From positions 62,001 to 126,000 of the forward strand of contig NZ_BAFM01000001.1 of NCBI RefSeq assembly GCF_000334895.1: 64,000 nt of DNA, in the 5' to 3' direction. The notes under the pieces are model-generated. The model was not told the origin of the DNA. It saw only the letters and a list, made by a program, of their open reading frames with translations, and searched no databases. Of the stretch, positions 1 through 64,000 are shown piece by piece. Every line of letters begins with the position of its first letter. The first letter of the stretch is position 1. The translations under genes and the position numbers were made by a program. The DNA is from Halococcus agarilyticus. Lineage in GTDB: Archaea; Halobacteriota; Halobacteria; Halobacteriales; Halococcaceae.

Positions 1-1
1 C

Positions 2-517
2 TGGGCGTGGCTGTTCCACGGCCAGTACGGCGTCATCAACGACCTGCTCGTGCGTCTCGGCGTCATCGCCGAACCGTTCGCCTTCCTCGCTCACTCCGAT
101 ACGGCGCTGGCGGCGATGATCTTCGTCACCGTCTGGAAGACGACTTCGTTCATGGCGCTGATCCTGCTCGCGGGCCTGTCGAGCATTCCGGACCACCTCT
201 ACGAGGCCGCCCGGATGGACGGGGCCTCCCGGTGGCGGCAGTTCCGCGACGTCACGCTGCCGCTGCTCAAGCCCACCATCCTCGTCGCGCTGATCTTCCG
301 CACGCTGCCGGCGTTTCAGGCGTTCGGCCTCCCGTTCGGCCTCGCGGGCGGCGGTCCGGGCGAGGCGACGACCACGCTCGTCCTCTACGCGAACGACATC
401 ACCTTCACGAGGCTGAGCTTCGGACAGGGTTCGGCCGCCGCCACGGTCATCACCTTCATCGCTCTCGGCATCAGCCTGCTGTACGTCACGACCCTCTACG
501 AACCGGAGGTGCGATAG
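2..517 (+). CDS. Sugar-type ABC transporter permease, MalF-like (5' truncated by window edge)
   Basis: Integral membrane permease of a binding-protein-dependent importer. The reading frame is open from base 2, so the N-terminal part lies outside the window. The visible part has hydrophobic segments and the EAA cytoplasmic loop (EAARMDGASRW) followed by TLPLLKP, which docks onto the ATPase. The TAG stop at 515-517 abuts the ATG of the next permease, with a GGAGGT ribosome site at 505-510, so the two are one operon. The substrate-binding protein is expected upstream. The substrate cannot be read from the permease; the neighbouring catabolic genes suggest a sugar acid or a similar small anion. 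Confidence 0.9.
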   Translation, partial: WAWLFHGQYGVINDLLVRLGVIAEPFAFLAHSDTALAAMIFVTVWKTTSFMALILLAGLSSIPDHLYEAARMDGASRWRQFRDVTLPLLKPTILVALIFRTLPAFQAFGLPFGLAGGGPGEATTTLVLYANDITFTRLSFGQGSAAATVITFIALGISLLYVTTLYEPEVR

Positions 518-1384
518 ATGAGCGTTATCGATCGCTCTCGGTTCGACTGGAAGTCGCTTCAGTCGGTCGGCGAGAAGCTCGGCTTCTACGGCTCGGTCGC
601 CGCGCTGTGTCTCGTCTCGTTTTTCCCCATCGTCTGGATCTTCCTCACCTCGATCAAGCCGGCGAGCCAGATCGTCCAGTTCCCCGTGCAGTACCTCCCG
701 ACGGAGGTGACCCTCGCGAACTACCAGACGGCGATCAACGAGGCCCCGTTCTTCCGGTATCTCGTGAACAGCGCCATCGTCGCCGGCGGGACCGCCATCG
801 TCGCCGTGCTGTTGGGCGCGCTCGCGGGCTACGCACTCTCGCGACTCGAGTTCGATTACAAGGTGCCGGTCCTCCTGATCATCCTCTTCTCGGCGATGTT
901 GCCCTTCTTCTCCCGGCTCATCCCGCTGTTCCAGCTCGCTCGCCAGACCGGGCTGTTGAACGACTACCTCGGCCTCATCCTCCCGTACTCGGCGTTCCAG
1001 CTCCCGTTCGCGGTCTGGATCTTCCAGGCGTACTTCAAGGAGCTGCCCGACTCGCTGGAGGAGGCGGGGCTGATGGACGGGCTGTCGCGCATCGGCGTGC
1101 TGTTCCGGATCATCCTCCCGGTCTCGGCACCCGCGATGGCGACCGCCGCGATCATCGTGTTCATCTACGCGTGGAACGAGTTCCTGTTCGCGCTGACGTT
1201 CATGACCCAGGACAGCATGCGGACCATCACCGTCGGGATCGCCCTCTATCAGGGCGAGTACACGTTCCCGTGGGCGACGATCTCCGCAGCGGTGTTCCTC
1301 TCGATCGTCCCGCTGATCCTGTTCATGGTGCTGTTCCAGCGAAAGATCGTCGAGGGGCTCACCGCCAGCGTCGGGAAGTCCTGA
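518..1384 (+). CDS. Sugar-type ABC transporter permease, MalG-like
   Basis: Second permease subunit of the importer, 288 aa, the usual length for MalG-type proteins. It has about six hydrophobic segments starting near residue 25 and the EAA loop EEAGLMDGLSRIGVLFRIIL near residues 185-205. It begins directly after the stop of the MalF-like gene. It ends convergently against the dehydrogenase gene on the other strand, with a gap of 47 bases. The matching ATPase is not adjacent but sits at 6593-7720 beyond the catabolic genes, so the transporter genes flank the pathway they probably feed. Confidence 0.93.
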   Translation: MSVIDRSRFDWKSLQSVGEKLGFYGSVAALCLVSFFPIVWIFLTSIKPASQIVQFPVQYLPTEVTLANYQTAINEAPFFRYLVNSAIVAGGTAIVAVLLGALAGYALSRLEFDYKVPVLLIILFSAMLPFFSRLIPLFQLARQTGLLNDYLGLILPYSAFQLPFAVWIFQAYFKELPDSLEEAGLMDGLSRIGVLFRIILPVSAPAMATAAIIVFIYAWNEFLFALTFMTQDSMRTITVGIALYQGEYTFPWATISAAVFLSIVPLILFMVLFQRKIVEGLTASVGKS

Positions 1385-1431
1385 CTCCCTCCGCTTTCGG
1401 TCCCCTCGCCAACCGATCTGACCGCCGGTCG

Positions 1432-2436
1432 TCAGCGATCGCCCGACAGTGACTGCACCCGCTCCCAGAGGTCGGCGTCGATCTCGACGGTCGACGCCGA
1501 GCGATCACGAGCCACCGATCGTTCGCCGGGCACTCGAACCCCCTCGGCTCCGGTGGCGATCCCCGACGACCGGAGGCGATCGAGAAAGGCGCTCGCCCGG
1601 TCGTCGAAATCGGGAACGCCCATCGCTGCGGGATCGATCGCCACGAACAGGTCGCCCTTCGTGCAGGGCTCCTCGGTGTGGTAGGTGCCGGTCACCTCCC
1701 TCCCCATCGCAGCGCCCACGAGCCCGCCGGCGAGCACCTCGACCGCGATCGCCAGTCCGGACCCCTTCGCGCCACCGAACGGCAGGATCGTTCCGTCGAG
1801 GGCGGCCGCCGGATCGGTCGTCGGCTCGCCGTCCGCGTCGAGCGCGACACCCTCGGGGAGCGCCTCGCCCGCCGCTCGACGGCGCTCGACGGTGCCGCGC
1901 GCGATCGCCGCGGTCGACATGTCGAGGTTGAACGGCGGGTCGGTCGGGAGCCCGATGGCGATCGGGTTCGTCCCGAGGATCGCTTCGCTCCCGCCGTGGG
2001 GCGGCATCGCGGGCTCGGTGTTCGTCAGTCCGATGCCGACGTAGCCCGCGCGCCGAAGCTCGTCGGTGTAGTACCCGAGCATCCCGAGGTGGTTCGCATC
2101 GTGGACGCCGACGCAGCCGACGCCGTGCTCGTCGGCCCGCTCCATCGCGGCGACGGTGGCCTCGCTGGCGACGACCGGGCCGAGCCGCGATCCGCCGTCG
2201 AGGGTCGCGGCCGCGCCGCCGTCCGCGGTCACCTCGATCTCGCCGTCGGGATCGACGTTGCCGGCCTCGATCCCGCGGACGAACCGCGGGAGCCGAAGGA
2301 GTCCGTGCGAGTGCTTGCCGCGCGCGTCCGCGCTCACGAGGACGCCGGCGGTCAGACGTGCGTCGGCCTCGCCGATGCCGTGGGCCTCGAACGCCGCGGC
2401 CGCGGTCTCGGTCGCGCGTGTCCGCTCGATCTCCAT
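1432..2436 (-). CDS. Malate/L-lactate dehydrogenase family (Ldh_2, ComC-like) oxidoreductase
   Basis: NAD(P)-dependent 2-hydroxyacid/2-oxoacid oxidoreductase of the Ldh_2 family (malate, L-sulfolactate (ComC), ureidoglycolate and diketogulonate enzymes), 334 aa, normal length. The family signatures are visible: SHGLLRLPRF with the conserved His near 44, ANHLGMLGYY with His near 116, GTNPIAIG near 155, and FGGAKGSGLA near 220. The start lies 1 base after the stop of the large UxaA-type subunit, so it is the last gene of that operon. Pairing with a D-isomer-specific dehydrogenase and SuyAB-like subunits matches sulfolactate inversion. Reduction of a 2-keto-3-deoxy acid is the alternative. Family certain, substrate inferred. 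Confidence 0.85.
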   Translation of the reverse strand: MEIERTRATETAAAAFEAHGIGEADARLTAGVLVSADARGKHSHGLLRLPRFVRGIEAGNVDPDGEIEVTADGGAAATLDGGSRLGPVVASEATVAAMERADEHGVGCVGVHDANHLGMLGYYTDELRRAGYVGIGLTNTEPAMPPHGGSEAILGTNPIAIGLPTDPPFNLDMSTAAIARGTVERRRAAGEALPEGVALDADGEPTTDPAAALDGTILPFGGAKGSGLAIAVEVLAGGLVGAAMGREVTGTYHTEEPCTKGDLFVAIDPAAMGVPDFDDRASAFLDRLRSSGIATGAEGVRVPGERSVARDRSASTVEIDADLWERVQSLSGDR

Positions 2437-2437
2437 C

Positions 2438-3610
2438 TCAGGTGGAGGGGCCGATGCGGTGGATGGCGAACTGGCTCTCGCCCATCGCCTCCGACCCCGT
2501 CAGCTTCCCGTTCACCACCGCCTCGATCTCGGCCCAGAGCTCGTCGGTCGCCCACTCGAAGCTCCGGTCGCCGACGAGCGCTTCGCTCACGTCCACGTCG
2601 GTCTGTTCCGGCACCCGCTCGGCGCTCCCCGGGTTGCCCGTCACCTTCAGCGTCGGCATCACGGCGTTCGAGAGCGTGTGGCCCTGCCCCGTCGAGATCA
2701 CCATGAACTGCGCACCGCCCGCGCCGATCCCCGTGACCGACTCCGCACCGTGGCCCGGCGTGTCCATGATGTACATCCCCGATCCGTCGGGGATCTTCGC
2801 GCCGTAGTCCACGACGTCCTGGATGGGACCGTCGCCGGATTTCACCAGCGCCCCCAGCGACTTCTCCTCGATCGTCGTCAGGCCGCCGTCCATGTTGTCG
2901 GGGGTCGGCTGGGCCCCGCGCACGTCGTAGCCCGTCGCCTGGAGTCGGTCCTCCCAGTGTTGCACCCGTTCTAAGATCTCCTCTCTGACCTCGTCGTTGA
3001 CGGCGCGCTCCGCGAGTTCTTCCTCGCCGCCGAAGAACTCCGGCGTTTCCGCGAAGCATCCTCGGCCGCCGTGGTCGTCGATCAGCCGCCAGACCGCCCC
3101 GGCGGTCGCCTTGTGCTGGCAGAGCCCCGAGGTGGTGTCCGAGGTGGCGCAGTTGATGCCGAACGTGAGATGCGAGAGGTCGTGTGGTTCGCGCCGCATG
3201 GTGCTCGCGTCCTGGACCATCTCCCGTGTGGCGTCGACTGCGGCATCGAGGGCGTTCATCACACCCTCTTCGGCGTGGACGTTGATCGACGCGCTCGGGC
3301 GACCCGTCTCGGCCACGTCGGCCGCGAGCTCGTCGCCGTCGACGATCTCGCCGGCGTGAGCCACGACCACCGCGCCGTAGACGTTCGGATGGGTCGCGTA
3401 GCCGAGGAGGGTGCGGTAGGTCTGGAACACGTCGGGTTTGGTCTGACACCGCCCCAGCGGGTGGGTGATCGGCACGGTGTTTTCGACGATCTCCGCCGTG
3501 CGCTCGACGGTGTCGTTGGCGTAGGGGGCGGTCGAGACGACCACCACGTGATTCCTGATGCCGACGCTCCCGTCGGGCCGCTCGTAACCCAGGAACTCCG
3601 CGTCGGTCAC
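2438..3610 (-). CDS. UxaA-family hydro-lyase, large subunit (altronate dehydratase / SuyB-like)
   Basis: Catalytic large subunit of the UxaA family, 390 aa, which includes altronate and galactarate dehydratases and the sulfolactate sulfo-lyase subunit SuyB. The N-terminus has YERPDGSVGIRNHVVVV, the hallmark RPDGRVGIRN motif. Further on are conserved Cys and His residues (PLGRCQTKPD, GINCATSDTT) and the C-terminal TPGHGAESVTG motif. It starts with GTG, 3 bases after the stop of the small subunit. In the dehydratases of the family the enzyme uses a divalent metal or iron to eliminate water from the C2-C3 bond; SuyB eliminates sulfite. Which reaction applies here is not decided by sequence alone. 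Confidence 0.85.
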   Translation of the reverse strand: MTDAEFLGYERPDGSVGIRNHVVVVSTAPYANDTVERTAEIVENTVPITHPLGRCQTKPDVFQTYRTLLGYATHPNVYGAVVVAHAGEIVDGDELAADVAETGRPSASINVHAEEGVMNALDAAVDATREMVQDASTMRREPHDLSHLTFGINCATSDTTSGLCQHKATAGAVWRLIDDHGGRGCFAETPEFFGGEEELAERAVNDEVREEILERVQHWEDRLQATGYDVRGAQPTPDNMDGGLTTIEEKSLGALVKSGDGPIQDVVDYGAKIPDGSGMYIMDTPGHGAESVTGIGAGGAQFMVISTGQGHTLSNAVMPTLKVTGNPGSAERVPEQTDVDVSEALVGDRSFEWATDELWAEIEAVVNGKLTGSEAMGESQFAIHRIGPST

Positions 3611-3613
3611 GGA

Positions 3614-3934
3614 TCACTCACCCCCCGCGGTCGCGGTGTCGGCCGCGAGATCCCCCCGACCGTAGTTCGACTCGACGTTGTGGACGTGGACGTACTCGCC
3701 GGCCGCGATGTCCTCGCTGGCGTCGCCGATGCTCGTGCCGTACTTCCGGACGGTCTCGCCGGTCGAGAGGTCCCGAATCGCGAGCTTGTGGCCGAACCGT
3801 ACGTCCTCGGTGACGTCGATGCGCCGTTCCTCGTCGCCGACCGCGACGACGACGGTCTCGCCCGCCTCGACGTCCCGGATCGCGGTCGCGACGTTGTCCG
3901 TCGGATCGACGACCTGTATGTAGTTGTCCGCCAT
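3614..3934 (-). CDS. UxaA-family small subunit with SAF domain (SuyA-like)
   Basis: Small subunit, 106 aa, consisting of one SAF domain; in bacterial UxaA this is fused to the N-terminus of the large subunit, while SuyA/SuyB and many archaeal pairs are split as here. Conserved features are FGHKLAIRDL, KYGTSIG and GEYVHVHN. I chose the ATG at 3934 because a TATA-like box lies 25-31 bases upstream, fitting a leaderless transcript. A further 73 codons upstream stay open but lie in the promoter region. It heads the operon small subunit, large subunit, Ldh_2 dehydrogenase. Confidence 0.85.
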   Translation of the reverse strand: MADNYIQVVDPTDNVATAIRDVEAGETVVVAVGDEERRIDVTEDVRFGHKLAIRDLSTGETVRKYGTSIGDASEDIAAGEYVHVHNVESNYGRGDLAADTATAGGE

Positions 3935-3957
3935 GCACCGGAGCCAACAGACCGCCC

Positions 3958-3967
3958 GATAATAACA
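3958..3967 (-). promoter_or_regulatory. TATA-like promoter box of the UxaA-type operon
   Basis: On the minus strand the sequence reads TGTTATTATC, 25-31 bases before the ATG at 3934. That is the distance between an archaeal TATA box and its start site, so transcription probably begins at or next to the start codon. This supports a separate promoter for the lyase operon, independent of the dehydratase/dehydrogenase pair upstream. Confidence 0.6.
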
Positions 3968-4027
3968 GTTACTCCCGCGGGCGACGCCGGGCGGCCGACA
4001 TCGCGACCGCTTCACGACGGTCGGTGC

Positions 4028-4100
4028 GGGCCGAACCGACGGGAGCGGACCGAACCGACGGAAGCGCGTCAAGCTGACGGGAGCGGACCGAACCGATGCT
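4028..4100. repeat. 19-bp tandem array (about 3.8 units) upstream of the UxaA-type operon
   Basis: Four consecutive units with a 19-base period begin at 4028, 4047, 4066 and 4085. Units 1 and 2 contain CCGAACCGACGG, unit 3 is diverged (TCAAGCTGACGG), and unit 4 is cut after CCGAACCGA. The array lies 94-166 bases upstream of the lyase operon start, in the only long gap of the minus-strand cluster. The same 12-base core forms the centre of the dyad at 6560-6577 in front of the ABC ATPase gene, so it may be an array of regulator sites. Confidence 0.7.
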
Positions 4101-4115
4101 GTCGGCGGTCGGGGA

Positions 4116-5084
4116 TTACTCGACCCCGTTGACGACGTTCCACGGACCGTCACCGACGAGGACGCTCCGGACGATCTCCGTCACCGTCCGGCGGCGCTCC
4201 TCGTTCGCCTCCGCGGAGTACCACGCGACGTGCGGGGTCGTGATGACCCGCTGGTGATCTCGGAGCGGGTCGTCCGCCGCGGGCGGTTCGTCGGGGAAGA
4301 CGTCGAGCCCCGCACCGGCGATCTCGCCGTCGTCGAGCGCCGCACGCAGCGCCGCGGTGTCGACGATCGGGCCGCGCGCGACGTTGACCAGCGACGCCGA
4401 CTCCCGCATCCGGGCGAACGCGTCCGCGTCGAACAGCTTCCGGGTGCCGTCGGTCAGCGGCGAGTGGACGGTCACGAACGCGGAGCGCGCCAGCAGCTCC
4501 TCGAACGGGACGAGCTCCGCCGGATCGTCAGCGAGGTCCGTCTCGGAAAGGAAGGGGTCGCTCGCGAGCACGTCCGCGCCGAGGGCGGCGGCGCGCTCCC
4601 CGACCGCCCGCCCGATCGCCCCGTAGCCGACGACGCCCACAGTCGAGTTCGAGAAGCGGTGGATCGGCGTCCCGACGCCACGGGACCAGCCGCCAGCGGC
4701 GACGTCGGCATCGTAGGTCGCGAGCCGCCGGGCGAGCGCGAGTATCAGCGCGAGCGTGTGGGTCGCCACCTCCTCCCGGCAGTAATCGGGGACGTTCGTC
4801 ACGGGGATGCCGCGATCGGCGGCCGCCTCGACGGCGACGCTGTCGACCCCGATACCGTATCGCGCGATGACTCGACAGTCCTCCATCGCTGCGACTGCTG
4901 TCTCGTCGAGCTCGTACCGAAGGGTGACGACCGCGTCGGCGGTCGCGAGGCGGTCGTGGGTGTCGCGCGCTTCGCCCACGCCGCCGGGGAGCTCCACCAC
5001 GTCGGCGAGATCGTCGAGGCCCGCGCGTTCGATCGAGAGATCGGCGAAATCGTGGTCGGTGACGACGACGGTGTGTTCTGACAT
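4116..5084 (-). CDS. D-isomer-specific 2-hydroxyacid dehydrogenase (CtBP/SlcC/PGDH-like)
   Basis: NAD-dependent oxidoreductase, 322 aa, normal length. The Rossmann glycine motif VVGYGAIGRA is at about 151-160. The catalytic triad is Arg 237 (NVARGPIVDT), Glu 266 (DVFPDEPPA) and His 285 (TTPHVAWYS). The final motif HVAWYS is of the C-terminal-binding-protein-like subgroup rather than classic phosphoglycerate dehydrogenase. It lies 12 bases after the stop of the dehydratase gene and is co-transcribed with it. In the sulfolactate interpretation it would be the (S)-sulfolactate dehydrogenase counterpart (SlcC type) to the Ldh_2 enzyme; glyoxylate/hydroxypyruvate reductase is another option. Confidence 0.85.
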   Translation of the reverse strand: MSEHTVVVTDHDFADLSIERAGLDDLADVVELPGGVGEARDTHDRLATADAVVTLRYELDETAVAAMEDCRVIARYGIGVDSVAVEAAADRGIPVTNVPDYCREEVATHTLALILALARRLATYDADVAAGGWSRGVGTPIHRFSNSTVGVVGYGAIGRAVGERAAALGADVLASDPFLSETDLADDPAELVPFEELLARSAFVTVHSPLTDGTRKLFDADAFARMRESASLVNVARGPIVDTAALRAALDDGEIAGAGLDVFPDEPPAADDPLRDHQRVITTPHVAWYSAEANEERRRTVTEIVRSVLVGDGPWNVVNGVE

Positions 5085-5096
5085 GGGTGGGGTCCG

Positions 5097-6359
5097 TCAG
5101 ACGATCAGGTCGTAGCCGTCCACGAGGTGTTGCTCGCAGACGTCGCGGTTCAGCCGAACGCCGAGCCCCGGTCCCTCCGGCAGATCGATGGACCCGTCGT
5201 CCAGGATCGGACCGGAGCCGTCGACCCGCTCGACCATCTCGTTCCACCACGGCACGTCCCGCGAGTGCCACTCCATGCAGAGGAAGTTCGGGATCGCCGC
5301 CGAGACGTGTGCGCCGGCGACGGTCCCGAGCGGCGAGGAGATGTTGTGCGAGGCGACCGGGACGCCGTAGAGATCGCAGACGGTGGCGATGTCGACGTAC
5401 TCCCCCAGACCGCCACACTTGTTCACGTCGGGGGCGGCGATGTCGAGCGTTCCCTCCTGGGCGGCGGTGTTGAACTGAGCGGTCGTGACGAGGTTCTCAC
5501 CGGTCAACACCGGCACGTCGAGCGCCCGCGTGACGCGCCTCTGGGCCGCGGTCTTCTCCGGCGGGACGGGGTCTTCGAGCCACGCCAGATCGAACCGTTC
5601 GAGCTTCTTGCCGAGTCGGATCGCGGTTTCCACGGTGAAGTTCCAGTGGAGGTCCATCCCGAGATCGACGTCGTCTCCGATCTCGTCGCGGACGGCTTCG
5701 ACCAGTCTGACCTTGTGCTCGATGGCCTCGTTGTCCATCCGTCGGTTGGCCTCGTCGTAGTCGGCGTGGGTCGGCACGTCGAGGTCGAACTTGAGCGCCT
5801 CGAACCCCTCGTCGACCACCTCGCGGGCGGCCCGGGCGTACGACTCCGGCGTGTAGACCTCCCGGGGATCGCGTCCGCCCGCCTCGCCGAGCGACTCCCC
5901 GCCGTGGGTGTCACAGTAGATCGTGATCTCGTCGCGGTACTTCCCGCCCAGTAGCTCGTAGACCGGGACGCCGAACAGTTTCCCCTTGATATCGTAGCAG
6001 GCGGTCTCGATCGCGGTGAACGCCGCCTGACCGATGCGGCCGGTGCCGGTGTAGCGCTGTTCCAGGAGCTCGCGGAGCCGGTTGGTGTCGAGCGGGTTCT
6101 CCCCGGCGAGGTCGACCTCCATCCGATCGGCCATGTCGAGTGCGGCCTCCGCGCGGAAGGTCTCGCCCAGCCCGTACACGCCGGCGTCGGTTTCGACCTT
6201 CACGATGCCCCACGTGAAGTTGCCCGCGATCGCCATCGTCTCGACGCCGGTGATCGCCACGTCCCGCTCGGGCGGACGGTGTGTCTCGACCATGCCCATG
6301 TCCCGCCAGGGGACACCCCCACCTTGCTCGATGCGATAGTCCGGCTTTCGGTCGTTCAT
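5097..6359 (-). CDS. Enolase-superfamily acid-sugar dehydratase (mandelate racemase/muconate lactonizing group)
   Basis: Metal-dependent dehydratase of sugar acids, 420 aa. The N-terminal capping domain is at about 33-160 and the TIM barrel follows. Active-site residues can be seen: KFD at 190-192, metal ligands Asp 236, Glu 262 and Glu 288, the Asp-x-His pair D236/H238 typical of galactonate/mannonate-type dehydratases, and His 338 (ASHNISSPLG). I chose the ATG at 6359, not one 17 codons upstream, because a TATA-like box (CTTTATTCG, 6382-6390) sits 23-31 bases before it. Gluconate, galactonate, rhamnonate or a sulfo-sugar acid are all possible substrates. Confidence 0.85.
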   Translation of the reverse strand: MNDRKPDYRIEQGGGVPWRDMGMVETHRPPERDVAITGVETMAIAGNFTWGIVKVETDAGVYGLGETFRAEAALDMADRMEVDLAGENPLDTNRLRELLEQRYTGTGRIGQAAFTAIETACYDIKGKLFGVPVYELLGGKYRDEITIYCDTHGGESLGEAGGRDPREVYTPESYARAAREVVDEGFEALKFDLDVPTHADYDEANRRMDNEAIEHKVRLVEAVRDEIGDDVDLGMDLHWNFTVETAIRLGKKLERFDLAWLEDPVPPEKTAAQRRVTRALDVPVLTGENLVTTAQFNTAAQEGTLDIAAPDVNKCGGLGEYVDIATVCDLYGVPVASHNISSPLGTVAGAHVSAAIPNFLCMEWHSRDVPWWNEMVERVDGSGPILDDGSIDLPEGPGLGVRLNRDVCEQHLVDGYDLIV

Positions 6360-6381
6360 CGTCGACAACTGGCACATGGGG

Positions 6382-6390
6382 CGAATAAAG
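6382..6390 (-). promoter_or_regulatory. TATA-like promoter box of the dehydratase/dehydrogenase operon
   Basis: Minus-strand CTTTATTCG lies 23-31 bases upstream of the ATG at 6359. It fits a leaderless transcript carrying the dehydratase and the D-2-hydroxyacid dehydrogenase. The region 6360-6592 is a divergent promoter region shared with the ABC ATPase gene; no other gene is seen in it. Confidence 0.5.
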
Positions 6391-6559
6391 ATTTGGGTTC
6401 CCGCTTTCACAGTCGCTGCCCTCGTCGTCTACGGGAGGAGCCGCGAGCGCCCGTCGCCGGCAGCACCACGGAGCTTTCACGCGGTGGCCCGTCACCGCCG
6501 AGCGGATCGGTGCAGTTCCGTCGTCGTGCGGCGTCCCAGGGGTGGATTTATGTGTACTG

Positions 6560-6577
6560 GTTCCGAACCGACGGAAC
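6560..6577. promoter_or_regulatory. 18-bp perfect dyad, probable operator of the ABC ATPase gene
   Basis: GTTCCG-AACCGA-CGGAAC is a perfect 6-6-6 inverted repeat. It lies between a TATA-like box (ATTTATG, 6546-6552) and the ATG at 6593, where a bound repressor would block initiation. Its core CCGAACCGACGG recurs in the tandem array at 4028-4100 in front of the lyase operon. The IclR-family protein encoded at 7807-8601 is the obvious candidate to bind it; that link is inferred. Confidence 0.6.
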
Positions 6578-6592
6578 ACTCACAGCACTATC

Positions 6593-7720
6593 ATGGGTCA
6601 CCTCGAACTGCAACAACTGAGCAAGGTGTTCGACCCCGGCGAAGACGCGATCGTCGCGGTCGACGAACTGGATCTGACCGTCCGAGACGGGGAGTTTCTG
6701 GTACTCGTCGGGCCGTCCGGCTGTGGGAAGTCCACCACACTCCGATGTATCGCCGGTCTCGAAACGGTGTCCTCCGGGAGCATCACTCTCGAGGGTCGGG
6801 ATATCACCCATCTCAAGCCGAAGGAGCGCGGGATGGCGATGGTGTTTCAGAACTACGCGCTGTACCCGCACATGTCTGTGAGGAAGAACATCGGCTACGG
6901 ACTGTCGATCACGAGCGATCTCGGGGACGACGACATCGATCGCCGGGTGGACGAGACCGCGACGATGCTGGAGATCGAGGACCTGCTCGGAAAGAAACCG
7001 GCGGAGCTCTCCGGCGGACAACAGCAGCGAGTCGCACTCGGGCGGGCGATCATCCGGGAACCCGAGGTGTTCTTGATGGACGAACCGCTTTCGAACCTCG
7101 ACGCGAAGCTCCGAACGACGATGCGAACCGAGATCCAGCAGCTCCAACGGGATCTGGGCATCACGACGATCTACGTGACTCACGACCAGACCGAGGCGAT
7201 GACGATGGGCGACCGGATCGCGATCCTCGACGGCGGGGAGCTACAGCAGGTCGGGCCGCCGCTGGTGTGTTACCACGAGCCGGCGAACCGATTCGTCGCC
7301 GGGTTCATCGGTTCTCCGTCGATGAACTTCTTCACGGTCGAACGCAGCGGGCACAGTCTGGAGCACGAGACGTTCGTGTACGACCTCTCGGCCTCGACCG
7401 CCGACGTCGACACCATGCCCAACCGGCTGACCTTCGGTATCCGCCCCGAACACGTTCGGATCACCGACGGGAGTGGGAAGAACGTGATCCAGACCGAGGT
7501 CGAGGTCGTCGAGCCGATGGGCGAACGGACGTATCTCTACGTCGATATCGGCGGCGAGACCTACACGGTGAGTACGGAGGGGAGTCTCGCCGTCGAAGCC
7601 GGCGAGGAGATCTCGGTCGACTTCCCGGAGAGCAGGGTCCACCTCTTCGACGCCGAGACCGGCGTTGCGATCAAGAACAGCGAACCCGACGAGTCGATCG
7701 AACGTCCGCCACGAGCCTGA
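6593..7720 (+). CDS. Sugar-type ABC transporter ATP-binding protein (MalK/UgpC-like)
   Basis: Cytoplasmic ATPase subunit, 375 aa. Walker A GPSGCGKST is at 40-48, the signature LSGGQQQR at 139-146, Walker B FLMDEP at 160-165, and the switch His lies in YVTHDQTEA. A C-terminal regulatory region with OB/TOBE folds runs from about 240, as in MalK-type subunits. The start was set at 6593; 17 codons upstream are open but cover the TATA box and dyad. The permeases are at 2-1384, so the importer genes bracket the catabolic operons. It probably energises uptake of the same substrate. Confidence 0.9.
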   Translation: MGHLELQQLSKVFDPGEDAIVAVDELDLTVRDGEFLVLVGPSGCGKSTTLRCIAGLETVSSGSITLEGRDITHLKPKERGMAMVFQNYALYPHMSVRKNIGYGLSITSDLGDDDIDRRVDETATMLEIEDLLGKKPAELSGGQQQRVALGRAIIREPEVFLMDEPLSNLDAKLRTTMRTEIQQLQRDLGITTIYVTHDQTEAMTMGDRIAILDGGELQQVGPPLVCYHEPANRFVAGFIGSPSMNFFTVERSGHSLEHETFVYDLSASTADVDTMPNRLTFGIRPEHVRITDGSGKNVIQTEVEVVEPMGERTYLYVDIGGETYTVSTEGSLAVEAGEEISVDFPESRVHLFDAETGVAIKNSEPDESIERPPRA

Positions 7721-7806
7721 TCCGGTCCGTCGCTCTCGCTCGTTCACCCCGGTAGCTCCGTTCGCGCCTCGCAAACAGTTAAGATCCCGGACGGACACGG
7801 GACGGT

Positions 7807-8601
7807 ATGGACGAACGTGACGCGTCGATTCCCGGCGGACGGCGGGTGAAGGCCGTCGAGACGACCTGTCGAATCCTCACCGCGCTCCGTGACCTCGACG
7901 GCGCTGGTGTCACCGAGATCTCGGACCATCTGGGGCTGGCGAAAGCGACCGTGCACAGCCACCTCGCAACGCTCGCGGACAACGAGCTCGTGGTGAAACA
8001 CGACGAGACGTACGACGTGAGTCTGCGGTTCGTCGACTTCAGCGAGTACGCGAAGAGTCGCGTCGACATCTACGAGATCACGAAAGCCGAAGTCGAGCGT
8101 CTGGCGGACGAAACCGAGGAGGTGGCGCAGTTCATGGTCGAAGAGCACGGCAAGGGAGTCTACCTCCACAAGGAGCGGGGGAACAACGCGATCCAGACGG
8201 CTTCGTACACCGGCAATCGGAAGGCGCTTCACTGCACAGCGCTCGGAAAGGCGATCCTCTCCCAGCTCTCTCGCGAACGTGTCGACCAGATCGTCGACGA
8301 GAAGGGGCTCCCGAGACAGACGGACAGCACCATCACGACCCGCGACGAATTGCACGCCGAACTCGATCGGATTCGCGAGCAGGGAGTTTCGTTCGACGAC
8401 GAGGAGGTCCTCTCCGGTCTCCGGTGTGTCGCCGCACCGGTCCAGCACCCGACGGGTGACATGCCGGGCGCGATCAGTATCTCCGGCCCGACGACCCGCT
8501 TCGGGAAGGAGCGATTCAACGAGGAACTGCCGGAAATCGTCCGTGGAGCGGCCAACGTCATCGAACTGAACGCCACCCAGATCTCGAGAAGTACCGGCTG
8601 A
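7807..8601 (+). CDS. IclR-family transcriptional regulator
   Basis: DNA-binding regulator, 264 aa. The N-terminal winged helix-turn-helix spans about 15-75 (AVETTCRILTALRDL then an HTH around EISDHLGLAKATVHSHL). The IclR effector-binding domain fills about 85-255, with the family-typical LHCTALGKAIL near 140 and RCVAAPV near 207. TTAAG at about 7779-7783 is 24-28 bases before the ATG and would give a leaderless message. Gene position next to the importer and acid catabolism genes suggests it senses the pathway substrate or an intermediate. IclR proteins also regulate bacterial sulfolactate operons (SuyR). Confidence 0.9.
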   Translation: MDERDASIPGGRRVKAVETTCRILTALRDLDGAGVTEISDHLGLAKATVHSHLATLADNELVVKHDETYDVSLRFVDFSEYAKSRVDIYEITKAEVERLADETEEVAQFMVEEHGKGVYLHKERGNNAIQTASYTGNRKALHCTALGKAILSQLSRERVDQIVDEKGLPRQTDSTITTRDELHAELDRIREQGVSFDDEEVLSGLRCVAAPVQHPTGDMPGAISISGPTTRFGKERFNEELPEIVRGAANVIELNATQISRSTG

Positions 8602-8610
8602 CGAACGGCT

Positions 8611-8717
8611 GTTCGCCGATTGCAAACGCCAATTTTCGGTCTTCGATCCGCTCAAACCTGACGAAAAGATCTCTTGTACCGATCGATCGATATCAGGAGC
8701 GTTTGCAATCGGCGAAC
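8611..8717. repeat. 107-bp palindromic element with 19-bp perfect terminal inverted repeats
   Basis: GTTCGCCGATTGCAAACGC at 8611-8629 is exactly complementary to 8699-8717. The 69-base interior holds a smaller inverted pair (TTTTCG near 8633 and CGAAAA near 8661). It begins 9 bases after the stop of the IclR gene. Either it is a small non-autonomous transposon-like element or a large terminator-like structure. No target-site duplication is obvious at its edges. Confidence 0.75.
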
Positions 8718-9598
8718 GGGGACCGTCGACAATGTGGCTTCCGATGGGATCCACTGCGGAGATCCGACATGACACGACGAATGCTACCGCAATCCGTCCG
8801 CCAGCCTCACGTGTGAACTCGCCCGGCCGACGATCTGTTCGGGAGGGGCAAACGACTGGGTCGCTTCACCACTGACTCGGGTCCACGGTGCTCCACGAGC
8901 GGGTGCACCGATTTCCTGGTTACGGTGAGCACCCACGAGAGACGAAACTGAGTAACGGGGATACTACTGTTACAGCACTCCGACTTCAGCCGCGTACTCA
9001 CTTCTCCCCGATCGGCCGTATCCTACTCGAACTGATCCTGGACATTAAAAACCATACTATTGATCGGTCTCTCGATCACTTCTGGACAGTCTGGCTTTCC
9101 TTTGACTCAACACGAAACGAGAAGTAGCTGCACGGAGAGGTGCCGAACCGTGTTGTGAGTGGATCGAGGGCCATGTACTCTCAACAGTCATAGGTACAAA
9201 GAATAATATAGCACATCTGCTCCCTCGACGTTCGGCGGTGTCGACGTGTCCGAGGCAGTCTGTAGGACGGTCGACAGGCGTCCGAACGAACTCTCGAAGA
9301 TCTCACAGGAAACTCCACGAACACGGACCGTTGCCCGGACGCACGACACAGAGCGCCCCAGCAGAACCCACACTATCCGATAGCATCAACTGTGATGAAC
9401 GTGGACTCTCGACGAGGAACAGCCGAACCAGCACGCGGACGGTTCTCACCCCCGTCTGGTCGAGATACCCGAAGCCGATGCGAGCGTGATGGCCGCCACG
9501 AGTGGACACGGATCGTCTGTGCCGACCGGCGTATCGGTGGGCATCCGATGGGAGCACCGTCGCCCGATCGGCGAGCCCCCGGCGTCCCGATGTCTCGA
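8718..9598. other. Long intergenic stretch without a recognisable gene
   Basis: About 880 bases between the palindromic element and the cyclase-family gene. The part from about 9040 to 9230 is visibly more AT-rich than its surroundings. Short open frames exist on both strands but none has a recognisable domain, haloarchaeal amino-acid composition or an upstream promoter/ribosome site that stands out. No tRNA, repeat array or transposase remnant was recognised. It may be a decayed insertion or a silent gap. Confidence 0.5.
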
Positions 9599-10234
9599 TC
9601 ACTCCACGATGCCGACCGCGCGAACGGGAGCGCCATCGCCCCCGAGCGCCAGCGGGTACGCGCGGAGTTCGAAGCGTTCGGGTAGCGCCCCGAGATTGCG
9701 GAGGTTCTCGACGACGAGATCGCCGGCTCCGAGAACGGCGTGGTGGGCTCGAAACCCGTCGGGTTCGCTCCCGGTGGCGTTCTCGGTCGGGGTGGGATCC
9801 GGGCTCAGCGTGTCCGTGCCGACCGCATAGCCGCGCTCGGCACACGCCGTGGCCGCTTCGGGCGTCAGATAGGGATGGTCGAGATACCGATCGGTCCCCC
9901 AGTGGGTGCTCCAGCCGGTCCAGAAGACGACGAGATCCAGCTCGCGATCGGGGACGCGTTCCCGCGTGATGGGATCCCGATCGCCCAAGTCCGTGCAGTC
10001 CACCTTCTCGGCCTCGAAGGCGAATCGGTCCAGTGCATAGGTGTCAAGAGTCCGTCCGCCAGGGATGACGTGGATCGGCGCGTCGACGTGGGTACCGGTG
10101 TGACTTCCCAATCTGGCGACGTCGACTCGGTACTCGTCCCGAGCGTGGGTCGCATGCGGTTCGACTGAGACCGATGGATCGCCCGGATAGACGGTCATCC
10201 CGGTTTCGATCCGATGGCTGAGATCGATCGGCAC
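9599..10234 (-). CDS. Cyclase-family metal-dependent hydrolase (kynurenine formamidase-like)
   Basis: Cyclase superfamily hydrolase, 211 aa from the GTG at 10234. The metal-binding signature SHTGTHVDAPIHVIPGG is present, with His 45, His 49, Asp 51 and His 55. The N-terminal DLSHRIETGMTVYPGDP is the family's usual opening strand, which is why I prefer the GTG at 10234 over another GTG at 10297 that adds 21 residues. Members hydrolyse N-formylkynurenine, isatin or other cyclic amides. It is divergent from the sodium symporter and shares its promoter region, so it may act on the imported compound. Substrate unknown. Confidence 0.82.
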   Translation of the reverse strand: MPIDLSHRIETGMTVYPGDPSVSVEPHATHARDEYRVDVARLGSHTGTHVDAPIHVIPGGRTLDTYALDRFAFEAEKVDCTDLGDRDPITRERVPDRELDLVVFWTGWSTHWGTDRYLDHPYLTPEAATACAERGYAVGTDTLSPDPTPTENATGSEPDGFRAHHAVLGAGDLVVENLRNLGALPERFELRAYPLALGGDGAPVRAVGIVE

Positions 10235-10286
10235 GTTCGGCGATACGCCGCGACCGACAAATACTGTGTGATGTGGTGGCAGAAGA

Positions 10287-10294
10287 CTTATTAG
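10287..10294 (+). promoter_or_regulatory. TATA-like box of the symporter gene
   Basis: CTTATTAG, followed after 25 bases by the dyad at 10320-10337. The spacing puts the expected transcription start at the first half of the dyad. The message would then have a leader of about 65 bases with a GGGGGA ribosome site near 10376. Confidence 0.45.
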
Positions 10295-10319
10295 CACCGT
10301 TGCCTAGCCTCGACCCGAT

Positions 10320-10337
10320 GTGGCAACACATTACCAC
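10320..10337. promoter_or_regulatory. 18-bp dyad, probable NrpR-like operator of the symporter gene
   Basis: GTGGCA-ACACAT-TACCAC has the 6-6-6 layout and differs in one arm base from the perfect dyad GTGGCA-N6-TGCCAC at 13355-13372 in front of the agmatinase operon. Both copies lie 25-26 bases after a TATA-like box, at the expected transcription start. The only regulator between them is the NrpR-like protein at 12143-13105. Methanogen NrpR binds an inverted repeat with a 6-base spacer, though with different arms (GGAA/TTCC). Confidence 0.6.
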
Positions 10338-10387
10338 CGTGGGATCGGTCGGGCGGATCACGTCACGACTCCGTAGGGGGAGCGCCG

Positions 10388-11902
10388 ATGGTTGATCAGC
10401 TCGGCGGGTTCGGTCTCCTCGCTTTCTGGGCGGTCGTGATGATCTCGATCAGCTACTTCATCTATCGACGCCAGGGGGTGAACACCACCTCGGAGTTCAT
10501 CACCGCCGGCGGCCGTGCACAGGTCGGACTCGCGACCGCCTCGTTCGCGGTCACGTGGATGTGGGCCGGCGACGTGCTCGGGGTGCCCCAGTACGTCGGC
10601 ATCACTGGAGTCGCGGGTATCTGGATGTACGCTGCTCCCGCGGTGCTGTCCTCGCTCGTGGTGATCCCGTTCGCGCTCCGGATGCGCAAGCTCTTCCCGC
10701 AGGGGCTGACGTACTCGGAGTACTTCATCAAACGATTCGACAAGACCGCCCATCTCGTCGTCGTCTTCGTCGTTCTCTACACGATGGTTCTGGGCGGGGT
10801 GATTCAGCTGTTCGTCGGCGGCACCGTGATCGGCGGTCTCACCGGTATCGATCCGAACCTCGTGATGGCGGTGCTGATGGGCGTCATCGGCGTGTACATC
10901 CTTCTGGGCGGGCTCTGGGGATCGATGACGACGGACTTCATCCAGTTCATCAGCGCACTGGTTCTGACCCTGGTGTTCGTTCCGCTGTTGGTGTTCGAGG
11001 TCGGGGGCCCAGGGGTCGTCTACGATCAGATGGTACAGAACCTGGGGTCCGACGCACCCGCGTTCCTCTCGCTGGCGAACCTCGACGCGATCGAGGGGCT
11101 GTTCCTCCCCTACGCACTCGGACTGGGTGTGTGGGGCGTCGTCTCGCTGGCGACGTGGCAGCGTGTCTTCGCCGTCCGTCGCGACAAGACTTCCCGATTC
11201 CTGACCATCGGGGGGATCGGTGTCTTCACGACCATCGCGATGTACGGTGTCATCGGTCTCGTCGGGCTGGCGACGTTCACCGACGCCGCTCCGGGAAGCC
11301 TCACGACCGAAGTGCTCGGTCTCATGCCCGAGTGGGCGGTGATCGCGTTTCTGCTGGTCGCCCTCATGGTGTTGGGGTCGTCCGTCGACTCGTATCTGAC
11401 CGCGATCGCCAGCCTGACCGCGCGGGACATCTACTATCGTCACCTCGACACGGACGCGTCGGACGACCGGCAGCTCCGCGTTGCCCGCGTCGCGTCGGTC
11501 GGTTTCGCGGTGGTGATGTTCGTGGCGACGGTGCTCCTGCTGGATTCGATCAGCTTCACTCAGCTGCTGCTCGTCGGCGGTATCGGTGCCTCCGCGCTCG
11601 TGGGGCCGTTCGCGCTGTCGCTGTTCTGGCGGAAGATGTCGAGTGCCGGCTTCGTCACCGGTATCGTCGTCTCACAGCTGATCACCGCGTTCCTGCTCGC
11701 AGCCAGCTACGACGTGGTCGTGACCGGTCCCGATTTCATGCTGTGGGAGATCATGGCGATCGGCCATCTCGTCTCGACCGGGCTCGGGGCTGCAGTGAGC
11801 ATCGCTTCCCCCGACGAGTTCGAGTTCGAATCCATCGCCCAAGAGGGATCGTCGGTCGCGACCGACGGTGGTTCGTCCGATCGGGACGGTGACGCAGCAT
11901 GA
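10388..11902 (+). CDS. Sodium:solute symporter family (SSS) transporter
   Basis: Integral membrane sodium-coupled importer, 504 aa, with about 13 hydrophobic segments. SSS-typical features are an opening TM1, the segment FITAGGRAQVGLATASFAVTW-like core of TM2 near 35-58 and the sodium-site region GSSVDSYLTAIASLTARD near 335-353. The tail after about 470 is acidic and serine-rich. Its stop overlaps the start of a small two-helix membrane protein (ATGATGA), so the two are translationally coupled. The neighbours (cyclase hydrolase, ureohydrolase, aldehyde dehydrogenase) suggest a nitrogenous compound such as a polyamine or guanidino acid; this is inference. Confidence 0.88.
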   Translation: MVDQLGGFGLLAFWAVVMISISYFIYRRQGVNTTSEFITAGGRAQVGLATASFAVTWMWAGDVLGVPQYVGITGVAGIWMYAAPAVLSSLVVIPFALRMRKLFPQGLTYSEYFIKRFDKTAHLVVVFVVLYTMVLGGVIQLFVGGTVIGGLTGIDPNLVMAVLMGVIGVYILLGGLWGSMTTDFIQFISALVLTLVFVPLLVFEVGGPGVVYDQMVQNLGSDAPAFLSLANLDAIEGLFLPYALGLGVWGVVSLATWQRVFAVRRDKTSRFLTIGGIGVFTTIAMYGVIGLVGLATFTDAAPGSLTTEVLGLMPEWAVIAFLLVALMVLGSSVDSYLTAIASLTARDIYYRHLDTDASDDRQLRVARVASVGFAVVMFVATVLLLDSISFTQLLLVGGIGASALVGPFALSLFWRKMSSAGFVTGIVVSQLITAFLLAASYDVVVTGPDFMLWEIMAIGHLVSTGLGAAVSIASPDEFEFESIAQEGSSVATDGGSSDRDGDAA

Positions 11903-12129
11903 TGAGCCAGACCCTCTTTACCGGCATGATCGTCGTGTTCTGGCTCGCCGAGTTCGTCTTCGGGACAGTCGTCGTTTACTGGTTCCTCACTCAGGGGCTG
12001 GGCGACGAACGAGGCACGGCAAGCGGTCCCGTGCGGACCCTCGAGGACCGATCGTACACGGTTCGGTCGCTCGTGATGTGGACTGGCTTCTTTGCGGTGC
12101 TCCTGGTGGGGATCGTCGTGGGTGCCTGA
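11899..12129 (+). CDS. Small two-helix membrane protein, probable symporter partner
   Basis: 76 aa with two hydrophobic helices (about 7-31 and 56-75) separated by a short charged loop. It starts within the stop codon of the SSS transporter (4-base overlap), which implies fixed stoichiometry. Small accessory proteins encoded next to SSS-type symporters are known as a general pattern. No specific family could be named with certainty. The likely role is assembly or stability of the transporter. Confidence 0.7.
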   Translation: MMSQTLFTGMIVVFWLAEFVFGTVVVYWFLTQGLGDERGTASGPVRTLEDRSYTVRSLVMWTGFFAVLLVGIVVGA

Positions 12130-12142
12130 CGTCGGGACCGAC

Positions 12143-13105
12143 TCACCGCTGTCCGGCGACCGTCGGCACGGGATCGAGTGCAGTCCGCGCGCGAACCCCC
12201 TCGAGCGAGCGCCACTCGTCGAGCAGGTCGTGCTCCTGCAACAACGCCAGCGCGATCTCGCCGGCCCCACCGTAGGTGAGCGACACGAAATCCCATCCGG
12301 GTGTGCCGACCGGAAACGGTCCCGACTCGCGTGGTCGGCGGAGGTCCACGACCCCGCCGAGCTGCTCACGGGTCGCCGTCGAAAGGGTTCGTGTCTCCTC
12401 GAACCGAGTCAGCGGGACCTCGCGGTTGTCGACGATCAGCACCCCCGTGCCGGCCTCGAGATAGCTGGTCACGTCCGTCCTTCCGGCGTCTATCAGCAGA
12501 CTCACGACGTCCATCGTCGAGCCCTCCCCGCTGATCGTGTCCGTATATCGGGTGACACGTCCGTCGTACTCGACGAGTCCCGCGGTGATGAGACGGGCGT
12601 TGATGCCACGGGTGAGGAGGACGCCGTCGAGGGTGACGCTCGATGGGATCACCAGCTCCACGCCCTCCCCATCGTACTCGGTGTCGACCAGCACCGGTCC
12701 GATCGCGGACGTGTGGAGCCGGGAGAGCACGTCGAACGCGGCGTCGGCGTCCGAGTCGGCTATCCGTCCCATCCCCACGATGCATTCGCCCCTGTCCTCG
12801 GTCGGGTCGTAGGTCACCTGGCTGGTGAGCGTCGCGATCCGTTCACGGACGCGCGCCAGGCGACTCCCCACGTCGCCACGAAGCAGCTCCGCCTTCCCCT
12901 CCTCGGTGAGTCTGCGACCCTTTCCAGCCACTTTCTCGGTGAGTCCGTCGGCATCGAGTTCCGAGAGGAGCAGGCGGATCGTCCGGTCCTTGATGGAGTA
13001 GCCGCGGCGTTGCATCAGATCGACGAGCCTGATGCTCCCGATCGGCTCGTCTTCGTCGATCAGACGCAACAGATCGTACGTCCGACGGTCCATCTCTGTC
13101 CCCAT
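12143..13105 (-). CDS. NrpR-like transcriptional repressor (winged helix plus NRD/DUF128 domain)
   Basis: 320 aa. An N-terminal winged helix (about 7-72) opens with DRRTYDLLRLIDEDEPIGSIRL and is followed by a single NrpR regulatory domain (about 85-315). The opening MGRIAD and the conserved LTRGINARLITAGLVEY near 170 place it in the DUF128/NRD family. In methanogens NrpR represses nitrogen genes and is released by 2-oxoglutarate when nitrogen is short. It lies between a transporter gene and a divergent ureohydrolase/aldehyde dehydrogenase operon, both preceded by the same 18-bp dyad. ATG 13105 is used; ATG 13093 is an alternative. Confidence 0.8.
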   Translation of the reverse strand: MGTEMDRRTYDLLRLIDEDEPIGSIRLVDLMQRRGYSIKDRTIRLLLSELDADGLTEKVAGKGRRLTEEGKAELLRGDVGSRLARVRERIATLTSQVTYDPTEDRGECIVGMGRIADSDADAAFDVLSRLHTSAIGPVLVDTEYDGEGVELVIPSSVTLDGVLLTRGINARLITAGLVEYDGRVTRYTDTISGEGSTMDVVSLLIDAGRTDVTSYLEAGTGVLIVDNREVPLTRFEETRTLSTATREQLGGVVDLRRPRESGPFPVGTPGWDFVSLTYGGAGEIALALLQEHDLLDEWRSLEGVRARTALDPVPTVAGQR

Positions 13106-13320
13106 TCGCTGCGTGACTCGTCGGGCCGACGACCCAAAAAGTCCCCGTGTCTCACGGTCGGCGTTCCCCGCAGCGATGACGGACCGCCTCGTGCGCCGAC
13201 CCGGGGACCGAGTGACGACCGCGAACCCGTCTGGATCCGGATGCAGTCCTCTCCGCCCTCTCCGAACGCTCGGAACCGCCAGTCCGGGACGTCGACCGCG
13301 CCGGCTGCGCGCACCTCAAG

Positions 13321-13328
13321 ATTTTTAG
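13321..13328 (+). promoter_or_regulatory. TATA-like box of the agmatinase operon
   Basis: ATTTTTAG, followed after 26 bases by the dyad at 13355-13372. The geometry is the same as at the symporter promoter (box 10287-10294, dyad 10320-10337). Confidence 0.5.
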
Positions 13329-13354
13329 GTGACCCGATCTCCATCACGAACACG

Positions 13355-13372
13355 GTGGCATACAATTGCCAC
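13355..13372. promoter_or_regulatory. 18-bp perfect dyad, probable NrpR-like operator of the agmatinase operon
   Basis: GTGGCA-TACAAT-TGCCAC is a perfect inverted repeat with a 6-base centre, ending 11 bases before the ATG at 13384. It overlaps the expected transcription start, so a bound protein would repress. The matching site at 10320-10337 has one changed base. The divergent NrpR-like gene starts 250 bases away and has its own promoter, so autoregulation by this site is less likely. Confidence 0.65.
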
Positions 13373-13383
13373 ACTGTCAACAC

Positions 13384-13638
13384 ATGTCCCAGCAAGCCAG
13401 TTCCCGATCGAACGAGCACACGGAGACGGTCGTCCACGGTTGCAGCTACGCCCACCCGAGCCGACCCGTCGCCGACCTCGCGGAACGGCCGGTCGAAACC
13501 ACGCCGGGCGATCTCCGGCAGTCGTTTTTCGGCAACGAGAACGTGCGCCGGTTCCGAGCGCCACTCGCCACCGAACGAGTCCAGTCGGGTCGTGGCGTCG
13601 AGGTGTTCCGTGCGGCACTCACCGGAGGGGCGACGTGA
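13384..13638 (+). CDS. Unknown 84-aa protein, first gene of the agmatinase operon
   Basis: Not recognised. 84 aa, soluble, no signal or membrane segment. It contains the stretch HGCSYAHPSRPVADLAERPV with a single Cys and two His residues in the first third, and an arginine-rich second half (FFGNENVRRFRAPLATERV). Its stop overlaps the GTG of the ureohydrolase (GTGA), which argues that it is translated and needed with it. It could be a small regulator, chaperone or metal carrier for the manganese enzyme downstream; nothing in the sequence decides. The ATG at 13384 is used because it follows directly after the operator. Confidence 0.65.
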   Translation: MSQQASSRSNEHTETVVHGCSYAHPSRPVADLAERPVETTPGDLRQSFFGNENVRRFRAPLATERVQSGRGVEVFRAALTGGAT

Positions 13639-14660
13639 CGGAGCATAACGGGTTCGCCCGCGATGCCGCCGCTCACGATCCGGGTGTCCAGCTGCCGTAT
13701 GCCGGAATCGACACCTTCCTGAAGGCGGAGTATCGAGACGTCGGGAGCCTGTCCGACGTCGATGCCGGGGTGATCGGGGTTCCCTACGACGGTGCAGTGA
13801 GCAATCGGCCCGGCGCGCGCTACGGTCCGCGGGCGATCCGTCGGGCGAGCGGGTGGTGGGCGTACCTCTCCGGGTACAAGGGGGGGCTCACGGACATGCG
13901 GACCGGAAATCAGGTGAACTTCGGTGCACTCTCGGTCGCTGACTGTGGGGACGTGCCGGTCTTCCCGATGGATCACGAACGGACAGCCGAGAGCATCGAG
14001 ACGCACGTGGGGGCCATCGCCGAGCAGACGGTTCCCGTCGTGTTGGGCGGTGATCACTACTGCACGGCACCCGCCGTCAGGGGCTTCGCTGCGGGGGCCG
14101 GGCACGAGACGGTCGGGCTCGTGCAGATAGACGCACACACGGACACGAGTACCGCCAGTCCCGTCTTCGGCGACGAGTTCCACGGATCGAGTGCCGCGCT
14201 GGTCGCCGACTCCCCGTACAGCGACTATCGTCACATCAGCCAGGTCGGGATCCGTGGCTACGAGTCACCGGACTTCTTCGAGTTCGCCGACGAGACCGGC
14301 CTGAACCTCTACACGATGCGTGACGTGGCCGAACACGGCATCCGTCACGTCGTTCGGGACGCGGTGACGGCAGCCGCAGCGGAGACGGACGCGGTGTACG
14401 TGACGTACGACATCGACGGCGTGGACCCGGCCGTCGCGCCGGGGACTGGCACGCCGGAACCGGGCGGGCTCTCCGCCGACGAAGCGCTCGCCGTCGTCGA
14501 AACACTCGGCCAGCACGATGCCGTCGGCGCGATCGACCTGATGGAGGTTGCCCCGGGATACGACGACAGCGAGGGGACGCAGCGCCTCGCTGCGTATCTG
14601 CTGGTGAGCTTTCTCGGCCGTCGGTTCGCCGAGTCAGGGGTCGATCACGACCACTCATGA
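13635..14660 (+). CDS. Agmatinase/arginase-family ureohydrolase
   Basis: Binuclear-manganese ureohydrolase, 341 aa, that splits urea from a guanidino compound (agmatine, 4-guanidinobutyrate or similar). Metal ligands are visible: His 141 in VLGGDHY, Asp 166/His 168/Asp 170 in IDAHTD, and Asp 259/Asp 261 in YDIDGVDP. The usual GGDHS is GGDHY here. GTG start at 13635 overlaps the stop of the small upstream gene, and its own stop overlaps the ATG of the aldehyde dehydrogenase. Together with that enzyme it would form a route from a guanidino compound to urea and an amino acid. Confidence 0.88.
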   Translation: MTEHNGFARDAAAHDPGVQLPYAGIDTFLKAEYRDVGSLSDVDAGVIGVPYDGAVSNRPGARYGPRAIRRASGWWAYLSGYKGGLTDMRTGNQVNFGALSVADCGDVPVFPMDHERTAESIETHVGAIAEQTVPVVLGGDHYCTAPAVRGFAAGAGHETVGLVQIDAHTDTSTASPVFGDEFHGSSAALVADSPYSDYRHISQVGIRGYESPDFFEFADETGLNLYTMRDVAEHGIRHVVRDAVTAAAAETDAVYVTYDIDGVDPAVAPGTGTPEPGGLSADEALAVVETLGQHDAVGAIDLMEVAPGYDDSEGTQRLAAYLLVSFLGRRFAESGVDHDHS

Positions 14661-16162
14661 ACGATCGAAACGTCACCGACGACCTGGCGACAGCCCACGA
14701 GCGAGCCATCGAACGGGCCACCGACGGACGACGGTTCGCCGCGTGGATCGACGGGAGCGCTCACGAGGCCGCATCGGGGGCGACCTTCGCGACGCGCGAT
14801 CCCGCGACCGACACCCCGATCACCACCGTCCCACGGTGTGACGAGCCCGAAATCGACGCCGCTGTCGAGGCCGCTCGAACGGCCTTCGAGGGTGCTTGGA
14901 GCGCTCTCTCGCACGAGGAACGGGCCGATCGGCTGCTGGAGTGGGCCGACCGGCTGACCCGACACACCGACGAGCTCGCGCTGCTGGAATGTCTCGACAC
15001 CGGGAAGCCGCTCGAATTCGCCGAGGCCGAGATACGGGAGGGGATCGGCTACATCGAGTACTACGCCCACCTGCTCCACGGCGATACCGACGAGCGGGTC
15101 CCGATCGACGGTGAGACCCACGCGTACACCCGGGAGGAACCGTACGGTGTCGCCGGCCTCATCGTCCCCTGGAACTATCCGGTTCTGTTGAGCTGTTGGA
15201 AACTCGGTCCCGCACTGGCGGCCGGCAACTCCGTCGTGCTCAAGCCCGCCGAACTGACCCCTCTGACCGCGACGCGGTTCGCACAGCTGGCCGAGGGACT
15301 CCTGCCACCGGGAACGCTGAACGTCGTTCACGGGCTCGGCGACGAGGCCGGCAGTGCGCTGACCGGTCACCCGGGGATCGACAAACTCTCGTTCACCGGG
15401 GAGGACACGACGGGCGAGATCGTGATGGGCGCAGCCGCCGAACACATCACTCCCGTCACGCTCGAACTGGGCGGCAAGTCACCGTTCGTGGTCTTCCCCG
15501 ACGCCGATCTGGAAGCGACCGCTGCCACCGCAGCCGAGGGGATCCTCTACAACGCGGGTCAGTCCTGCGATGCGCTCTCACGAACGCTGGTTCACGAGGC
15601 CGTTCACGACGAGTTCCTCGAACGCTTCGTCTCGGCGGCCGCCGAGTGGACCGTCGGCGACCCCCTCGCGGAGGACACGACGATCGGACCGCTGGCCTCC
15701 GAACAGCAGCTCGAAACGGTACACGAGTACATCGAGCTCGGTCGGGAAAGCGACGCGGAACTCGTGACCGGCGGCGACAGCAGCGATGGGGCGGATGTGG
15801 GGTGGTTCGTCGAGCCGACCGTCTTCGATGGGGTCGCGAACGACAGCCGTCTCGCCCAGGAGGAGATCTTCGGCCCCGTGGCCTCGGTCGTCTCCTTCGG
15901 GAGCTACGACGAGGCGATCGAGCTGGCCAACGACGTCGACTACGGGCTGGCTGCAGCGATCGCCACGGAGGATCTCTCGTTGGCACATCGGGCCGCCGCG
16001 GACATCGAGGCCGGCACCGTCTGGGTCAACGACTACGCACGGTTCTCGCCGGGACTGGCGTTCGGTGGCTTCAAACGGTCGGGTATCGGGCGGGAGTGCG
16101 GGCCGGAAGCACTGAACGAGTATCGACAGCAAAAGACCGTCACCATCGCCCTGAACGGGTAG
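14657..16162 (+). CDS. NAD(P)-dependent aldehyde dehydrogenase (betaine/aminobutyraldehyde type)
   Basis: Aldehyde dehydrogenase, 501 aa, normal length. The catalytic Cys 304 lies in GQSCDAL and the general base Glu 270 in VTLELGGKSP. The cofactor region PWNYPVLLSCWKLGPALAAG is near 171-190 and the C-terminal FGGFKRSGIGRECG signature near 468-481. It is coupled to the ureohydrolase by a 4-base overlap. In polyamine or guanidine breakdown such enzymes oxidise 4-aminobutyraldehyde or 4-guanidinobutyraldehyde, and the product would be GABA or 4-guanidinobutyrate. No aminotransferase or amine oxidase is present next to it. Confidence 0.88.
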   Translation: MNDRNVTDDLATAHERAIERATDGRRFAAWIDGSAHEAASGATFATRDPATDTPITTVPRCDEPEIDAAVEAARTAFEGAWSALSHEERADRLLEWADRLTRHTDELALLECLDTGKPLEFAEAEIREGIGYIEYYAHLLHGDTDERVPIDGETHAYTREEPYGVAGLIVPWNYPVLLSCWKLGPALAAGNSVVLKPAELTPLTATRFAQLAEGLLPPGTLNVVHGLGDEAGSALTGHPGIDKLSFTGEDTTGEIVMGAAAEHITPVTLELGGKSPFVVFPDADLEATAATAAEGILYNAGQSCDALSRTLVHEAVHDEFLERFVSAAAEWTVGDPLAEDTTIGPLASEQQLETVHEYIELGRESDAELVTGGDSSDGADVGWFVEPTVFDGVANDSRLAQEEIFGPVASVVSFGSYDEAIELANDVDYGLAAAIATEDLSLAHRAAADIEAGTVWVNDYARFSPGLAFGGFKRSGIGRECGPEALNEYRQQKTVTIALNG

Positions 16163-16295
16163 CCAACGGACAGGGCGATCGAAACACGATACCGTTCCCC
16201 GGACCGGGATCCGGTCTGGATTCGCCGGCCCCGAACACACGATCGATGCCTACGAGGCGTTCGACTCCATCGAGGGCGATCGACGGACGAAGACG

Positions 16296-16835
16296 TCACG
16301 ACGGTCGTGCCGAACGACGCTTCACTCGTTGAGCGACGAGGAACGCCACGACACCGATCAGGACGCCCGCTATCGTGTCGCTCACGTAGTGAGTTCCGAG
16401 ATATATCCGCGAGACCGCGACCAACGCGGCGACTGCAGCGACCGGCAGCGTCGCCAGCGTGTCGGAGCGACGTGCTATCAGCGCGAAGACCGTGACGCTG
16501 GCTGCGTGTCCCGAGGGAAACGACGTGGTCGCCGCCTCGGAGCCGATCCGCAGACAGACCGGGTGCGGTGGAAACGCCCGCTGGACGGTGAGCATCAACC
16601 CACCGACGACGACGCCGGTGAGCACGAGCGCAGGCATCGCGACGTCCAGCTCGTCGTCCCACCCCGCCAGGTGGAAGAGCCCGAGAAACACCAGGGCGGC
16701 CGCCGCCGACCCCAGGCCGGTGACCGACGTCATCACCTTCGTCACGAGCGGCTCCCTGAGCTCGGCAATCGCCTCGGCGACGACCCTGTCCACGGCGAAA
16801 ATACGGCCCACGAGGGCGTTGAATGGCTGTCTCAT
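16296..16835 (-). CDS. PAP2-family membrane phosphatase
   Basis: Integral membrane lipid phosphatase-type protein, 179 aa with five or six hydrophobic segments. PAP2 motifs are visible: SFPSGHAASVTVF (the PSGH box with catalytic His) near 104-116 and SRIYLGTHYVSDTIAG (SRxxxxxHxxxD) near 141-156. It probably dephosphorylates a lipid phosphate or isoprenyl diphosphate at the membrane. It lies at the end of a minus-strand row with a YdjM-like protein and a CDP-alcohol phosphatidyltransferase, which suggests a role in lipid headgroup metabolism. The gap 16163-16295 between the two convergent genes holds no gene. Confidence 0.88.
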   Translation of the reverse strand: MRQPFNALVGRIFAVDRVVAEAIAELREPLVTKVMTSVTGLGSAAAALVFLGLFHLAGWDDELDVAMPALVLTGVVVGGLMLTVQRAFPPHPVCLRIGSEAATTSFPSGHAASVTVFALIARRSDTLATLPVAAVAALVAVSRIYLGTHYVSDTIAGVLIGVVAFLVAQRVKRRSARPS

Positions 16836-16908
16836 CCGGAGTCGGTGGGTCGAACGGCCCGCGGAGGAAAAAGGGCCCTGTCACCCGTTGGCGACCGAAA
16901 CGCGGCGT

Positions 16909-17373
16909 TCACCCGCTCGGACCGGGGAGGATCGAGCGACGCTTCACGAGGACGAGCGCCAGCGCTCCCCAGAGGGCGCTCTCGACGAGAAACGACGGCG
17001 TCCAGAGGTAAAACAGCAGGAACTCGCCCGGCGGGATGCCCAGCGGGTCGGGTGGAACGGTCAGCGGCCAGCCCAGAAACAGCGCGTCACCGGGTCGACC
17101 GTTGAGCACGACGTGCAGCGCATCCAACAGCAGATGTGAGCCCCAGCCGACGGCCACCGCGAGCCCGGCTCTGCTCGACAGCGCGAGGAGGACGAAAAGC
17201 GGGGCACCCAGGGCCGTGTGGCCGACGGAGTGGTACAGATCGGCGATCCCGAGGAGCCCCAGCGGCTTGTCGACGACGTCCGGTATCGCGGCTCCGACGA
17301 CGAGCCAGACCGACGAGAGCCGTGACTCGTGGCCGACGACCGCGGCCACGAGCAGGTGCGTCGGAAAGAGCAT
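16909..17373 (-). CDS. YdjM-like membrane-bound metal-dependent hydrolase family protein
   Basis: 154 aa with four hydrophobic stretches. The N-terminus MLFPTHLLVAAVVGH and the conserved acidic/His positions (AAIPDVVDKPLG, YHSVGHTALG, GWGSHLLLDALH) are those of the YdjM/DUF457 family, whose members are predicted zinc-dependent membrane hydrolases of unknown substrate. It lies 27 bases after the end of the CDP-alcohol phosphatidyltransferase gene on the same strand. Confidence 0.78.
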   Translation of the reverse strand: MLFPTHLLVAAVVGHESRLSSVWLVVGAAIPDVVDKPLGLLGIADLYHSVGHTALGAPLFVLLALSSRAGLAVAVGWGSHLLLDALHVVLNGRPGDALFLGWPLTVPPDPLGIPPGEFLLFYLWTPSFLVESALWGALALVLVKRRSILPGPSG

Positions 17374-17400
17374 ACCGACCCGTGGTCACGACCACCCAAT

Positions 17401-18189
17401 TCAGTTGCGTCCGGCACGGCCGTCGATCGGGAGCCAGCCGGCGACGTAGCCGTAGTCCCGAACGAACACGGCGAGCGACGGGGCGAGCACGGCGGGGGCG
17501 ACCGCCACGACGAGATCGGTCGGTATCGCCGGTGCGAGCGCGATCGTGAGAAACACCATCTGGACGCCGGCGAGGTACTTCCCGAGGTCGCTGTCCGGCC
17601 GATCGAACAGCGTTCGGCCCCGTCGCTGGCGGCAGTACTTCGCCCCGCGGAAGACGTACCGCGCCGCCGACAGCGAGAGATACCACACGGGGAGCTGGCC
17701 CCAGAGGACGGCCACCACCGGCGCAGCGACGAACCCGAACGTGTCGAACGCCATGTCGAGCCGTTCGCCGAGTTCGGTCGGGCGTCCGACGGTTCGGGCG
17801 ACGAGCCCGTCGACCCTGTCGAGGGCGGCACCGACGCCGTAACAGGCGGCTGGGACCCACGCCAGCGACGTGTCCGGCGGCACGACGACGAACCCGGCGA
17901 CCACCGCGAACAGTCCCCCCCGGAGCAGCGTCACGGCGTTGGCGACGCCGAGCGACCGCAGACGGGTCCCGAGACCCAGGCTTCGGTTGGCGGTGAGGTT
18001 CCGCGTGAGGTACCAGAGCTGGCCGGTCCAGAGTCCGCCGACGACGAGAGCCGGGTGGAGCGGGCTCTGCACGACCACTGCGGCCGGTATCAGCGGATAG
18101 CTCACCACCAGAAGCACTCCAGCGATCGCTACGAGACCGCCCACCTCCAGGCTCAGCCGCAGCGAGCCGCCGTGCGGTGCCTCGCTCAT
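17401..18189 (-). CDS. CDP-alcohol phosphatidyltransferase family protein
   Basis: Membrane enzyme, 262 aa, that moves a CDP-activated lipid or alcohol onto an acceptor. The full family motif D-x2-DG-x2-AR-x8-G-x3-D-x3-D is present (DRVDGLVARTVGRPTELG then ERLDMAFD) near 127-150. At least six hydrophobic segments flank it. I chose the ATG at 18189 because GGGAGG lies just upstream; a longer open frame of 23 arginine-rich codons upstream is unlikely to be translated. Substrates in archaea include archaetidylglycerol, archaetidylserine and inositol phosphate derivatives; which applies is not clear. Confidence 0.85.
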   Translation of the reverse strand: MSEAPHGGSLRLSLEVGGLVAIAGVLLVVSYPLIPAAVVVQSPLHPALVVGGLWTGQLWYLTRNLTANRSLGLGTRLRSLGVANAVTLLRGGLFAVVAGFVVVPPDTSLAWVPAACYGVGAALDRVDGLVARTVGRPTELGERLDMAFDTFGFVAAPVVAVLWGQLPVWYLSLSAARYVFRGAKYCRQRRGRTLFDRPDSDLGKYLAGVQMVFLTIALAPAIPTDLVVAVAPAVLAPSLAVFVRDYGYVAGWLPIDGRAGRN

Positions 18190-18327
18190 CGGAACCTCCC
18201 TGTCCGCGTCCGACTGCGGCCGCTCATCCCGCTCCCGTGCCGCCCGTCGGACGTTCACTCATCGATGTCTCCCGAACCCACTATCAGTTGGGCCGCCCGT
18301 TCATAAACCATCGCGTAGTGGCGTCGA

Positions 18328-18711
18328 CTACCGGAGCAGGCGAACGAGGACGACGAGCAGGACGACCTGGGCGATCTTGTCGATAGCGCCGAGCGTCCCC
18401 ACGTCGCCGGGGAACGACTTCGATCCACCCGCGAAGTTGATGTAGTACCAGAGCACGATCTGGAGGAGCGTGTACGGAATCCCCACGAGATAGACGGTCG
18501 ACCGGCGGTAGCCGACGAGGACGAGCGCGATGGCCCCCAGAAAGCCGAGCCCCGCGAGAACGAAGCTGATCCCCAGTCCCGAGGGCACCAGCCGAACACC
18601 GAGAAACAGGTGGACGAGGGCGGTCACGGCTGCCGCGGCGATGCCCACCCACACGACGCCGGGCAGTGACTCCGTCTGCAGTCCCGTCTGCCCACTCTCC
18701 GTCGCTGTCAT
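18328..18711 (-). CDS. Small four-helix membrane protein, haloarchaeal, function unknown
   Basis: 127 aa with four hydrophobic helices (about 20-37, 48-66, 72-92, 108-127). Not assigned to a characterised family; similar small four-helix proteins are widespread in haloarchaea. Start set at the ATG 18711 because a TATA-like ATTTAATG at about 18734-18741 lies 24-31 bases upstream, giving a leaderless message. The gap to the next minus-strand gene (18190-18327) contains no gene. Confidence 0.65.
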   Translation of the reverse strand: MTATESGQTGLQTESLPGVVWVGIAAAAVTALVHLFLGVRLVPSGLGISFVLAGLGFLGAIALVLVGYRRSTVYLVGIPYTLLQIVLWYYINFAGGSKSFPGDVGTLGAIDKIAQVVLLVVLVRLLR

Positions 18712-18769
18712 GGTTCCCGTACGCACGTGCCCTCATTAAATGTGGCCCCGAATCGCACGCCGCTCCCCG

Positions 18770-20743
18770 TCACGATCGGTCGAAGTCGGAATCCCGAAGC
18801 TCCTCGATACGGGCACACTCTTCGGCCGTGAGCCGCACGCCCCCGGCTTCGAGGTTCTCGACGACGTGCTCCGTCTCGATGCTCGATGGAATGGGAACGA
18901 CGCCTCGGGTGACGTTCCAGGCGAGCACGACACCGGCCGGCGAGAGATCGCGCTCGGCGGCGATGTCCCGGACGATCGCCTCGTCGAGCAGGCCCGTGGC
19001 CGACAGCGGCGAGTGTGCGACGACCCTGATCCCGCGTTCATGACAGTACGACACGAGGTCGGTTCGGGGTCGGTACGGATGCCGCTCGATCTGAACGAGC
19101 GCGGGTGGCACCGATCCCGTATCGAGGATCACGTCCAACTGTTCGCGGGAGACGTTGCAGACGCCGAGCGTCCGTGCCCAGCCGCGCTCGTGGACCGTCT
19201 CGAGGTTCGCCCACGCCTCTTCGAGGGAGACGCCGGCCGTTTCTCTCTTCCCGGTGTCGTCCTCCGGGAACGTCAGCGCCTCCTGTTCGTGGATCGGCTT
19301 CTCGGCCAGTCGCGCGAGCCGTCCACGGTGGGCCCAGGCCTCGGGCCAGTGCAGCGCATAGCAGTCGAACGCCTCGATACCGAGCGCCGTCCGGCTGCCC
19401 GCACAGGCTGCCAGCAGGTGCGGCAACTGATGATTCGTCCGCCACACCTTCCCGAGAACGAACACGTGATCGCGGTTCGGGGCCCCCGGTGCGGCCAGCA
19501 GGTCGCCGATGCGGTGTTCGTTGCCGTACAGCTCGGCGCTGTCGAGCAGCCGATAGCCGGCGTCGAGCGCCGTCGCGATCGAGTCGACCCGCTCGACGTA
19601 CTCGCCGTCGCGGTACCGCGAGCAGCCGAACCCGACGGGCGGGAGACGGAGCGCCGCCTCGCGCTCGTCGCTCCCACCGGCACGGGCGGGTCTGACGGTC
19701 GGTGCGGTGATCGGTTTCTGGACTGTTCCGTGTGCCGGAACCTCGACCGACCGCTCCTCGCTGGCCGCCCGCTCGATGGCGTTACAGACGGCGACGACGT
19801 GAGCGCCGCAGCGGGCACTCGTCCGTGGGGAGTCGCCGGCGGCGATGGCGGTCGCGAACCGTTCGACCGCGTCGAGGTACGTGGCGGATCGATTCGGTGT
19901 CTGTGGGGGTACGTTCGTGTACTCCCGTCCCGCCCGGCGGAACTGCACGGTATCGGTCGTCGCCGTCATCGCCCCGGCTCCGTCGAGATACACCGACCCG
20001 TCGTCGCCGTGGAGTTCGAGCCCGTAGAACTCCCGACCCCGGTGGGGCGTGTACATGCTCGCGGTCAGCCGCACCGTCGGCCCGTCCGCGAACGACAGCA
20101 TCGCCTCGACGTGACTCGTCTCCGGCTGGCCGGGCTCCCTGTCGGGCCAGACGTCGAGGACGTCCGCCGTCCGAACCTCGTGTACCGGACCGAACCACGC
20201 GACCAGTAGCGTCAGCGGGTAGACGCCGCCGTCGTACAGCGGCCCCACGTCGAGGAACGCCTCCGGCCGGTGGTGCCAGTCGGTCACCCGGCCGACGTGG
20301 GCGTGGGCGTACCCGATCCCGACACGGCCGAGTCGCCTCTCGGCGAGCAGACGGCCGGCGATGCGTTGGGCCGGATACAGATGCGACAGCGGAGCGCAGG
20401 CGAGCCCGAGCGACTCGCGTTCGGCCGTCGCCAGCAGGGCGGCGGCAGTATCGGCCGCCAGCGCGAGCGGTTTCTGTGAGTAGACGTGCCGGCCGGCGGA
20501 CAGTGCCTCCGCCGTGACCGTGGCGTGGGCGGCCTGGTCCGTCAGGTTCACGACCAGCGGCGCATCGACACACTCCAGCGCCGCCTCGACGTTGTCGAAC
20601 GCTCGGGTGCCGTGTCTCTCGGCGAGCGACGCGGCTCGCTCGGCGTCGAGATCACAGACGCCGGTCAGCGAGAGCCGGCTGTCTGTCGTGAGAGCCGCGT
20701 ACTGTGTCGCGATGTCGCCGGCCCCGACGAAGAGACACTCCAC
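18770..20743 (-). CDS. Fused Gfo/Idh/MocA oxidoreductase and aldo/keto reductase
   Basis: 657-aa two-domain protein. Residues 1-350 are a Gfo/Idh/MocA dehydrogenase: nucleotide motif FVGAGDIATQYAAL at the start, the EKP-equivalent SQKPLALAADTA near 95-106, and a sugar-binding domain after about 125 with DVGPLYDGGVYPL. Residues 375-657 are an aldo/keto reductase with the full catalytic tetrad Asp 401, Tyr 406, Lys 432 and His 465, ending with the cofactor segment PIPSSIETEHV. I used the GTG at 20743; GTGs at 20749 and 20752 also fit a TATA-like TTTATC at 20771-20776. Two NAD(P)-dependent domains in one chain suggest coupled oxidation and reduction of a carbohydrate. Confidence 0.85.
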   Translation of the reverse strand: MECLFVGAGDIATQYAALTTDSRLSLTGVCDLDAERAASLAERHGTRAFDNVEAALECVDAPLVVNLTDQAAHATVTAEALSAGRHVYSQKPLALAADTAAALLATAERESLGLACAPLSHLYPAQRIAGRLLAERRLGRVGIGYAHAHVGRVTDWHHRPEAFLDVGPLYDGGVYPLTLLVAWFGPVHEVRTADVLDVWPDREPGQPETSHVEAMLSFADGPTVRLTASMYTPHRGREFYGLELHGDDGSVYLDGAGAMTATTDTVQFRRAGREYTNVPPQTPNRSATYLDAVERFATAIAAGDSPRTSARCGAHVVAVCNAIERAASEERSVEVPAHGTVQKPITAPTVRPARAGGSDEREAALRLPPVGFGCSRYRDGEYVERVDSIATALDAGYRLLDSAELYGNEHRIGDLLAAPGAPNRDHVFVLGKVWRTNHQLPHLLAACAGSRTALGIEAFDCYALHWPEAWAHRGRLARLAEKPIHEQEALTFPEDDTGKRETAGVSLEEAWANLETVHERGWARTLGVCNVSREQLDVILDTGSVPPALVQIERHPYRPRTDLVSYCHERGIRVVAHSPLSATGLLDEAIVRDIAAERDLSPAGVVLAWNVTRGVVPIPSSIETEHVVENLEAGGVRLTAEECARIEELRDSDFDRS

Positions 20744-20896
20744 ACCCACCACTGTGGCGGCGAGGAGATAAACCCCGCCCGCATCGTCGTCCGCCTTCTC
20801 GTCGCCGTGAGCCGATCGGCGGACGTCGAGCGACGGGGACGACCGGGGAACCGTTTTGTTCGCCCGTCGCGTGGGGTGATCGTGGTCGAACCGGGG

Positions 20897-21766
20897 ATGA
20901 GCCGTCGCGGCACCGTGTACCTCCGCTGTCTCCAGGCGGTCGGCCGGTACCTGCCGTACGGCACGACCGTCTACGAACGCGACTGGGACGTTCTGGTGGT
21001 TCTCGATGCCTGTCGCGTGGACCTCCTCCGAACGGTCGCCTCGGCGTTCTCGTTCGTCGGCCGCGTCGAGACGATCCGATCGGTCGGCAGCTCGTCCTCG
21101 GAGTGGCTGGAGAACACGTTCCGTGGCCGTCCCGAGGCCGACCGGACGGTGATGGTCACGGGGAACACGTGGACGGACCGATACCTCACCGCCGGGGACT
21201 TCGGGGCGCTCGACGAGGTCTGGAAGTACGCGTGGAACGACGATCTCGGGACCGTGCCCGCGCGAGCGATCACCGACCGCGCGATCGCGCATGCACGACA
21301 GTCGGACCCCGAGCGGCTGGTCGTCCACTACATGCAGCCTCACCACCCGTTCGTGCCGGACCCGATATCGGCCGACGACGGGCTCGCACGGACCGGGACG
21401 CACACCCACCCGACCAACCCGTGGGTGCTGCTGCGACGCGGCGACATCACCACCGATCGCGTGTGGAACGCCTACGAGGCGAACCTCCGGTACGTTCTCG
21501 ACGAGGTCGAGACTCTGCTCGCGAACGTCGACGGCCGGGTGGCGATCACCGCCGATCACGCCAACCTGTTCGGCGAGTGGGGGCTGTACGGCCACCCGAT
21601 CCACACTCCGGTCCCGGCCCTGCTCGCCGTCCCGTGGGCCGAGACGACCGGTCACGACCGTCGGACCCGGGAGCCCGATCTGACCCCGCCCGAGTCGCTC
21701 CCGGTCACCCGGGTTCACGGAGCCGACGACGATCGAGAACGACTCGATGCGCTGGGATACGTCTGA
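20897..21766 (+). CDS. Alkaline-phosphatase-superfamily (sulfatase-like) protein
   Basis: 289 aa. Motifs of the alkaline phosphatase fold are visible: metal-site strand WDVLVVLDACRVDLL near 28-42, HYMQPHHPFV near 138-147, and the second metal site VAITADHANLFGEWGLYGHP near 215-235. Related haloarchaeal proteins occur near surface polysaccharide genes and are poorly characterised. The ATG at 20897 was chosen; GTG 20882 or 20876 could add 5-7 residues. It is divergent from the Gfo/Idh-AKR fusion. A hydrolase or transferase for phospho- or sulfo-esters on glycans is plausible. Confidence 0.72.
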   Translation: MSRRGTVYLRCLQAVGRYLPYGTTVYERDWDVLVVLDACRVDLLRTVASAFSFVGRVETIRSVGSSSSEWLENTFRGRPEADRTVMVTGNTWTDRYLTAGDFGALDEVWKYAWNDDLGTVPARAITDRAIAHARQSDPERLVVHYMQPHHPFVPDPISADDGLARTGTHTHPTNPWVLLRRGDITTDRVWNAYEANLRYVLDEVETLLANVDGRVAITADHANLFGEWGLYGHPIHTPVPALLAVPWAETTGHDRRTREPDLTPPESLPVTRVHGADDDRERLDALGYV

Positions 21767-21927
21767 CGTGGCTGCGGTCGCGACCGCGGCGGGCATCCAC
21801 GCCGTCAGCCGGTGGACGAAACGCCGGCGGCGGGTCGCCGTGACGTCACGGCACGCCCGCCGCCCCGAAGAACAGGGGGTTCGCCGACCGACGGGGTTTC
21901 CCCCGCGGCTCCCCGTAGAGCGATCGA

Positions 21928-22725
21928 ATGGCTTCCCGTGGTGCGATCGTCGATCTCGACGGCACGGTCTACCGCGGCGGCTCGCTCCTCGCGGGCGCTC
22001 GCGAGGGGCTCGCAGCCCTCCGTGACGCAGGGTACGGCGTCCAGTTCGTCTCGAACAACCCCTCGAAGTCGTCCGCCGAGTTCGCCGACCGACTCACCGA
22101 TCTGGGGCTGGCTGCCGATGCGGACGAGATCGTCTCGGCGGCGGGTGCGACCGCGCTCGCGCTCGAACGAACCCACCCCGGCGCGCGGCTGTTCGTGATC
22201 GGCTCGCCGGGTCTGTGCTCGGTCCTCGAAGACGCGGGCTTCACGCTGGTCGACGATCCCGAGACCTGTAACGTGCTCGTGACCTCGTACGACCGCGGGT
22301 TCGCGTACGACGACATGACCGACGGGCTGCGCGCGATCGAGGCCGGCGCGGCGTTCGTCGGCACCGACCCCGACCGGACGATCCCGACCGCGGACGGTCG
22401 CGCGGTGCCCGGTTCGGGCGCGATAATCGAGGCGATCGCGGGGGTCGTCGATCGCGAACCCGACTGGATCGCGGGCAAACCCGCGGAGGCGATGGCCGAG
22501 ACGGCGCTCGACCGCCTCGACTGCGCCCCCCACGAATGTCTCGTGATCGGCGACCGGCTCGACACCGACGTCGCGATGGGCGAGCGCCACGGAATGACGA
22601 CGGTGCTCGTCCTCACTGGCGTCACCGATCGGGCGACGCTCGCCGACAGCGACATCGAGCCCGATCACGCGATCGAGAGCCTCGGCGACGTCGCGTCGGT
22701 GCTCGCGGCGATCGACGCGGGCTGA
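21928..22725 (+). CDS. HAD-IIA family phosphatase (NagD-like)
   Basis: Haloacid dehalogenase phosphatase, 265 aa. Motif I IVDLDGTVYRGG is at 7-18, motif II VSNNPSKS near 41-48, and the C-terminal motif GDRLDTDVAMGERHGM near 208-223. The IIA cap domain lies between. Such enzymes dephosphorylate nucleotides, p-nitrophenyl phosphate analogues or phosphoglycolate. The gene stands alone between the alkaline-phosphatase-like gene and the MTH865-like gene. Confidence 0.9.
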   Translation: MASRGAIVDLDGTVYRGGSLLAGAREGLAALRDAGYGVQFVSNNPSKSSAEFADRLTDLGLAADADEIVSAAGATALALERTHPGARLFVIGSPGLCSVLEDAGFTLVDDPETCNVLVTSYDRGFAYDDMTDGLRAIEAGAAFVGTDPDRTIPTADGRAVPGSGAIIEAIAGVVDREPDWIAGKPAEAMAETALDRLDCAPHECLVIGDRLDTDVAMGERHGMTTVLVLTGVTDRATLADSDIEPDHAIESLGDVASVLAAIDAG

Positions 22726-22795
22726 CGACAACCGCGGCAAACCGATTCGAGGTTCCCGAACGTTTTTGGTGTCAGTCGGCGATGGCGTGAGCGCT

Positions 22796-23047
22796 ATGGC
22801 AGACGAAGACGAACTCCGCTCCCAGATGACGAACGCGTTCGAAGAGGCCGACTACCCGATCTCGAGCCCGATGGATCTCGTGCCGGCGCTGCCGAACGGT
22901 CCCTCGACCAAGTTCGAGTCCGGCGACTTCTCGATGACCGCGATGGAGCTCAACACCAAACTCGACGGCGGGAACTTCCCGTACGAGAGTCCCGACTCGT
23001 TCGTCGACGACATCATCGAGCAGCTCAAAGCCCAGGACGAGCTCTGA
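22796..23047 (+). CDS. MTH865-like small protein
   Basis: 83 aa, acidic and soluble. It matches the MTH865 family layout: an EF-hand-like helical fold of unknown function, with LRSQMTNAFEEADYPISSP at the start and FPYESPDSFVDDIIEQL at the end. Start at the ATG 22796, 10 codons inside a longer open frame. No partner is visible around it. Confidence 0.75.
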   Translation: MADEDELRSQMTNAFEEADYPISSPMDLVPALPNGPSTKFESGDFSMTAMELNTKLDGGNFPYESPDSFVDDIIEQLKAQDEL

Positions 23048-23118
23048 GGCGCGGGCTTCCTGCCCGTCTCAGATTCCGCGAAGGCTGGAGTTAACCCGGC
23101 CGCCGCCGAAGGCCCGCC

Positions 23119-23268
23119 ATGGCCGGCCTGGTGGCGGTGTTCGAGACGGTCGTGGAGGTGTTGTTCCGGACGTTCGGGCCGTTCGTCATCCCCGCGACCG
23201 TCTTCGCCGTCGGGCTCGTCGGCTACGCCGCGCTCTTCCTGTTCAACCGGTGGTTCGGCGATCGGTGA
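23119..23268 (+). CDS. Short single-helix membrane protein (49 aa), hypothetical
   Basis: 49 aa reading MAGLVAVFETVVEVLF at the start, one hydrophobic helix from about 18 to 42, and a basic end (NRWFGDR). The open frame is compact and begins 71 bases after the stop of the MTH865-like gene. Size, hydrophobicity and acidic-free ends are typical of the many short membrane proteins of haloarchaea. No function can be assigned. Confidence 0.55.
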   Translation: MAGLVAVFETVVEVLFRTFGPFVIPATVFAVGLVGYAALFLFNRWFGDR

Positions 23269-23336
23269 GGTCTCCGCCGTCGCTCGACGGTCGTCACCGA
23301 CCCAAGGGCTAAGCGGCAGCGTGCCGCCGATAGAGC

Positions 23337-23921
23337 ATGGTCGAACCCATGCGCGAGTTCGAGACGCCCGCCGTCGAGGAACTGCCCGAGGACCTCCAGG
23401 AACGTATCGCGGCCGAAACCGAGGACGCAGGCTTTACGCCGAACGTCTTTCGGGCGTTCGGATACCGACCCTCGCACTTCCGGGCCTTTTTCGCCTACCA
23501 CGACGCGCTGGTCGAGCACACCGCCCTCGAACGCGAGGAGATCGAGATGATCGTGGTTGCGGTCAGCGGCGCGAACGACTGTTACTACTGTATCGTCGCC
23601 CACGGCGCGCTCCTGCGGATCTACGCCGACGACCCGCTGCTTGCCGACCAGCTCGCCGCCAACCACCGCGCCGCCGACCTCGACGACCCCCATCGCACGA
23701 TGCTCGACGTCGCGGTGAAGCTCACCGACTCTCCTGGCACTGTCGATTCGAGCGACGTCGACCGGCTCCGCGAGGTCGGCTTCTCGGAGAAGGCCGCGTG
23801 GGACATCGCCAGCGTGACCGCCTTCTTCAACCTCTCGAACCGGATGTCGACGTTCGCGGACATCCGCCCGAACGAGGCGTTCCACACCCTCGGGCGGGAT
23901 GAAACGGGTTCGACCGACTGA
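23337..23921 (+). CDS. AhpD/carboxymuconolactone-decarboxylase-fold peroxidase-related protein
   Basis: 194 aa. The redox signature NDCYYCIVAHGA places Cys 82 and Cys 85 with His 89, the CxxC-x3-H motif of AhpD-like alkylhydroperoxidases. A helical domain follows with DVAVKLTDSP and a conserved NLSNRMS near 165. It belongs to the uncharacterised peroxidase-related enzyme group and probably detoxifies peroxides with a thiol donor. It stands alone with an ATG at 23337. Confidence 0.85.
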   Translation: MVEPMREFETPAVEELPEDLQERIAAETEDAGFTPNVFRAFGYRPSHFRAFFAYHDALVEHTALEREEIEMIVVAVSGANDCYYCIVAHGALLRIYADDPLLADQLAANHRAADLDDPHRTMLDVAVKLTDSPGTVDSSDVDRLREVGFSEKAAWDIASVTAFFNLSNRMSTFADIRPNEAFHTLGRDETGSTD

Positions 23922-24036
23922 ACCGAGCCCGCCCTGCCGTCCGGCCGCGTTCCGGCCGTCGACGCCGGAAAGAACGGACGTGGCGCGCGGAGCGCTGTAG
24001 CCCGAATCTTGCCGGCGAGGCGGTCCGCGGACGCCG

Positions 24037-24336
24037 TTACGACGTCGGACTTCCGGACTCGTCGATGCGTTCCTCGTACTTCGCCAGGCTGCTGTCGAGC
24101 GCCTCGCTGGCGTCGATCCCGGCGGAATTTCCCATCTGGAGGGCCGTGAACAGGACGTCGCCGAACTCGTCCTCGGTCACGGTTATCTCCCCCGGCGAAT
24201 CCCCGTACTCCGCCGATTCGATGGCGTCTTCGGCGATCTCGCCGACCTCCTCGACGAGGTTCAGGAGTCGGTACTCGGTGCTCATGTCGAGGCCGTGTTC
24301 GTCCACGAACTCGGCGACCTTCTGTTGCTCTTCCAC
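24037..24336 (-). CDS. MazG-like nucleotide pyrophosphohydrolase
   Basis: 99 aa. The MazG motif is present: EEVGE at 29-33 and EDEFGD with ExxD at 57-60, which bind magnesium. Such proteins hydrolyse (d)NTPs or non-canonical nucleotides to monophosphates. Two GTG starts are possible: 24336 and 24360. I prefer 24336 since a TTTCTTG box near 24358-24364 would place the transcript start there. Confidence 0.8.
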   Translation of the reverse strand: MEEQQKVAEFVDEHGLDMSTEYRLLNLVEEVGEIAEDAIESAEYGDSPGEITVTEDEFGDVLFTALQMGNSAGIDASEALDSSLAKYEERIDESGSPTS

Positions 24337-24424
24337 GAACCACCCACAGCGCGACGTCACAAGAAACCGGGGGCTCGTCCCGGTCCGCCGGAAGCGATTT
24401 CACCGCATCGCGCCTCCAGCCGGT

Positions 24425-25021
24425 ATGCGCGGCATCGACGACACCGACCGCGAGATCCTCGCCATCCTCGCCGACGACGCCCGCCGCTCGTACCGCGCGA
24501 TCGCCGACGAGGTCGATCTCTCGCCGCCCGCGGTCTCCGATCGCGTCGACCGACTCCGCGAACTCGGCGTCATCCGCGGGTTCACGCTCGACCTCGATCG
24601 ATCGCTGCTCGACGATGGAAGTCCGGTTCTCGTCGAACTCCACGTCCGGCCGACGACACTCGACGACGTCCGGGCGGACGTCGAGGCCGCCCCAGCGACC
24701 GAGCACGTCTTCACCACCGCCGACGCCCGGATCGTCTTCGACGCCAGGCCCGACGGGCGCGACGTCCGCGAACTCCTCGCCGAGGCGATCGACCTCGACG
24801 AGATCAGGGAGTACGACGTCCGCCCGCTGTCGAGCACGTCGTGGACGCCACAGATCGGCGACGCGGCGTTCGCCCCCGAGTGCGTCGAGTGTGACAACAC
24901 CGTCGACGAGGAGGGCACGACCGCGTGCCTCGACGGCGACCGCTATCACTTCTGCTGTTCCTCCTGCGAGGCGCAGTTCACCGAGCGCTACGAGGCACTC
25001 CGCGAGGGCGCGGCGGACTGA
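24425..25021 (+). CDS. Lrp/AsnC-family regulator with C-terminal TRASH metal-sensing domain
   Basis: 198 aa. The AsnC-type helix-turn-helix is at about 5-55 (DDTDREILAILADDARRSY opening), followed by an effector region and a C-terminal TRASH domain (about 150-188) with four cysteines arranged C-x2-C and C-C-x2-C (CVECDNT, HFCCSSCEAQF). Haloarchaeal AsnC-TRASH proteins are known copper-responsive regulators. It is convergent with the YHS-containing permease 27 bases away and close to a copper-storage-like gene, which fits a copper role. Confidence 0.88.
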   Translation: MRGIDDTDREILAILADDARRSYRAIADEVDLSPPAVSDRVDRLRELGVIRGFTLDLDRSLLDDGSPVLVELHVRPTTLDDVRADVEAAPATEHVFTTADARIVFDARPDGRDVRELLAEAIDLDEIREYDVRPLSSTSWTPQIGDAAFAPECVECDNTVDEEGTTACLDGDRYHFCCSSCEAQFTERYEALREGAAD

Positions 25022-25048
25022 CCGCCCGGAACCGCCGGGGACCGTCGT

Positions 25049-26269
25049 TCAGTCCGCGTGCGCCATCGTGCCCTCGTCGCCGCCGCTCGACTCGAAGAAG
25101 GTGACGTAGATCTCGGCGAGGAACACGGCGGAGAAGACGACGTTCAGGATCGTGGTGTACCCGCTCGGGGCCGTCCCGCCGGCGCTGCCCGACTGTGGGA
25201 TCAGTTCCAGGGTGGCCCACGTGTAATGGATCACGATCCCCGAGACCGCCGCGAGCGTGAAGATCGAGACGAACAGCACGGCGGCGAGGCGCGCGCCGTA
25301 GTACTTCCGGTACATGTTCACGATGTGGGGGACGATCAGGTCGGCGAAGATGAAGCTCATGACGCCGCCGAAGGGGATCCCGGCGTTCCAGAGCACCACC
25401 GCGAAGGGAATGTTCGCGACCGAGCAGACGAACGTCAGCACGCCGACGGCGACCCCGATCACGCTGCCCAGCGCTACCCACGCGAACGTGCCCTCGGGCG
25501 CGATCGAGAACAGGCCCGTCCAGAACGACCCCGGGACGAACGCCGCGATCAGCGCCGCGACCACGAAGCCCGCCGCGATGTCCTCCCAGAGCATGTCCCA
25601 CTCGCCGATCGCGTTCCGGAAGGCGTTCTTCCAGCCCTCCCTGGTCAGGAGCTTGTCCCGCCACGTGTCGTCCGTATCGCGATTTCGATAGGTCTCCATG
25701 CACGACTGCGAGCAGAAGTGCTCGGTTCCGCCGTCGGTCTCGACCGAGTAGGTGTCCTCTTCCTCGGGATCGACCTCCATCCCACAGATCGGATCGCGGG
25801 CCCCCTCGTCGTCGAGGTTCTCGCGGGCGGCCGCGAACCACTCGTCGGGGACGACGTACTTCGTGATCCCCGCGAGCAGCAGGATCATCAGAACCCCGCC
25901 GAACACGTCGGCGGCGACGAACTGCCAGCCCAGGAGGATCCACATCACGAGCCCGATCTCGATCACGAGGTTCGTGCTCGCGAACTGGAAGGCCCCGAAC
26001 GACGCCTCCGGCGAGGCCCCCTTCTCGAAGATCGACTTCGTGGTGGCGACCGCGCCGAACGAGCACGACGACGAGAGGAAGCCGAAAAACGAGCCGAGAC
26101 CCAGCGCTCGCAGTCCCCGGCCGCCGAGGAGGTCGGTCATCCGCTCCTCGGTCACGAACGCCTGGACCGCGCCCGCGATCGTGAAGCCGAGCACGAGCGC
26201 CCACCACGTCTCCCACGTCATCTCGGCGACGAACCGTCCCGCCTCGACGAGACCGTCGACGATGGCCAT
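25049..26269 (-). CDS. SO_0444-type metal efflux permease with internal YHS/TRASH domain
   Basis: 406-aa membrane protein of the DUF318/ArsP-like permease family. Two bundles of hydrophobic helices carry conserved cysteines (SSSCSFGAVATT near 66-77 and FVCSVANIPFAV near 280-291). Between them lies a cytoplasmic YHS domain at about 158-196 (DPICGMEV with Cys 162 and HFCSQSCMETY with Cys 186 and Cys 190). Relatives export copper, zinc or organoarsenicals. The internal metal-binding domain could receive metal from a carrier. It is divergent from the cysteine-rich four-helix protein and convergent with the TRASH regulator. Confidence 0.83.
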   Translation of the reverse strand: MAIVDGLVEAGRFVAEMTWETWWALVLGFTIAGAVQAFVTEERMTDLLGGRGLRALGLGSFFGFLSSSCSFGAVATTKSIFEKGASPEASFGAFQFASTNLVIEIGLVMWILLGWQFVAADVFGGVLMILLLAGITKYVVPDEWFAAARENLDDEGARDPICGMEVDPEEEDTYSVETDGGTEHFCSQSCMETYRNRDTDDTWRDKLLTREGWKNAFRNAIGEWDMLWEDIAAGFVVAALIAAFVPGSFWTGLFSIAPEGTFAWVALGSVIGVAVGVLTFVCSVANIPFAVVLWNAGIPFGGVMSFIFADLIVPHIVNMYRKYYGARLAAVLFVSIFTLAAVSGIVIHYTWATLELIPQSGSAGGTAPSGYTTILNVVFSAVFLAEIYVTFFESSGGDEGTMAHAD

Positions 26270-26428
26270 GTGTGCGATAGGGCCTCCGGAGTTACGTGAA
26301 TTCCGTCTTCGAAACCAAACCGCGGGACGCGACCGGGACGATCGGCGACGAACCCTTCTCGTCGGATGGGCGACTTCGGTTCGTTAGCCACAACGGACGA
26401 AAGCCGACCTCCCGAAGAACAGGCTGCA

Positions 26429-26773
26429 ATGGCGCTCCAAGAGATCGATCACCTCGACGACGACGCGCGCGAGTGCCTCGACAACTGCCTCGAAGCCGCC
26501 CCGGTCTGTGAGTGGTGTGCCGACGAGTGTGCGGGCCACGGCGAGGAGATGGCCGAGTGCGTCCGGCTCTGCCGGGACGTCGCGGACATCGCGTCGCTCC
26601 ACGCCAGGCTGATGGCACGTGACTCGGCGTACAGTTCGGACCTCGCCGAAACCTGCGCGGACGTCTGTGAGGCCTGTGCCGACGAGTGCGAGGGACACGA
26701 CCACGACCACTGCCAGGCCTGCGCGGACGTCCTTCGGGACTGCGTCGAGTCCTGCCGACGGATGGCGTCCTGA
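26429..26773 (+). CDS. Cysteine-rich four-helix (DUF326/Csp-like) copper-binding protein
   Basis: 114 aa with 15 cysteines spaced along predicted helices (ECLDNC, VCEWCADEC, ECVRLC, TCADVCEACADEC, HCQACADVLRDC). This is the layout of the copper storage protein and DUF326 family, where cysteines line the core of a four-helix bundle and hold many Cu(I) ions. No signal peptide, so cytosolic. ATG 26429 chosen; an upstream ATG at 26366 would add 21 residues. It is divergent from the YHS permease. Confidence 0.8.
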   Translation: MALQEIDHLDDDARECLDNCLEAAPVCEWCADECAGHGEEMAECVRLCRDVADIASLHARLMARDSAYSSDLAETCADVCEACADECEGHDHDHCQACADVLRDCVESCRRMAS

Positions 26774-26845
26774 ACGGCCGCCGCCGTCGCCAGCTTTTCT
26801 CGATGTATCGGAGAAGCTAACAGTCGTGTCCACGTGGCCGGGTTC

Positions 26846-27100
26846 ATGTCGCACTCGCCGGACGACAGATACGGTCGCACGCTGCTCGCCGTCGCTACCG
26901 CGCTGACGATCGTGATCGTCCTCTACAGCGTCTTCATCGCCGGCCAGCTGCTCCTCGGTGTGTTCGTGATCGTCTCGGTCGTCGTTCCGCTGTTCGTTCT
27001 CTATCTCCTCTATCGGATCGCTCGCGCCAGCGAACGCATCGCGACCGCGCTCGAATCCCGCACCGACGTGGGGACGAACGACGAACACCGGCGACGCTGA
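26846..27100 (+). CDS. Small two-helix membrane protein, hypothetical
   Basis: 84 aa with two long hydrophobic helices (about 14-34 and 39-61) and a polar basic tail (NDEHRRR). Not recognised beyond a general haloarchaeal membrane protein. ATG 26846 chosen over 26834. It follows the copper-protein gene by 72 bases on the same strand but nothing shows a shared function. Confidence 0.6.
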   Translation: MSHSPDDRYGRTLLAVATALTIVIVLYSVFIAGQLLLGVFVIVSVVVPLFVLYLLYRIARASERIATALESRTDVGTNDEHRRR

Positions 27101-27163
27101 GGCTGTCTCGTTTCCTCGCGGCGTGAGCCGCCCCGATTCGTCTCACTCAGTCCCGAACGGAGC

Positions 27164-28111
27164 TCAGTCGGTCGGATCGGGGTCGTACTCCGGGCCGACG
27201 GCCATCCTGAGTGCGCCTGGCCGCACCTGGAGGTCGAGTTCGTCGTGGGTGCTGATCTCGCCGTCGAGGCTGAAGTCGATCGGGCGGTCGTGGCCCACGA
27301 TCCGGAGCCGGCGGGCGAAGAACCGATCGACGTGTTCGGTGTCCCGACCGAGGAGCTGCTGCCCGATCGCCTCCGCGACGCGATCGCTCTGTGGCATCTC
27401 CTCGATCACCGTCACGTCGAAGAGGCCATCCTCGACGTTCGCCTGGCCGATCCGGTTGGTGAACCGCCGGGAGTTGCCCACCAGAACGCAGAGCGCCTCG
27501 CCCGACCACGACCACGTCTCGCCGTCGGCGACCGCGTCGATCGTCACGTCGAGCGGGTCGAACGTCGTCGCCTGCTGGACGCCCGTGATGACGAACGCGA
27601 GCGGGCCGAACCGCTCCTTGACGTCGGAAGTGGTCGCGGCGCTCGCGTCCGCAGTCAGCCCCGCGACGCAGGACTTCACGAACGGCTCGCCGTCGGCGAC
27701 ACCGAGGTCGATATTGCGGACCTTGCCGGTGTCGAGCATCGCGAACCCGTGTTCGATCCCCTCGATCCCGAGATCGGTTGCCACGATGTTCGCCGTGCCT
27801 GCGGGAATCACGCCGAGCCGGACGTCGTCGAGTGCTTCAGCCGCCACGAGCCCCTCGATCACCTCCTTCAGCGTGCCGTCGCCGCCGCACGCGCCGAGCA
27901 CGCTGACCCCGTCCGCTGCGGCCTCCCGCGCGAGGTCGGCCGCGTGACCTGCCTCGACCGTCTCATGCACGGTGTAGCCGCGCTCGTCGGCGAGACCGTA
28001 GACTGTATCGAGATGATCGCCCGACCCGCTCTCGGGGTTCACGACGACGCGTCTTTCGAGGTCGTCGGTCGACGCTCCGCCGTCGGTTCGAACGGTGGTC
28101 GGGGGTTTCAT
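27164..28111 (-). CDS. Diacylglycerol-kinase catalytic domain protein (lipid kinase, YegS/DgkA-like)
   Basis: 315 aa. The N-terminal DAGK catalytic domain has VVNPESGSGDH near 24-34 and the glycine loop ACGGDGTLKEVIEGLV near 78-93, then GVIPAGTANIVATDLGI near 106-122. The C-terminal beta domain ends with LDGEISTHDELDLQV, the conserved DGE of the family. It likely phosphorylates an archaeal lipid or diacylglycerol-like alcohol with ATP. Start set at ATG 28111; a TATA-like ATTTATTTT at about 28146-28154 lies upstream. Confidence 0.88.
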   Translation of the reverse strand: MKPPTTVRTDGGASTDDLERRVVVNPESGSGDHLDTVYGLADERGYTVHETVEAGHAADLAREAAADGVSVLGACGGDGTLKEVIEGLVAAEALDDVRLGVIPAGTANIVATDLGIEGIEHGFAMLDTGKVRNIDLGVADGEPFVKSCVAGLTADASAATTSDVKERFGPLAFVITGVQQATTFDPLDVTIDAVADGETWSWSGEALCVLVGNSRRFTNRIGQANVEDGLFDVTVIEEMPQSDRVAEAIGQQLLGRDTEHVDRFFARRLRIVGHDRPIDFSLDGEISTHDELDLQVRPGALRMAVGPEYDPDPTD

Positions 28112-28176
28112 CGTCCTGTCCGGCGTTCGCTCGGTGGCCGGGGAAAATAAATGACGGGGCCTGCAGCCGCCGTGGT

Positions 28177-28310
28177 TCACAGGTCGTCGGCTCTCGTGCG
28201 GTCACGGATCCCGTCGACGCGATCCTCGATCACGAGCACGCGCTCGTCGGCGTCGGCGCGAGCGGCCCGACCTCGCGGGTGAGCTGGTCGCCGAGGACCC
28301 AGACGGTCAT
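28177..28310 (-). pseudogene. Frameshifted N-terminal remnant of a cryptochrome/photolyase-related protein
   Basis: From the minus-strand ATG at 28310 the frame reads MTVWVLGDQLTREVGPLA, the opening of deoxyribodipyrimidine photolyase-related proteins. It then goes out of frame near 28255-28260. The neighbouring frame continues with ADADERVLVIEDRV, the next part of the same family, before ending at TGA 28177-28179. So one base was gained or lost and nearly all of the 500-residue protein is missing. Confidence 0.65.
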
Positions 28311-28515
28311 CGCGACCTCGTTCCCGATCGCCGGTGCGGCGAGTCGTCCATAGCCACACGAGGGACGACGACTGCTAAAGCCGTCCGGCCACGGCGATCG
28401 ATTCGGCTTTCGATTCACGGGCCGTCGTTCGACAGTATCGCCTGGCCCGTAGGCGGTCCCCCCGAGGACGGAATCGGCGGTCTTTTGGGCCGAACGAGCG
28501 AACCCGGATCGACAG

Positions 28516-29268
28516 ATGAAACGCGACGACGCTCTCGACAGGCGAACCGTTCTCCGGAGTGCGGCCGGCGTGCTCGTCGCCGGAGCGCTCGCCGGGTGTT
28601 CCGGTGGCTCCGGCGACGGCGGATCGAACGACACCGGGGACTCGGGAACCGAAACCGGGGCGACCGGCGGCGACGCGACGACGGACGCCGGGACCACCAA
28701 GGTAGAGACCACGGCCGTGGCGACCGACGCCGAAACCACCGCGCCCGGAACGGAATCGGGCGACGGGACGACCGACGCCGGAACCGCTGACGGGACGGCG
28801 ACGAGTACCGACGCCACCGGGAACGAAACCCCGGCGTCGAACGCCAGCACCGCCACCACGGGCACGAACGCCACGGCGACGACGAACGGGACATCGGGGA
28901 CGACCGTCGGGACGGGAGCTGTCGACGAGTATCTCTCGGAGGCGAACGGGTACGACGGCTCGGTGACCGACGAGACCGGCTCCGACGCCATCGAGGTCGC
29001 CGTCGGGACCGGCAATCGCGGGTTCGGGTTCGATCCCGCGGCGGTCCGCGTCTCGCCGGGCACCACGATCACGTGGACGTGGACCGGCGAAGGCGGCGCG
29101 CACAACGTCCTCTCCGAGGGCGACGGTCCGCTCGACAGCGGGGAGGCGGAGATGGGCGAGAGCGTGACCTACGAGGCGACGCTCGACTCGCCCGGCGTGT
29201 ACCCCTACTACTGCGAGCCCCACCAGTCGCTCGGAATGAAGGGCGTGGTCGTGGTCGCGAACCAGTAG
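28516..29268 (+). CDS. Halocyanin-like blue copper lipoprotein, Tat-exported
   Basis: 250 aa. The N-terminus has a Tat motif (DRRTVLRSA) and a lipobox LAGC with Cys near 28, so it is exported folded and lipid-anchored. Residues 29-135 form a Thr/Gly/Asp/Ala-rich linker, probably glycosylated. The plastocyanin-like domain is at about 138-250, with copper ligands His in GGAHNVL, Cys and His in YYCEPHQ and Met in LGMKG. It acts as a mobile electron carrier outside the membrane. It lies close to the copper-handling genes and directly upstream of a flavoprotein reductase. Confidence 0.9.
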   Translation: MKRDDALDRRTVLRSAAGVLVAGALAGCSGGSGDGGSNDTGDSGTETGATGGDATTDAGTTKVETTAVATDAETTAPGTESGDGTTDAGTADGTATSTDATGNETPASNASTATTGTNATATTNGTSGTTVGTGAVDEYLSEANGYDGSVTDETGSDAIEVAVGTGNRGFGFDPAAVRVSPGTTITWTWTGEGGAHNVLSEGDGPLDSGEAEMGESVTYEATLDSPGVYPYYCEPHQSLGMKGVVVVANQ

Positions 29269-29343
29269 CTCGCGCGCGAATCGCGCCGCTCCGGCGATCG
29301 CGATCCGGTCCGTTATGGGGCTCGCGACCCTCCTTCTCCCCAC

Positions 29344-30366
29344 ATGGGAGACGAAAACGAGTTCGACGTCGCGGTGGTCGGTGGCGGGCCGGCCGGTCTC
29401 ACGACAGCCCTCTACACCACCCGGCTGGGCCACGATACCGTGGTCGTCAACCGCGGCGGCGGGCGCGCCGCGATGATGCGTGACACCCACAACGTGATCG
29501 GCGTCACCGAGGACGTGAGCGGCAACGAACTCCTCCAGGCCGCGATCGACCAGATCCAGAACTACGGCGCGGAGTACCGCCGCGGCTCGGTGACCGACGT
29601 CGAGGCGACCGACGGTCGGCGGGCGTTTCGGGTCGAGACGGCCGACGACGAGATCGCGGTCGATCGCGTGGTGCTCGCCACCGGGTTCTCGGACGAACAC
29701 CCCGACCCGCCGCTTCCTCGTACTGGCCGCGGCCTCCACTACTGTCTGCACTGTGATGCGTACATATTCGTCGACGAGTCGGTGTACGTGATGGGCCACG
29801 GCGAGTCGGCCGCCCACGTCGCGATGATCATGCTCAACTTCACCGACGAGGTCGACCTCCTGCTTCGGGGCCACGACCCCGAGTGGTCCGCGGAGACCGA
29901 CCGCCAGCTCCGCGCGCATCCGGTCGAGATCGTCGAGAGCGAGATCGAGAGCAAGTTTTCGGACGAGGACGATCCCGACTGGCTCGGCGGCTTCGAATTC
30001 GAGGACGGCACCCGACGGGAGTACAAGGGCGGGTTCGCGATGTACGGCTCGCAGTACAACAACGACCTCGCGAGGGGGTTGGACTGTGAGATCACCGACG
30101 ACGGGACGGTGGCGGTCGACGATCACGGGCGAACCTCCGTCGAGGGCGTCTTCGCGGTCGGCGATCTCACGCCGGGCCACAACCAGATCCCGGTGGCGAT
30201 GGGCCAGGGCGCGAAGGCGGGCATCGCCATCCACTACGACCTCCGGCGGTTCCCGATGAGCGTCGAGGCAATCGAGGCCGCCGGCGGGGTGGACGACGAG
30301 GACGTTCCGGCGGTGTCGGCCGACTTGCGATTGAGCTCGGCCTCGCGCGCCGCCGGCGACGACTGA
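29344..30366 (+). CDS. Thioredoxin-reductase-like FAD/NAD(P)-dependent oxidoreductase
   Basis: 340 aa. The FAD motif VAVVGGGPAGLTTALYTTR is at 9-27; a second nucleotide segment VYVMGHGESAAHVAM is near 149-163; the second FAD motif TSVEGVFAVGDLTPGHNQ is near 265-282. HYCLHCDAY near 138-146 gives a CxxC at the position of the redox cysteines of thioredoxin reductase. The protein may reduce a thiol partner or act as a related disulfide reductase. The pocket NRGGGRAAMM replaces the usual start of the substrate region. Stands 75 bases after the halocyanin gene. Confidence 0.85.
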   Translation: MGDENEFDVAVVGGGPAGLTTALYTTRLGHDTVVVNRGGGRAAMMRDTHNVIGVTEDVSGNELLQAAIDQIQNYGAEYRRGSVTDVEATDGRRAFRVETADDEIAVDRVVLATGFSDEHPDPPLPRTGRGLHYCLHCDAYIFVDESVYVMGHGESAAHVAMIMLNFTDEVDLLLRGHDPEWSAETDRQLRAHPVEIVESEIESKFSDEDDPDWLGGFEFEDGTRREYKGGFAMYGSQYNNDLARGLDCEITDDGTVAVDDHGRTSVEGVFAVGDLTPGHNQIPVAMGQGAKAGIAIHYDLRRFPMSVEAIEAAGGVDDEDVPAVSADLRLSSASRAAGDD

Positions 30367-30493
30367 CCGGAGCGCTCGACACCGCGGGTGGTATGTGGGT
30401 GGGGGGCGATAGCGAGGGTATGCAGGCCGATCGCGGGGACGACCGGAGCCCGAACGGACGCGGTCGTGGTGACCGATTCACTGGAGGACCGCG

Positions 30494-31489
30494 ATGAAAC
30501 GGATCCGGCTCGGCAACGCGGTGTTCGAGGGGCTGAACAACGCCTACGTGTTCGGGGCCGATCCCGAGGCCGAGACCACCGTGATCGATACCGGTGTCGC
30601 CACGCCGGACGTCCGCGAGCAGTTGGAGGAGGGGCTCGCCGACTGTGGACTGGACTTTGCGGACGTCGACGAGGTGCTCCTCACGCACTGGCACGAGGAC
30701 CACGTCGGGCTCGCGGGCGCGATCCAGGCCGCGGGCGACGCGACGGTCAGGGTCCACGCCGACGACGCGCCCCTGGTCGAGCGTGATCCCGACGCGTGGA
30801 CCACGATGAACGAACGCCAGCGCGCGCTCCTCGACGAGTGGGGCGTGCCCGACGAGCCGCGCGAGGAACTGCTCGACTTCCTCGACAGTCACGACGAGCT
30901 GACCGGCCCCGAGCCGACGGTCGAGCCGTTCGCCGACGGCGACCGCTTCTCGACTCCGGAGGGCGATCTCGAAGCGCTCCACCTCCCGGGGCACGCCGCC
31001 GGACTCTCCGGGTTCGTCGTCGACGGCGAGGACGGTCGCGCGCTGTTCAGCGGCGACGCCCTGCTTCCCCACTACACGCCGAACGTCGGCGGGGCGGACG
31101 TGCGCGTCGAGGCTCCCCTCGCCAGATATCTCGAAACGCTCGAACGGATCGTCGACGGCGGGTTCGATCGTGCCCATCCGGGCCACCGCGATCCGATCGA
31201 CGATCCCGCGGGACGTGCAAAGGAGATCGCCGCCCACCACCGCGAGCGCACGGGACGGGTGGTCGACGTTCTTTCGGAGGTGGGGCCGGCGGACGCGTGG
31301 ACGGTGAGTGCGGAGCTGTTCGGCGACCTGTCGAGCATTCACATCCTCCACGGGCCTGGCGAGGCGTACGCCCACCTCGATCACCTCGCCGCGGGCGGCG
31401 TCGTCGAACGCACCGAAAAGGAGTACCGGCTCGCCGAAACCGATCCGGCGCTCGACGAGCTGTTCCCGGCGATCGCCACGTCGGCCTGA
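30494..31489 (+). CDS. Metallo-beta-lactamase-fold hydrolase
   Basis: 331 aa. The zinc signature THWHEDHVG (HxHxDH) is near 64-71, further ligands lie in LPGHAAGLSG (His near 165), GDALLPH (Asp near 191) and AHPGHRDPI (His near 237). The C-terminal 70 residues form a winged-helix-like extension, as in glyoxalase/LACTB2-like proteins. The substrate could be a thioester or nucleic acid; unknown. It starts 127 bases after the flavoprotein gene. Confidence 0.85.
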   Translation: MKRIRLGNAVFEGLNNAYVFGADPEAETTVIDTGVATPDVREQLEEGLADCGLDFADVDEVLLTHWHEDHVGLAGAIQAAGDATVRVHADDAPLVERDPDAWTTMNERQRALLDEWGVPDEPREELLDFLDSHDELTGPEPTVEPFADGDRFSTPEGDLEALHLPGHAAGLSGFVVDGEDGRALFSGDALLPHYTPNVGGADVRVEAPLARYLETLERIVDGGFDRAHPGHRDPIDDPAGRAKEIAAHHRERTGRVVDVLSEVGPADAWTVSAELFGDLSSIHILHGPGEAYAHLDHLAAGGVVERTEKEYRLAETDPALDELFPAIATSA

Positions 31490-31548
31490 CTCGATCGCCA
31501 GCGACTGTCGAGTGCCGTGACTCCCGACTGGACCTGGCCGAGATGCGT

Positions 31549-31763
31549 GCGGAGTAGTGCGGTGCGGGCCTGGCGGATGAAGGGCGAGCGAGTGCAACGA
31601 GCGAGGGCTTCGGCGGTGCTGTGTGGAGCGGTTGCGGAGAGCGTAACAGTTGTACCGCGAGCGACCGAAGGGAGCGAGCGGGAGTTTTTAGTCCAGGTTT
31701 TTGGAGGGGGTTCGACCGAGTGAGCGTAGCGAGGGAGGACCCTCTCTAAAAAAGTGGGTGCCT
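31549..31763 (-). repeat. Structured intergenic repeat element, copy A
   Basis: No gene in 31490-31763. The stretch carries short hairpins of the type gagcgtagcgagg and the line GAGCGGGAGTTTTTAG near 31677-31692, followed by CCAGGTTTTTGG, and CGACCGAG...GTAGCGAGGGAG near 31714-31736. A second copy with the same order of blocks is at 59600-59828. Both sit directly after the stop codon of a minus-strand gene, between convergent genes. It probably serves as a 3' untranslated region/terminator or is a dispersed element. Confidence 0.65.
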
Positions 31764-32585
31764 CTAGAGCTCGATGCGTTCGATCAGTCGGTCGTCGGTC
31801 TCGTGGGTCGTGACGGCGGTGATGCGGATGTGGTCTTCGAGGCCGGAGCCGTTGAGCTTGGCCTTCAGGAGGGTGTCGACTTGATACACGCCGGCGGCGT
31901 CGGTCATCTCGATCTCGACGAGGACGGGAGCGCCGTCGCCCGGTTCGAGCGAGACTTCCTGGATCGCCTGGCTCGACACGGTGTTGATCCCCCGCCCGCC
32001 CTGCTCGTAGGGTTTGCGCGAGCGGCCGTGCTCCATATCGAGCGCGTCGGCGACCCGGACGACGCCGGCCTCCAGCGTCAGCGGCGTCTCCGGGGTGTGA
32101 TGACAGAGGATCGCGTGGAGCACCTCGCCCTTGACACGGACGCGGGCCTCGGTGTCGTAGAACCCGAACTCGGGGAGCACCCGGTCGAGCACGTCGGCGG
32201 CGAGCGGGATCGAGTAGTAGGGGTGATCCGAGCGGTGGACGACGTGGCCGATGTCGTGAAGGGTTGCGGCGAGCGCGATGATGACTGGCTCGTCGGCCTC
32301 GTCGAGACCCTGATCGCTCGCGCCATTGAACTGGACGTTCCCGGCCTTGAGCAGGTCGTAGAGACAGAGCGCGCGATTGCGGACGATCGAGATGTGCTTG
32401 GCTCCGTGGTCGTTGTAGCGCTTGCGCGCCACCGGGTTGACGTTCTGGGCGTCGAGATAGGCCTGGATCTCCGGGTCGCTCTCGACGAGTTCGAGCACCT
32501 CGTTCACCCGCTCGTCGGGGAAGGCGTGATCGGCTTCCGGGCTGTAGACGCGACCGTTGCCTGCGGCGTCGGCGCTGTCACTCAT
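31764..32585 (-). CDS. HD-domain metal-dependent phosphohydrolase
   Basis: 273 aa. HD motifs are present: His 64 (DHGAKHISIV), His 110-Asp 111 (TLHDIGHVV), His 157/His 162 (LHAILCHHTPE) and Asp 180 (RVADALDMEHG). These bind divalent metal for phosphoester hydrolysis. The C-terminal 80 residues are beta-rich. Close relatives are widespread in haloarchaea and are annotated as HD-domain proteins; a nucleotide or cyclic nucleotide substrate is possible. Ends just next to the repeat element. Confidence 0.87.
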   Translation of the reverse strand: MSDSADAAGNGRVYSPEADHAFPDERVNEVLELVESDPEIQAYLDAQNVNPVARKRYNDHGAKHISIVRNRALCLYDLLKAGNVQFNGASDQGLDEADEPVIIALAATLHDIGHVVHRSDHPYYSIPLAADVLDRVLPEFGFYDTEARVRVKGEVLHAILCHHTPETPLTLEAGVVRVADALDMEHGRSRKPYEQGGRGINTVSSQAIQEVSLEPGDGAPVLVEIEMTDAAGVYQVDTLLKAKLNGSGLEDHIRITAVTTHETDDRLIERIEL

Positions 32586-32703
32586 GCGATGGTGTTCGAC
32601 AGCCGGAAGGAAAACTCATCGGCTTGCTCACCGTCGGGCGAGAGATCGCGGCGATGCAGCATGCAGCGCCGACGCAACCGCCGATCCGTAGTCGTCGGCC
32701 GCC

Positions 32704-33183
32704 TCAGGCTGCGTCCCGAGCCGCTGCCTCGACCTCGTCGTAGTCGGGTTCGACGCCGGGATCGTCGCTTTCCCACGCGTAGGTGATCGTGCCGTCGCCG
32801 TCGACGACGAACACGGCGCGCTTTGCGACCTCGTCGATCCCCAGTTTGTCGAACGCCATCCCCACATCGTAGGCGTCGACGACGTCGTGGTTCGCGTCGC
32901 TCACGAGATCGTATTCCAGACCGTTGTCCTCACGGAAGGCGTTGAGCGCGAACGGCGAGTCGACGCTGACGCCGTAGACGCTCGCGCCCGCGTCCGCGAA
33001 GGCTCCGAGGCGGTCCTGAAACGTCCGCATCTCGCCGGTGCAGACGCTCGAAAACGCGCCGGGGAAGAAGGCGAGCACGATCGGAGCCTCGTCGAGGCGA
33101 TCGGCGAGCGTGAACGTCTCGCCGAGATCGCCGTTCGCGAGCGGTGCGCTGAAATCGGGGGCCGTGTCGCCGGTGTCGACCAT
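32704..33183 (-). CDS. Peroxiredoxin (AhpC/TSA family, AhpE-like)
   Basis: 159 aa. The catalytic loop FFPGAFSSVCTGEM holds Pro 41, Ser 45 and peroxidatic Cys 48; Thr is replaced by Ser as in many members. No second conserved cysteine is visible, so it is a 1-Cys type that needs an external thiol. It reduces hydrogen peroxide or organic peroxides in the cytosol. The start ATG 33183 is 84 bases from the divergent tatA gene. Confidence 0.9.
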   Translation of the reverse strand: MVDTGDTAPDFSAPLANGDLGETFTLADRLDEAPIVLAFFPGAFSSVCTGEMRTFQDRLGAFADAGASVYGVSVDSPFALNAFREDNGLEYDLVSDANHDVVDAYDVGMAFDKLGIDEVAKRAVFVVDGDGTITYAWESDDPGVEPDYDEVEAAARDAA

Positions 33184-33267
33184 CGATCGCGATAGCCACG
33201 ACAGCCTCAAAACCCTTCCTACCCGAGCAAAAAGCCTATAACTCACACATCGTAAGTCGTAGCCACG

Positions 33268-33585
33268 ATGCTCGGAGCCATACTCCAGATACCAGGCGTC
33301 CCCGGTGGGCCGGAGGTGTTGATCATCCTCGTGATCATCGTCTTCCTGTTCGGGGCGAACAAGATCCCCGAACTCGCCGGCGCGCTCGGCGAAGCTCGCG
33401 GCGAGTTCGAGCAGGGACGGTCGGAAGTCGAGAACGAACTCGAGGAGATGCAGGACGTCGCCCAGGGTAACACCGATCCGTCTGGCGGGACGAACGCGGC
33501 GAACGACGCCAGTTCGGGGGGCGATACGGTCGATCACAACCCGCCCGAAGTCAACGAGAAGAACACCGAAGTCGAGAGCAACTAA
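33268..33585 (+). CDS. tatA: Twin-arginine translocase subunit TatA/TatE
   Basis: 105 aa. One N-terminal membrane helix (about 14-32), the hinge FGANKIPELAGALGEA and the following amphipathic helix are those of TatA. The acidic C-terminal tail (about 60-105) is haloarchaeal. It forms the pore for folded proteins; Tat is the dominant export route in haloarchaea, and the halocyanin in this window carries a Tat signal. A TATA-like CCTATAAC lies about 27-34 bases upstream of the ATG at 33268. Confidence 0.92.
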   Translation: MLGAILQIPGVPGGPEVLIILVIIVFLFGANKIPELAGALGEARGEFEQGRSEVENELEEMQDVAQGNTDPSGGTNAANDASSGGDTVDHNPPEVNEKNTEVESN

Positions 33586-33623
33586 CCACAACGGCTTTTC
33601 GGCCCCGCCACTTCGCCCCGCCG

Positions 33624-33696
33624 GGGCGTGTGGCCTAGCGGATAGGGCGAGAGGTTCCTAACCTCTCGATCGCGGGTTCGAATCCCGTCACGCCCG
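33624..33696 (+). tRNA. tRNA-Arg (anticodon CCU)
   Basis: 73 nt including discriminator. The acceptor stem GGGCGTG (33624-33630) pairs with CACGCCC (33689-33695). The anticodon stem AGAGG/CCTCT encloses TTCCTAA with anticodon CCT. The T arm is CGGGTTCGAATCCCG. No intron. It decodes AGG. Confidence 0.92.
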
Positions 33697-34245
33697 CTTC
33701 GCGGCCGTGACGTACTCCCACTCGCTACGCTCGTGGGGAGTCCCGCCACGCCCGCTGTCGTGTTGCGAACGGTGGTGAGCAACCGACAGCGCACCGTGTT
33801 GGATGCGAAGCAGGGAGTGGAGTGAGCGGCGGGAGGCGCTCGCTTCGCTCGCGCGAACGGGATCTCTCCGTACAGCACCACACGATCCCTCGGACGCTCG
33901 CCCCCTCGGCAGAAGTCGAGACTGACACTCTCAATACACACGTTACGCATGATCGGCGTCCGTGCTTCGGCCGTTTATGACGAACTCGTGGACGTAACGG
34001 ACCTTTCGCTGGTGTCTTTTGACGATCATACTCGCCGATCCTACGGGGTTGGAGAAGACGACGAAAGCACTTGAGACGGACGACACTTCTCGAAAAAGGT
34101 CTTTGGCCCGCCGTGTTTAAATCGATTCCAGCCGGGCGATACCACCAAGGAAATAGCCCAGCGCGCCGATGTCGGTGTGCGCGGTGACACCGATGCCGGG
34201 TGCATAAGGGTTACTTTCCCGCTCCAGAAATAGGCGGTATTGAGG
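33697..34245. other. Intergenic region after tRNA-Arg, no gene seen
   Basis: About 550 bases. The first 200 hold short inverted pairs (CTCCCACTCGCTACGCTCGTGGGGAG at 33716-33741 is a hairpin given here by position) and blocks resembling the dispersed element copies, in the other orientation. From about 33950 the sequence is more AT-rich, with GTGTTTAAATCG near 34114 as a possible promoter. No integrase, tRNA fragment repeat or attachment-site duplication of the tRNA 3' end was recognised beyond a short CACGCCCGC. Confidence 0.5.
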
Positions 34246-35631
34246 ATGTCCCCCGTACTCACAGCAGTATCTGGGACCAGCATCACACTGTACACTGTGC
34301 CGGTCATCGGTGTCGAACTGGGGCAGGCGGAAATCACCGCAGTCGGCGTCCTCATGATCCTGCTGCTCCTCATGGGGTCGGGCTTTTTTTCGTCGTCCGA
34401 GATCGCGCTGTTCTCCCTGCCGGCCCACCAGATCGACGCGATGGTCGAGGAGGGCAAACGTGGCGCACGCGCGGTCAAGTCCCTCAAGGAGGACCCCCAC
34501 CGCTTGCTCGTGACGATCCTCGTCGGCAACAACATGGTCAACATCACGATGTCCTCCGTTTCGACGACCCTCGTCGGTTTTTACTTCGATCCGGGGACGG
34601 CAGTCCTCGTTTCGTCGTTCGGTATCACGTCGATGGTCCTGATATTCGGCGAGAGTGCACCCAAGTCCTACGCCGTCGAGAACACCGAACTGCACGCACG
34701 GCGCGTCGCCCGAGGACTGAAAATCGTCGAGAAAGTGCTGTGGCCGCTCATCACCCTGTTCTACTATTTGACGACAGTGGTGAACAAGATCACCGGCGGC
34801 AGCGCGTCCATCGAGTCGACGTACGTCACTCGCGACGAGATTCGAAACATGATCAAGACGGGCGAGCGCGAGGGCATCCTCGACGAGGAGGAACGGCAGA
34901 TGCTCCAGCGCACGCTGCGATTCACCGACGCCTCCGCCAAGGAAGTGATGACGCCCCGCCTCGACATGGCGGCCGTCTCGAACGGCGCGACCGTCGAGGA
35001 AGCCATCGAGAACTGTATCCGGTCGGGACACGCCCGCCTGCCGGCCTACGAGGGCTCGCTGGACAATGTGATCGGCGTCTTCGATATCCGCGAGCTCGAG
35101 GACGCCGACTACGACGCCTTCGCCGACCTCGAGGTAGAGGACGTGGTCAATCCGACCCTCCACGTTCCCGAGTCGAAGAACGTCGACGAACTCCTCTCGG
35201 AGATGCGCGAGAACCGGCTGCACATGGTCATCGTCATCGACGAGTTCGGTGCCACCGAGGGTCTCATCACGATGGAAGACGTGCTCGAGGAGATCGTCGG
35301 GGAGATACTGGTAGGTGGCGAGGACCACCCCATCGAGTTCGTCGACGACAACGAGGTACTGGTCCGCGGCGAGGTCAACATCCACGAGGTCAACGAGGCC
35401 CTCGATATCGACCTTCCCGAGGGCGAGGAGTTCGAAACGATCGCGGGCTTCATCTTCAACCTCGCGGGCCGTCTCGTCGGGCAGGACGAGGAGTTCGACT
35501 ACGAGAACGTGACGCTGCGGGCCGAACAACTGGAAGACACCCGCATTCAGGAAGTCCGGATGACCGTCGATCGCGACACCGCCGATCCGGTCGAAGAGGA
35601 GTCGCCACCCGGCGACGGCGAAACCGATTGA
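34246..35631 (+). CDS. DUF21-CBS-CorC membrane protein (hemolysin C/magnesium-cobalt efflux family)
   Basis: 461 aa. The N-terminal DUF21/CNNM domain (about 25-190) has SGFFSSSEIALFSLP and three or four membrane helices. Two CBS domains follow (about 215-340), with EVMTPRLDMAAV and IDEFGATEGLITMEDVLEEI. The CorC/HlyC C-terminal domain is at about 350-435. Members are implicated in magnesium or sodium transport, with CBS domains sensing adenine nucleotides. ATG 34246 is used; a TTG two codons upstream is unlikely. Confidence 0.9.
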   Translation: MSPVLTAVSGTSITLYTVPVIGVELGQAEITAVGVLMILLLLMGSGFFSSSEIALFSLPAHQIDAMVEEGKRGARAVKSLKEDPHRLLVTILVGNNMVNITMSSVSTTLVGFYFDPGTAVLVSSFGITSMVLIFGESAPKSYAVENTELHARRVARGLKIVEKVLWPLITLFYYLTTVVNKITGGSASIESTYVTRDEIRNMIKTGEREGILDEEERQMLQRTLRFTDASAKEVMTPRLDMAAVSNGATVEEAIENCIRSGHARLPAYEGSLDNVIGVFDIRELEDADYDAFADLEVEDVVNPTLHVPESKNVDELLSEMRENRLHMVIVIDEFGATEGLITMEDVLEEIVGEILVGGEDHPIEFVDDNEVLVRGEVNIHEVNEALDIDLPEGEEFETIAGFIFNLAGRLVGQDEEFDYENVTLRAEQLEDTRIQEVRMTVDRDTADPVEEESPPGDGETD

Positions 35632-35829
35632 CTGGCTGTCTCTCAGCCGCTTAGCCGTAGGAGGAGGTTTTCAGTGACGCTGGTTTGAAGTCGAGACTGG
35701 CCCAGTCGATACGTGGAGGGGAAGTGTCCTGCGATCGTCGGTGTGATCTCCGGCGGTTGGAAGTCACCATCCCGAGAGACGGGTGGAAAACCATTAGGAC
35801 TCGGCAAACGAACCCCGTCTCATCGAGTC

Positions 35830-36699
35830 ATGTACGAGAACATCCTCCTTCCGTATGACGGTAGCGAGGGCGCAGCCGAGGTGCTTCATCACGCCAGCGA
35901 AGTCGCTCACTGGGCCGACGCGACCATTCAAGTGCTCTACGTGGCCGATACGACGCGCGACAGCGTCACCGTCGTCGGCGGCGAACCCGTCGATGTGCTC
36001 GAACGGAAGGGTGAAGAGATCGTCGGGGAAGCCGCGAAAACGCTGGACACGCTCGGCGTCCCGTACGATACCGACGTCGCTCAGGGTAATCCGGCCCCGA
36101 CGATCGTCGACTACGCCGAGCGGTACGACCAGGACCTGGTCGTGATGCCGACTCACGGCCGCGAGGGAATCTCGCGATATCTCGTTGGCAGCGTCTCCGA
36201 GAAGGTCGTCCGGCTCTCCTCGGTTCCCGTTCTCACAGTCCGGATGCAGCCCGACGAACAGCTGACGTTCCCCTATGAGACCATCCTCATCCCGACCGAT
36301 GGGAGTTCCGCTGCGACGTATGCTGCCGATCATCTCGTCGAGTTTGCGGCGTCGCTCGATGCAAGCGTCCACGTCCTTTCGGTCGTGGACGACGCTGGAC
36401 TCGGCCTGGACGTCCGGTCGGCGACCTCCGGAAACGAAAGTGAACAGGCCGCGACTGACGCTGTCGAGACCGTCGTCTCAGAGGCCGAAGCACGTGGTGT
36501 CGGGACTACTGTCAGCCATATCGAACACGGGACGCCCGCCGAGGTGATTCTCGACACCATCGAGTCGCACGACGTACACGCCGTCGGGATGGGGACGACC
36601 GGGAGACGTGGCACGGATCGTATCCTGCTCGGCAGTGTCGCCGAGAAGACCGTCCGCTCGGCACCGGTTCCCGTCATGGCCATCGCGGAATCGGAGTAA
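35830..36699 (+). CDS. Tandem universal stress protein (two Usp domains)
   Basis: 289 aa with two UspA domains (about 1-145 and 148-289). Each ends with the ATP-binding motif G-x2-G-x9-G-S: MPTHGREGISRYLVGS and MGTTGRRGTDRILLGS. Start set at ATG 35830 (MYENILLPYDGSEG), the standard Usp opening; CCATTAGG near 35791-35798 may be its TATA box. A degenerate Usp-like remnant on the opposite strand begins at its 3' end. Confidence 0.9.
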   Translation: MYENILLPYDGSEGAAEVLHHASEVAHWADATIQVLYVADTTRDSVTVVGGEPVDVLERKGEEIVGEAAKTLDTLGVPYDTDVAQGNPAPTIVDYAERYDQDLVVMPTHGREGISRYLVGSVSEKVVRLSSVPVLTVRMQPDEQLTFPYETILIPTDGSSAATYAADHLVEFAASLDASVHVLSVVDDAGLGLDVRSATSGNESEQAATDAVETVVSEAEARGVGTTVSHIEHGTPAEVILDTIESHDVHAVGMGTTGRRGTDRILLGSVAEKTVRSAPVPVMAIAESE

Positions 36700-37032
36700 T
36701 ACAGTCGTCTCAACGTCGTCAAGCACGGACAACGGAAGTGATCCGCGGACGATTCGTGAGAGTAACCCGCTTCTATATGATCCGCGGACGATTCGTGAGA
36801 GTAACCCGCTTCTATAGCCCCGACGATGACCAGTGTCCGACCGGCTGGCTGCATTCCCGATCACAGTCTCGACATCACCTGTCTCCACCAACGGTTCAGC
36901 CTCGTCCAGTCCGTGATCGGCGACCCGATCCTCGAGGAACTCCCGTCCTGTCGTCGGGTCGGGAGCATCGGCTGGCACCTGCTCTACGTCCGATCACGAG
37001 TGGATTCGCTCGAACTCACGAATTACGACACC
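36694..37032 (-). pseudogene. Decayed Usp-domain remnant with internal 39-bp duplication
   Basis: The minus-strand frame from about 37032 to 36694 reads like the C-terminal half of a Usp domain as found fused to haloarchaeal transporters: GREFLEDRVADHGLDEAEPL, VETGDVETVIGNAA, GLLSRIVRGSL and VLDDVETTVLL. It has an in-frame TGA at 36994-36996, lacks the N-terminal half, has no proper stop and runs into the 3' end of the intact Usp gene on the plus strand. The segment YRSGLLSRIVRGS occurs twice in a row. Confidence 0.6.
36739..36816. repeat. Exact 39-bp tandem duplication
   Basis: 36739-36777 and 36778-36816 are identical 39-base units beginning TGATCCGCGG and ending CGCTTCTATA. The period is a multiple of three and keeps the frame of the Usp remnant on the minus strand (13 residues repeated). 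Perfect identity indicates a recent event. Confidence 0.95.
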
Positions 37033-37207
37033 GCTAAACCCTCTATATCTCAACTACCCCACTCGCGTCCTCGCCCTCGATCCACCAGGGGCGTACCGCC
37101 GCCGCTCCCGCACCCGGATAGTATATGTTCAGTGTTAGCGTACCAGAACCCTTCGAACATCCCCGGAACAGCCGAATTTTTCAGTCTCCATCGCCGATTT
37201 CGAGGTA

Positions 37208-38497
37208 GTGTCGGGAAGCAGTGGCGGTTCGCTGGGCCTCTTCAGAAACCGGGAGTTCGTCGCACTCGCGAGCACCGCGTTCGCGCGCTCGCAGGCGTAC
37301 TCCACCATCCTGATCGCGCTCGCGCTGTACGCCGACCAGTTCGGCACCACCGGGACCGTCGAGGGGCTGTTCGGCACGGCGTTCGCGCTGGTCCAACTGC
37401 TGATCGTCCTCCCGCTCGGCCGGCTGATCGACACCCACAACGCGAAGCGGTTCCTGCTCGTCGGCCTCGTCCTCAACGTTCTCACCTTCGTCGGCTTCTC
37501 GCTGGTCGGCGACGTCACCGGCGTGATCCTGATGCGCGTGCTCCAGGGGTTCGGCGCGAGCATACTCTGGATCACCGGTTCGGCGGTCGTCGGCGAGCTC
37601 AGCCCGAACGAGGAGCGCGGGAAGTGGCTCGGGACCTACAACCAGGTGGGCGCGTTTTCGAGCCTCGCGGGCGATCTCGTCGGCGGCCTCCTCCTCTTTG
37701 CCTACGGGTTCACCCTGACGTACGCCGTCCTGAGCGTCGTCACCCTTGGCGCGACGGTCGCGGTCTTCTTCTTCCTCCGGGACAACCCCGGTGGGCGGAG
37801 CGACCCCGAGGCGGCCACCGGTGTCGAGACCCTCCGCCGGCTGCTCGACCGGACCGCGATCCGCGCGCTCGTCGTCCTCCGGCTCGGCCTCAGTTTCGGC
37901 AAGATGGCGGTCATCATCTTCCTCCCGATCTACGCCCGGACCGAGTTCGGGATGAACCCCTTCCTCGTCGGGATCGTGCTCGCGGGCGGCAAACTCACGA
38001 AATCCTTACTCCAGGGTCGGGTCGGGAGCTACACCGATCGGATCGGCCACAAACACCAGTTCGTGATCGCGGGCGCGCTGGTGTACGCGCTCGGCGCGGC
38101 GATCATCCCGCTCGCCGAATACGCAGGTGCGGTGTTCCCCGCCCTCTCGACGAGCGCGTTCGGTGGCGTCACGCTCGCGCCCGCCTTCTTCGTGCTGTTC
38201 GGTGCGTTCGCGGTCATCGGCGTCGCCGACAGCCTCCGGCTTCCCGCGAGCATGGCGCTGTTCGTCGAGGAGGGCGAACACTTCGACGCGGTCGCAGCGA
38301 GCCTCTCGCTGCGCTCGATCGGCTGGAAGGTCGGCCAGGTCGCCGGTCCCTTCACCGTGGGTGCGATCTGGGACGCGACGGGCGTGTTCGTCGCCTTCCT
38401 GACGGCCTCGGGATTCATCGTGGTTGCCACAGGAGTGTTCGCTGCACTCTACAGCCTCGATCCTGCACCGAGCGCGACGCCCACGCCGGGCGACTGA
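37208..38497 (+). CDS. Major facilitator superfamily transporter
   Basis: 429 aa with about 12 hydrophobic segments. The MFS loop 2-3 motif is visible as GRLIDTHNAKRFLLVG near 75-90 and the equivalent in the second half as QGRVGSYTDRIGHKHQ near 270-285. GTG start at 37208. It is probably a drug or metabolite exporter; no specific substrate group could be recognised. The gap 37033-37207 contains no gene. Confidence 0.87.
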   Translation: MSGSSGGSLGLFRNREFVALASTAFARSQAYSTILIALALYADQFGTTGTVEGLFGTAFALVQLLIVLPLGRLIDTHNAKRFLLVGLVLNVLTFVGFSLVGDVTGVILMRVLQGFGASILWITGSAVVGELSPNEERGKWLGTYNQVGAFSSLAGDLVGGLLLFAYGFTLTYAVLSVVTLGATVAVFFFLRDNPGGRSDPEAATGVETLRRLLDRTAIRALVVLRLGLSFGKMAVIIFLPIYARTEFGMNPFLVGIVLAGGKLTKSLLQGRVGSYTDRIGHKHQFVIAGALVYALGAAIIPLAEYAGAVFPALSTSAFGGVTLAPAFFVLFGAFAVIGVADSLRLPASMALFVEEGEHFDAVAASLSLRSIGWKVGQVAGPFTVGAIWDATGVFVAFLTASGFIVVATGVFAALYSLDPAPSATPTPGD

Positions 38498-38578
38498 TCC
38501 GTAAGAAGCCACGCCGGATTCGAACAGTTTCGGGTCGAAGCCAACACGCTTAATCGCTCTCCGACCCACCATCCGGTA

Positions 38579-39577
38579 GTGTCGCTCGCGATTTCGACGA
38601 CGGATCTCGAAAAACACTACGGCGACGTGCAGGCACTCGACGGGCTCTCGCTGTCGGTCGAGCGGGGCGAGTTCTTCGGCCTCCTCGGACCGAACGGCGC
38701 GGGCAAGACCACGTTCATCAACGTCCTCGTCGGACTCGTGCGGAAATCCGGCGGCGAGGCCAGCGTGTTCGGCCACGACGTCGAAGCGGAGTACCGCGAG
38801 GCCCGCGACCGGATCGGGCTCGCGCCCCAGGAGTTCAACGTCGACCGCTTTTTCCCGATCCGTGAAGTCCTGATCCACAAGGCGGGGTATCACGGGATTT
38901 CGACCGCGGAAGCGGGCGAGCGCGCCGACGACGCCCTCCGAACGGTCGGGATCTACGACAAGCGCGAGACCCGATTCGACTGGCTCTCCGGCGGGATGAA
39001 ACGACGGTTCATGCTCGCCCGCGCGCTGGTCTCCGATCCGGATCTCCTGATCCTCGACGAACCCACCGCCGGGGTCGACGTCGAACTCCGCCGGGACCTC
39101 TGGGAGATCATCACCGAGCTCAACGACGACGGCACCACGATCCTCCTCACCACCCACTACATCGAGGAGGCCGAACGCCTCTGCGACGAGGTCGCGATCA
39201 TGGACTCGGGGCGGAAGGTCACGGTCGCGAGCCCCGACGAGCTGATGGCCCGCGGCAACGACACGATCAGGCTCCAGCTCCGAGAATCCCCGGCGAGAGT
39301 CCCCGCGATCGACAACGACCGGGTCGAGAGCGTCGATCTCGACGGCGACCACCTCATCGCCACGGCCTCACAGGGTGGCGAGGTCGCACCCGACCTCATC
39401 CGCCAGCTCGATCACCAGGGCCACACCGTGATCGACATCGACATCTCGCGGACCTCGCTCGAAGAGGTGTTCGTCGAGCTGACCAGGCGCGACGAAGCGG
39501 ACGAAACCGACGAGGTCGATCGGGCCGACGGGACCGATCGAGCCGACGAAACTGAATCACCGGGGGCCTCGACATGA
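38579..39577 (+). CDS. ABC-2 type exporter ATP-binding protein
   Basis: 332 aa. Walker A GPNGAGKTT is near 37-45, the signature LSGGMKRRF near 138-146, Walker B LLILDEPTAGVD near 158-169. The C-terminal region after 305 is an Asp/Glu/Thr-rich tail. GTG start at 38579 with TTAATCG about 25-31 bases upstream, so leaderless. It overlaps the permease gene by 4 bases (ATGA). Subfamily of the daunorubicin/NodI type exporters. Confidence 0.9.
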   Translation: MSLAISTTDLEKHYGDVQALDGLSLSVERGEFFGLLGPNGAGKTTFINVLVGLVRKSGGEASVFGHDVEAEYREARDRIGLAPQEFNVDRFFPIREVLIHKAGYHGISTAEAGERADDALRTVGIYDKRETRFDWLSGGMKRRFMLARALVSDPDLLILDEPTAGVDVELRRDLWEIITELNDDGTTILLTTHYIEEAERLCDEVAIMDSGRKVTVASPDELMARGNDTIRLQLRESPARVPAIDNDRVESVDLDGDHLIATASQGGEVAPDLIRQLDHQGHTVIDIDISRTSLEEVFVELTRRDEADETDEVDRADGTDRADETESPGAST

Positions 39578-40359
39578 GCGTCGTCTCGACCGGCCTGCGA
39601 ACCCTCGTCCACCGCGAGATCCTGCGGTTCGTTCGCCGGCCACGGAACACGTTCCTGCCGCCGCTGATCACCAACGTGCTCTACTTCTCGGTGTTCGGCG
39701 TGATCCTCGGTGCGCGCGTCGGCGCGATCGAGGGGGTCGACTACATCCTCTACATCCTCCCGGGGCTGATCGTGCTCGGCGTGATCGCGAACGCCTTCGA
39801 GAACGCCTCCTTCTCGATCTTCCACGGCCGATGGAACGAGTACATCCACGAGATTCAGACCTCGCCGCTCTCGTACACCGAGATGGTCGGCGCGTACGTG
39901 AGCGCGAGCGCGCTCCGTGGCGTGATCATCGGCGTCCTCATCGGGATCGTCGGCGCGGTCATGATCCCGTTGACGATCGGGACGGGCGTCGGCCTCGCGA
40001 ACCCGATCTACGCGCTCGCGTTCGTGCTCGTGATCGCCGTGCTTTTTGCGGGTTTCGGCGTGATGGGCGGGCTGTGGGCGCGCGACTTCGACTATCTCAC
40101 CGTGTTGAACCAGTTCATCATCCGACCTCTCGTGTTCTTCGGCGCGGTCTTCTACCCGCTCGACGCGCTTCCGTCGGTGTGGCGGACGGTCTCGCTGGTG
40201 AATCCGATGGTCTACATGGTCGACGGCGTTCGCTACGGCTTCCTCGGGATCGCGTCGATCGAGCCGAACGTCTCCCTCGCCGTCCTCGCCGGCGGGGCCA
40301 CGGCGGTCGTGACGATCGACGTCTGGCTGTTCCAGCGCGGTTACGGACTGACCGAGTAG
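39574..40359 (+). CDS. ABC-2 type exporter permease
   Basis: 261 aa with six hydrophobic segments; ABC-2 family layout with FVRRPRNTFLPPLITN at the start and the C-terminal FFGAVFYPLDALP near 186-198 typical of ABC-2 permeases. Coupled to the ATPase gene by a 4-base overlap. Together they form a two-gene exporter for lipids, polysaccharides or drugs; the substrate is unknown. Confidence 0.9.
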   Translation: MSVVSTGLRTLVHREILRFVRRPRNTFLPPLITNVLYFSVFGVILGARVGAIEGVDYILYILPGLIVLGVIANAFENASFSIFHGRWNEYIHEIQTSPLSYTEMVGAYVSASALRGVIIGVLIGIVGAVMIPLTIGTGVGLANPIYALAFVLVIAVLFAGFGVMGGLWARDFDYLTVLNQFIIRPLVFFGAVFYPLDALPSVWRTVSLVNPMVYMVDGVRYGFLGIASIEPNVSLAVLAGGATAVVTIDVWLFQRGYGLTE

Positions 40360-40445
40360 TCACTGCTGCACGGTAGCGCATCGTCGGCCGATCGTCGCCG
40401 CCTCGTCTCCCGCACGCTTTTGCAAGTCCGGACAGTGGCCGGCGC

Positions 40446-41492
40446 ATGAACGCGACTCTCGAACGCGCCGTCACGGTGGGACGAGCGATCGTTCACGAAC
40501 TCCGGGTCGAGAAGGTGACGTTCGTGGCGGGCTCCATTGCCTACCACGCGTTCGTCTCGTTGCTTCCCTTTCTCCTCCTCGTGATCGCGGTGCTGTCGGC
40601 CGTCGGCAACCCGCCCGAGGAGGCGATCGTCTCGCTCGCCGGCGCGGTGCTCACGGAGGACGCGGGCGACGCGCTGTTGCGCGAACTCGACGCCGCCGGT
40701 GCGTCGACCGGCGTCTCGGCTCTCGGAGGCGTCGTTTTACTCTGGGGCGCGCTCCGTATCTTTCGGGGACTCGATACCGCGTTCTCCGCGATCTACGAGA
40801 CCGAGGCGCACAACACCATCGCCGATCAGTTCGCCGACGCGGTCGTGGTCTTCCTCACCGTCGGTCTCGCGATCGCCGTGGCGTGGGGCGTCGATGCGGT
40901 GCTCGCCACCGACGGCCCGGGGCTCGGCGCGTGGCTGCTCGAGCGTCTGGTGCTCGTCTGTGGCCTCGGGCTCGTTCTCCTCCCGATGTACTACGTCTTC
41001 CCCGACGCCGACGTGTCGATCCGCGAGGTGGTCCCGGGGGTGGTGGTGGCTGCCGTCGGGCTCGTCCTGTTCGTCTCGGTGTTCCAGTTCTACGCCGCAC
41101 TCAGAACCGGCGAGGACAGCAGCGTCATCGTCGGTATCCTTGTCCTCCTCACATGGCTCTACGTCAGCGGGCTCATCGTCCTCGTCGGCGCGGCGGTGAA
41201 CGCCGTGCTCTCGAATCGGAGCCAGGACGTCGACATCGACCCCGTGATCGGCTTTCACACCACCGACAGCACGCGGGCCGCGGACCGCGACCGCCTCGCC
41301 GCCGACCTCCGCCGCGTGGCGACGAGTGTCGAGGAGGGTGACGAACTCCGCATCGTGGCGGGCGAGACGGACGTGCGCCTCGCGTCACCGCGCCGTGCAA
41401 CGGCCGAAACGAACGACTCGGCGCTCGATCTCGACGACGAAACGCTCACCTTGGAGTTCGAGTGGCCGCCAGGCGAGACGACCGAGCGGTGA
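40446..41492 (+). CDS. YihY/virulence factor BrkB family membrane protein
   Basis: 348 aa with six hydrophobic segments in residues 30-255 and a hydrophilic acidic C-terminal domain (about 270-348). YihY signatures are AGSIAYHAFVSLLPFLLLV near 28-46, WGALRIFRGLDTAFSAIYE near 100-118 and LTWLYVSGLIVLVGAAVNAVL near 235-255. Once called ribonuclease BN; the real function in bacteria and archaea is not established, possibly transport or lipid movement. Confidence 0.87.
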   Translation: MNATLERAVTVGRAIVHELRVEKVTFVAGSIAYHAFVSLLPFLLLVIAVLSAVGNPPEEAIVSLAGAVLTEDAGDALLRELDAAGASTGVSALGGVVLLWGALRIFRGLDTAFSAIYETEAHNTIADQFADAVVVFLTVGLAIAVAWGVDAVLATDGPGLGAWLLERLVLVCGLGLVLLPMYYVFPDADVSIREVVPGVVVAAVGLVLFVSVFQFYAALRTGEDSSVIVGILVLLTWLYVSGLIVLVGAAVNAVLSNRSQDVDIDPVIGFHTTDSTRAADRDRLAADLRRVATSVEEGDELRIVAGETDVRLASPRRATAETNDSALDLDDETLTLEFEWPPGETTER

Positions 41493-41511
41493 TCGCTGCC
41501 GGGAGTGGACT

Positions 41512-41611
41512 GCACCAGCCGAGAATCGAACTCGGATCATGGGCTGTCTTCACGCGAACGAGGGCCGTCCGGGTATGGAAGGCCCAGGTCTTGCCATTAG
41601 ACCACTGGTGC
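41512..41611 (-). tRNA. tRNA-Gly (anticodon UCC) with 30-nt intron
   Basis: Minus strand. The acceptor GCACCAG (41605-41611) pairs with CTGGTGC (41513-41519), discriminator A at 41512. Anticodon stem TGGGC/GCCCA, loop CTTCCA-intron-A, anticodon TCC. The intron occupies plus-strand 41546-41575, between positions 37 and 38, the canonical archaeal site cut by the splicing endonuclease at a bulge-helix-bulge. T arm CCGAGTTCGATTCTCGG. It decodes GGA/GGG. Confidence 0.9.
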
Positions 41612-41652
41612 TCACTCGGTTCTCTTGCGGCGTCGACTAAGGACCTTTCCCT

Positions 41653-42300
41653 TTAGCTGCACACGACAGCGTAGCAGTTCCCCGCCTCCTCGAACGTCCG
41701 TTCGACGTCCAGCGCGCTCGCTGCGACGTCCCGTTCGAACTCATCCGGGTCGTAGATGTGGTAGTACCGGGGGACGGTCTCGTCGCCGGGCAGCGTCCAG
41801 TCGACGGTGGTGTCGAACCCCGCCTCTCGGTCGAAGTTCTCGTGGCTCGTGCTCCACGCGCTCACGAGGGCGCGCCCGTCAGGCGCGAGCACACGCGCGA
41901 GTTCGTCGAGGCTCGCGACCCGATCGGCGCGGCTCGGCAGGTGGTGGATCGTGGCGATGTAGACCCCGAGCGCCACGCTGTCGGCGGCGAGCGGGAGGTG
42001 GGTCGCGTCCGCCTGGCAGAGCGCGATCTCCTGATCCGTCTTCCGCTCGCGCGCGGTGTCGAGCACCGTTCGGCTCGCGTCGATCCCCACGACTCGCTCG
42101 GTGCGGTCGGCGAGCAGCGCCGCGTGGCGGGCGTTGCCACAGCCGAGGTCGAGCCCCCACGCGTCGGTCGTCGGGGCCGCGCGCTCGACGAACCGCTCGA
42201 CCGCCGGCCACGGATGCGCGCGCGTTTCGGCGAAGTGACTCCCGATCCGATCGTAGGTTTCCCGCACCCCGCGGCGCGTGGGGGGATCGTCGTCGTCCAT
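41653..42300 (-). CDS. Trm9-like SAM-dependent methyltransferase
   Basis: 215 aa. Class I methyltransferase motifs: LDLGCGNARHAALLA near 50-64 (SAM-binding), GIDASRTVL near 72-80, and ATIHHLPSRADRVASL near 116-131, which is the signature of the Trm9/ALKBH8 tRNA wobble-uridine methyltransferase group. In eukaryotes these methylate carboxymethyluridine at position 34. In haloarchaea the substrate is not established. It lies next to a tRNA gene but that is likely coincidence. Confidence 0.78.
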   Translation of the reverse strand: MDDDDPPTRRGVRETYDRIGSHFAETRAHPWPAVERFVERAAPTTDAWGLDLGCGNARHAALLADRTERVVGIDASRTVLDTARERKTDQEIALCQADATHLPLAADSVALGVYIATIHHLPSRADRVASLDELARVLAPDGRALVSAWSTSHENFDREAGFDTTVDWTLPGDETVPRYYHIYDPDEFERDVAASALDVERTFEEAGNCYAVVCS

Positions 42301-42332
42301 TCGGTGGGTCGCGTTCGACCCGCGCCCTCCTC

Positions 42333-42416
42333 ATACTGTCGGACAGAGATGATTGAATATCGGATGCCCAGCGTTGCCAGGTAGCCGATGGATATTCCGC
42401 CTCTGTCCGACAGTAT
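42333..42416. repeat. 84-bp MITE-like element with 16-bp perfect terminal inverted repeats
   Basis: ATACTGTCGGACAGAG at 42333-42348 is exactly complementary to CTCTGTCCGACAGTAT at 42401-42416. A nested 7-bp inverted pair (GAATATC near 42355 and GATATTC near 42391) lies inside. It sits in the 217-base gap between divergent genes and contains no coding sequence. Length and structure fit a miniature inverted-repeat transposable element; a clear target duplication was not seen. Confidence 0.75.
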
Positions 42417-42517
42417 CAACCGTTCGCCTCGGCGATCCTCGACCGAGCGGTCACCCGCGGATCGACCACACCGGCGTTACGTTCATGACGCCAGGCGTTG
42501 TAGACGGACCACACCGA

Positions 42518-42976
42518 ATGAGGCGCGAGTACTTCGACCTCCACGTCAGCAACACCGACTGGGTGGCGGCGGACGGTTCACCCGCGAAACCCACCGTCAC
42601 CATCGACTTCGACGGTCCGAGCGAGGTGCTCGAGGAGCGACTCGCGGGAACCGACGACGGCCTCGTCGCCGCCGACGAGACCGACGTCAACTACCGCCTC
42701 CACGCCGACGACGGCGACGGCGTGCTCTCCATCACCAACCGCATCACCGGCGACTTCGTGCTCGAACTCAACGCCGACGCGGACGGTGTGCTCGGGTTCA
42801 TCCGAGCGGCGCGCGCCTACGGCGAGGCCACCGACGGCGAGGGCCGGTATCGCGTGATCGTCCGGTTCGAGGGCCGGGACGTGCTCGCCCAGGACAAATC
42901 GACGTTTCTCGTTTATAATAGCGACGGCAACCTCGTGCGCCAGCACAGCCTGATCCCCGGCGGCGTCGAGCTCTGA
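42518..42976 (+). CDS. Haloarchaeal uncharacterised protein (DUF5793-like)
   Basis: 152 aa, acidic, soluble, beta-rich. It starts MRREYFDLHVSNTDWV and ends with NLVRQHSLIPGGVEL; the layout agrees with a conserved haloarchaeal family of unknown function that I believe is DUF5793. No motif for catalysis or binding stands out. ATG 42518 chosen since the preceding frame includes the MITE-like element. It precedes the phosphohexomutase by 52 bases on the same strand. Confidence 0.65.
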   Translation: MRREYFDLHVSNTDWVAADGSPAKPTVTIDFDGPSEVLEERLAGTDDGLVAADETDVNYRLHADDGDGVLSITNRITGDFVLELNADADGVLGFIRAARAYGEATDGEGRYRVIVRFEGRDVLAQDKSTFLVYNSDGNLVRQHSLIPGGVEL

Positions 42977-43028
42977 GGCGCACGCCGGAAACCACCCGCC
43001 CTAAATACTGCCCGTTCGATCCCCGATC

Positions 43029-44414
43029 ATGACGCTCTTTGGGACCGCCGGCATCCGCGGTGACGTCCGCGAGCGCCTCACGCCCGACCTCGCGCTCGCG
43101 GTCGGCCGCGCCGCCGGGGCCGACGCCGCCGATCGCGCTTCGACTGCCGAGTTCGTGATCGCGCGCGACGGCCGCGAGACCGGCCCGGCGCTCGCGGCGG
43201 CGCTCGAAGCCGGCCTCGAAAGCACGGGCGCGGCGGTCCGACGCGCCGGCATGCTCCCGACCCCGGCGCTCGCCTTTGCCTCGCGCGACCGTCGCGGCGT
43301 GATGGTCACCGCGAGCCACAACCCGCCGACCGACAACGGCCTGAAGCTGTTCGAAAACGGCGAGGAGTACGGCGACGACGCCGAAGCCAGGATCGAGGCG
43401 CGCGTCGCGGAGCCCGACCCGCCGACGGCGTGGCACGAGTGGGGTAGTGCAGAGCGGATCGAGCCCCTTCGGGACTACCGCGATCGGATCACTGAGTACG
43501 CCGCGGGCCACGGAAGCGCACTCGACGGAATCGAGCTCGTCGTCGACTGCGGCAACGGGATGGCGAGCCGCGCGACTCCCCAGGTGCTCGGCGCGCTCGG
43601 GGCCGAGGTCACCGGTCTGAACGCGAACGTCGACGGCCACTTCCCCGCCCGCGGCAGCAAGCCCACGCCCGAGACGCTCGGCGACCTCCAGGCGTTTCTC
43701 CGCGATGGCGGCGAAGCCGACGGAACCGACGATCCCGTGCTTGGGATCGCCCACGACGGCGACGCCGACCGAGTCGTCTTTCTCGGTGGGGATGGCGAAA
43801 TCGTCCACGAAGACACTATCGTGGCGATCCTCGCCGAGCACTACACCCGCGCGAGCGACGCCGCCGACCCGGTGGTGGTGACGACGCCGAACGCCTCCTC
43901 GCGGATCGACGAGCGGGTCGCGGTGGCGGGCGGCCGGGTCGAGCGCGTCCGACTCGGGGCGCTCCACGTGGGAATCGCAGCGGCGCGCGAAGCGGGCGAC
44001 GCCGATACCTCGATCGTCTTCGCGGCCGAGCCGTGGAAACACATCCACACCGCCCTCGGGCCGTGGATCGACGGCGTGGCGAGCGCGGCGGTGTTCTCGC
44101 GGCTGGTCGCCGATCGGGGACTCGCCGCGCTCCGCGAGCCGATCGCCGAGCGCCCCTACCGGAAGGTGAGCGTCGACTGCCCCGACGATCGAAAGGATGT
44201 GGTGATGGAGCGGCTCGCGACGACGCTCCCCGAGGCGTTCCCGGACGCCGACGTCGAGACCGAACACGGCGTCCGGCTCGATCTCGACGAGGGGTGGGTG
44301 CTCGTCAGGCCGAGCGGCACCGAGCCCAAGGTCCGGGTGTACGCCGAGAGTGAGCGGGTCGAGGAACTCCGCGAGCGGGCGGTCGAGACGGTCGAGGTGG
44401 CCGTCGAGAACTGA
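43029..44414 (+). CDS. glmM: Phosphoglucosamine mutase / phosphohexomutase
   Basis: 461 aa. The catalytic phosphoserine is Ser 96 in VTASHNPPTDNG, the metal loop is DGDADR at 243-248, the sugar-binding GAEP-like loop is FAAEPWKHIH near 330, and the phosphate-binding loop RPSGTEPKVRVYAE is near 427-440. It interconverts hexosamine or hexose 6- and 1-phosphates and feeds UDP-sugar synthesis for surface glycans. The sugar loop AEPWK differs from the GEQSGH of bacterial GlmM, so specificity within the archaeal PMM/PGM/GlmM group is open. Confidence 0.85.
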   Translation: MTLFGTAGIRGDVRERLTPDLALAVGRAAGADAADRASTAEFVIARDGRETGPALAAALEAGLESTGAAVRRAGMLPTPALAFASRDRRGVMVTASHNPPTDNGLKLFENGEEYGDDAEARIEARVAEPDPPTAWHEWGSAERIEPLRDYRDRITEYAAGHGSALDGIELVVDCGNGMASRATPQVLGALGAEVTGLNANVDGHFPARGSKPTPETLGDLQAFLRDGGEADGTDDPVLGIAHDGDADRVVFLGGDGEIVHEDTIVAILAEHYTRASDAADPVVVTTPNASSRIDERVAVAGGRVERVRLGALHVGIAAAREAGDADTSIVFAAEPWKHIHTALGPWIDGVASAAVFSRLVADRGLAALREPIAERPYRKVSVDCPDDRKDVVMERLATTLPEAFPDADVETEHGVRLDLDEGWVLVRPSGTEPKVRVYAESERVEELRERAVETVEVAVEN

Positions 44415-44459
44415 GCAGCGAATCACGCCAAATCCGCCAAAAACGTCGCGAGCGAGTGT

Positions 44460-47400
44460 CTATATCGTGGCTGCTTGGATGCCGTTCGGCATCTCGATCG
44501 CCGCCGCGTTCTCGCTGTCGTTCGCCGCATCGGAGCCGATCCGCTCGATCCGACCCTCGGGAGCCGGTGCGACCGTCTCGCGGGCCTGCATGTACTCGAT
44601 GACGGTGGTGGCGAGCAGCGTGTCGGTCTCGCTCACTCGTGGCTTGTCGGCGAGCGGGTAGTTGTCGCCGCCCTGGGCGATGAAGCTGTTGACGGTGAGC
44701 GTGTACGTCGCGTCCTCGTCGAGCGCTTCGCCGCCGACGGTCACGTTCCGGACCGTGTCCGCGCCCTCCGCGTCGTCGGTCCAGTCGAAGGTGATGCCGC
44801 TGACCTGCGAGCCGACCTCGCCCGAGCCGATCTGGCTCGCGAGCACCGACTGCAGCTCGGTCCCCGTCACCTCGACGGTGACGAGCGTGTTCGCAAAGGG
44901 CAGCGTGTTGTAGACGTCGCCCGCCGTGATGTTGCCGGGACCGTACACCCGGTCCGAGCGGATGCCGCCCGCGTTCGTGATGGCGACGTCCGCGCCGGTC
45001 TCGGCCCGCATCGCGTCGGTGATGAGGTTGCCGTAGCCCGTCTCGCCGGCGAAGTTCGAGGCGAACCGTGCGTCGAGCGGCGACTCCGAGCGGACGATCA
45101 CCTCGTCGAAGCTGGCGTTCGTTCCCGGCAGTTCGGCGCTGCGGTACTCGTTGATGATCCCGGATGCCGTCTCGTTTTTCGGGATCTCGTCGGTGACGTT
45201 GATGATCCGACCGTCCCACTCGACGACCTCGCCGTTCTCGATCGTGAGGTTGAGCTCGCCGAGATGCTCCGCGCGGGCCTGTGCCTCGGTGATCACAGTA
45301 CCAGACGTCTCCTGGGGCGGATAGTAGATCTCGTCGTCGCCGACCGCGATCGCGTCGATCGCACCGTCGTCGGCGCGGGCGAGCTCCTTCGCCTCCGGAA
45401 CCCCGATGTGCGCGAGTGCGATCACGGTGTCGACGTTCTCCTCTGCTTTCAGCATCGCGGCGGTTTCGGGACCGACCTCGCGGAAGTCGGTGAGTCGGGT
45501 CGCGTTCTCGCCGAACTCGATGTTGGTCTTGTTCCGGATCGCCGCGTCCGCGAGCCCGATGAGCCCGATCCGGACGCCGTCCCGCTCCACGATCTCGTAG
45601 CGCTCCGCGCCGTCGATCGGTTCACCCGTCGAGGCGTTTTCGAGGTTCGTCGCGAGCCACGGGAACTCGGAGGCGTCTGAGGCGTTCGCGAACGCCGCGA
45701 GGCCGTAGTCGAGGTCGTGGTTGCCGATGGTGTCGGCGGCCGGATCGACGAGATTCAGCACGTCGACCGGCGCGCGCCACTGGCTGACCGGCCCGAGCGC
45801 GTGCGGCGCGATCTGGTCGCCGCCACCCACCACGACGGTCGGGTTGTCGTGGGCCTGCCGGCGCTGCTCGATCAAGGTGATCAGCCGGGAGAAGTTGCCG
45901 TCCTTCGCGGCAGCGGTCTGGATGTCGTTGTACGAGAGGACGGAGAGCGTCGTCGCGTTCTCGGTACTGTTGGCTCCGTCGTCGGTCGCGTCGGATCCGT
46001 CTTCATCGGCTGCTTCGTCCGTTTCGTCCCCGTCCGCCGCTCCAGCATCCGGGAGATCGACGGTGAGGGTGTGGGTGCCGGACTCGTAGGTGTCGGTCTG
46101 TGCGTCGACGAACACCTGGTCGTCCTCGTCCTCGGGATCCCAGATCGGATCGGGTTTGGTGTAGCTCGCGAGCGAGAGCGTCACCGACTCGCCGTCGGCG
46201 ACGGTGAACGTGATCGTCGCGGTGCCGTTCTCGACCGCGATCTCCTGACTGTCGATGCGCTCGGCGAGCGCCGCGTCGGTGGTGAACTCACCCTCCGAAC
46301 GGCGGGTGATCGCCTCGTCGGTGCTGCCGTGGGCGAAGCGGATCAGCTGATCGTTGGTGTAGGTGCCGTCCGGCCAGTCGAGGCTCTCGATCGGCTCGCC
46401 CCTGACGAAGTCGACCTGATAGTACGTCGCTTCGGCGTCCGGCTCCTCTCCGACAGTAATCGAGGCGGTGTCGACGACAGCGCTACCATTTGTCGTGTAT
46501 GGGCCATCAGCCTCGCCGCCGGAGGTGATGAAGTCGTAGACGCCGTTTTCGTTCGAGTCGAAGTGTGGCATCGCGATCAGCGTCCCACTCTCTTCGAGAG
46601 TCGTGTCCTCGGCGAAGCCCTGGCCTGGCACGTCGAACAGCGTCACCTCGACGTTCTCATGGGTGCCGGCCGAGAGCTTCTCGGACACACCAATGACACT
46701 ACCGAGCACGTTGTCGTTGAACAGGCTCGCGTTGTGGATCGCGACGAACCCGCCCTCGGACATCGTGACCGACTCGACCGTCACGGTCGTTCCATCGGTA
46801 GTCTGGTTCTCGAACGTGACCGACGCGGACTGTGCTTTCTCCCCGCCGTCTCCGATTTTTCCTAGGGGAGCGAAGACGCTTCCGTTCGCAAATGCCGTGA
46901 TGTTCGCGGAAACGACGTTCGCCCCCGAGTCGACGGTGCTTCCGGGTACGGTCGACCAGGCACCGTCGTATCTCCACAGCGCGAGTGTCGATTCGTCGAC
47001 TTCGCCGAGGTCGTCCTCCTCGTAGCTCACGCTCAGATCGAGGAACGAGTCGGGGCTGTTGGCGCTCGCGTCGACGTACTGGCCGATGTTCGTCCGATCC
47101 TCCGGATCGGCAGGCATCGAGTCGACCGCCCGAACCACGACGTCCTTCGATTCGAACGAGACCGTCGCCGAGTCGAGTTCCAGGTTCCCGACTGTGTTGT
47201 TGACCGATGGACCTTCCTGGGGATCGCTGTCCGAGTAGTAGGCCTGATCGTTGCCGCTCGCCGTGTTGTTCGTGATCACGTTCCCGCTGCTCGATTGGAG
47301 GTAGATACCCTGATCGTTCTCCGTTATCGTGTTATCTGCGACGTGGATTCCACCGGCTCCGAAGGTAAAGGCGAAGCCTCGGGAGTTCGAGGTGACCACG

Positions 47401-48095
47401 CTGTCGTGTATCGCACCGCTGGCGGCCTCGTATACGATGCCGGCTCCCCAGTCGCTCACGGTGACGTTCGTCACGGTGACGTTGGTAGCGCCGGAGCGAC
47501 CGAAAGCCACGATTCCGCTGGTCGGGAAGTCATCGACACCGTCGATCGAGTGCCCCGCACCATCGAGGACGACGTCGCGAGCGAGGACTTGGATACATTG
47601 GTCGTCCGTGCTGTCCTCGATGTCCGCGGTGAGCACGTAGCGGCCGGGTTCGTCGATTCGCACACACGAATCGATTTCGGAGGACGAGGCTGGCGATGCT
47701 GACTCTTCGACAGAGGGTGCCGCGGAGGTCGTTTCGGTTTCAGTCTCACTCGCCTCCTCGGTGGGAGCTGTCGTCGCGGTTGTCGTCGCGGTTGCGGTAT
47801 CCGACGGCGTCGCCGTCGGGAACGCGTCTTCACAGGCGATACCGTCGCCGTCATCATCGAGGTTTGACTCGTCGTCGTCTGGGTCAAACACTGCGTTCAC
47901 TTCTTCGCGCGAGTCGAAGTCACTACAGTCGTATGGGTCGGGTGTGTCACCGTCGTTACTCGGTGTGGGTGTCTCCACACCGCCGTCGTCCTGAGCAACG
48001 ACACCAGGCGGTGCGGCACTCAGAACGCTTCCTGCCACCACCCCGATCACGACGAGAGCAGCGATCAACCGTGCTGCCGGACGATCCGTCTTCAT
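44460..48095 (-). CDS. Large secreted multi-domain 5'-nucleotidase/UshA-like surface protein
   Basis: 1211 aa. Order: signal peptide (1-35), excalibur-like calcium motif DxDxDGxxCE (about 55-92), Thr/Ser/Glu linker, NosD-type parallel beta-helix (about 145-340), a PGF-pre-PGF-like beta domain (about 345-425), a DUF7282-like domain (about 430-560), a further beta region, an acidic linker (about 680-712), then metallophosphatase (about 715-960) and 5'-nucleotidase C-terminal domain (about 965-1190). Metal residues Asp 724, Asp 760, Asn 792-His 793 and His 896 are kept. Gln 726 and Asp 920/Glu 922 stand where UshA-type enzymes have His. It is probably anchored or secreted and may hydrolyse nucleotides for phosphate. 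Confidence 0.82.
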   Translation of the reverse strand: MKTDRPAARLIAALVVIGVVAGSVLSAAPPGVVAQDDGGVETPTPSNDGDTPDPYDCSDFDSREEVNAVFDPDDDESNLDDDGDGIACEDAFPTATPSDTATATTTATTAPTEEASETETETTSAAPSVEESASPASSSEIDSCVRIDEPGRYVLTADIEDSTDDQCIQVLARDVVLDGAGHSIDGVDDFPTSGIVAFGRSGATNVTVTNVTVSDWGAGIVYEAASGAIHDSVVTSNSRGFAFTFGAGGIHVADNTITENDQGIYLQSSSGNVITNNTASGNDQAYYSDSDPQEGPSVNNTVGNLELDSATVSFESKDVVVRAVDSMPADPEDRTNIGQYVDASANSPDSFLDLSVSYEEDDLGEVDESTLALWRYDGAWSTVPGSTVDSGANVVSANITAFANGSVFAPLGKIGDGGEKAQSASVTFENQTTDGTTVTVESVTMSEGGFVAIHNASLFNDNVLGSVIGVSEKLSAGTHENVEVTLFDVPGQGFAEDTTLEESGTLIAMPHFDSNENGVYDFITSGGEADGPYTTNGSAVVDTASITVGEEPDAEATYYQVDFVRGEPIESLDWPDGTYTNDQLIRFAHGSTDEAITRRSEGEFTTDAALAERIDSQEIAVENGTATITFTVADGESVTLSLASYTKPDPIWDPEDEDDQVFVDAQTDTYESGTHTLTVDLPDAGAADGDETDEAADEDGSDATDDGANSTENATTLSVLSYNDIQTAAAKDGNFSRLITLIEQRRQAHDNPTVVVGGGDQIAPHALGPVSQWRAPVDVLNLVDPAADTIGNHDLDYGLAAFANASDASEFPWLATNLENASTGEPIDGAERYEIVERDGVRIGLIGLADAAIRNKTNIEFGENATRLTDFREVGPETAAMLKAEENVDTVIALAHIGVPEAKELARADDGAIDAIAVGDDEIYYPPQETSGTVITEAQARAEHLGELNLTIENGEVVEWDGRIINVTDEIPKNETASGIINEYRSAELPGTNASFDEVIVRSESPLDARFASNFAGETGYGNLITDAMRAETGADVAITNAGGIRSDRVYGPGNITAGDVYNTLPFANTLVTVEVTGTELQSVLASQIGSGEVGSQVSGITFDWTDDAEGADTVRNVTVGGEALDEDATYTLTVNSFIAQGGDNYPLADKPRVSETDTLLATTVIEYMQARETVAPAPEGRIERIGSDAANDSENAAAIEMPNGIQAATI

Positions 48096-48190
48096 GGTAC
48101 TAGGTCACACGTCACAGTAAATCGTGATATATCTATCGGCGTCGAAGCCAGGCCACGCACTCCAACAGCCCACCCCACCGTGATCCGCGA

Positions 48191-48352
48191 GAAGAAAACC
48201 AGTGCAGTAGCGTCCTCGGTGGCCAGTTTCCCGAGCATGGCGGCGTCGCGCATCTCGCCGAACAGGTCCAGATCGCTCTTCGAGGCAGCGCCCTCAGTGC
48301 CGAGTGCGACCGTCACGCCCGCATCGGACATCCGCTGGACGGCCCAACGGTT
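48191..48352 (-). pseudogene. Fragment of an MTA/SAH deaminase-type amidohydrolase
   Basis: About 54 codons on the minus strand read NRWAVQRMSDAGVTVALGTE followed by GAASKSDLDLFGEMRDAAMLGKLA. This is the part of S-adenosylhomocysteine/methylthioadenosine deaminases around the last metal ligand (LGTDG in the family, LGTEG here). No upstream or downstream family sequence joins it and no start or stop fits, so it is a leftover. Confidence 0.65.
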
Positions 48353-48414
48353 TTCTCGGTCGGGGGTTTCGAGGGCCGTATGCGACGTGTTACCCGTCAG
48401 TGGGGTGGTCGGTG

Positions 48415-50058
48415 ATGCGAACGACCGATGCCTTGGTCGCGCTACTCGAGCGCACGGACATCGAGACGGTCTTCGGCTTCCCCTGCGAGCAGATGGATCC
48501 CTACTACGCGAGCCTCGGGAGTTCGTCACTCCGGCACGTGCTCGCTCGCAGCGAAGCGAGCGCCGCGCTGATGGCCGATGGTTACGCGCGTGCGTCGGGG
48601 CGCGCCACCGTCGTCGACGGTGTCAGCGGCCCCGGCGCAGCCTACATCGGCGTCGGGCTGGCCGAAGCTTCCGGTGCGTCCTCGCCGGTCATCGCGCTGA
48701 CGGGTGGAAACGAGCGCGAGACACGCGGCGACGGCGTGATACAGGACGGCGACAACGAGGCGATCCTCGACCCCTTCACGACGGCCACCGCCGACCCCGA
48801 AACGCCGGATCGGGCCGTCGAAGCCCTCGAACACGCACTCAGGGAAGCAACGGCCGGTGTCCCCTCTCCGACACACGTGAACCTCCCCGAGGACGTGTTG
48901 CGCGAGGAGACCGATCGCACCCCCCGGGACGACGTCGATGCGGCCTATCCCACCTCGCGCCCGCCGGCCGACGACGCCGACGTTCGTGCGGTCGTCGAGC
49001 TGCTCGACGGGGCAAAACGCCCGGTCGTCGTCGCCGGGGAAGGGGTCGTCCGCGCCGACGCGACGGCGGAGCTCGCCGCGTTCGCCGAGAACGCAGCCGT
49101 TCCGGTGGTCACGTCGATGAACGGAAAGGGCGCGGTCGTCGAGACGGAGCCGTACGCGCTGGGCGTCGTCGGACGGTGGGGGTTCTGTCAGGTGGCCAAC
49201 GACGCGCTCGCGAACGCGGACCTCGTCTTCGGCTTCGGGACTCGATTCGGCGAGCTGACGAGCGTCGGCTGGTCGCTGGTGCCCGAGGACGTCCCGCTCG
49301 TCCACGTCGACCGTGACCCCGCGTGGCTCGGGCGCAACTACAAGCCAGCGGTCGCACTCCGGGCGGATCTCGAACCCACGCTCGCGGCGTTCGCCGACCG
49401 TGCCGATGGCACCGACGACCGGGCGGCCCGCGTCGACTCGCTCGCCGCCGACCGGGCCGACTGGCGCGAGGGGTTCGCTACCGATCTCACGAGCGATGAC
49501 ACGCCGATCAAACCCCAGCGCGTCGTCGGCGAGTTGAACGAACGGCTCCCTCCCGAGTCGGTGCTCGTGAGCGCGACGAGTTTCCCCGGCTTCTTCACGG
49601 GAGCCTTCTACGAGACCGAGCGGACGGGGACGAGCTACCTGCAGGCACGCGGCAGCGACGGTATCAACGTCGCGCTACCACAGGCGCTCGGCGTTCAGGC
49701 AGCACTCCCCCAGACGCCGGTCGTCGTGCTCTCGGGCGACGGCGGTATCGGGTATCACATCGCCGATCTGGAGACCGCTGCTCGCGAGGACCTTCCGGTT
49801 ACCGTCGTCGTCACGAACAACGACTCGCTCGGCTCCTCGAAGATGAGCCAGGCGGGCAGCTACAGCGTCGATGTCTCGACCGATTTCCATCCCGAGGTCG
49901 ATTACGCGCAGGTCGCACGGGGGTTCGGCTGTGACGGCGAACGGATCGAAGCGCCCGAGCGCGTCGGTCCCGCCATCGCCGACGCACTCGACAGCGATCG
50001 ACCCACGCTGCTCGATATCGCCGTCGATCCGTTCGCCGCGCCGCCGCTGCTGGTGTAG
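48415..50058 (+). CDS. Thiamine-diphosphate-dependent enzyme (acetolactate synthase-like)
   Basis: 547 aa with three domains of the decarboxylase/acetolactate synthase group. N-terminal Pyr domain (about 1-165) with catalytic Glu in ARSEASAALMADGYARASG near 45; middle domain (about 180-320); C-terminal PP domain with the TPP motif GDGGIGYHIADLETAAR beginning near 442 and ending in NND near 465. It decarboxylates or ligates a 2-oxoacid. It is convergent with a 3-hydroxyacyl-CoA dehydrogenase gene and near an amino-acid permease. The exact substrate cannot be told. Confidence 0.85.
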   Translation: MRTTDALVALLERTDIETVFGFPCEQMDPYYASLGSSSLRHVLARSEASAALMADGYARASGRATVVDGVSGPGAAYIGVGLAEASGASSPVIALTGGNERETRGDGVIQDGDNEAILDPFTTATADPETPDRAVEALEHALREATAGVPSPTHVNLPEDVLREETDRTPRDDVDAAYPTSRPPADDADVRAVVELLDGAKRPVVVAGEGVVRADATAELAAFAENAAVPVVTSMNGKGAVVETEPYALGVVGRWGFCQVANDALANADLVFGFGTRFGELTSVGWSLVPEDVPLVHVDRDPAWLGRNYKPAVALRADLEPTLAAFADRADGTDDRAARVDSLAADRADWREGFATDLTSDDTPIKPQRVVGELNERLPPESVLVSATSFPGFFTGAFYETERTGTSYLQARGSDGINVALPQALGVQAALPQTPVVVLSGDGGIGYHIADLETAAREDLPVTVVVTNNDSLGSSKMSQAGSYSVDVSTDFHPEVDYAQVARGFGCDGERIEAPERVGPAIADALDSDRPTLLDIAVDPFAAPPLLV

Positions 50059-50137
50059 TCAAGCTCGGGTGGACTCCCTCGCCCCGCTCGCGCCGACGCG
50101 CTCGCCGAGGAGGGCGGGCGAGCGCCCCACACTGGAG

Positions 50138-51241
50138 CTAAAACACCGGGTCGAAAACCCCGGCACCGGTCTCCGCGTATCGCCGTTCGAGTGCCTCCCT
50201 GAGCGCGTCGGCTCCGAGCATCGATTCGATATCGAACGGTCCGATCGACCCGCCGGAGCCACGTTTGAGCACGTCGTCGATCGTCGAGGGCTCGCCCACA
50301 CCGTCGGCGACGAGGCGATGAGCTTCGTTGACCAGCGCAGCGACGATGGGGGTGACGTCGTGTGGCTCGTCCACCTCGGGAACGAGACAGGTGCCGTCCT
50401 CCCACTCGAAGAATCCCTGCCCGGTCTTCATGCCGAGGGAGTCCGCCTCGACCATCGTCTCCATGCGGCTCCGGAGCTCCGTCGGTGGAGCGTAGCGTTC
50501 GCCGTAGGCTCCGGCGAGGTTGTCGACGGTCGCGAGATGGACGTCGATGCCGATGAGATCGATGAACTCGAGCGGGCCGCGCTCGAAGCCCACGGCCGTC
50601 GCGCCGCGGTCTATCGCCGCCGCCTCGGCTCGGCGGAGCTCCCACGTCCCCGCACACTTGATGCTCGCCGAGAGTCGCGAGAGGCAGTTGGCCCGGTGTT
50701 CCGCCTCGAGCCGTATCGGCTCGTGGCCGATCGCCGTCGCGACCGCACGGGCGGTGTCGAGGGCGTCGTCGCTCGCGTGGTCGCCCGCGATCTCGACGAC
50801 GTCCCGCTCGATCGCGGGGTTCGCGAAGTGAAACAGTACCACACGCTCGGGACGGTCGGCCCCGACGGCGATGTCGCTCGGTGTGAGCGAGGACGTGTTC
50901 GTGGCGATGATCGCCTCGGCATCGAGGACTGCTTCGAGGTCGTCCACGAGGCTGCGCTTCAGGTCGAGTCGCTCGGGAACCGCTTCGACGACGAACTCAC
51001 AGTCGGCCAGCGCAGCGAGATCGCTCGCGTAGTCGAGCGTGGCGAGCGGTTCGTCCGCCGTCTCGATGTGGCTCGCCGCGAGCGCCCCCCGCAGCGAGCT
51101 GCGGTGGTACTCGCGAGCCGATTCGAGTGCGTCGGCGTCGATGTCGACGAGCGTGACCGGGAAGCCGCCGTTGGCGAGCAGTCCCGCGATGTCACGGCCC
51201 ATCAGCCCCGCGCCGACCACGCCGGTGGAGGCCGGTTGCAT
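50138..51241 (-). CDS. 3-hydroxyacyl-CoA dehydrogenase family protein
   Basis: 367 aa. Rossmann motif GVVGAGLMGRDIAGLLA at 7-23, TNTSSLTPSDIA near 114-125 and the catalytic His in FHFANPAIERDVVEIA near 137-152. C-terminal helical domains follow, slightly longer than the 282-aa bacterial 3-hydroxybutyryl-CoA dehydrogenases. HFANPAIERDVVE deviates from the usual HFFNPVxxMxLVE, so the substrate may be a hydroxy acid other than an acyl-CoA. It starts 4 bases after the permease stop, so the two form an operon. Confidence 0.85.
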   Translation of the reverse strand: MQPASTGVVGAGLMGRDIAGLLANGGFPVTLVDIDADALESAREYHRSSLRGALAASHIETADEPLATLDYASDLAALADCEFVVEAVPERLDLKRSLVDDLEAVLDAEAIIATNTSSLTPSDIAVGADRPERVVLFHFANPAIERDVVEIAGDHASDDALDTARAVATAIGHEPIRLEAEHRANCLSRLSASIKCAGTWELRRAEAAAIDRGATAVGFERGPLEFIDLIGIDVHLATVDNLAGAYGERYAPPTELRSRMETMVEADSLGMKTGQGFFEWEDGTCLVPEVDEPHDVTPIVAALVNEAHRLVADGVGEPSTIDDVLKRGSGGSIGPFDIESMLGADALREALERRYAETGAGVFDPVF

Positions 51242-51245
51242 GGTA

Positions 51246-52565
51246 TCACCACTCCGTCCGGGTGCTCTTGACCGTTTGGCTTCCGAACCGTGTGCGAACG
51301 AGGTAATAACACCCGCCGATCGACAGCGCGGTGAGCCAGATGGCGAACATCGCCGGCGACTGCGAGGCGACCAAGACGAGCAAGACGAGGTTCGAGACCA
51401 CGGCGAGCGCGCCAGCGGCACCGATGGTTCGTGGCGCGAGCGGGACCGCCGAGGAGCCGACCGTCCCGTGAGTGCGCACGACGGCGATGGCCGCGAGCAT
51501 CACCGGGACGACGAGGAAGACGCCGCCGAAACTGAGCAGCGAGCCCAGATTCGCGACCGGCAGCGGCGACAGCAACATCGCGACCGAGAGCCCGTAGATG
51601 AGAGTCAGTCCCCAGTGTGGCGTCCCGAAGCGCTCGTTCCTCACGGTGAGCAACGCTGGAAACAGCCCGTCGGCGGCGAGCACTTCGAGATACTTCGGCG
51701 TGATGATGAACACGGCGTTCATGCTCGTCGCGATCGCGAACAGCGCGCCGCCGACGACGAACGCCGACTGGAGCGTCCCCGAAAGGAAGCGTTCGGCCGG
51801 CACCGTGAGCGCCGCGTTGGCCATCGCGTCCGCACCGACGGCACCGACGGCGACGACCCCGACGCCGACGTAGAGCACCAACACGAGCGGGATGCTCAGC
51901 GCGAACGACTGGGGGATGGCCACCGTCGCATCCCGGACGTCGCCGCCGATGTCGACGACGAAGTTCGCACCGAGGCAGACGAAGTAGAGGATCCCCGCCG
52001 CCGTGACGACGCCGACCGCGCCGTTCGGAAACAGCGGCGTCAGGTTCGCCGTCTGGACTGCCGGCACGCCGAAGACGACGAACATGCCGAGAGCCCCGAC
52101 CAGTACGACGAACATGAGGACCTGTGCGATCGCGGCCAGGCGGATCCCGAGGAGGTTGAGGAGGAAAAACGCCGTGAGGAGCACGACCCCGACCGTGGTC
52201 GGCGCGACCGGCGTCAGTGCGGCGACGTACTGGCCCGCCGTGAGCGCGTACAGGGGCAGTCCGCCGCCGAGCATGCTGATGCCGAGTCCCCACGCCGCCA
52301 GAAAGGCCAGCGGGACCGAAACGAACCGTGCCGGATAGCGATAGTTGCCCCCCGTCGTCGGAAAGAGCGAGCCGAGCATCGCCGTCGGAATCAACCCGAG
52401 GATGGCGATTCCAAGCGCGAGACCGAACGCGACCACGACGCCAGCGCCCGCGATGCCAACGGCCACGCCGGTCAGGCTGAACAGCGCTCCGCCGACGATG
52501 AGACCGACTTCGATGGCGACGGCCTGTAGCAGCGTCACACCACCACCATTGGTAGCGTCCGGCAT
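51246..52565 (-). CDS. APC-superfamily amino acid permease
   Basis: 439 aa with about 12 hydrophobic helices. The opening segment VGGALFSLTGVAVGIAGAG near 19-37 and PTTGGNYRYPARFVS near 70-84 are APC features (the GGxY motif of helix 3). Imports an amino acid or amine. First gene of a two-gene operon with the 3-hydroxyacyl-CoA dehydrogenase; the TPP enzyme gene is convergent. Together they may take up and degrade a hydroxy- or amino acid. Confidence 0.85.
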   Translation of the reverse strand: MPDATNGGGVTLLQAVAIEVGLIVGGALFSLTGVAVGIAGAGVVVAFGLALGIAILGLIPTAMLGSLFPTTGGNYRYPARFVSVPLAFLAAWGLGISMLGGGLPLYALTAGQYVAALTPVAPTTVGVVLLTAFFLLNLLGIRLAAIAQVLMFVVLVGALGMFVVFGVPAVQTANLTPLFPNGAVGVVTAAGILYFVCLGANFVVDIGGDVRDATVAIPQSFALSIPLVLVLYVGVGVVAVGAVGADAMANAALTVPAERFLSGTLQSAFVVGGALFAIATSMNAVFIITPKYLEVLAADGLFPALLTVRNERFGTPHWGLTLIYGLSVAMLLSPLPVANLGSLLSFGGVFLVVPVMLAAIAVVRTHGTVGSSAVPLAPRTIGAAGALAVVSNLVLLVLVASQSPAMFAIWLTALSIGGCYYLVRTRFGSQTVKSTRTEW

Positions 52566-52791
52566 ACGAGAGGAACGGGGAGTCGTGGCTTAAAATTTGA
52601 CACCGCGGTGGACCGGATTTCCAGAGAACGGATGGTTTGGCTTCCGGCTGTCGGTCGAGAAGCCTGCTACTACCCCTGCACGACCGGAGACTCCTGGGCA
52701 ATCGAAATCAGAGGGACGCGTTCGTGGCTCCCGAGAAACGCCTCGTCGGGAATCCGGTCGCAAGCATCGTGACGAGCAGGGTCGAGTCTCT

Positions 52792-52950
52792 CTACGCGGG
52801 GTCCGAGCGAAACCGGGACGGATCGACGTCGAGGGGGAGGTCCTCGAAGCCATCGTCCGCCCCGACGACGAGCGTCGCGTGACGATCCGCGGCGAGCGCG
52901 ACTGCGTTGGTGTCCGCAAGCGAAACATCCCCGTTTGCTCTGATCTCGCC
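52792..52950 (-). pseudogene. C-terminal remnant of a PIN-domain (VapC-like) toxin
   Basis: About 52 codons on the minus strand read GEIRANGDVSLADTNAVALA, then ADRHATLVVGADDGFEDLPL. This has the look of the last third of a haloarchaeal PIN domain, with the conserved Asp of SLADTNAVALA and of the VVGADD strand. The N-terminal two thirds with the first catalytic Asp are not found upstream and no antitoxin gene is present. The whole gap 52566-53197 holds nothing else recognised. Confidence 0.5.
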
Positions 52951-53197
52951 AGCGAGTCGCCACGGGGACACTCGGACCGACAGTCCTCGCTGTTCTCTCG
53001 CGTGAAGGTCGCGATCGGCAGTCCTCTGTGATGCCTTCGTCGGCCAGCCCCGATCCTCCACCACCAGCCAGCGGATCCCCGCAGGGAGATCAGAGACCGT
53101 CGTGGATCCTGGGATCGGATACCAAGCAGATCAACTCACACCGACACGTGAACCCGGCCTGTCTCCGTCCTCTGACTCCGTGGTGATCCACCACACC

Positions 53198-54895
53198 CTA
53201 ACTGAGCACGACACTCCCCGAATCCCACGGTTTCAGCTCCGGTGGCTTCCGACCCGAATCGGTGCCCCGGTCCAGGGATCGAGCGTCGTCGTCGACGCGA
53301 AGGACGACGACATCGCCGCGGACCCGCGTCGCGAACGACAGCCGATCGGGGAGCGTCTCGACGGTTCGCGGTCGGATCAACTGGACCTGCGGCGACGACC
53401 CGTGGAGAGCGAGCCACGCTTCGACGGAGTACGACAGGAGCGGCGTCACCGACCGGGCACTCCGCGGGGTGGCGTTCCGCGCGTCGAATCGGTTCGGAAA
53501 GTCGACGAGGTAGACCGTGGTGGCGTTCGGCGCTCCCTCGAGGCTATCGTCGACGCCTTCGAGCGATCGCTGGTTGAGTTCACCCGCAGCCTCCCACCCG
53601 TCGTCCGGAGAGAAGACCGGCGAAACGGCGACGGTCGTGACGAGAACCACGCTCACGACGGCGACGACGAGACTCCTGCCGAGATCGACAGTCGCGTGAG
53701 ACCGCTCGATCCGCGTTCGGATCCGATCGAGGCTCTCCAACAGGAGCGTCACGAACCCGGCCAACACGGGCACGAGCACGCCGTAGGCATTGCGGATCCC
53801 GAACCCGAAGGACTGCGGCTGGAGGAGGATCTGCCGCGCGAGAAGCAGACCGACGAACGGCCCCACGAACCAACACCCGAAAAAGATCAACCGACGGCGC
53901 ATCGGGGTGACGAGCGGCTCACGGCTCGTCAGGGCCACGAAACCGACGCCACCGAGCACGATCACGCCGGCGAGAACGGCAACGACCACGTGAGGTGCCG
54001 GAACGAGGGCTCCCACGCCACCGAAGCGGACCGGCAACACGGCCCAGAGAGCGTACTTCCCGGCGGTCGACAGCACGTTTTCGAGCGTGTATCCCGGGAG
54101 CTCGGCGAAGGGAGTCGACGGGCTGTATCCTCCGAGACCGCCGAGAACCGCCACTCTGATCCCGATGTAGAGCAGCGTGAGGGCCGCGAACGGTCCGACC
54201 GCAGCGAAGGCGTTACCGAGTCGTTCCCGTGCTCGATCGTGACTTCCGTGAAGGACGGCCCAGACCCCGACCAGTACCGGCACCATGAGAGCGGTCTCCT
54301 TCGATCCGAGCGCCAGTGCATACCCCGCGAGTGCGGCGACGAGTGGCCGATACGGTCGCAACGTCCACCCACGATTCTCGGCTCGATGTCGTCGCCAGCG
54401 GCGGTGCCACCGCACGAACAGCGAGACCGTCCCCAGCACGAAAACGGTCAGGAGAACGTCCTGGCGACGTGCGATCACGGGCACGACCTCGACGGTCACG
54501 GGGTGGACGGTGAACAGCAGCCCGGTCAGATAGCCGGCCAGAGGGCGGCCCGTCACGTCCGCGATCGCGATCACCGCGAGGACGGTCGCCACGACGTGCA
54601 AGACGAGGTTCGTGAGGTGGTACCCGAAGGGTGAGAGCCCCCAGAGCGCGTGATCGATCGCGTACGTCACGCTGGCGACCGGTCGGTAGAACAGTGCTCG
54701 TGTGACGAAATCCGAACCGGCCATGAGGGGGCGCGTGAACAGGTCGACGATCCCCGCCGACTCGGTCACCCGGCTCGTCTCGATCAGCGGCAACGTATCC
54801 GTGGCCACGAACCACAACTCGAGGGTGTCGGAGTGGGCGAGAAACGCGAGCATGGCGAGCGGGAAGAGATATCGGAGATCGAGACGCGACTCCAT
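53198..54895 (-). CDS. Polytopic membrane protein, GT-C glycosyltransferase-like
   Basis: 565 aa with about 11 hydrophobic segments up to residue 440 and a soluble C-terminal part. An exported loop after the first helix carries acidic residues (VATDTLPLIE, ESAGIVDLF) and YRPVASVTYAID, resembling TMTC/PMT-type mannosyltransferases that use dolichol-linked sugars. It is divergent from another multi-membrane protein of similar type. Activity is inferred from topology; no donor can be named. Confidence 0.7.
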   Translation of the reverse strand: MESRLDLRYLFPLAMLAFLAHSDTLELWFVATDTLPLIETSRVTESAGIVDLFTRPLMAGSDFVTRALFYRPVASVTYAIDHALWGLSPFGYHLTNLVLHVVATVLAVIAIADVTGRPLAGYLTGLLFTVHPVTVEVVPVIARRQDVLLTVFVLGTVSLFVRWHRRWRRHRAENRGWTLRPYRPLVAALAGYALALGSKETALMVPVLVGVWAVLHGSHDRARERLGNAFAAVGPFAALTLLYIGIRVAVLGGLGGYSPSTPFAELPGYTLENVLSTAGKYALWAVLPVRFGGVGALVPAPHVVVAVLAGVIVLGGVGFVALTSREPLVTPMRRRLIFFGCWFVGPFVGLLLARQILLQPQSFGFGIRNAYGVLVPVLAGFVTLLLESLDRIRTRIERSHATVDLGRSLVVAVVSVVLVTTVAVSPVFSPDDGWEAAGELNQRSLEGVDDSLEGAPNATTVYLVDFPNRFDARNATPRSARSVTPLLSYSVEAWLALHGSSPQVQLIRPRTVETLPDRLSFATRVRGDVVVLRVDDDARSLDRGTDSGRKPPELKPWDSGSVVLS

Positions 54896-55076
54896 CGGGC
54901 GTGAACGTTCGGCCGATGCCTGATAAGCAGGTCGAACGTCGATGGACGTCCCCTTTGAGCGCCGTGGGGCGTCCCCCGGCTCGCCATCGACGAATAGTGG
55001 TCCCAGGCTCGGGGAACCGTCTCACGGTTGGGTCCGATCGGCGTCGGGCCACAAACCTCACGTGACTGCTCGCCGG

Positions 55077-56204
55077 ATGCCGATCGTGGTCGACACGAAC
55101 GGCCGTTCGCCTTTCGGCTCCCTCCGCCGGTGGTTTCTCGCCGCCGATCCGATCAAACGGCTCTGTGCATGGCTGACGGTAGCCGTCTGTTTGATCGTGA
55201 TCGTCGTCGGCTCCCCGCCCGTGTACTCGCTTGACTCGCTGTACACCGACCACCTCCACCACGCCTACGCCGCGTGGGCGCTCCTCAACATCGGGCCGGA
55301 GGTTTTCACGACGCCGATCGCACAATGGGAGTTCGGGGCCTTGCGGCCGTTCGTCAACTGGCCATCCCTCCCCTATCTCTACCCGTTCGGCTCGCTGCTC
55401 CTGTTTTTGCCGTTCGGAGCGGTGAACAACCTGGGACTGCTCCCCGCTCCGGCTGTCAACCTCGCGATGGTACTGACCTTCGGGTTCGGCGGTGTCGGAG
55501 CGGTGTGGCTGCTTGCCCGGACCGTACGCGGAACCTATCATCCGGTCCTCGCTGGAGCCGTTCTCCTCGTTGCCGTGCCGCTCTACGTGTTCTGGGGGAT
55601 GAACGGTTTCTTCGATACGATTGCTGCCGCCGTGGCGCTCTATGGGGTCCTCGCGTATCGACAGGAACGGGATGGAGTCGCCATGATGGCGCTCGTCGGC
55701 GCGATCTCCCTCCACTACCGACTCTGGTATCTGGGGCCGCTGGCGATCGTCGCTCTAGTGCGGTACGTCCGGACACAGGAGTGGATGATCGACCGGCGAG
55801 TAGGGGTAGTGGGTGTCCTCGGTGGCGCGACGACGGTGTCGTTCGTCCTGTCGCTCCCCGGGTTCGCACGACTGAGCGAGACGGCACAGTTCAATCCGAG
55901 TCCGATCGCCGTGACGACCGGACTCTCCCCGATAGTCGCGGGCGGGCTCGTCTGTGGACTCGCTGTTCTCGCCGTCGTCTACCGGTACGAGTCGGATTTG
56001 GCCGCGCTGGCGACGGTGACGTTGGCGGTCGCGTCGGTGTTCGTTCTCACACAGTGGTCACCGTGGTATCCGATCCTCCTGACGCCGGTGTTCGGGCTCG
56101 TCGAGCACCACCGGAGTCACCTCACTGTGGCAGCGGGCTTTTACGGGCTGACCCTCCTGGTCGGCTACCTCGTGACGAACCACTCGTTGCTACGGGTTCT
56201 GTAG
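55077..56204 (+). CDS. Polytopic membrane protein, GT-C-like or hypothetical
   Basis: 375 aa with about ten hydrophobic segments. An acidic exported loop after the first helix (YSLDSLYTDHLHHAYAAW) places Asp and His residues at the position of the catalytic loop of GT-C glycosyltransferases. Not assigned to a named family. It is divergent from the 565-aa protein with a 181-base gap, and both may serve surface glycosylation. The ATG at 55077 is used; the 45 codons upstream are basic and unlikely to be translated. Confidence 0.65.
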   Translation: MPIVVDTNGRSPFGSLRRWFLAADPIKRLCAWLTVAVCLIVIVVGSPPVYSLDSLYTDHLHHAYAAWALLNIGPEVFTTPIAQWEFGALRPFVNWPSLPYLYPFGSLLLFLPFGAVNNLGLLPAPAVNLAMVLTFGFGGVGAVWLLARTVRGTYHPVLAGAVLLVAVPLYVFWGMNGFFDTIAAAVALYGVLAYRQERDGVAMMALVGAISLHYRLWYLGPLAIVALVRYVRTQEWMIDRRVGVVGVLGGATTVSFVLSLPGFARLSETAQFNPSPIAVTTGLSPIVAGGLVCGLAVLAVVYRYESDLAALATVTLAVASVFVLTQWSPWYPILLTPVFGLVEHHRSHLTVAAGFYGLTLLVGYLVTNHSLLRVL

Positions 56205-56353
56205 CCAAGCAGACGTGGCTCGGAGACGTCACAACTGTTCGCCGGACCGACACGTCGTCGATCCCGAGCGAGGACGTGTCGTTGCCTGGCACGGTCGTCG
56301 CGCTGCCGTCGACGCCGGTCCCGTCGGTCGGTGTGACGCTCCGGTACGCCGGG

Positions 56354-57064
56354 CTACCCTCTCAGTCGGGTATCCCAGTACGAGACCGACGCCAGGTAGT
56401 CGCTCGCTGGCGAGCCCATGATCGCCGTGTCGACCTCCCGGAGGCGAGTCGCGAGGCGATCGGGGAGCTCGCGGTAGAGCCCGTACGGGAAGAAGAAGTC
56501 GTGGTCCTCGTCGGCGAGCCGGAGGCCAGCGCCGTCGAGCAGCCGTTCGATCTCCACCCTGGCGTAGAGCCGCGAGCCCATCGGAAGCAGCCAGTTGTAG
56601 ATGCTCCGAGTGCTGAACCGGCGGAACGTGTCGAAGACCACCTGATCGCGCGCGACGCGCTGCATCTCCGCGAGGAAGGAGGCGGGCGTGTCGGCGAGAT
56701 GGAAGAATCGCATGGCGATAACAGTTTGAAAGTGATCGTCGGGGAAGGGGAGCCGGGCGGCGTCGCCGCGCATGAACTCGAGGTGGTCGGCGACGCCCGC
56801 CGCGCGGGCCTTCTTCCGTCCCTCCTGAAGCATCGCTGGCGAGATGTCGAGGCCCACGATGTCCGCGCCGCGCTCGGCGAGCATCGTGGTGAACCTCCCC
56901 GTGCCGCAGGCGATCTCGAGCATTCGCTTGCCCTCGACCGGCCCGACCGCCGAGAGCACGGCTCGTTTCTCGCGCTCGTCGATCAGCCGGCCGCCGTCGG
57001 AGAACCGTTTCGACTCGTAGTCCGCGGCGACGTCGTCGGCCTGGTACCACTCCTGTCCCTTCAC
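56354..57064 (-). CDS. SAM-dependent methyltransferase (class I)
   Basis: 236 aa. Motif I MLEIACGTGRFTTMLAERGA is near 48-67, GLDISPAMLQEG near 71-82, FMRGDAARLPFPDDHF near 97-112 and MRFFHLAD near 118-125. UbiE/MenG-like family but no specific substrate. GTG start at 57064, because a TATA-like GTTTTATCC at about 57088-57097 lies 24-33 bases upstream. The gap 56205-56353 before it holds no gene. Confidence 0.85.
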   Translation of the reverse strand: MKGQEWYQADDVAADYESKRFSDGGRLIDEREKRAVLSAVGPVEGKRMLEIACGTGRFTTMLAERGADIVGLDISPAMLQEGRKKARAAGVADHLEFMRGDAARLPFPDDHFQTVIAMRFFHLADTPASFLAEMQRVARDQVVFDTFRRFSTRSIYNWLLPMGSRLYARVEIERLLDGAGLRLADEDHDFFFPYGLYRELPDRLATRLREVDTAIMGSPASDYLASVSYWDTRLRG

Positions 57065-57158
57065 GCTGTTCGGGTTTGGCTCGCCCGGGGATAAAACCGT
57101 ACTGGATGCGCTCGACGGGTCGGTGGCCTCTCGTCCCCCGCTCCCTCGGGATGGCCCC

Positions 57159-57569
57159 TCAATCGGCCCCGCCAGCCACGACGTCGTCGGGCCGGATTCG
57201 TATCTGGACGCGCGCGCCCTCCTCGTCTTCGAGGCCGGGATACTCCTCGACGTCCATGTATCGGCGGGCGAGCTGGTTGATGTGTTCGACCGCCCCGTCC
57301 TCCGTGAGCTCGTCGACTTCTCCACGTACTGAGACGAACCGGTAGGGGTCGTCGGGATCGACCATCGAGAGGCCGACCTTCGTCTCTCGGGTAACGTTTT
57401 GCTCCTTCCGTCGGCCGCGCTCGGTGTTGACGAGCACGCGGTCGGCGTCGACGTCGTAGTCGACCCAGACCGGCGTCACCTGGGGCGTGCCGTCGGGCAT
57501 CACCGTGGCGAAGTGGGCGTACGTCTCGCGCTCGAACAGATCGTGGAACGACTCCGGGATCGACGCCAT
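57159..57569 (-). CDS. Pyridoxamine 5'-phosphate oxidase-like (PPOX class, probably F420/FMN-binding) protein
   Basis: 136 aa, split-barrel flavin-binding fold. The opening AHFATVMPDGTPQVTPVWVDYD near 18-38 and the NTERGRRKEQN phosphate-site segment near 48-58 are those of PPOX-class F420-dependent oxidoreductases. It reduces an unknown substrate with a deazaflavin or FMN cofactor. Stands alone on the minus strand and is divergent from a small regulator. Confidence 0.85.
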   Translation of the reverse strand: MASIPESFHDLFERETYAHFATVMPDGTPQVTPVWVDYDVDADRVLVNTERGRRKEQNVTRETKVGLSMVDPDDPYRFVSVRGEVDELTEDGAVEHINQLARRYMDVEEYPGLEDEEGARVQIRIRPDDVVAGGAD

Positions 57570-57704
57570 GTGCTGCGTTCGCCGTCGCTCGTCAAAGCGG
57601 TTGTGACCACGGAATATAAGGACATACTCACAAACTCATGTGGCCGTATTATACATGCGAATATATGGAGAAGGTTTACGGGTGCCCTCGGTGGAGGAGC
57701 GGGT

Positions 57705-57977
57705 ATGAGTGCCACGACGGACCAAGCACAAGCCGACGGTGCGCTGTCGCAGACCGAGTACCGCGATCGCCTGCGCGAGCTTCCCCCGAGCGCGAAGCTC
57801 GTCGCCAAGGTTCTCGAATCCGACTCGCCGCTCTCGCAGGGCCAGCTCGCCGACGAGTCGCTCCTCCCCGACAGAACCGTCCGCTACGCGCTCAACAGGC
57901 TCGAAGACGTCGAACTCGTCGGCTCGCGCTACAGCTTCCACGACGCGCGCAAGCAGGTCTACTTCCTCAACACGTAG
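57705..57977 (+). CDS. Small MarR-like winged-helix DNA-binding protein
   Basis: 90 aa. A winged helix-turn-helix spans about 28-85 (SAKLVAKVLESDSPLSQGQL then a recognition helix around LPDRTVRYALNRLEDV). It matches small haloarchaeal MarR/TrmB-like regulators. ATG 57705 with GAGGAG about 10 bases upstream. Its upstream region 57570-57704 is AT-rich with TATTATACATG near 57646-57656. It precedes the MBL hydrolase gene by 42 bases and could regulate it. Confidence 0.78.
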   Translation: MSATTDQAQADGALSQTEYRDRLRELPPSAKLVAKVLESDSPLSQGQLADESLLPDRTVRYALNRLEDVELVGSRYSFHDARKQVYFLNT

Positions 57978-58019
57978 CGCTGACGAACGGTTTTTGCCCC
58001 GTCGCGTTCGTCGACCAGC

Positions 58020-58826
58020 ATGGAGCCCGAGCGGGTCCCGATCCCGGTCGACACCGCCGCGCCCGGTGGCACGACGAACGCCTACGTTCTCGGGAGCGAT
58101 CACGCCGTGCTGGTCGATCCCGCGGCCGCGACGCCCGAACTCGACGCCGCGCTCGACGGTCGCCGGGTCGACACGGTCCTCGTCACGCACACCCATCCCG
58201 ACCACCTCGGTGGCGTCGCCGCGTACGCGAAGCGGGGGGCCACCGTGCTCGCGCGGGCCGGATACGAGGACCGCTTCGAGCGCGCGACCGGCGTCGTTCC
58301 CGACGGCGTGATTCGTGACGGGGCCACGATCGAGACCGACGCGGGGTCGATTACTGTGGCATCGACGCCGGGCCACGCGCCGGATCACGTCGCGCTCGCG
58401 TTCGACGGCGGCGCTCTCGTGGGTGATCTGGTGATCGCGTCGGGCAGCGTGGTCGTGGGATCGGGCGAGGGCGACATGCGCGGGTATCTCACCGCGCTCC
58501 GGCGGCTCCACGCTCGCGATCCCGAGCGGCTGTATCCGGGCCACGGGCCGGCGATCGACGAACCGAGGGAAGTTTTGGAACGGCTGATCGCCCACCGCCT
58601 CGACCGGGAATCGGCGGTGCTGCGGGCGGTGCGGGAGGGTGCGGAGACGGTCGCGGAAATCACCGACGCCGCCTACGAGAAGGACGTCTCGGGGGTGCGC
58701 GATCTCGCTGAGGCCACGGTCGAGGCCCACCTCGAAAAACTCGCCGTCGAGGGGCGGGTGGCGTGGGACGGCGTACGGGCGAGCGCCCGAGAAGCTTTGC
58801 GGCACGGGGGCGAAACGGGATCGTGA
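58020..58826 (+). CDS. Metallo-beta-lactamase-fold hydrolase (LACTB2-like)
   Basis: 268 aa. Zinc motif THTHPDHLGG near 57-66, His in TPGHAPDHVA near 117-126, Asp in LVGDLVIASG near 138, and PGHGPAIDEP near 176-185. A winged-helix C-terminal part follows, as in LACTB2-like ribonuclease/hydrolases. Its stop overlaps the GTG of the next gene by 4 bases. Confidence 0.87.
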   Translation: MEPERVPIPVDTAAPGGTTNAYVLGSDHAVLVDPAAATPELDAALDGRRVDTVLVTHTHPDHLGGVAAYAKRGATVLARAGYEDRFERATGVVPDGVIRDGATIETDAGSITVASTPGHAPDHVALAFDGGALVGDLVIASGSVVVGSGEGDMRGYLTALRRLHARDPERLYPGHGPAIDEPREVLERLIAHRLDRESAVLRAVREGAETVAEITDAAYEKDVSGVRDLAEATVEAHLEKLAVEGRVAWDGVRASAREALRHGGETGS

Positions 58827-59494
58827 GCCTCGAATCCGAACTCGACCGGGCGCGCGAACTCGACACCGGGGACCTCGCCGACGCGATCGAGTCGATCGGG
58901 TTCGAGTGTACGCGGTGTGGGGCGTGCTGTAAGGCCGCCGAGACCGATTCCGGGGAGCGGGAGGAGCACACTGCGACGGTGTTTCCGGACGAGATCAGGA
59001 ACCTGCAGGAGCGAGGCGAATATGATTGGCGGGACGTCGCCAGGCCGATGCCGTACGGACTGACCGACGGCCCCGAAGGCCCGGAGGGCGAGACCTTCGA
59101 GTGGGCGCTTCAGACCGACGACTGTGACGACTGCACGTTCTACGCCGAGGCCGACGACGGAACGGGGGCGTGCACCGTCCACGACGATCGGCCGCTGATC
59201 TGTCGGACCTACCCGTTCAGCGTCGCCGTCGAGGGATCGAGCCAGCCGATGGGCGAGGCGGTCGATCAAGTGGGATCAGTTCGCGCCCACGAGTGTGAGG
59301 GGCTCGGCCGCGATATCGACCGCGAGGACGCCGAGGAGTTGGCTGCCGCGCTCAAACGCCGCGCGGTGCGTGAGCTCGAAGAGGCGATCGCGGTGCGAGA
59401 AGAGTACGCCCCTGCCGACCCCGGGCGTGGCGAGGTGGTCGTCCACGACTCCGAGGGCGCGAAACGACCGGATGGCGAGCCGATCGAGGAGTAG
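58823..59494 (+). CDS. YkgJ-family cysteine-cluster protein
   Basis: 223 aa. A CxxCxxCC cluster (CTRCGACCK) lies near 31-39, then QTDDCDDCTFY near 97-107 with CTVHDDRPLICRTYPF near 116-131, together the eight-cysteine zinc or iron-sulfur site of the YkgJ/UPF0153 family. Function is unknown; some members are thought to bind zinc or an Fe-S cluster. GTG start overlaps the MBL gene stop, so translation is coupled and the two proteins may work together. Confidence 0.83.
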   Translation: MSLESELDRARELDTGDLADAIESIGFECTRCGACCKAAETDSGEREEHTATVFPDEIRNLQERGEYDWRDVARPMPYGLTDGPEGPEGETFEWALQTDDCDDCTFYAEADDGTGACTVHDDRPLICRTYPFSVAVEGSSQPMGEAVDQVGSVRAHECEGLGRDIDREDAEELAAALKRRAVRELEEAIAVREEYAPADPGRGEVVVHDSEGAKRPDGEPIEE

Positions 59495-59828
59495 CGGCTG
59501 CGGCCGCGGCGCGGTCGCGGTGCGGTTGCGGAGCGGCTGCAGTCGCGGTGTGGCTGCGGCTGTGGTTGCAGTGCGCCTGCGGTCCTGGTGGATCGAGGGC
59601 GAGGACGCTCGCGGCTTCGCCGCTCGCCCGTTCCGAGGCGTTTCACTTCGTTCGCGCCTCGCAGCCGAGGGCTCGGGCGGTGCTGTGGGGTTGCGGTCGC
59701 GGAGAACGCTACCACACCCACCGTGAGTGAGCGTAGCGAACGAGCGGGAGTTTTTAGCGTAGATTTTTGCAAGCGGGGGTGGGCGACCGAGCGCAGCGAG
59801 GGAGCGCACCCCCCGCAGTAAAAAGGTA
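59495..59828 (-). repeat. Low-complexity stretch and structured intergenic repeat element, copy B
   Basis: 59495-59590 is a run of imperfect GGTTGCGG/GGCTGCGG repeats. 59600-59828 holds the second copy of the element at 31549-31763: GGGCGGTGCTGTGG, TCGCGGAGAACGCTAC, ACGAGCGGGAGTTTTTAG (59739-59760 area), ATTTTTGCAAG and CGACCGAGCGCAGCGAGGGAG in the same order. It directly follows the stop of the minus-strand PAC2 gene. No gene found. Confidence 0.65.
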
Positions 59829-60566
59829 CTACTGGAACATCCGAAGCGGCTCGGCCTGGGAGCTCTCGTCGTCGGCCTGCTGCATCCGCTGGGCGAGCTG
59901 CTCGCGGGCGTCCTGGATCTCCTCGGCCTGGTCAACCAAGGCGTCGGTGTCGACGTCGATGCCGGTGATGGGTTCGACGCCGCCTTCGAGCACCGCACGG
60001 GCGGCCTCGGGATCGGGGAACTGCGGGTTGGTCTCGGCGATCAGCCCGACGCTGTCGAGGCCTTCTTGGCCAGCGCGATACAGCAACGCGCCGGTCGGCC
60101 CGCTGACGAGGCCGCCCTCGGCAGGCGGGACGATCCCGGCCTCATCGAGCAGGCGCTCGCCTTCGCCGGTCGAGACGCCGTAGACCTCGGGGACGGTGTC
60201 GGACTGGTCGGGGAGGCCGCTGAGGTACAGCGGCGTGACGTCGTTCGCGTCGAGCCAGCCGGTGATGCAGGACGCAAAGCCGGTCGCATCCGAGGGCGAC
60301 ACCGGCACGTCGCTCTGGAGCACCAGCAGATCGCGGTCGGGATCGGCGTGGAGTCGGACGGGCGGCCGGAGCGGGGAGCGCTCGCCCCGATAGACCGCCG
60401 CCTGGGGGACGCCCTCACACCGGACCGCGGCGTAGTACTTCATCTCGAAGGCGTCGACGAGATGATCGGCCACGATCTTCCCGACCAGGCCGACACCGGG
60501 CAACCCCTCGACGAGTACCGGCGCGTCGAGGGACAGGTCTTCGGCGACGACATCGATGCGTGCCAT
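59829..60566 (-). CDS. Proteasome assembly chaperone family (PAC2) protein
   Basis: 245 aa. PAC2-family features are APVLVEGLPGVGLVGKIVADHL near 15-36 and PAEGGLVSGPTGALLY near 147-162. In eukaryotes PAC2 helps assemble the 20S alpha ring; archaeal members (PbaB-like) are ATP-independent chaperones. The last 35 residues form a Gln/Glu-rich coiled coil. Start at ATG 60566; a GTG five codons upstream is possible. Confidence 0.87.
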   Translation of the reverse strand: MARIDVVAEDLSLDAPVLVEGLPGVGLVGKIVADHLVDAFEMKYYAAVRCEGVPQAAVYRGERSPLRPPVRLHADPDRDLLVLQSDVPVSPSDATGFASCITGWLDANDVTPLYLSGLPDQSDTVPEVYGVSTGEGERLLDEAGIVPPAEGGLVSGPTGALLYRAGQEGLDSVGLIAETNPQFPDPEAARAVLEGGVEPITGIDVDTDALVDQAEEIQDAREQLAQRMQQADDESSQAEPLRMFQ

Positions 60567-60736
60567 GTGTTTTCTTTTCACCCAACCGACTTAACTCCGA
60601 CCCCACTGTCGACGTGTCGTTCGAGATTTCAGGGACCCGCATCGCTTCCCTGGCGTGCGGCCAACGTCTCGGGTCGGACGGCCGACCGACGATACACTCC
60701 GAAATCGACAAACGATCCGACGCCGATCTCCAATCA

Positions 60737-61645
60737 ATGGACGTGCTCTCCCGATACGAGCCGCTGATCGACGATTTCGCGGCCTTCCGGGCGGCCTGCG
60801 AACGCCCCCTCCCCTCCGTGGTCCGAGTCAACGGGATCAAGACGACGCCCGAGCGCGCCCGCGCTGCCCTCGAGGAGGAAGGGATCGATCACGAACCCTG
60901 CGAGTGGCATCCCGGACTCCTCCGGCTCGACACCGACCATCCGGGTCGGACGTGGGGCGCGTTCCACGGCTGGCTCCACGGCCAGGAGGAGGTGTCGGCG
61001 CTGCCCGCCCTCGTCTGTGATCCCGAGCCCGGTGAGCGCGTCTGGGCCGCCTGCGCCGCGCCCGGTGGGAAGGCCACCCAGCTCGCGGCGCGCGCCGACG
61101 ACGCCGGCCTCGTGGTCGCCAACGACCGCAACCTCGGCCGGCTCTCGGCGTTGCGGTTCAACGCCGAACGTCTGGGCGTGACCTCGATGGCAGTGACGAA
61201 CCGCGACGCCCGGAACTACTCGCTCGCACCGTTCGACTTCGACGAGTTCGACCGCGCGCTGTGTGACGTGCCGTGTTCGTGCGAGGGCACAGTTCGAAAG
61301 AACCCGGACGCGCTCGATGGGTGGTCGCTCGGCTACCTCGACGAGATCGCGAGCACTCAGGAAGCGATCCTCCGGCGGGCGATCCAGGCCACCCGATCCG
61401 GTGGAACGGTGGTCTACTCGACGTGTACGTTCGCCCCCGAGGAGAACGAGGCGGTGCTCGATCGAACCCTCGACAGCGAAAACTGCCGGCTCCTCGATTT
61501 TGACTGTGCGCTCGACAGCCGTCCCGGTATCACCGAGTGGGAGGGCGAGCGCTTCGATTCGAGCGTGCAGCGGGCCAAGCGGATCTACCCGCACCTGAAC
61601 GACACAGGGGGCTTCTTCTGTGCGAAGTTGGAGGTCGGCGGATGA
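60737..61645 (+). CDS. NSUN/NOP2-family RNA cytosine-C5 methyltransferase
   Basis: 302 aa. Motif I CAAPGGKATQLAAR near 104-117, motif IV with catalytic loop DVPCSCEGTVRKNP near 176-189, and motif VI YSTCTFAPEENE near 231-242, with the two Cys that define the RsmB/NSUN m5C enzymes. It acts on tRNA or rRNA. The N-terminal part is shorter than in RsmF. Its stop overlaps the start of the next gene, which probably supplies a missing accessory domain. Confidence 0.9.
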   Translation: MDVLSRYEPLIDDFAAFRAACERPLPSVVRVNGIKTTPERARAALEEEGIDHEPCEWHPGLLRLDTDHPGRTWGAFHGWLHGQEEVSALPALVCDPEPGERVWAACAAPGGKATQLAARADDAGLVVANDRNLGRLSALRFNAERLGVTSMAVTNRDARNYSLAPFDFDEFDRALCDVPCSCEGTVRKNPDALDGWSLGYLDEIASTQEAILRRAIQATRSGGTVVYSTCTFAPEENEAVLDRTLDSENCRLLDFDCALDSRPGITEWEGERFDSSVQRAKRIYPHLNDTGGFFCAKLEVGG

Positions 61646-62190
61646 GCGAGCCGAGCGACGGGCTCGCCGAAAACGACGGGTCGCGGTTCGATCGCCTGCC
61701 CGCCACCGCCGCCGAGCGCGAGGTCGTGGGCCGGGCGACCCGCGAGGCGGTGCTCGAATTCTGGGACGAACGGTACGGCATCGATCCCGCGGTCTTCGCC
61801 GACTACACGTTCTGGGAGAAGGGGTCACGAAAACTCTGGGCGTTTCGTGGGGAGATCGACTCGCCGATCGCGATCGAGAGCCTCGGGATCACCTTTCTCC
61901 GAACGCGCCAGGAACACTGGAAACCCACCACCGACGCGGTTCAGCGCTTCGGCCGTCACGCGAGTCGGAACGTGCTCACCCTCTCGCGCGAGCAGGCACG
62001 GCGGTTCGTCGCCGGCGAGGATCAGGAGATCGAGTGGGATGGCGACTGGGGGTATCTGATCGTGGCCCACGACCTCGCGGGCGAGCGCGAACCGCTCGGC
62101 GTCGGGCTCTACCTCCACGGCGAACTCCGCTCGCAGATCCCGAAGGGGCGTCGTCGGGAGCTCCGAGGGGTGGATGCGGGCGAGCCATGA
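61642..62190 (+). CDS. Accessory protein of the m5C methyltransferase (DUF7122-like)
   Basis: 182 aa, coupled to the methyltransferase gene by a 4-base overlap. It contains EFWDERYGIDPAVFADYTFW and WGYLIVAHDLAG; the second half resembles the RNA-binding domain that follows the catalytic domain in bacterial NOL1/NOP2/Fmu-type enzymes such as RsmF. I infer that it is a separated RNA-binding subunit of the methyltransferase. DUF7122 is my best family guess. Confidence 0.7.
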   Translation: MSEPSDGLAENDGSRFDRLPATAAEREVVGRATREAVLEFWDERYGIDPAVFADYTFWEKGSRKLWAFRGEIDSPIAIESLGITFLRTRQEHWKPTTDAVQRFGRHASRNVLTLSREQARRFVAGEDQEIEWDGDWGYLIVAHDLAGEREPLGVGLYLHGELRSQIPKGRRRELRGVDAGEP

Positions 62191-62205
62191 GCGCGCCGCG
62201 GATGG

Positions 62206-62526
62206 TCAGTGGGCGGTGAAGTTCAGTCCGACGACGCCGAGGACGATGCACGAGATGAATCCCACGCGAGCGACGCTGACCGGCTCGTCGAACAGCACGA
62301 CGCCGAGGGTCGCCGCCCCGACCGCACCGATGCCGGTCCAGACCGCGTAGGCCGTCCCGATCGGGAGCGACTCGACCGCCCGCGCCAGCAACAGCATGCT
62401 GACGACGAGCGCGACGACGGTCGCGATGCTCGGCAGGAGCTCGGTGAAGCCCTCGGAGTATTCGAGACCGATGGCCCAGCCGACCTCGAACACGCCGGCG
62501 ACGACGAGCACGAGCCACGGGTTCAT
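62206..62526 (-). CDS. Small multidrug resistance (SMR) family transporter
   Basis: 106 aa with four hydrophobic helices. The membrane-embedded glutamate that defines the family is Glu 14 in AGVFEVGWAIGLEYS. The GTAYAVWTGIGAVGAA segment near 57-72 is the conserved helix 3. Works as a dimer and exchanges protons for quaternary cations or guanidinium. ATG 62526 is used. Guanidinium export is one known SMR function, of interest given the ureohydrolase elsewhere in the window, but no link is shown. Confidence 0.9.
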   Translation of the reverse strand: MNPWLVLVVAGVFEVGWAIGLEYSEGFTELLPSIATVVALVVSMLLLARAVESLPIGTAYAVWTGIGAVGAATLGVVLFDEPVSVARVGFISCIVLGVVGLNFTAH

Positions 62527-62587
62527 ACCCCCGTTCCGACGACGACGGTGATAGGGCTGCCGACACCGGGATCGAGTCTGTCGACGG

Positions 62588-64000
62588 TTACTTCTCCCGG
62601 ACGACACCGCCGCTCAACCCCGCCCACTCGATCCGATAGCCGAGCTGCGACAGCACCGCGCTCGCGTCCTCGATACCGTGCGCGGCAAGGCGTTCCTCGA
62701 CCGTCGAGAGTTCGATTCCCGGTTCGATCTCGTCGGCGAGCGTATCGAGCATCGTGGGGCGAACGAGCGTGCGGCCGACCCGCTCGTGCTCGGGGAACTC
62801 CCGGCCCTCGATCGCGGTCTCGCTCACCCCGTGATCGGCCGCGAGCGCGGCGAGCCCGATCACGTCCGGTTCGGGAGCGAGTTCGTCGGGCAGTGCTGCC
62901 GCCTGCTCGTCGTTCAGTCGGTCCTCGTATCGCCGGAGCGCGTCGCGGACGTCCGCGAGTCGCACGGTGCCCGAGTACGGGATCGCGCGGGCGTCGCGAG
63001 CTTCGAGAGCCTCGCCGACGCCGAGCGACTCGTCGACCGCCACGAGCAGCTCGACGTTCTCCAACCCCTCGATCTGGTCGAGCTTCTTCGCGACGTACTC
63101 GGGCGTCCAGAACCCCATGATCTCGAAGAACACGCGGAACGGCCCGTACTTCCAGTCGAACGCGAAATCGGGGATCATCACCCGTGAGCCGGTCGCGAGC
63201 GGCTCGGGTTCGCGCACGAGCTCCCAGTCGAGATCGAGCGATTCGAACCGCGCGGCGAAGTCCGCTTCCACAGTACTATCGTACTCGACTTCGACCACGG
63301 GCTCGGTGCCAGGCACTCGAAGATCGTCGCCCGTGAGCCGGAGTTCGCGCTCGGTCCCGCGGTCGTCGATGGTCGCCGTGAGCTCCCACTCGCCCGCCTT
63401 CGTGATCGTCCGGAGCAGCCGGGCGAACCGCGTGCCGTACCGCCGCGTCCGCCGGAACAGGCTATCGGGACCCGTCACCACCACCTCGCGGTCCGAGAGC
63501 GCGCTTGCGGTCGAACCGGGGCTCGCGTCGGTGCTCCGGATCTCGTACAGCAATCGAAGGCGCTTCACCGCCGAGACGAGCGCCTTCGGGTCCGCGCTTC
63601 GCACTCGGAGCTCGGTCGCGTCGAACAGTGCTGTTTGGGCGAGCGAGAGGTCGTACTGCGCGCAGAGTTCTTCGGGACTCCACGGTGACTCGAACGCCGC
63701 GAGAATCTCGCGTTCTTCGAGGTCGGCGTACAGCGAGTGCTCGACGGCTTCGGTAGTGCTGTCGAGTCGGTCGGCGGCCGCCGCGAGTGCCTGGCCGCGC
63801 TCGGCCGCAGTCACGACACTCACCGACTCCGCGGCCGCGAACGTCGCGCGCCTGGCGCGCTCGGGGTCGATCTCGGCCCGTGTCTCGAAGGTGGCCTCTC
63901 GGTCGAGCAGCTTCGCGAACCCGCGGACGAGCTTGAAGTCGTCGGCATCGCGTTCGAGTTCTTCGAGCGCGTCGTCGAGTTCGTGGCGGGGCTCGCCGAC
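62588..64000 (-). CDS. Bax1/DUF790 nuclease, partner of XPB helicase (N-terminus beyond window)
   Basis: 470 codons are visible; the frame stays open to the window end, so the start lies outside. DUF790/Bax1 proteins form a complex with the archaeal XPB helicase and cut DNA at bubble or 3'-overhang structures in repair. Visible family features are the nuclease core PDFAFDWKYGPFRVFFEIMGFW near the last 250 residues and ELLVAVDESLG. A C-terminal region follows with HTH-like segments. XPB is expected just beyond 64000. Confidence 0.85.
   Translation of the reverse strand, partial: VGEPRHELDDALEELERDADDFKLVRGFAKLLDREATFETRAEIDPERARRATFAAAESVSVVTAAERGQALAAAADRLDSTTEAVEHSLYADLEEREILAAFESPWSPEELCAQYDLSLAQTALFDATELRVRSADPKALVSAVKRLRLLYEIRSTDASPGSTASALSDREVVVTGPDSLFRRTRRYGTRFARLLRTITKAGEWELTATIDDRGTERELRLTGDDLRVPGTEPVVEVEYDSTVEADFAARFESLDLDWELVREPEPLATGSRVMIPDFAFDWKYGPFRVFFEIMGFWTPEYVAKKLDQIEGLENVELLVAVDESLGVGEALEARDARAIPYSGTVRLADVRDALRRYEDRLNDEQAAALPDELAPEPDVIGLAALAADHGVSETAIEGREFPEHERVGRTLVRPTMLDTLADEIEPGIELSTVEERLAAHGIEDASAVLSQLGYRIEWAGLSGGVVREK

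Follow-up and report, generated by a model that had tools for sequence, protein, structure and literature searches.

Promoter dyads in Halococcus agarilyticus as probable operators of a local NrpR-like regulator

NrpR is known as a nitrogen regulator of methanogens. In Methanococcus maripaludis it is a repressor that binds GGAA-N6-TTCC, and one of its reported targets is a sodium symporter (alanine) (PMC2723118). In Methanosarcina mazei the NrpR repressor is freed by 2-oxoglutarate, which serves as the effector in methanogens (PMC11957540). According to a 2019 paper, haloarchaea that are not methanogens do not conserve an NrpR-type regulator (PMC6801745). The open literature, which the search covered, yielded no paper on an NrpR operator or regulon of haloarchaea. 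The comparisons below make it very probable that haloarchaea have a small local version of this nitrogen switch, hitherto described for methanogens.

The window analysed here is a stretch of 64,000 nucleotides from Halococcus agarilyticus. Its NrpR-like gene lies on the minus strand between two copies of an inverted repeat, each placed in a promoter of the opposite strand. The relevant features are as follows (window coordinates):

9599–10297, minus strand: putative cyclase/arylformamidase-like gene (PF04199, E=1.2e-24; start codon uncertain)
10287–10294, plus strand: TATA box of the symporter promoter, CTTATTAG, with the hexamer TTATTA at 10288–10293
10320–10337, plus strand: putative operator 1, GTGGCAACACATTACCAC, 26 bases past the TATA box; kept in 11/12 orthologous promoters
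10388–11902, plus strand: sodium:solute symporter (SSS/SSF), 504 aa, putative target gene (PF00474, E=1.7e-17)
11902–12129, plus strand: small, probably two-helix membrane protein, 75 aa (helix count read off the sequence); overlaps the symporter stop
12143–13105, minus strand: NrpR-like regulator, 320 aa; winged helix at residues 7–66, long linker helix at 68–96, one NRD
13322–13327, plus strand: TATA box of the catabolic operon promoter, hexamer TTTTTA, within CTCAAGATTTTTAGG
13355–13372, plus strand: putative operator 2, GTGGCATACAATTGCCAC, a perfect dyad 27 bases past the TATA box
13384–13638, plus strand: class-III aminotransferase remnant, 84 aa, with an internal deletion; first open reading frame of the operon
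13635–14660, plus strand: agmatinase-family ureohydrolase, 341 aa (PF00491, E=3.1e-76)
14657–16162, plus strand: aldehyde dehydrogenase of 501 aa, which closes the operon (PF00171, E=2.6e-168)

Does the regulator belong to the NrpR family? Pfam profile searches find both of the expected domains, the HTH_12 winged helix (PF08461, E=2.8e-12, 46.8 bits against a cut-off of 21.4) and the NRD (NRD1_2, PF01995, E=1.8e-24, 86.7 bits against a cut-off of 25). An AlphaFold model built from 42 homologues has a mean pLDDT of 89.8 and contains the winged helix. Foldseek matches this model to the NRD structure of MJ0159 (3nek) with E=1.3e-13 and a TM score of 0.82 over the target, and a sequence-profile search finds the same structure with E=5e-9; identity between the two proteins is about 19%. 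Residues R41, R44, L47 and L50 of the recognition helix are invariant among the 42 homologues, and T42 and L45 are nearly so. The protein contains one NRD stretch, with no second NRD, and it is the single NrpR homologue of this genome. Family architecture varies, and a single NRD is therefore a variant rather than grounds for exclusion from the NrpR family. The M. mazei regulator, of the same family, differs in acting with a second protein, NrpRII, whereas no NRD-only partner was found in this genome. A search of 394 Halobacteriales genomes gave a match at E≤0.001 in 56, comprising 46 clear homologues (about 12% of the genomes) and 10 marginal ones with E of about 1e-4.

An earlier note on this DNA had pointed to an 18-base operator, GTGGCA-N6-TGCCAC, at the two promoters. 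A motif scan of the window recovers both copies where it had placed them, the perfect one at 13355–13372 and one with a single arm mismatch at 10320–10337, both on the plus strand. They were said to begin 25–26 bases after a TATA-like box; the measured distances are 26 and 27 bases. When up to three mismatches are allowed, the window contains 14 matches against 24.7 expected by shuffling. As this loose count does not exceed the shuffles, the signal in the window lies in the near-perfect copies. The frequency of the motif was checked genome-wide: the exact dyad occurs once in the 3.48-Mb genome, at 13355–13372, and one-mismatch dyads occur at six further places, the 10320 site and five others. 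The relaxed form TGGNA-N6-TNCCA is found ten times (15 for the reversed control), and only the two copies at the nrpR cluster combine a TATA box with promoter position; inspection of the other eight found none in the TATA-plus-27 position. In 20,000 shuffles of the two intergenic regions (370 bases) the mean was 0.004 relaxed dyads, and two never appeared.

In an alignment of twelve symporter promoters, conservation is mainly confined to the dyad, the two bases preceding it and a TATA box at -34 to -30 relative to it; the spacing between TATA box and dyad is fixed, and most of the intervening stretch varies. The TATA box of the window symporter lines up with the TTTATTAG-type box that the remaining symporter promoters have, a second conservation peak besides the dyad. 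At the catabolic promoter, CTCAAGATTTTT also lies 5' of the orthologous dyads of loci L106 and L107, which read GTGGAATACGGGTTCCAT and GTGGAATAGGGGTTCCAT, and 11 bases separate the end of operator 2 from the first ATG. Established archaeal promoter spacing puts the expected transcription start only a few bases 5' of each dyad. A bound dimer would therefore cover the first transcribed bases, and for this reason repression is favoured. The suggestion that the position fits NrpR-type repression thus holds up, with the dyad just downstream of the expected start, an NrpR-type gene between the dyads and co-occurrence of the two across genomes.

At the level of sequence, the decisive evidence for the dyads as putative operators is their conservation across other species. 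In 50 NrpR-homologue loci (0.98 Mb), a spacer of six bases separates the arms GTGGCA/TGCCAC in 11 exact copies and in 59 copies when one mismatch is tolerated; the other spacers yield 0–1 and 0–4, respectively. The relaxed arms TGGNA/TNCCA occur 95 times at spacer six and 2–17 times at other spacers; this pattern was derived from the loci in which it is counted, a circularity that the spacer comparison and the NrpR-free controls address. Of the permuted arms used as controls, one, GTCGAG, gives more one-mismatch matches (107) than GTGGCA, probably because of coding-sequence bias, but 3 exact matches versus 11. In the homologue loci the dyads precede the agmatinase-family operon and the symporter; where a genome has two NrpR copies, they also precede a polyamine-type ABC transporter.

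The association with the regulator extends to individual putative target genes. Of 388 genomes, 12 have an orthologue of the symporter, and every one of these belongs to the 46 with a clear NrpR homologue (Fisher p=2e-12). In 11 of their symporter promoters the dyad follows just behind the TATA box; the remaining one, that of genome G170, reads CGGAA-N6-TACCA, one mismatch away. The pattern holds in G193, G307 and G352, where symporter and nrpR sit on separate contigs. For the agmatinase-family gene, the controls were orthologues from 30 genomes that lack NrpR. An exact relaxed dyad lies within 2 kb upstream at 31 of 48 NrpR-bearing loci and at 0 of 30 NrpR-free loci (p=1e-9); with one mismatch allowed the counts are 47/48 and 10/30, and the dyads of those 10 NrpR-free loci are at scattered positions. 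The species are related, so these p-values overstate independence; the contrast is large, and the unlinked symporters and NrpR-free controls partly answer the objection. What computation shows comprises the family of the protein, the dyad sites with their conservation and position in promoters, and the dependence of those sites on the regulator being present.

How does the operator compare with that of methanogens? The haloarchaeal system shares with that of M. maripaludis a regulator of the HTH_12 plus NRD family and a dyad with four-base arms, their register, the six-base spacer and the promoter placement; a sodium symporter is a reported target there and a putative one here. The spacer had already been likened to that of NrpR, and it is the same as in GGAA-N6-TTCC (PMC2723118). 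Of the four-base arm only the third base differs, being C (GGCA) and degenerate here but A in the methanogen. The systems differ further in that the window protein has one NRD, 320 residues and low identity to methanogen NrpR; in that its putative targets are the symporter and the agmatinase-family operon rather than nif, glnA or glnK-amtB; and in that its regulon is probably local rather than global.

The earlier note had read the arm difference as a diverged specificity. The difference in the third base stands, but the position is degenerate. Across homologues it is C, A or T; the flanking TGG and A are fixed by the pattern used, and the orthologous symporter promoters keep them too, the only exception being a single base of one genome. 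Among genomes of the Halobellus type, the symporter promoter carries ATGGTAATNCATTACCAC (GGTA-N6-TACC) and the catabolic promoter GTGGAATANNNGTTCCAY (GGAA-N6-TTCC, with one further mismatch in L017), next to a regulator about 65–68% identical to that of the window. The methanogen form GGAA-N6-TTCC itself occurs in orthologous promoters of L016, L050 and L051 and at both sites of L058, the genome of which (G352) has GTGGAA-N6-TTCCAC twice. As closely similar regulators adjoin C, A and T variants and the helix residues are conserved, one type of regulator appears to tolerate different third bases. The evidence favours a relaxed third position, TGGNA-N6-TNCCA, rather than a switched specificity.

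Because of the spacer-six enrichment, the co-occurrence of symporter and NrpR and the absence of the exact relaxed dyad from NrpR-free loci, the dyad very probably serves as the operator through which NrpR controls a small local regulon for guanidino/amine catabolism and uptake. We regard it as highly likely that the two dyads are operators of the protein encoded at 12143–13105, acting as a local repressor that is released by an effector. Binding, repression as the direction of control, the effector and the substrate are inferred. A dimer of the NrpR-like protein would bind TGGNA-N6-TNCCA through its two winged helices and, sitting right after the start site, would block RNA polymerase at both promoters. 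Promoter 1 would drive the symporter and its small partner, and promoter 2 a guanidino/amine breakdown operon made up of the aminotransferase remnant, the agmatinase-family hydrolase and the aldehyde dehydrogenase. The repressor would come off the DNA once its NRD binds an effector; most simply this would be 2-oxoglutarate, rising under nitrogen limitation, or alternatively a metabolite of the pathway.

The agmatinase-family protein scores 174.5 bits against TIGR01230 (cut-off 174.3) and has the metal-ligand motifs GGDH, DAHTD and DIDGVDP. No NCBIfam equivalog over cut-off was among the matches listed for the aldehyde dehydrogenase. The 84-residue remnant matches residues 72–132 and 407–435 of an intact 444-aa enzyme (PF00202) in the same place in L016; the aminotransferase is intact (about 444 aa) at this place in other genomes, and the copy here has lost the greater part of its middle. 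The 75-aa protein has no Pfam match; it adjoins the symporter, mostly with 48–67% identity, in most genomes possessing both, and looks like a small transporter subunit. The cyclase/arylformamidase-like gene is divergent from the symporter, neighbours it in most genomes with both and may share operator 1.

Locality of the regulon makes a pathway compound a serious alternative effector, and an NrpR-like protein that senses an amine or guanidino compound or product instead of 2-oxoglutarate, and so is no nitrogen regulator, is a reading to which we give somewhat less than an even chance. The regulator adjoins its targets, occurs in a minority of haloarchaea and has two promoter sites in this genome, and many genomes have two copies of it around a PotD-like polyamine-type ABC transporter with dyads in the cluster. 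The retained NRD fold speaks against this, as does the 2-oxoglutarate effector of the methanogen NRD (PMC11957540). A related view, on which we are evenly divided, takes haloarchaeal NrpR as a distinct branch in which a global nitrogen repressor was repurposed as a local guanidino/polyamine switch, with a partly relaxed operator whose third arm base drifts between C, A and T and perhaps a pathway compound as effector. We know of no NRD effector other than 2-oxoglutarate, and that in methanogens. At the level of a genome-wide dyad scan, the presence of only two promoter sites in this genome tends to argue against global control of nitrogen assimilation (glnA, glnK-amtB, nif).

Could the NrpR-like protein act on the dyad as an activator? 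Both sites are placed 3' of the TATA box and of the expected start, where a bound protein blocks rather than recruits, and known NrpR is a repressor (PMC2723118); activation is improbable. The dyads might instead serve another regulator, such as the IclR-type protein encoded nearby at 7807–8601, or reflect chance or the shared ancestry of one promoter. An IclR-type gene was found in a single homologue locus (L068), whereas the dyad tracks the NrpR-like gene, and the dyad stands in two promoters with different flanks against the shuffling expectation of 0.004, which leaves such explanations very improbable. Just past the expected start as they are, the dyads would also have transcripts open with GUGGCA-N6-UGCCAC, so that a hairpin at the 5' end might control stability or translation. 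The third arm bases, however, are non-complementary in about a third of sites (C/A, C/T or A/G, for example), 11/12 orthologous promoters show no compensatory pair changes of TGG/CCA, and the presence of the dyad depends on a DNA-binding protein; action in RNA is very improbable. Repression by the NrpR-like protein at DNA level is the reading we retain.

A large genome-wide regulon was also considered and rejected, because the motif with up to two mismatches is rarer than its reversed-pattern control in the whole genome (75 against 235) and because 24 genomes, some having NrpR and some lacking it, show no genome-wide enrichment of TGGCA-N6-TGCCA.

About 12% of the sampled Halobacteriales genomes have a dedicated NrpR branch with a well-defined putative operator and target set, through which nitrogen-source control in haloarchaea becomes directly testable. 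It would offer a route to the function of the agmatinase-family operon and the symporter, and the C/A/T series at one arm position in orthologous promoters would form a natural series for the drift of repressor and operator.

Several minor observations concern further dyads. Two NrpR-like genes flank a polyamine-type ABC transporter in many genomes (L060–L072, L078, L080, L087 and L088); the cluster encodes a PotD-like binding protein, a fused permease and an ATPase, and the outer bases of its dyads often give CTGGCA or CCGGCA. A further dyad is found where the cyclase gene ends, in L016 (11486–11503), L017 (11552–11569), L051 (7089–7106) and L054 (6366–6383). In the Halobellus-type loci L016, L017 and L051 a gene follows 3' of this dyad, in L016 an aldehyde ferredoxin oxidoreductase homologue, and it is possibly a third target.

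Upstream regions of nifH were searched as well. Those scanned from genus f19 g128, which we take to be Methanosarcina, gave a single loose match to GGNA-N6-TNCC and otherwise no promoter dyad of that form. Outside the haloarchaea the pattern occurs in 7 of 30 nifH upstream regions, too few and too scattered to conclude from. In two non-haloarchaeal regions, L203 and L205, the dyads TGGAATAGAGGTGCCA and TGGAATGGAGGTGCCA lie some 125 bases 5' of the P-loop motif; with GGAA and GGCA arms combined, they are possible NrpR operators of an intermediate type.
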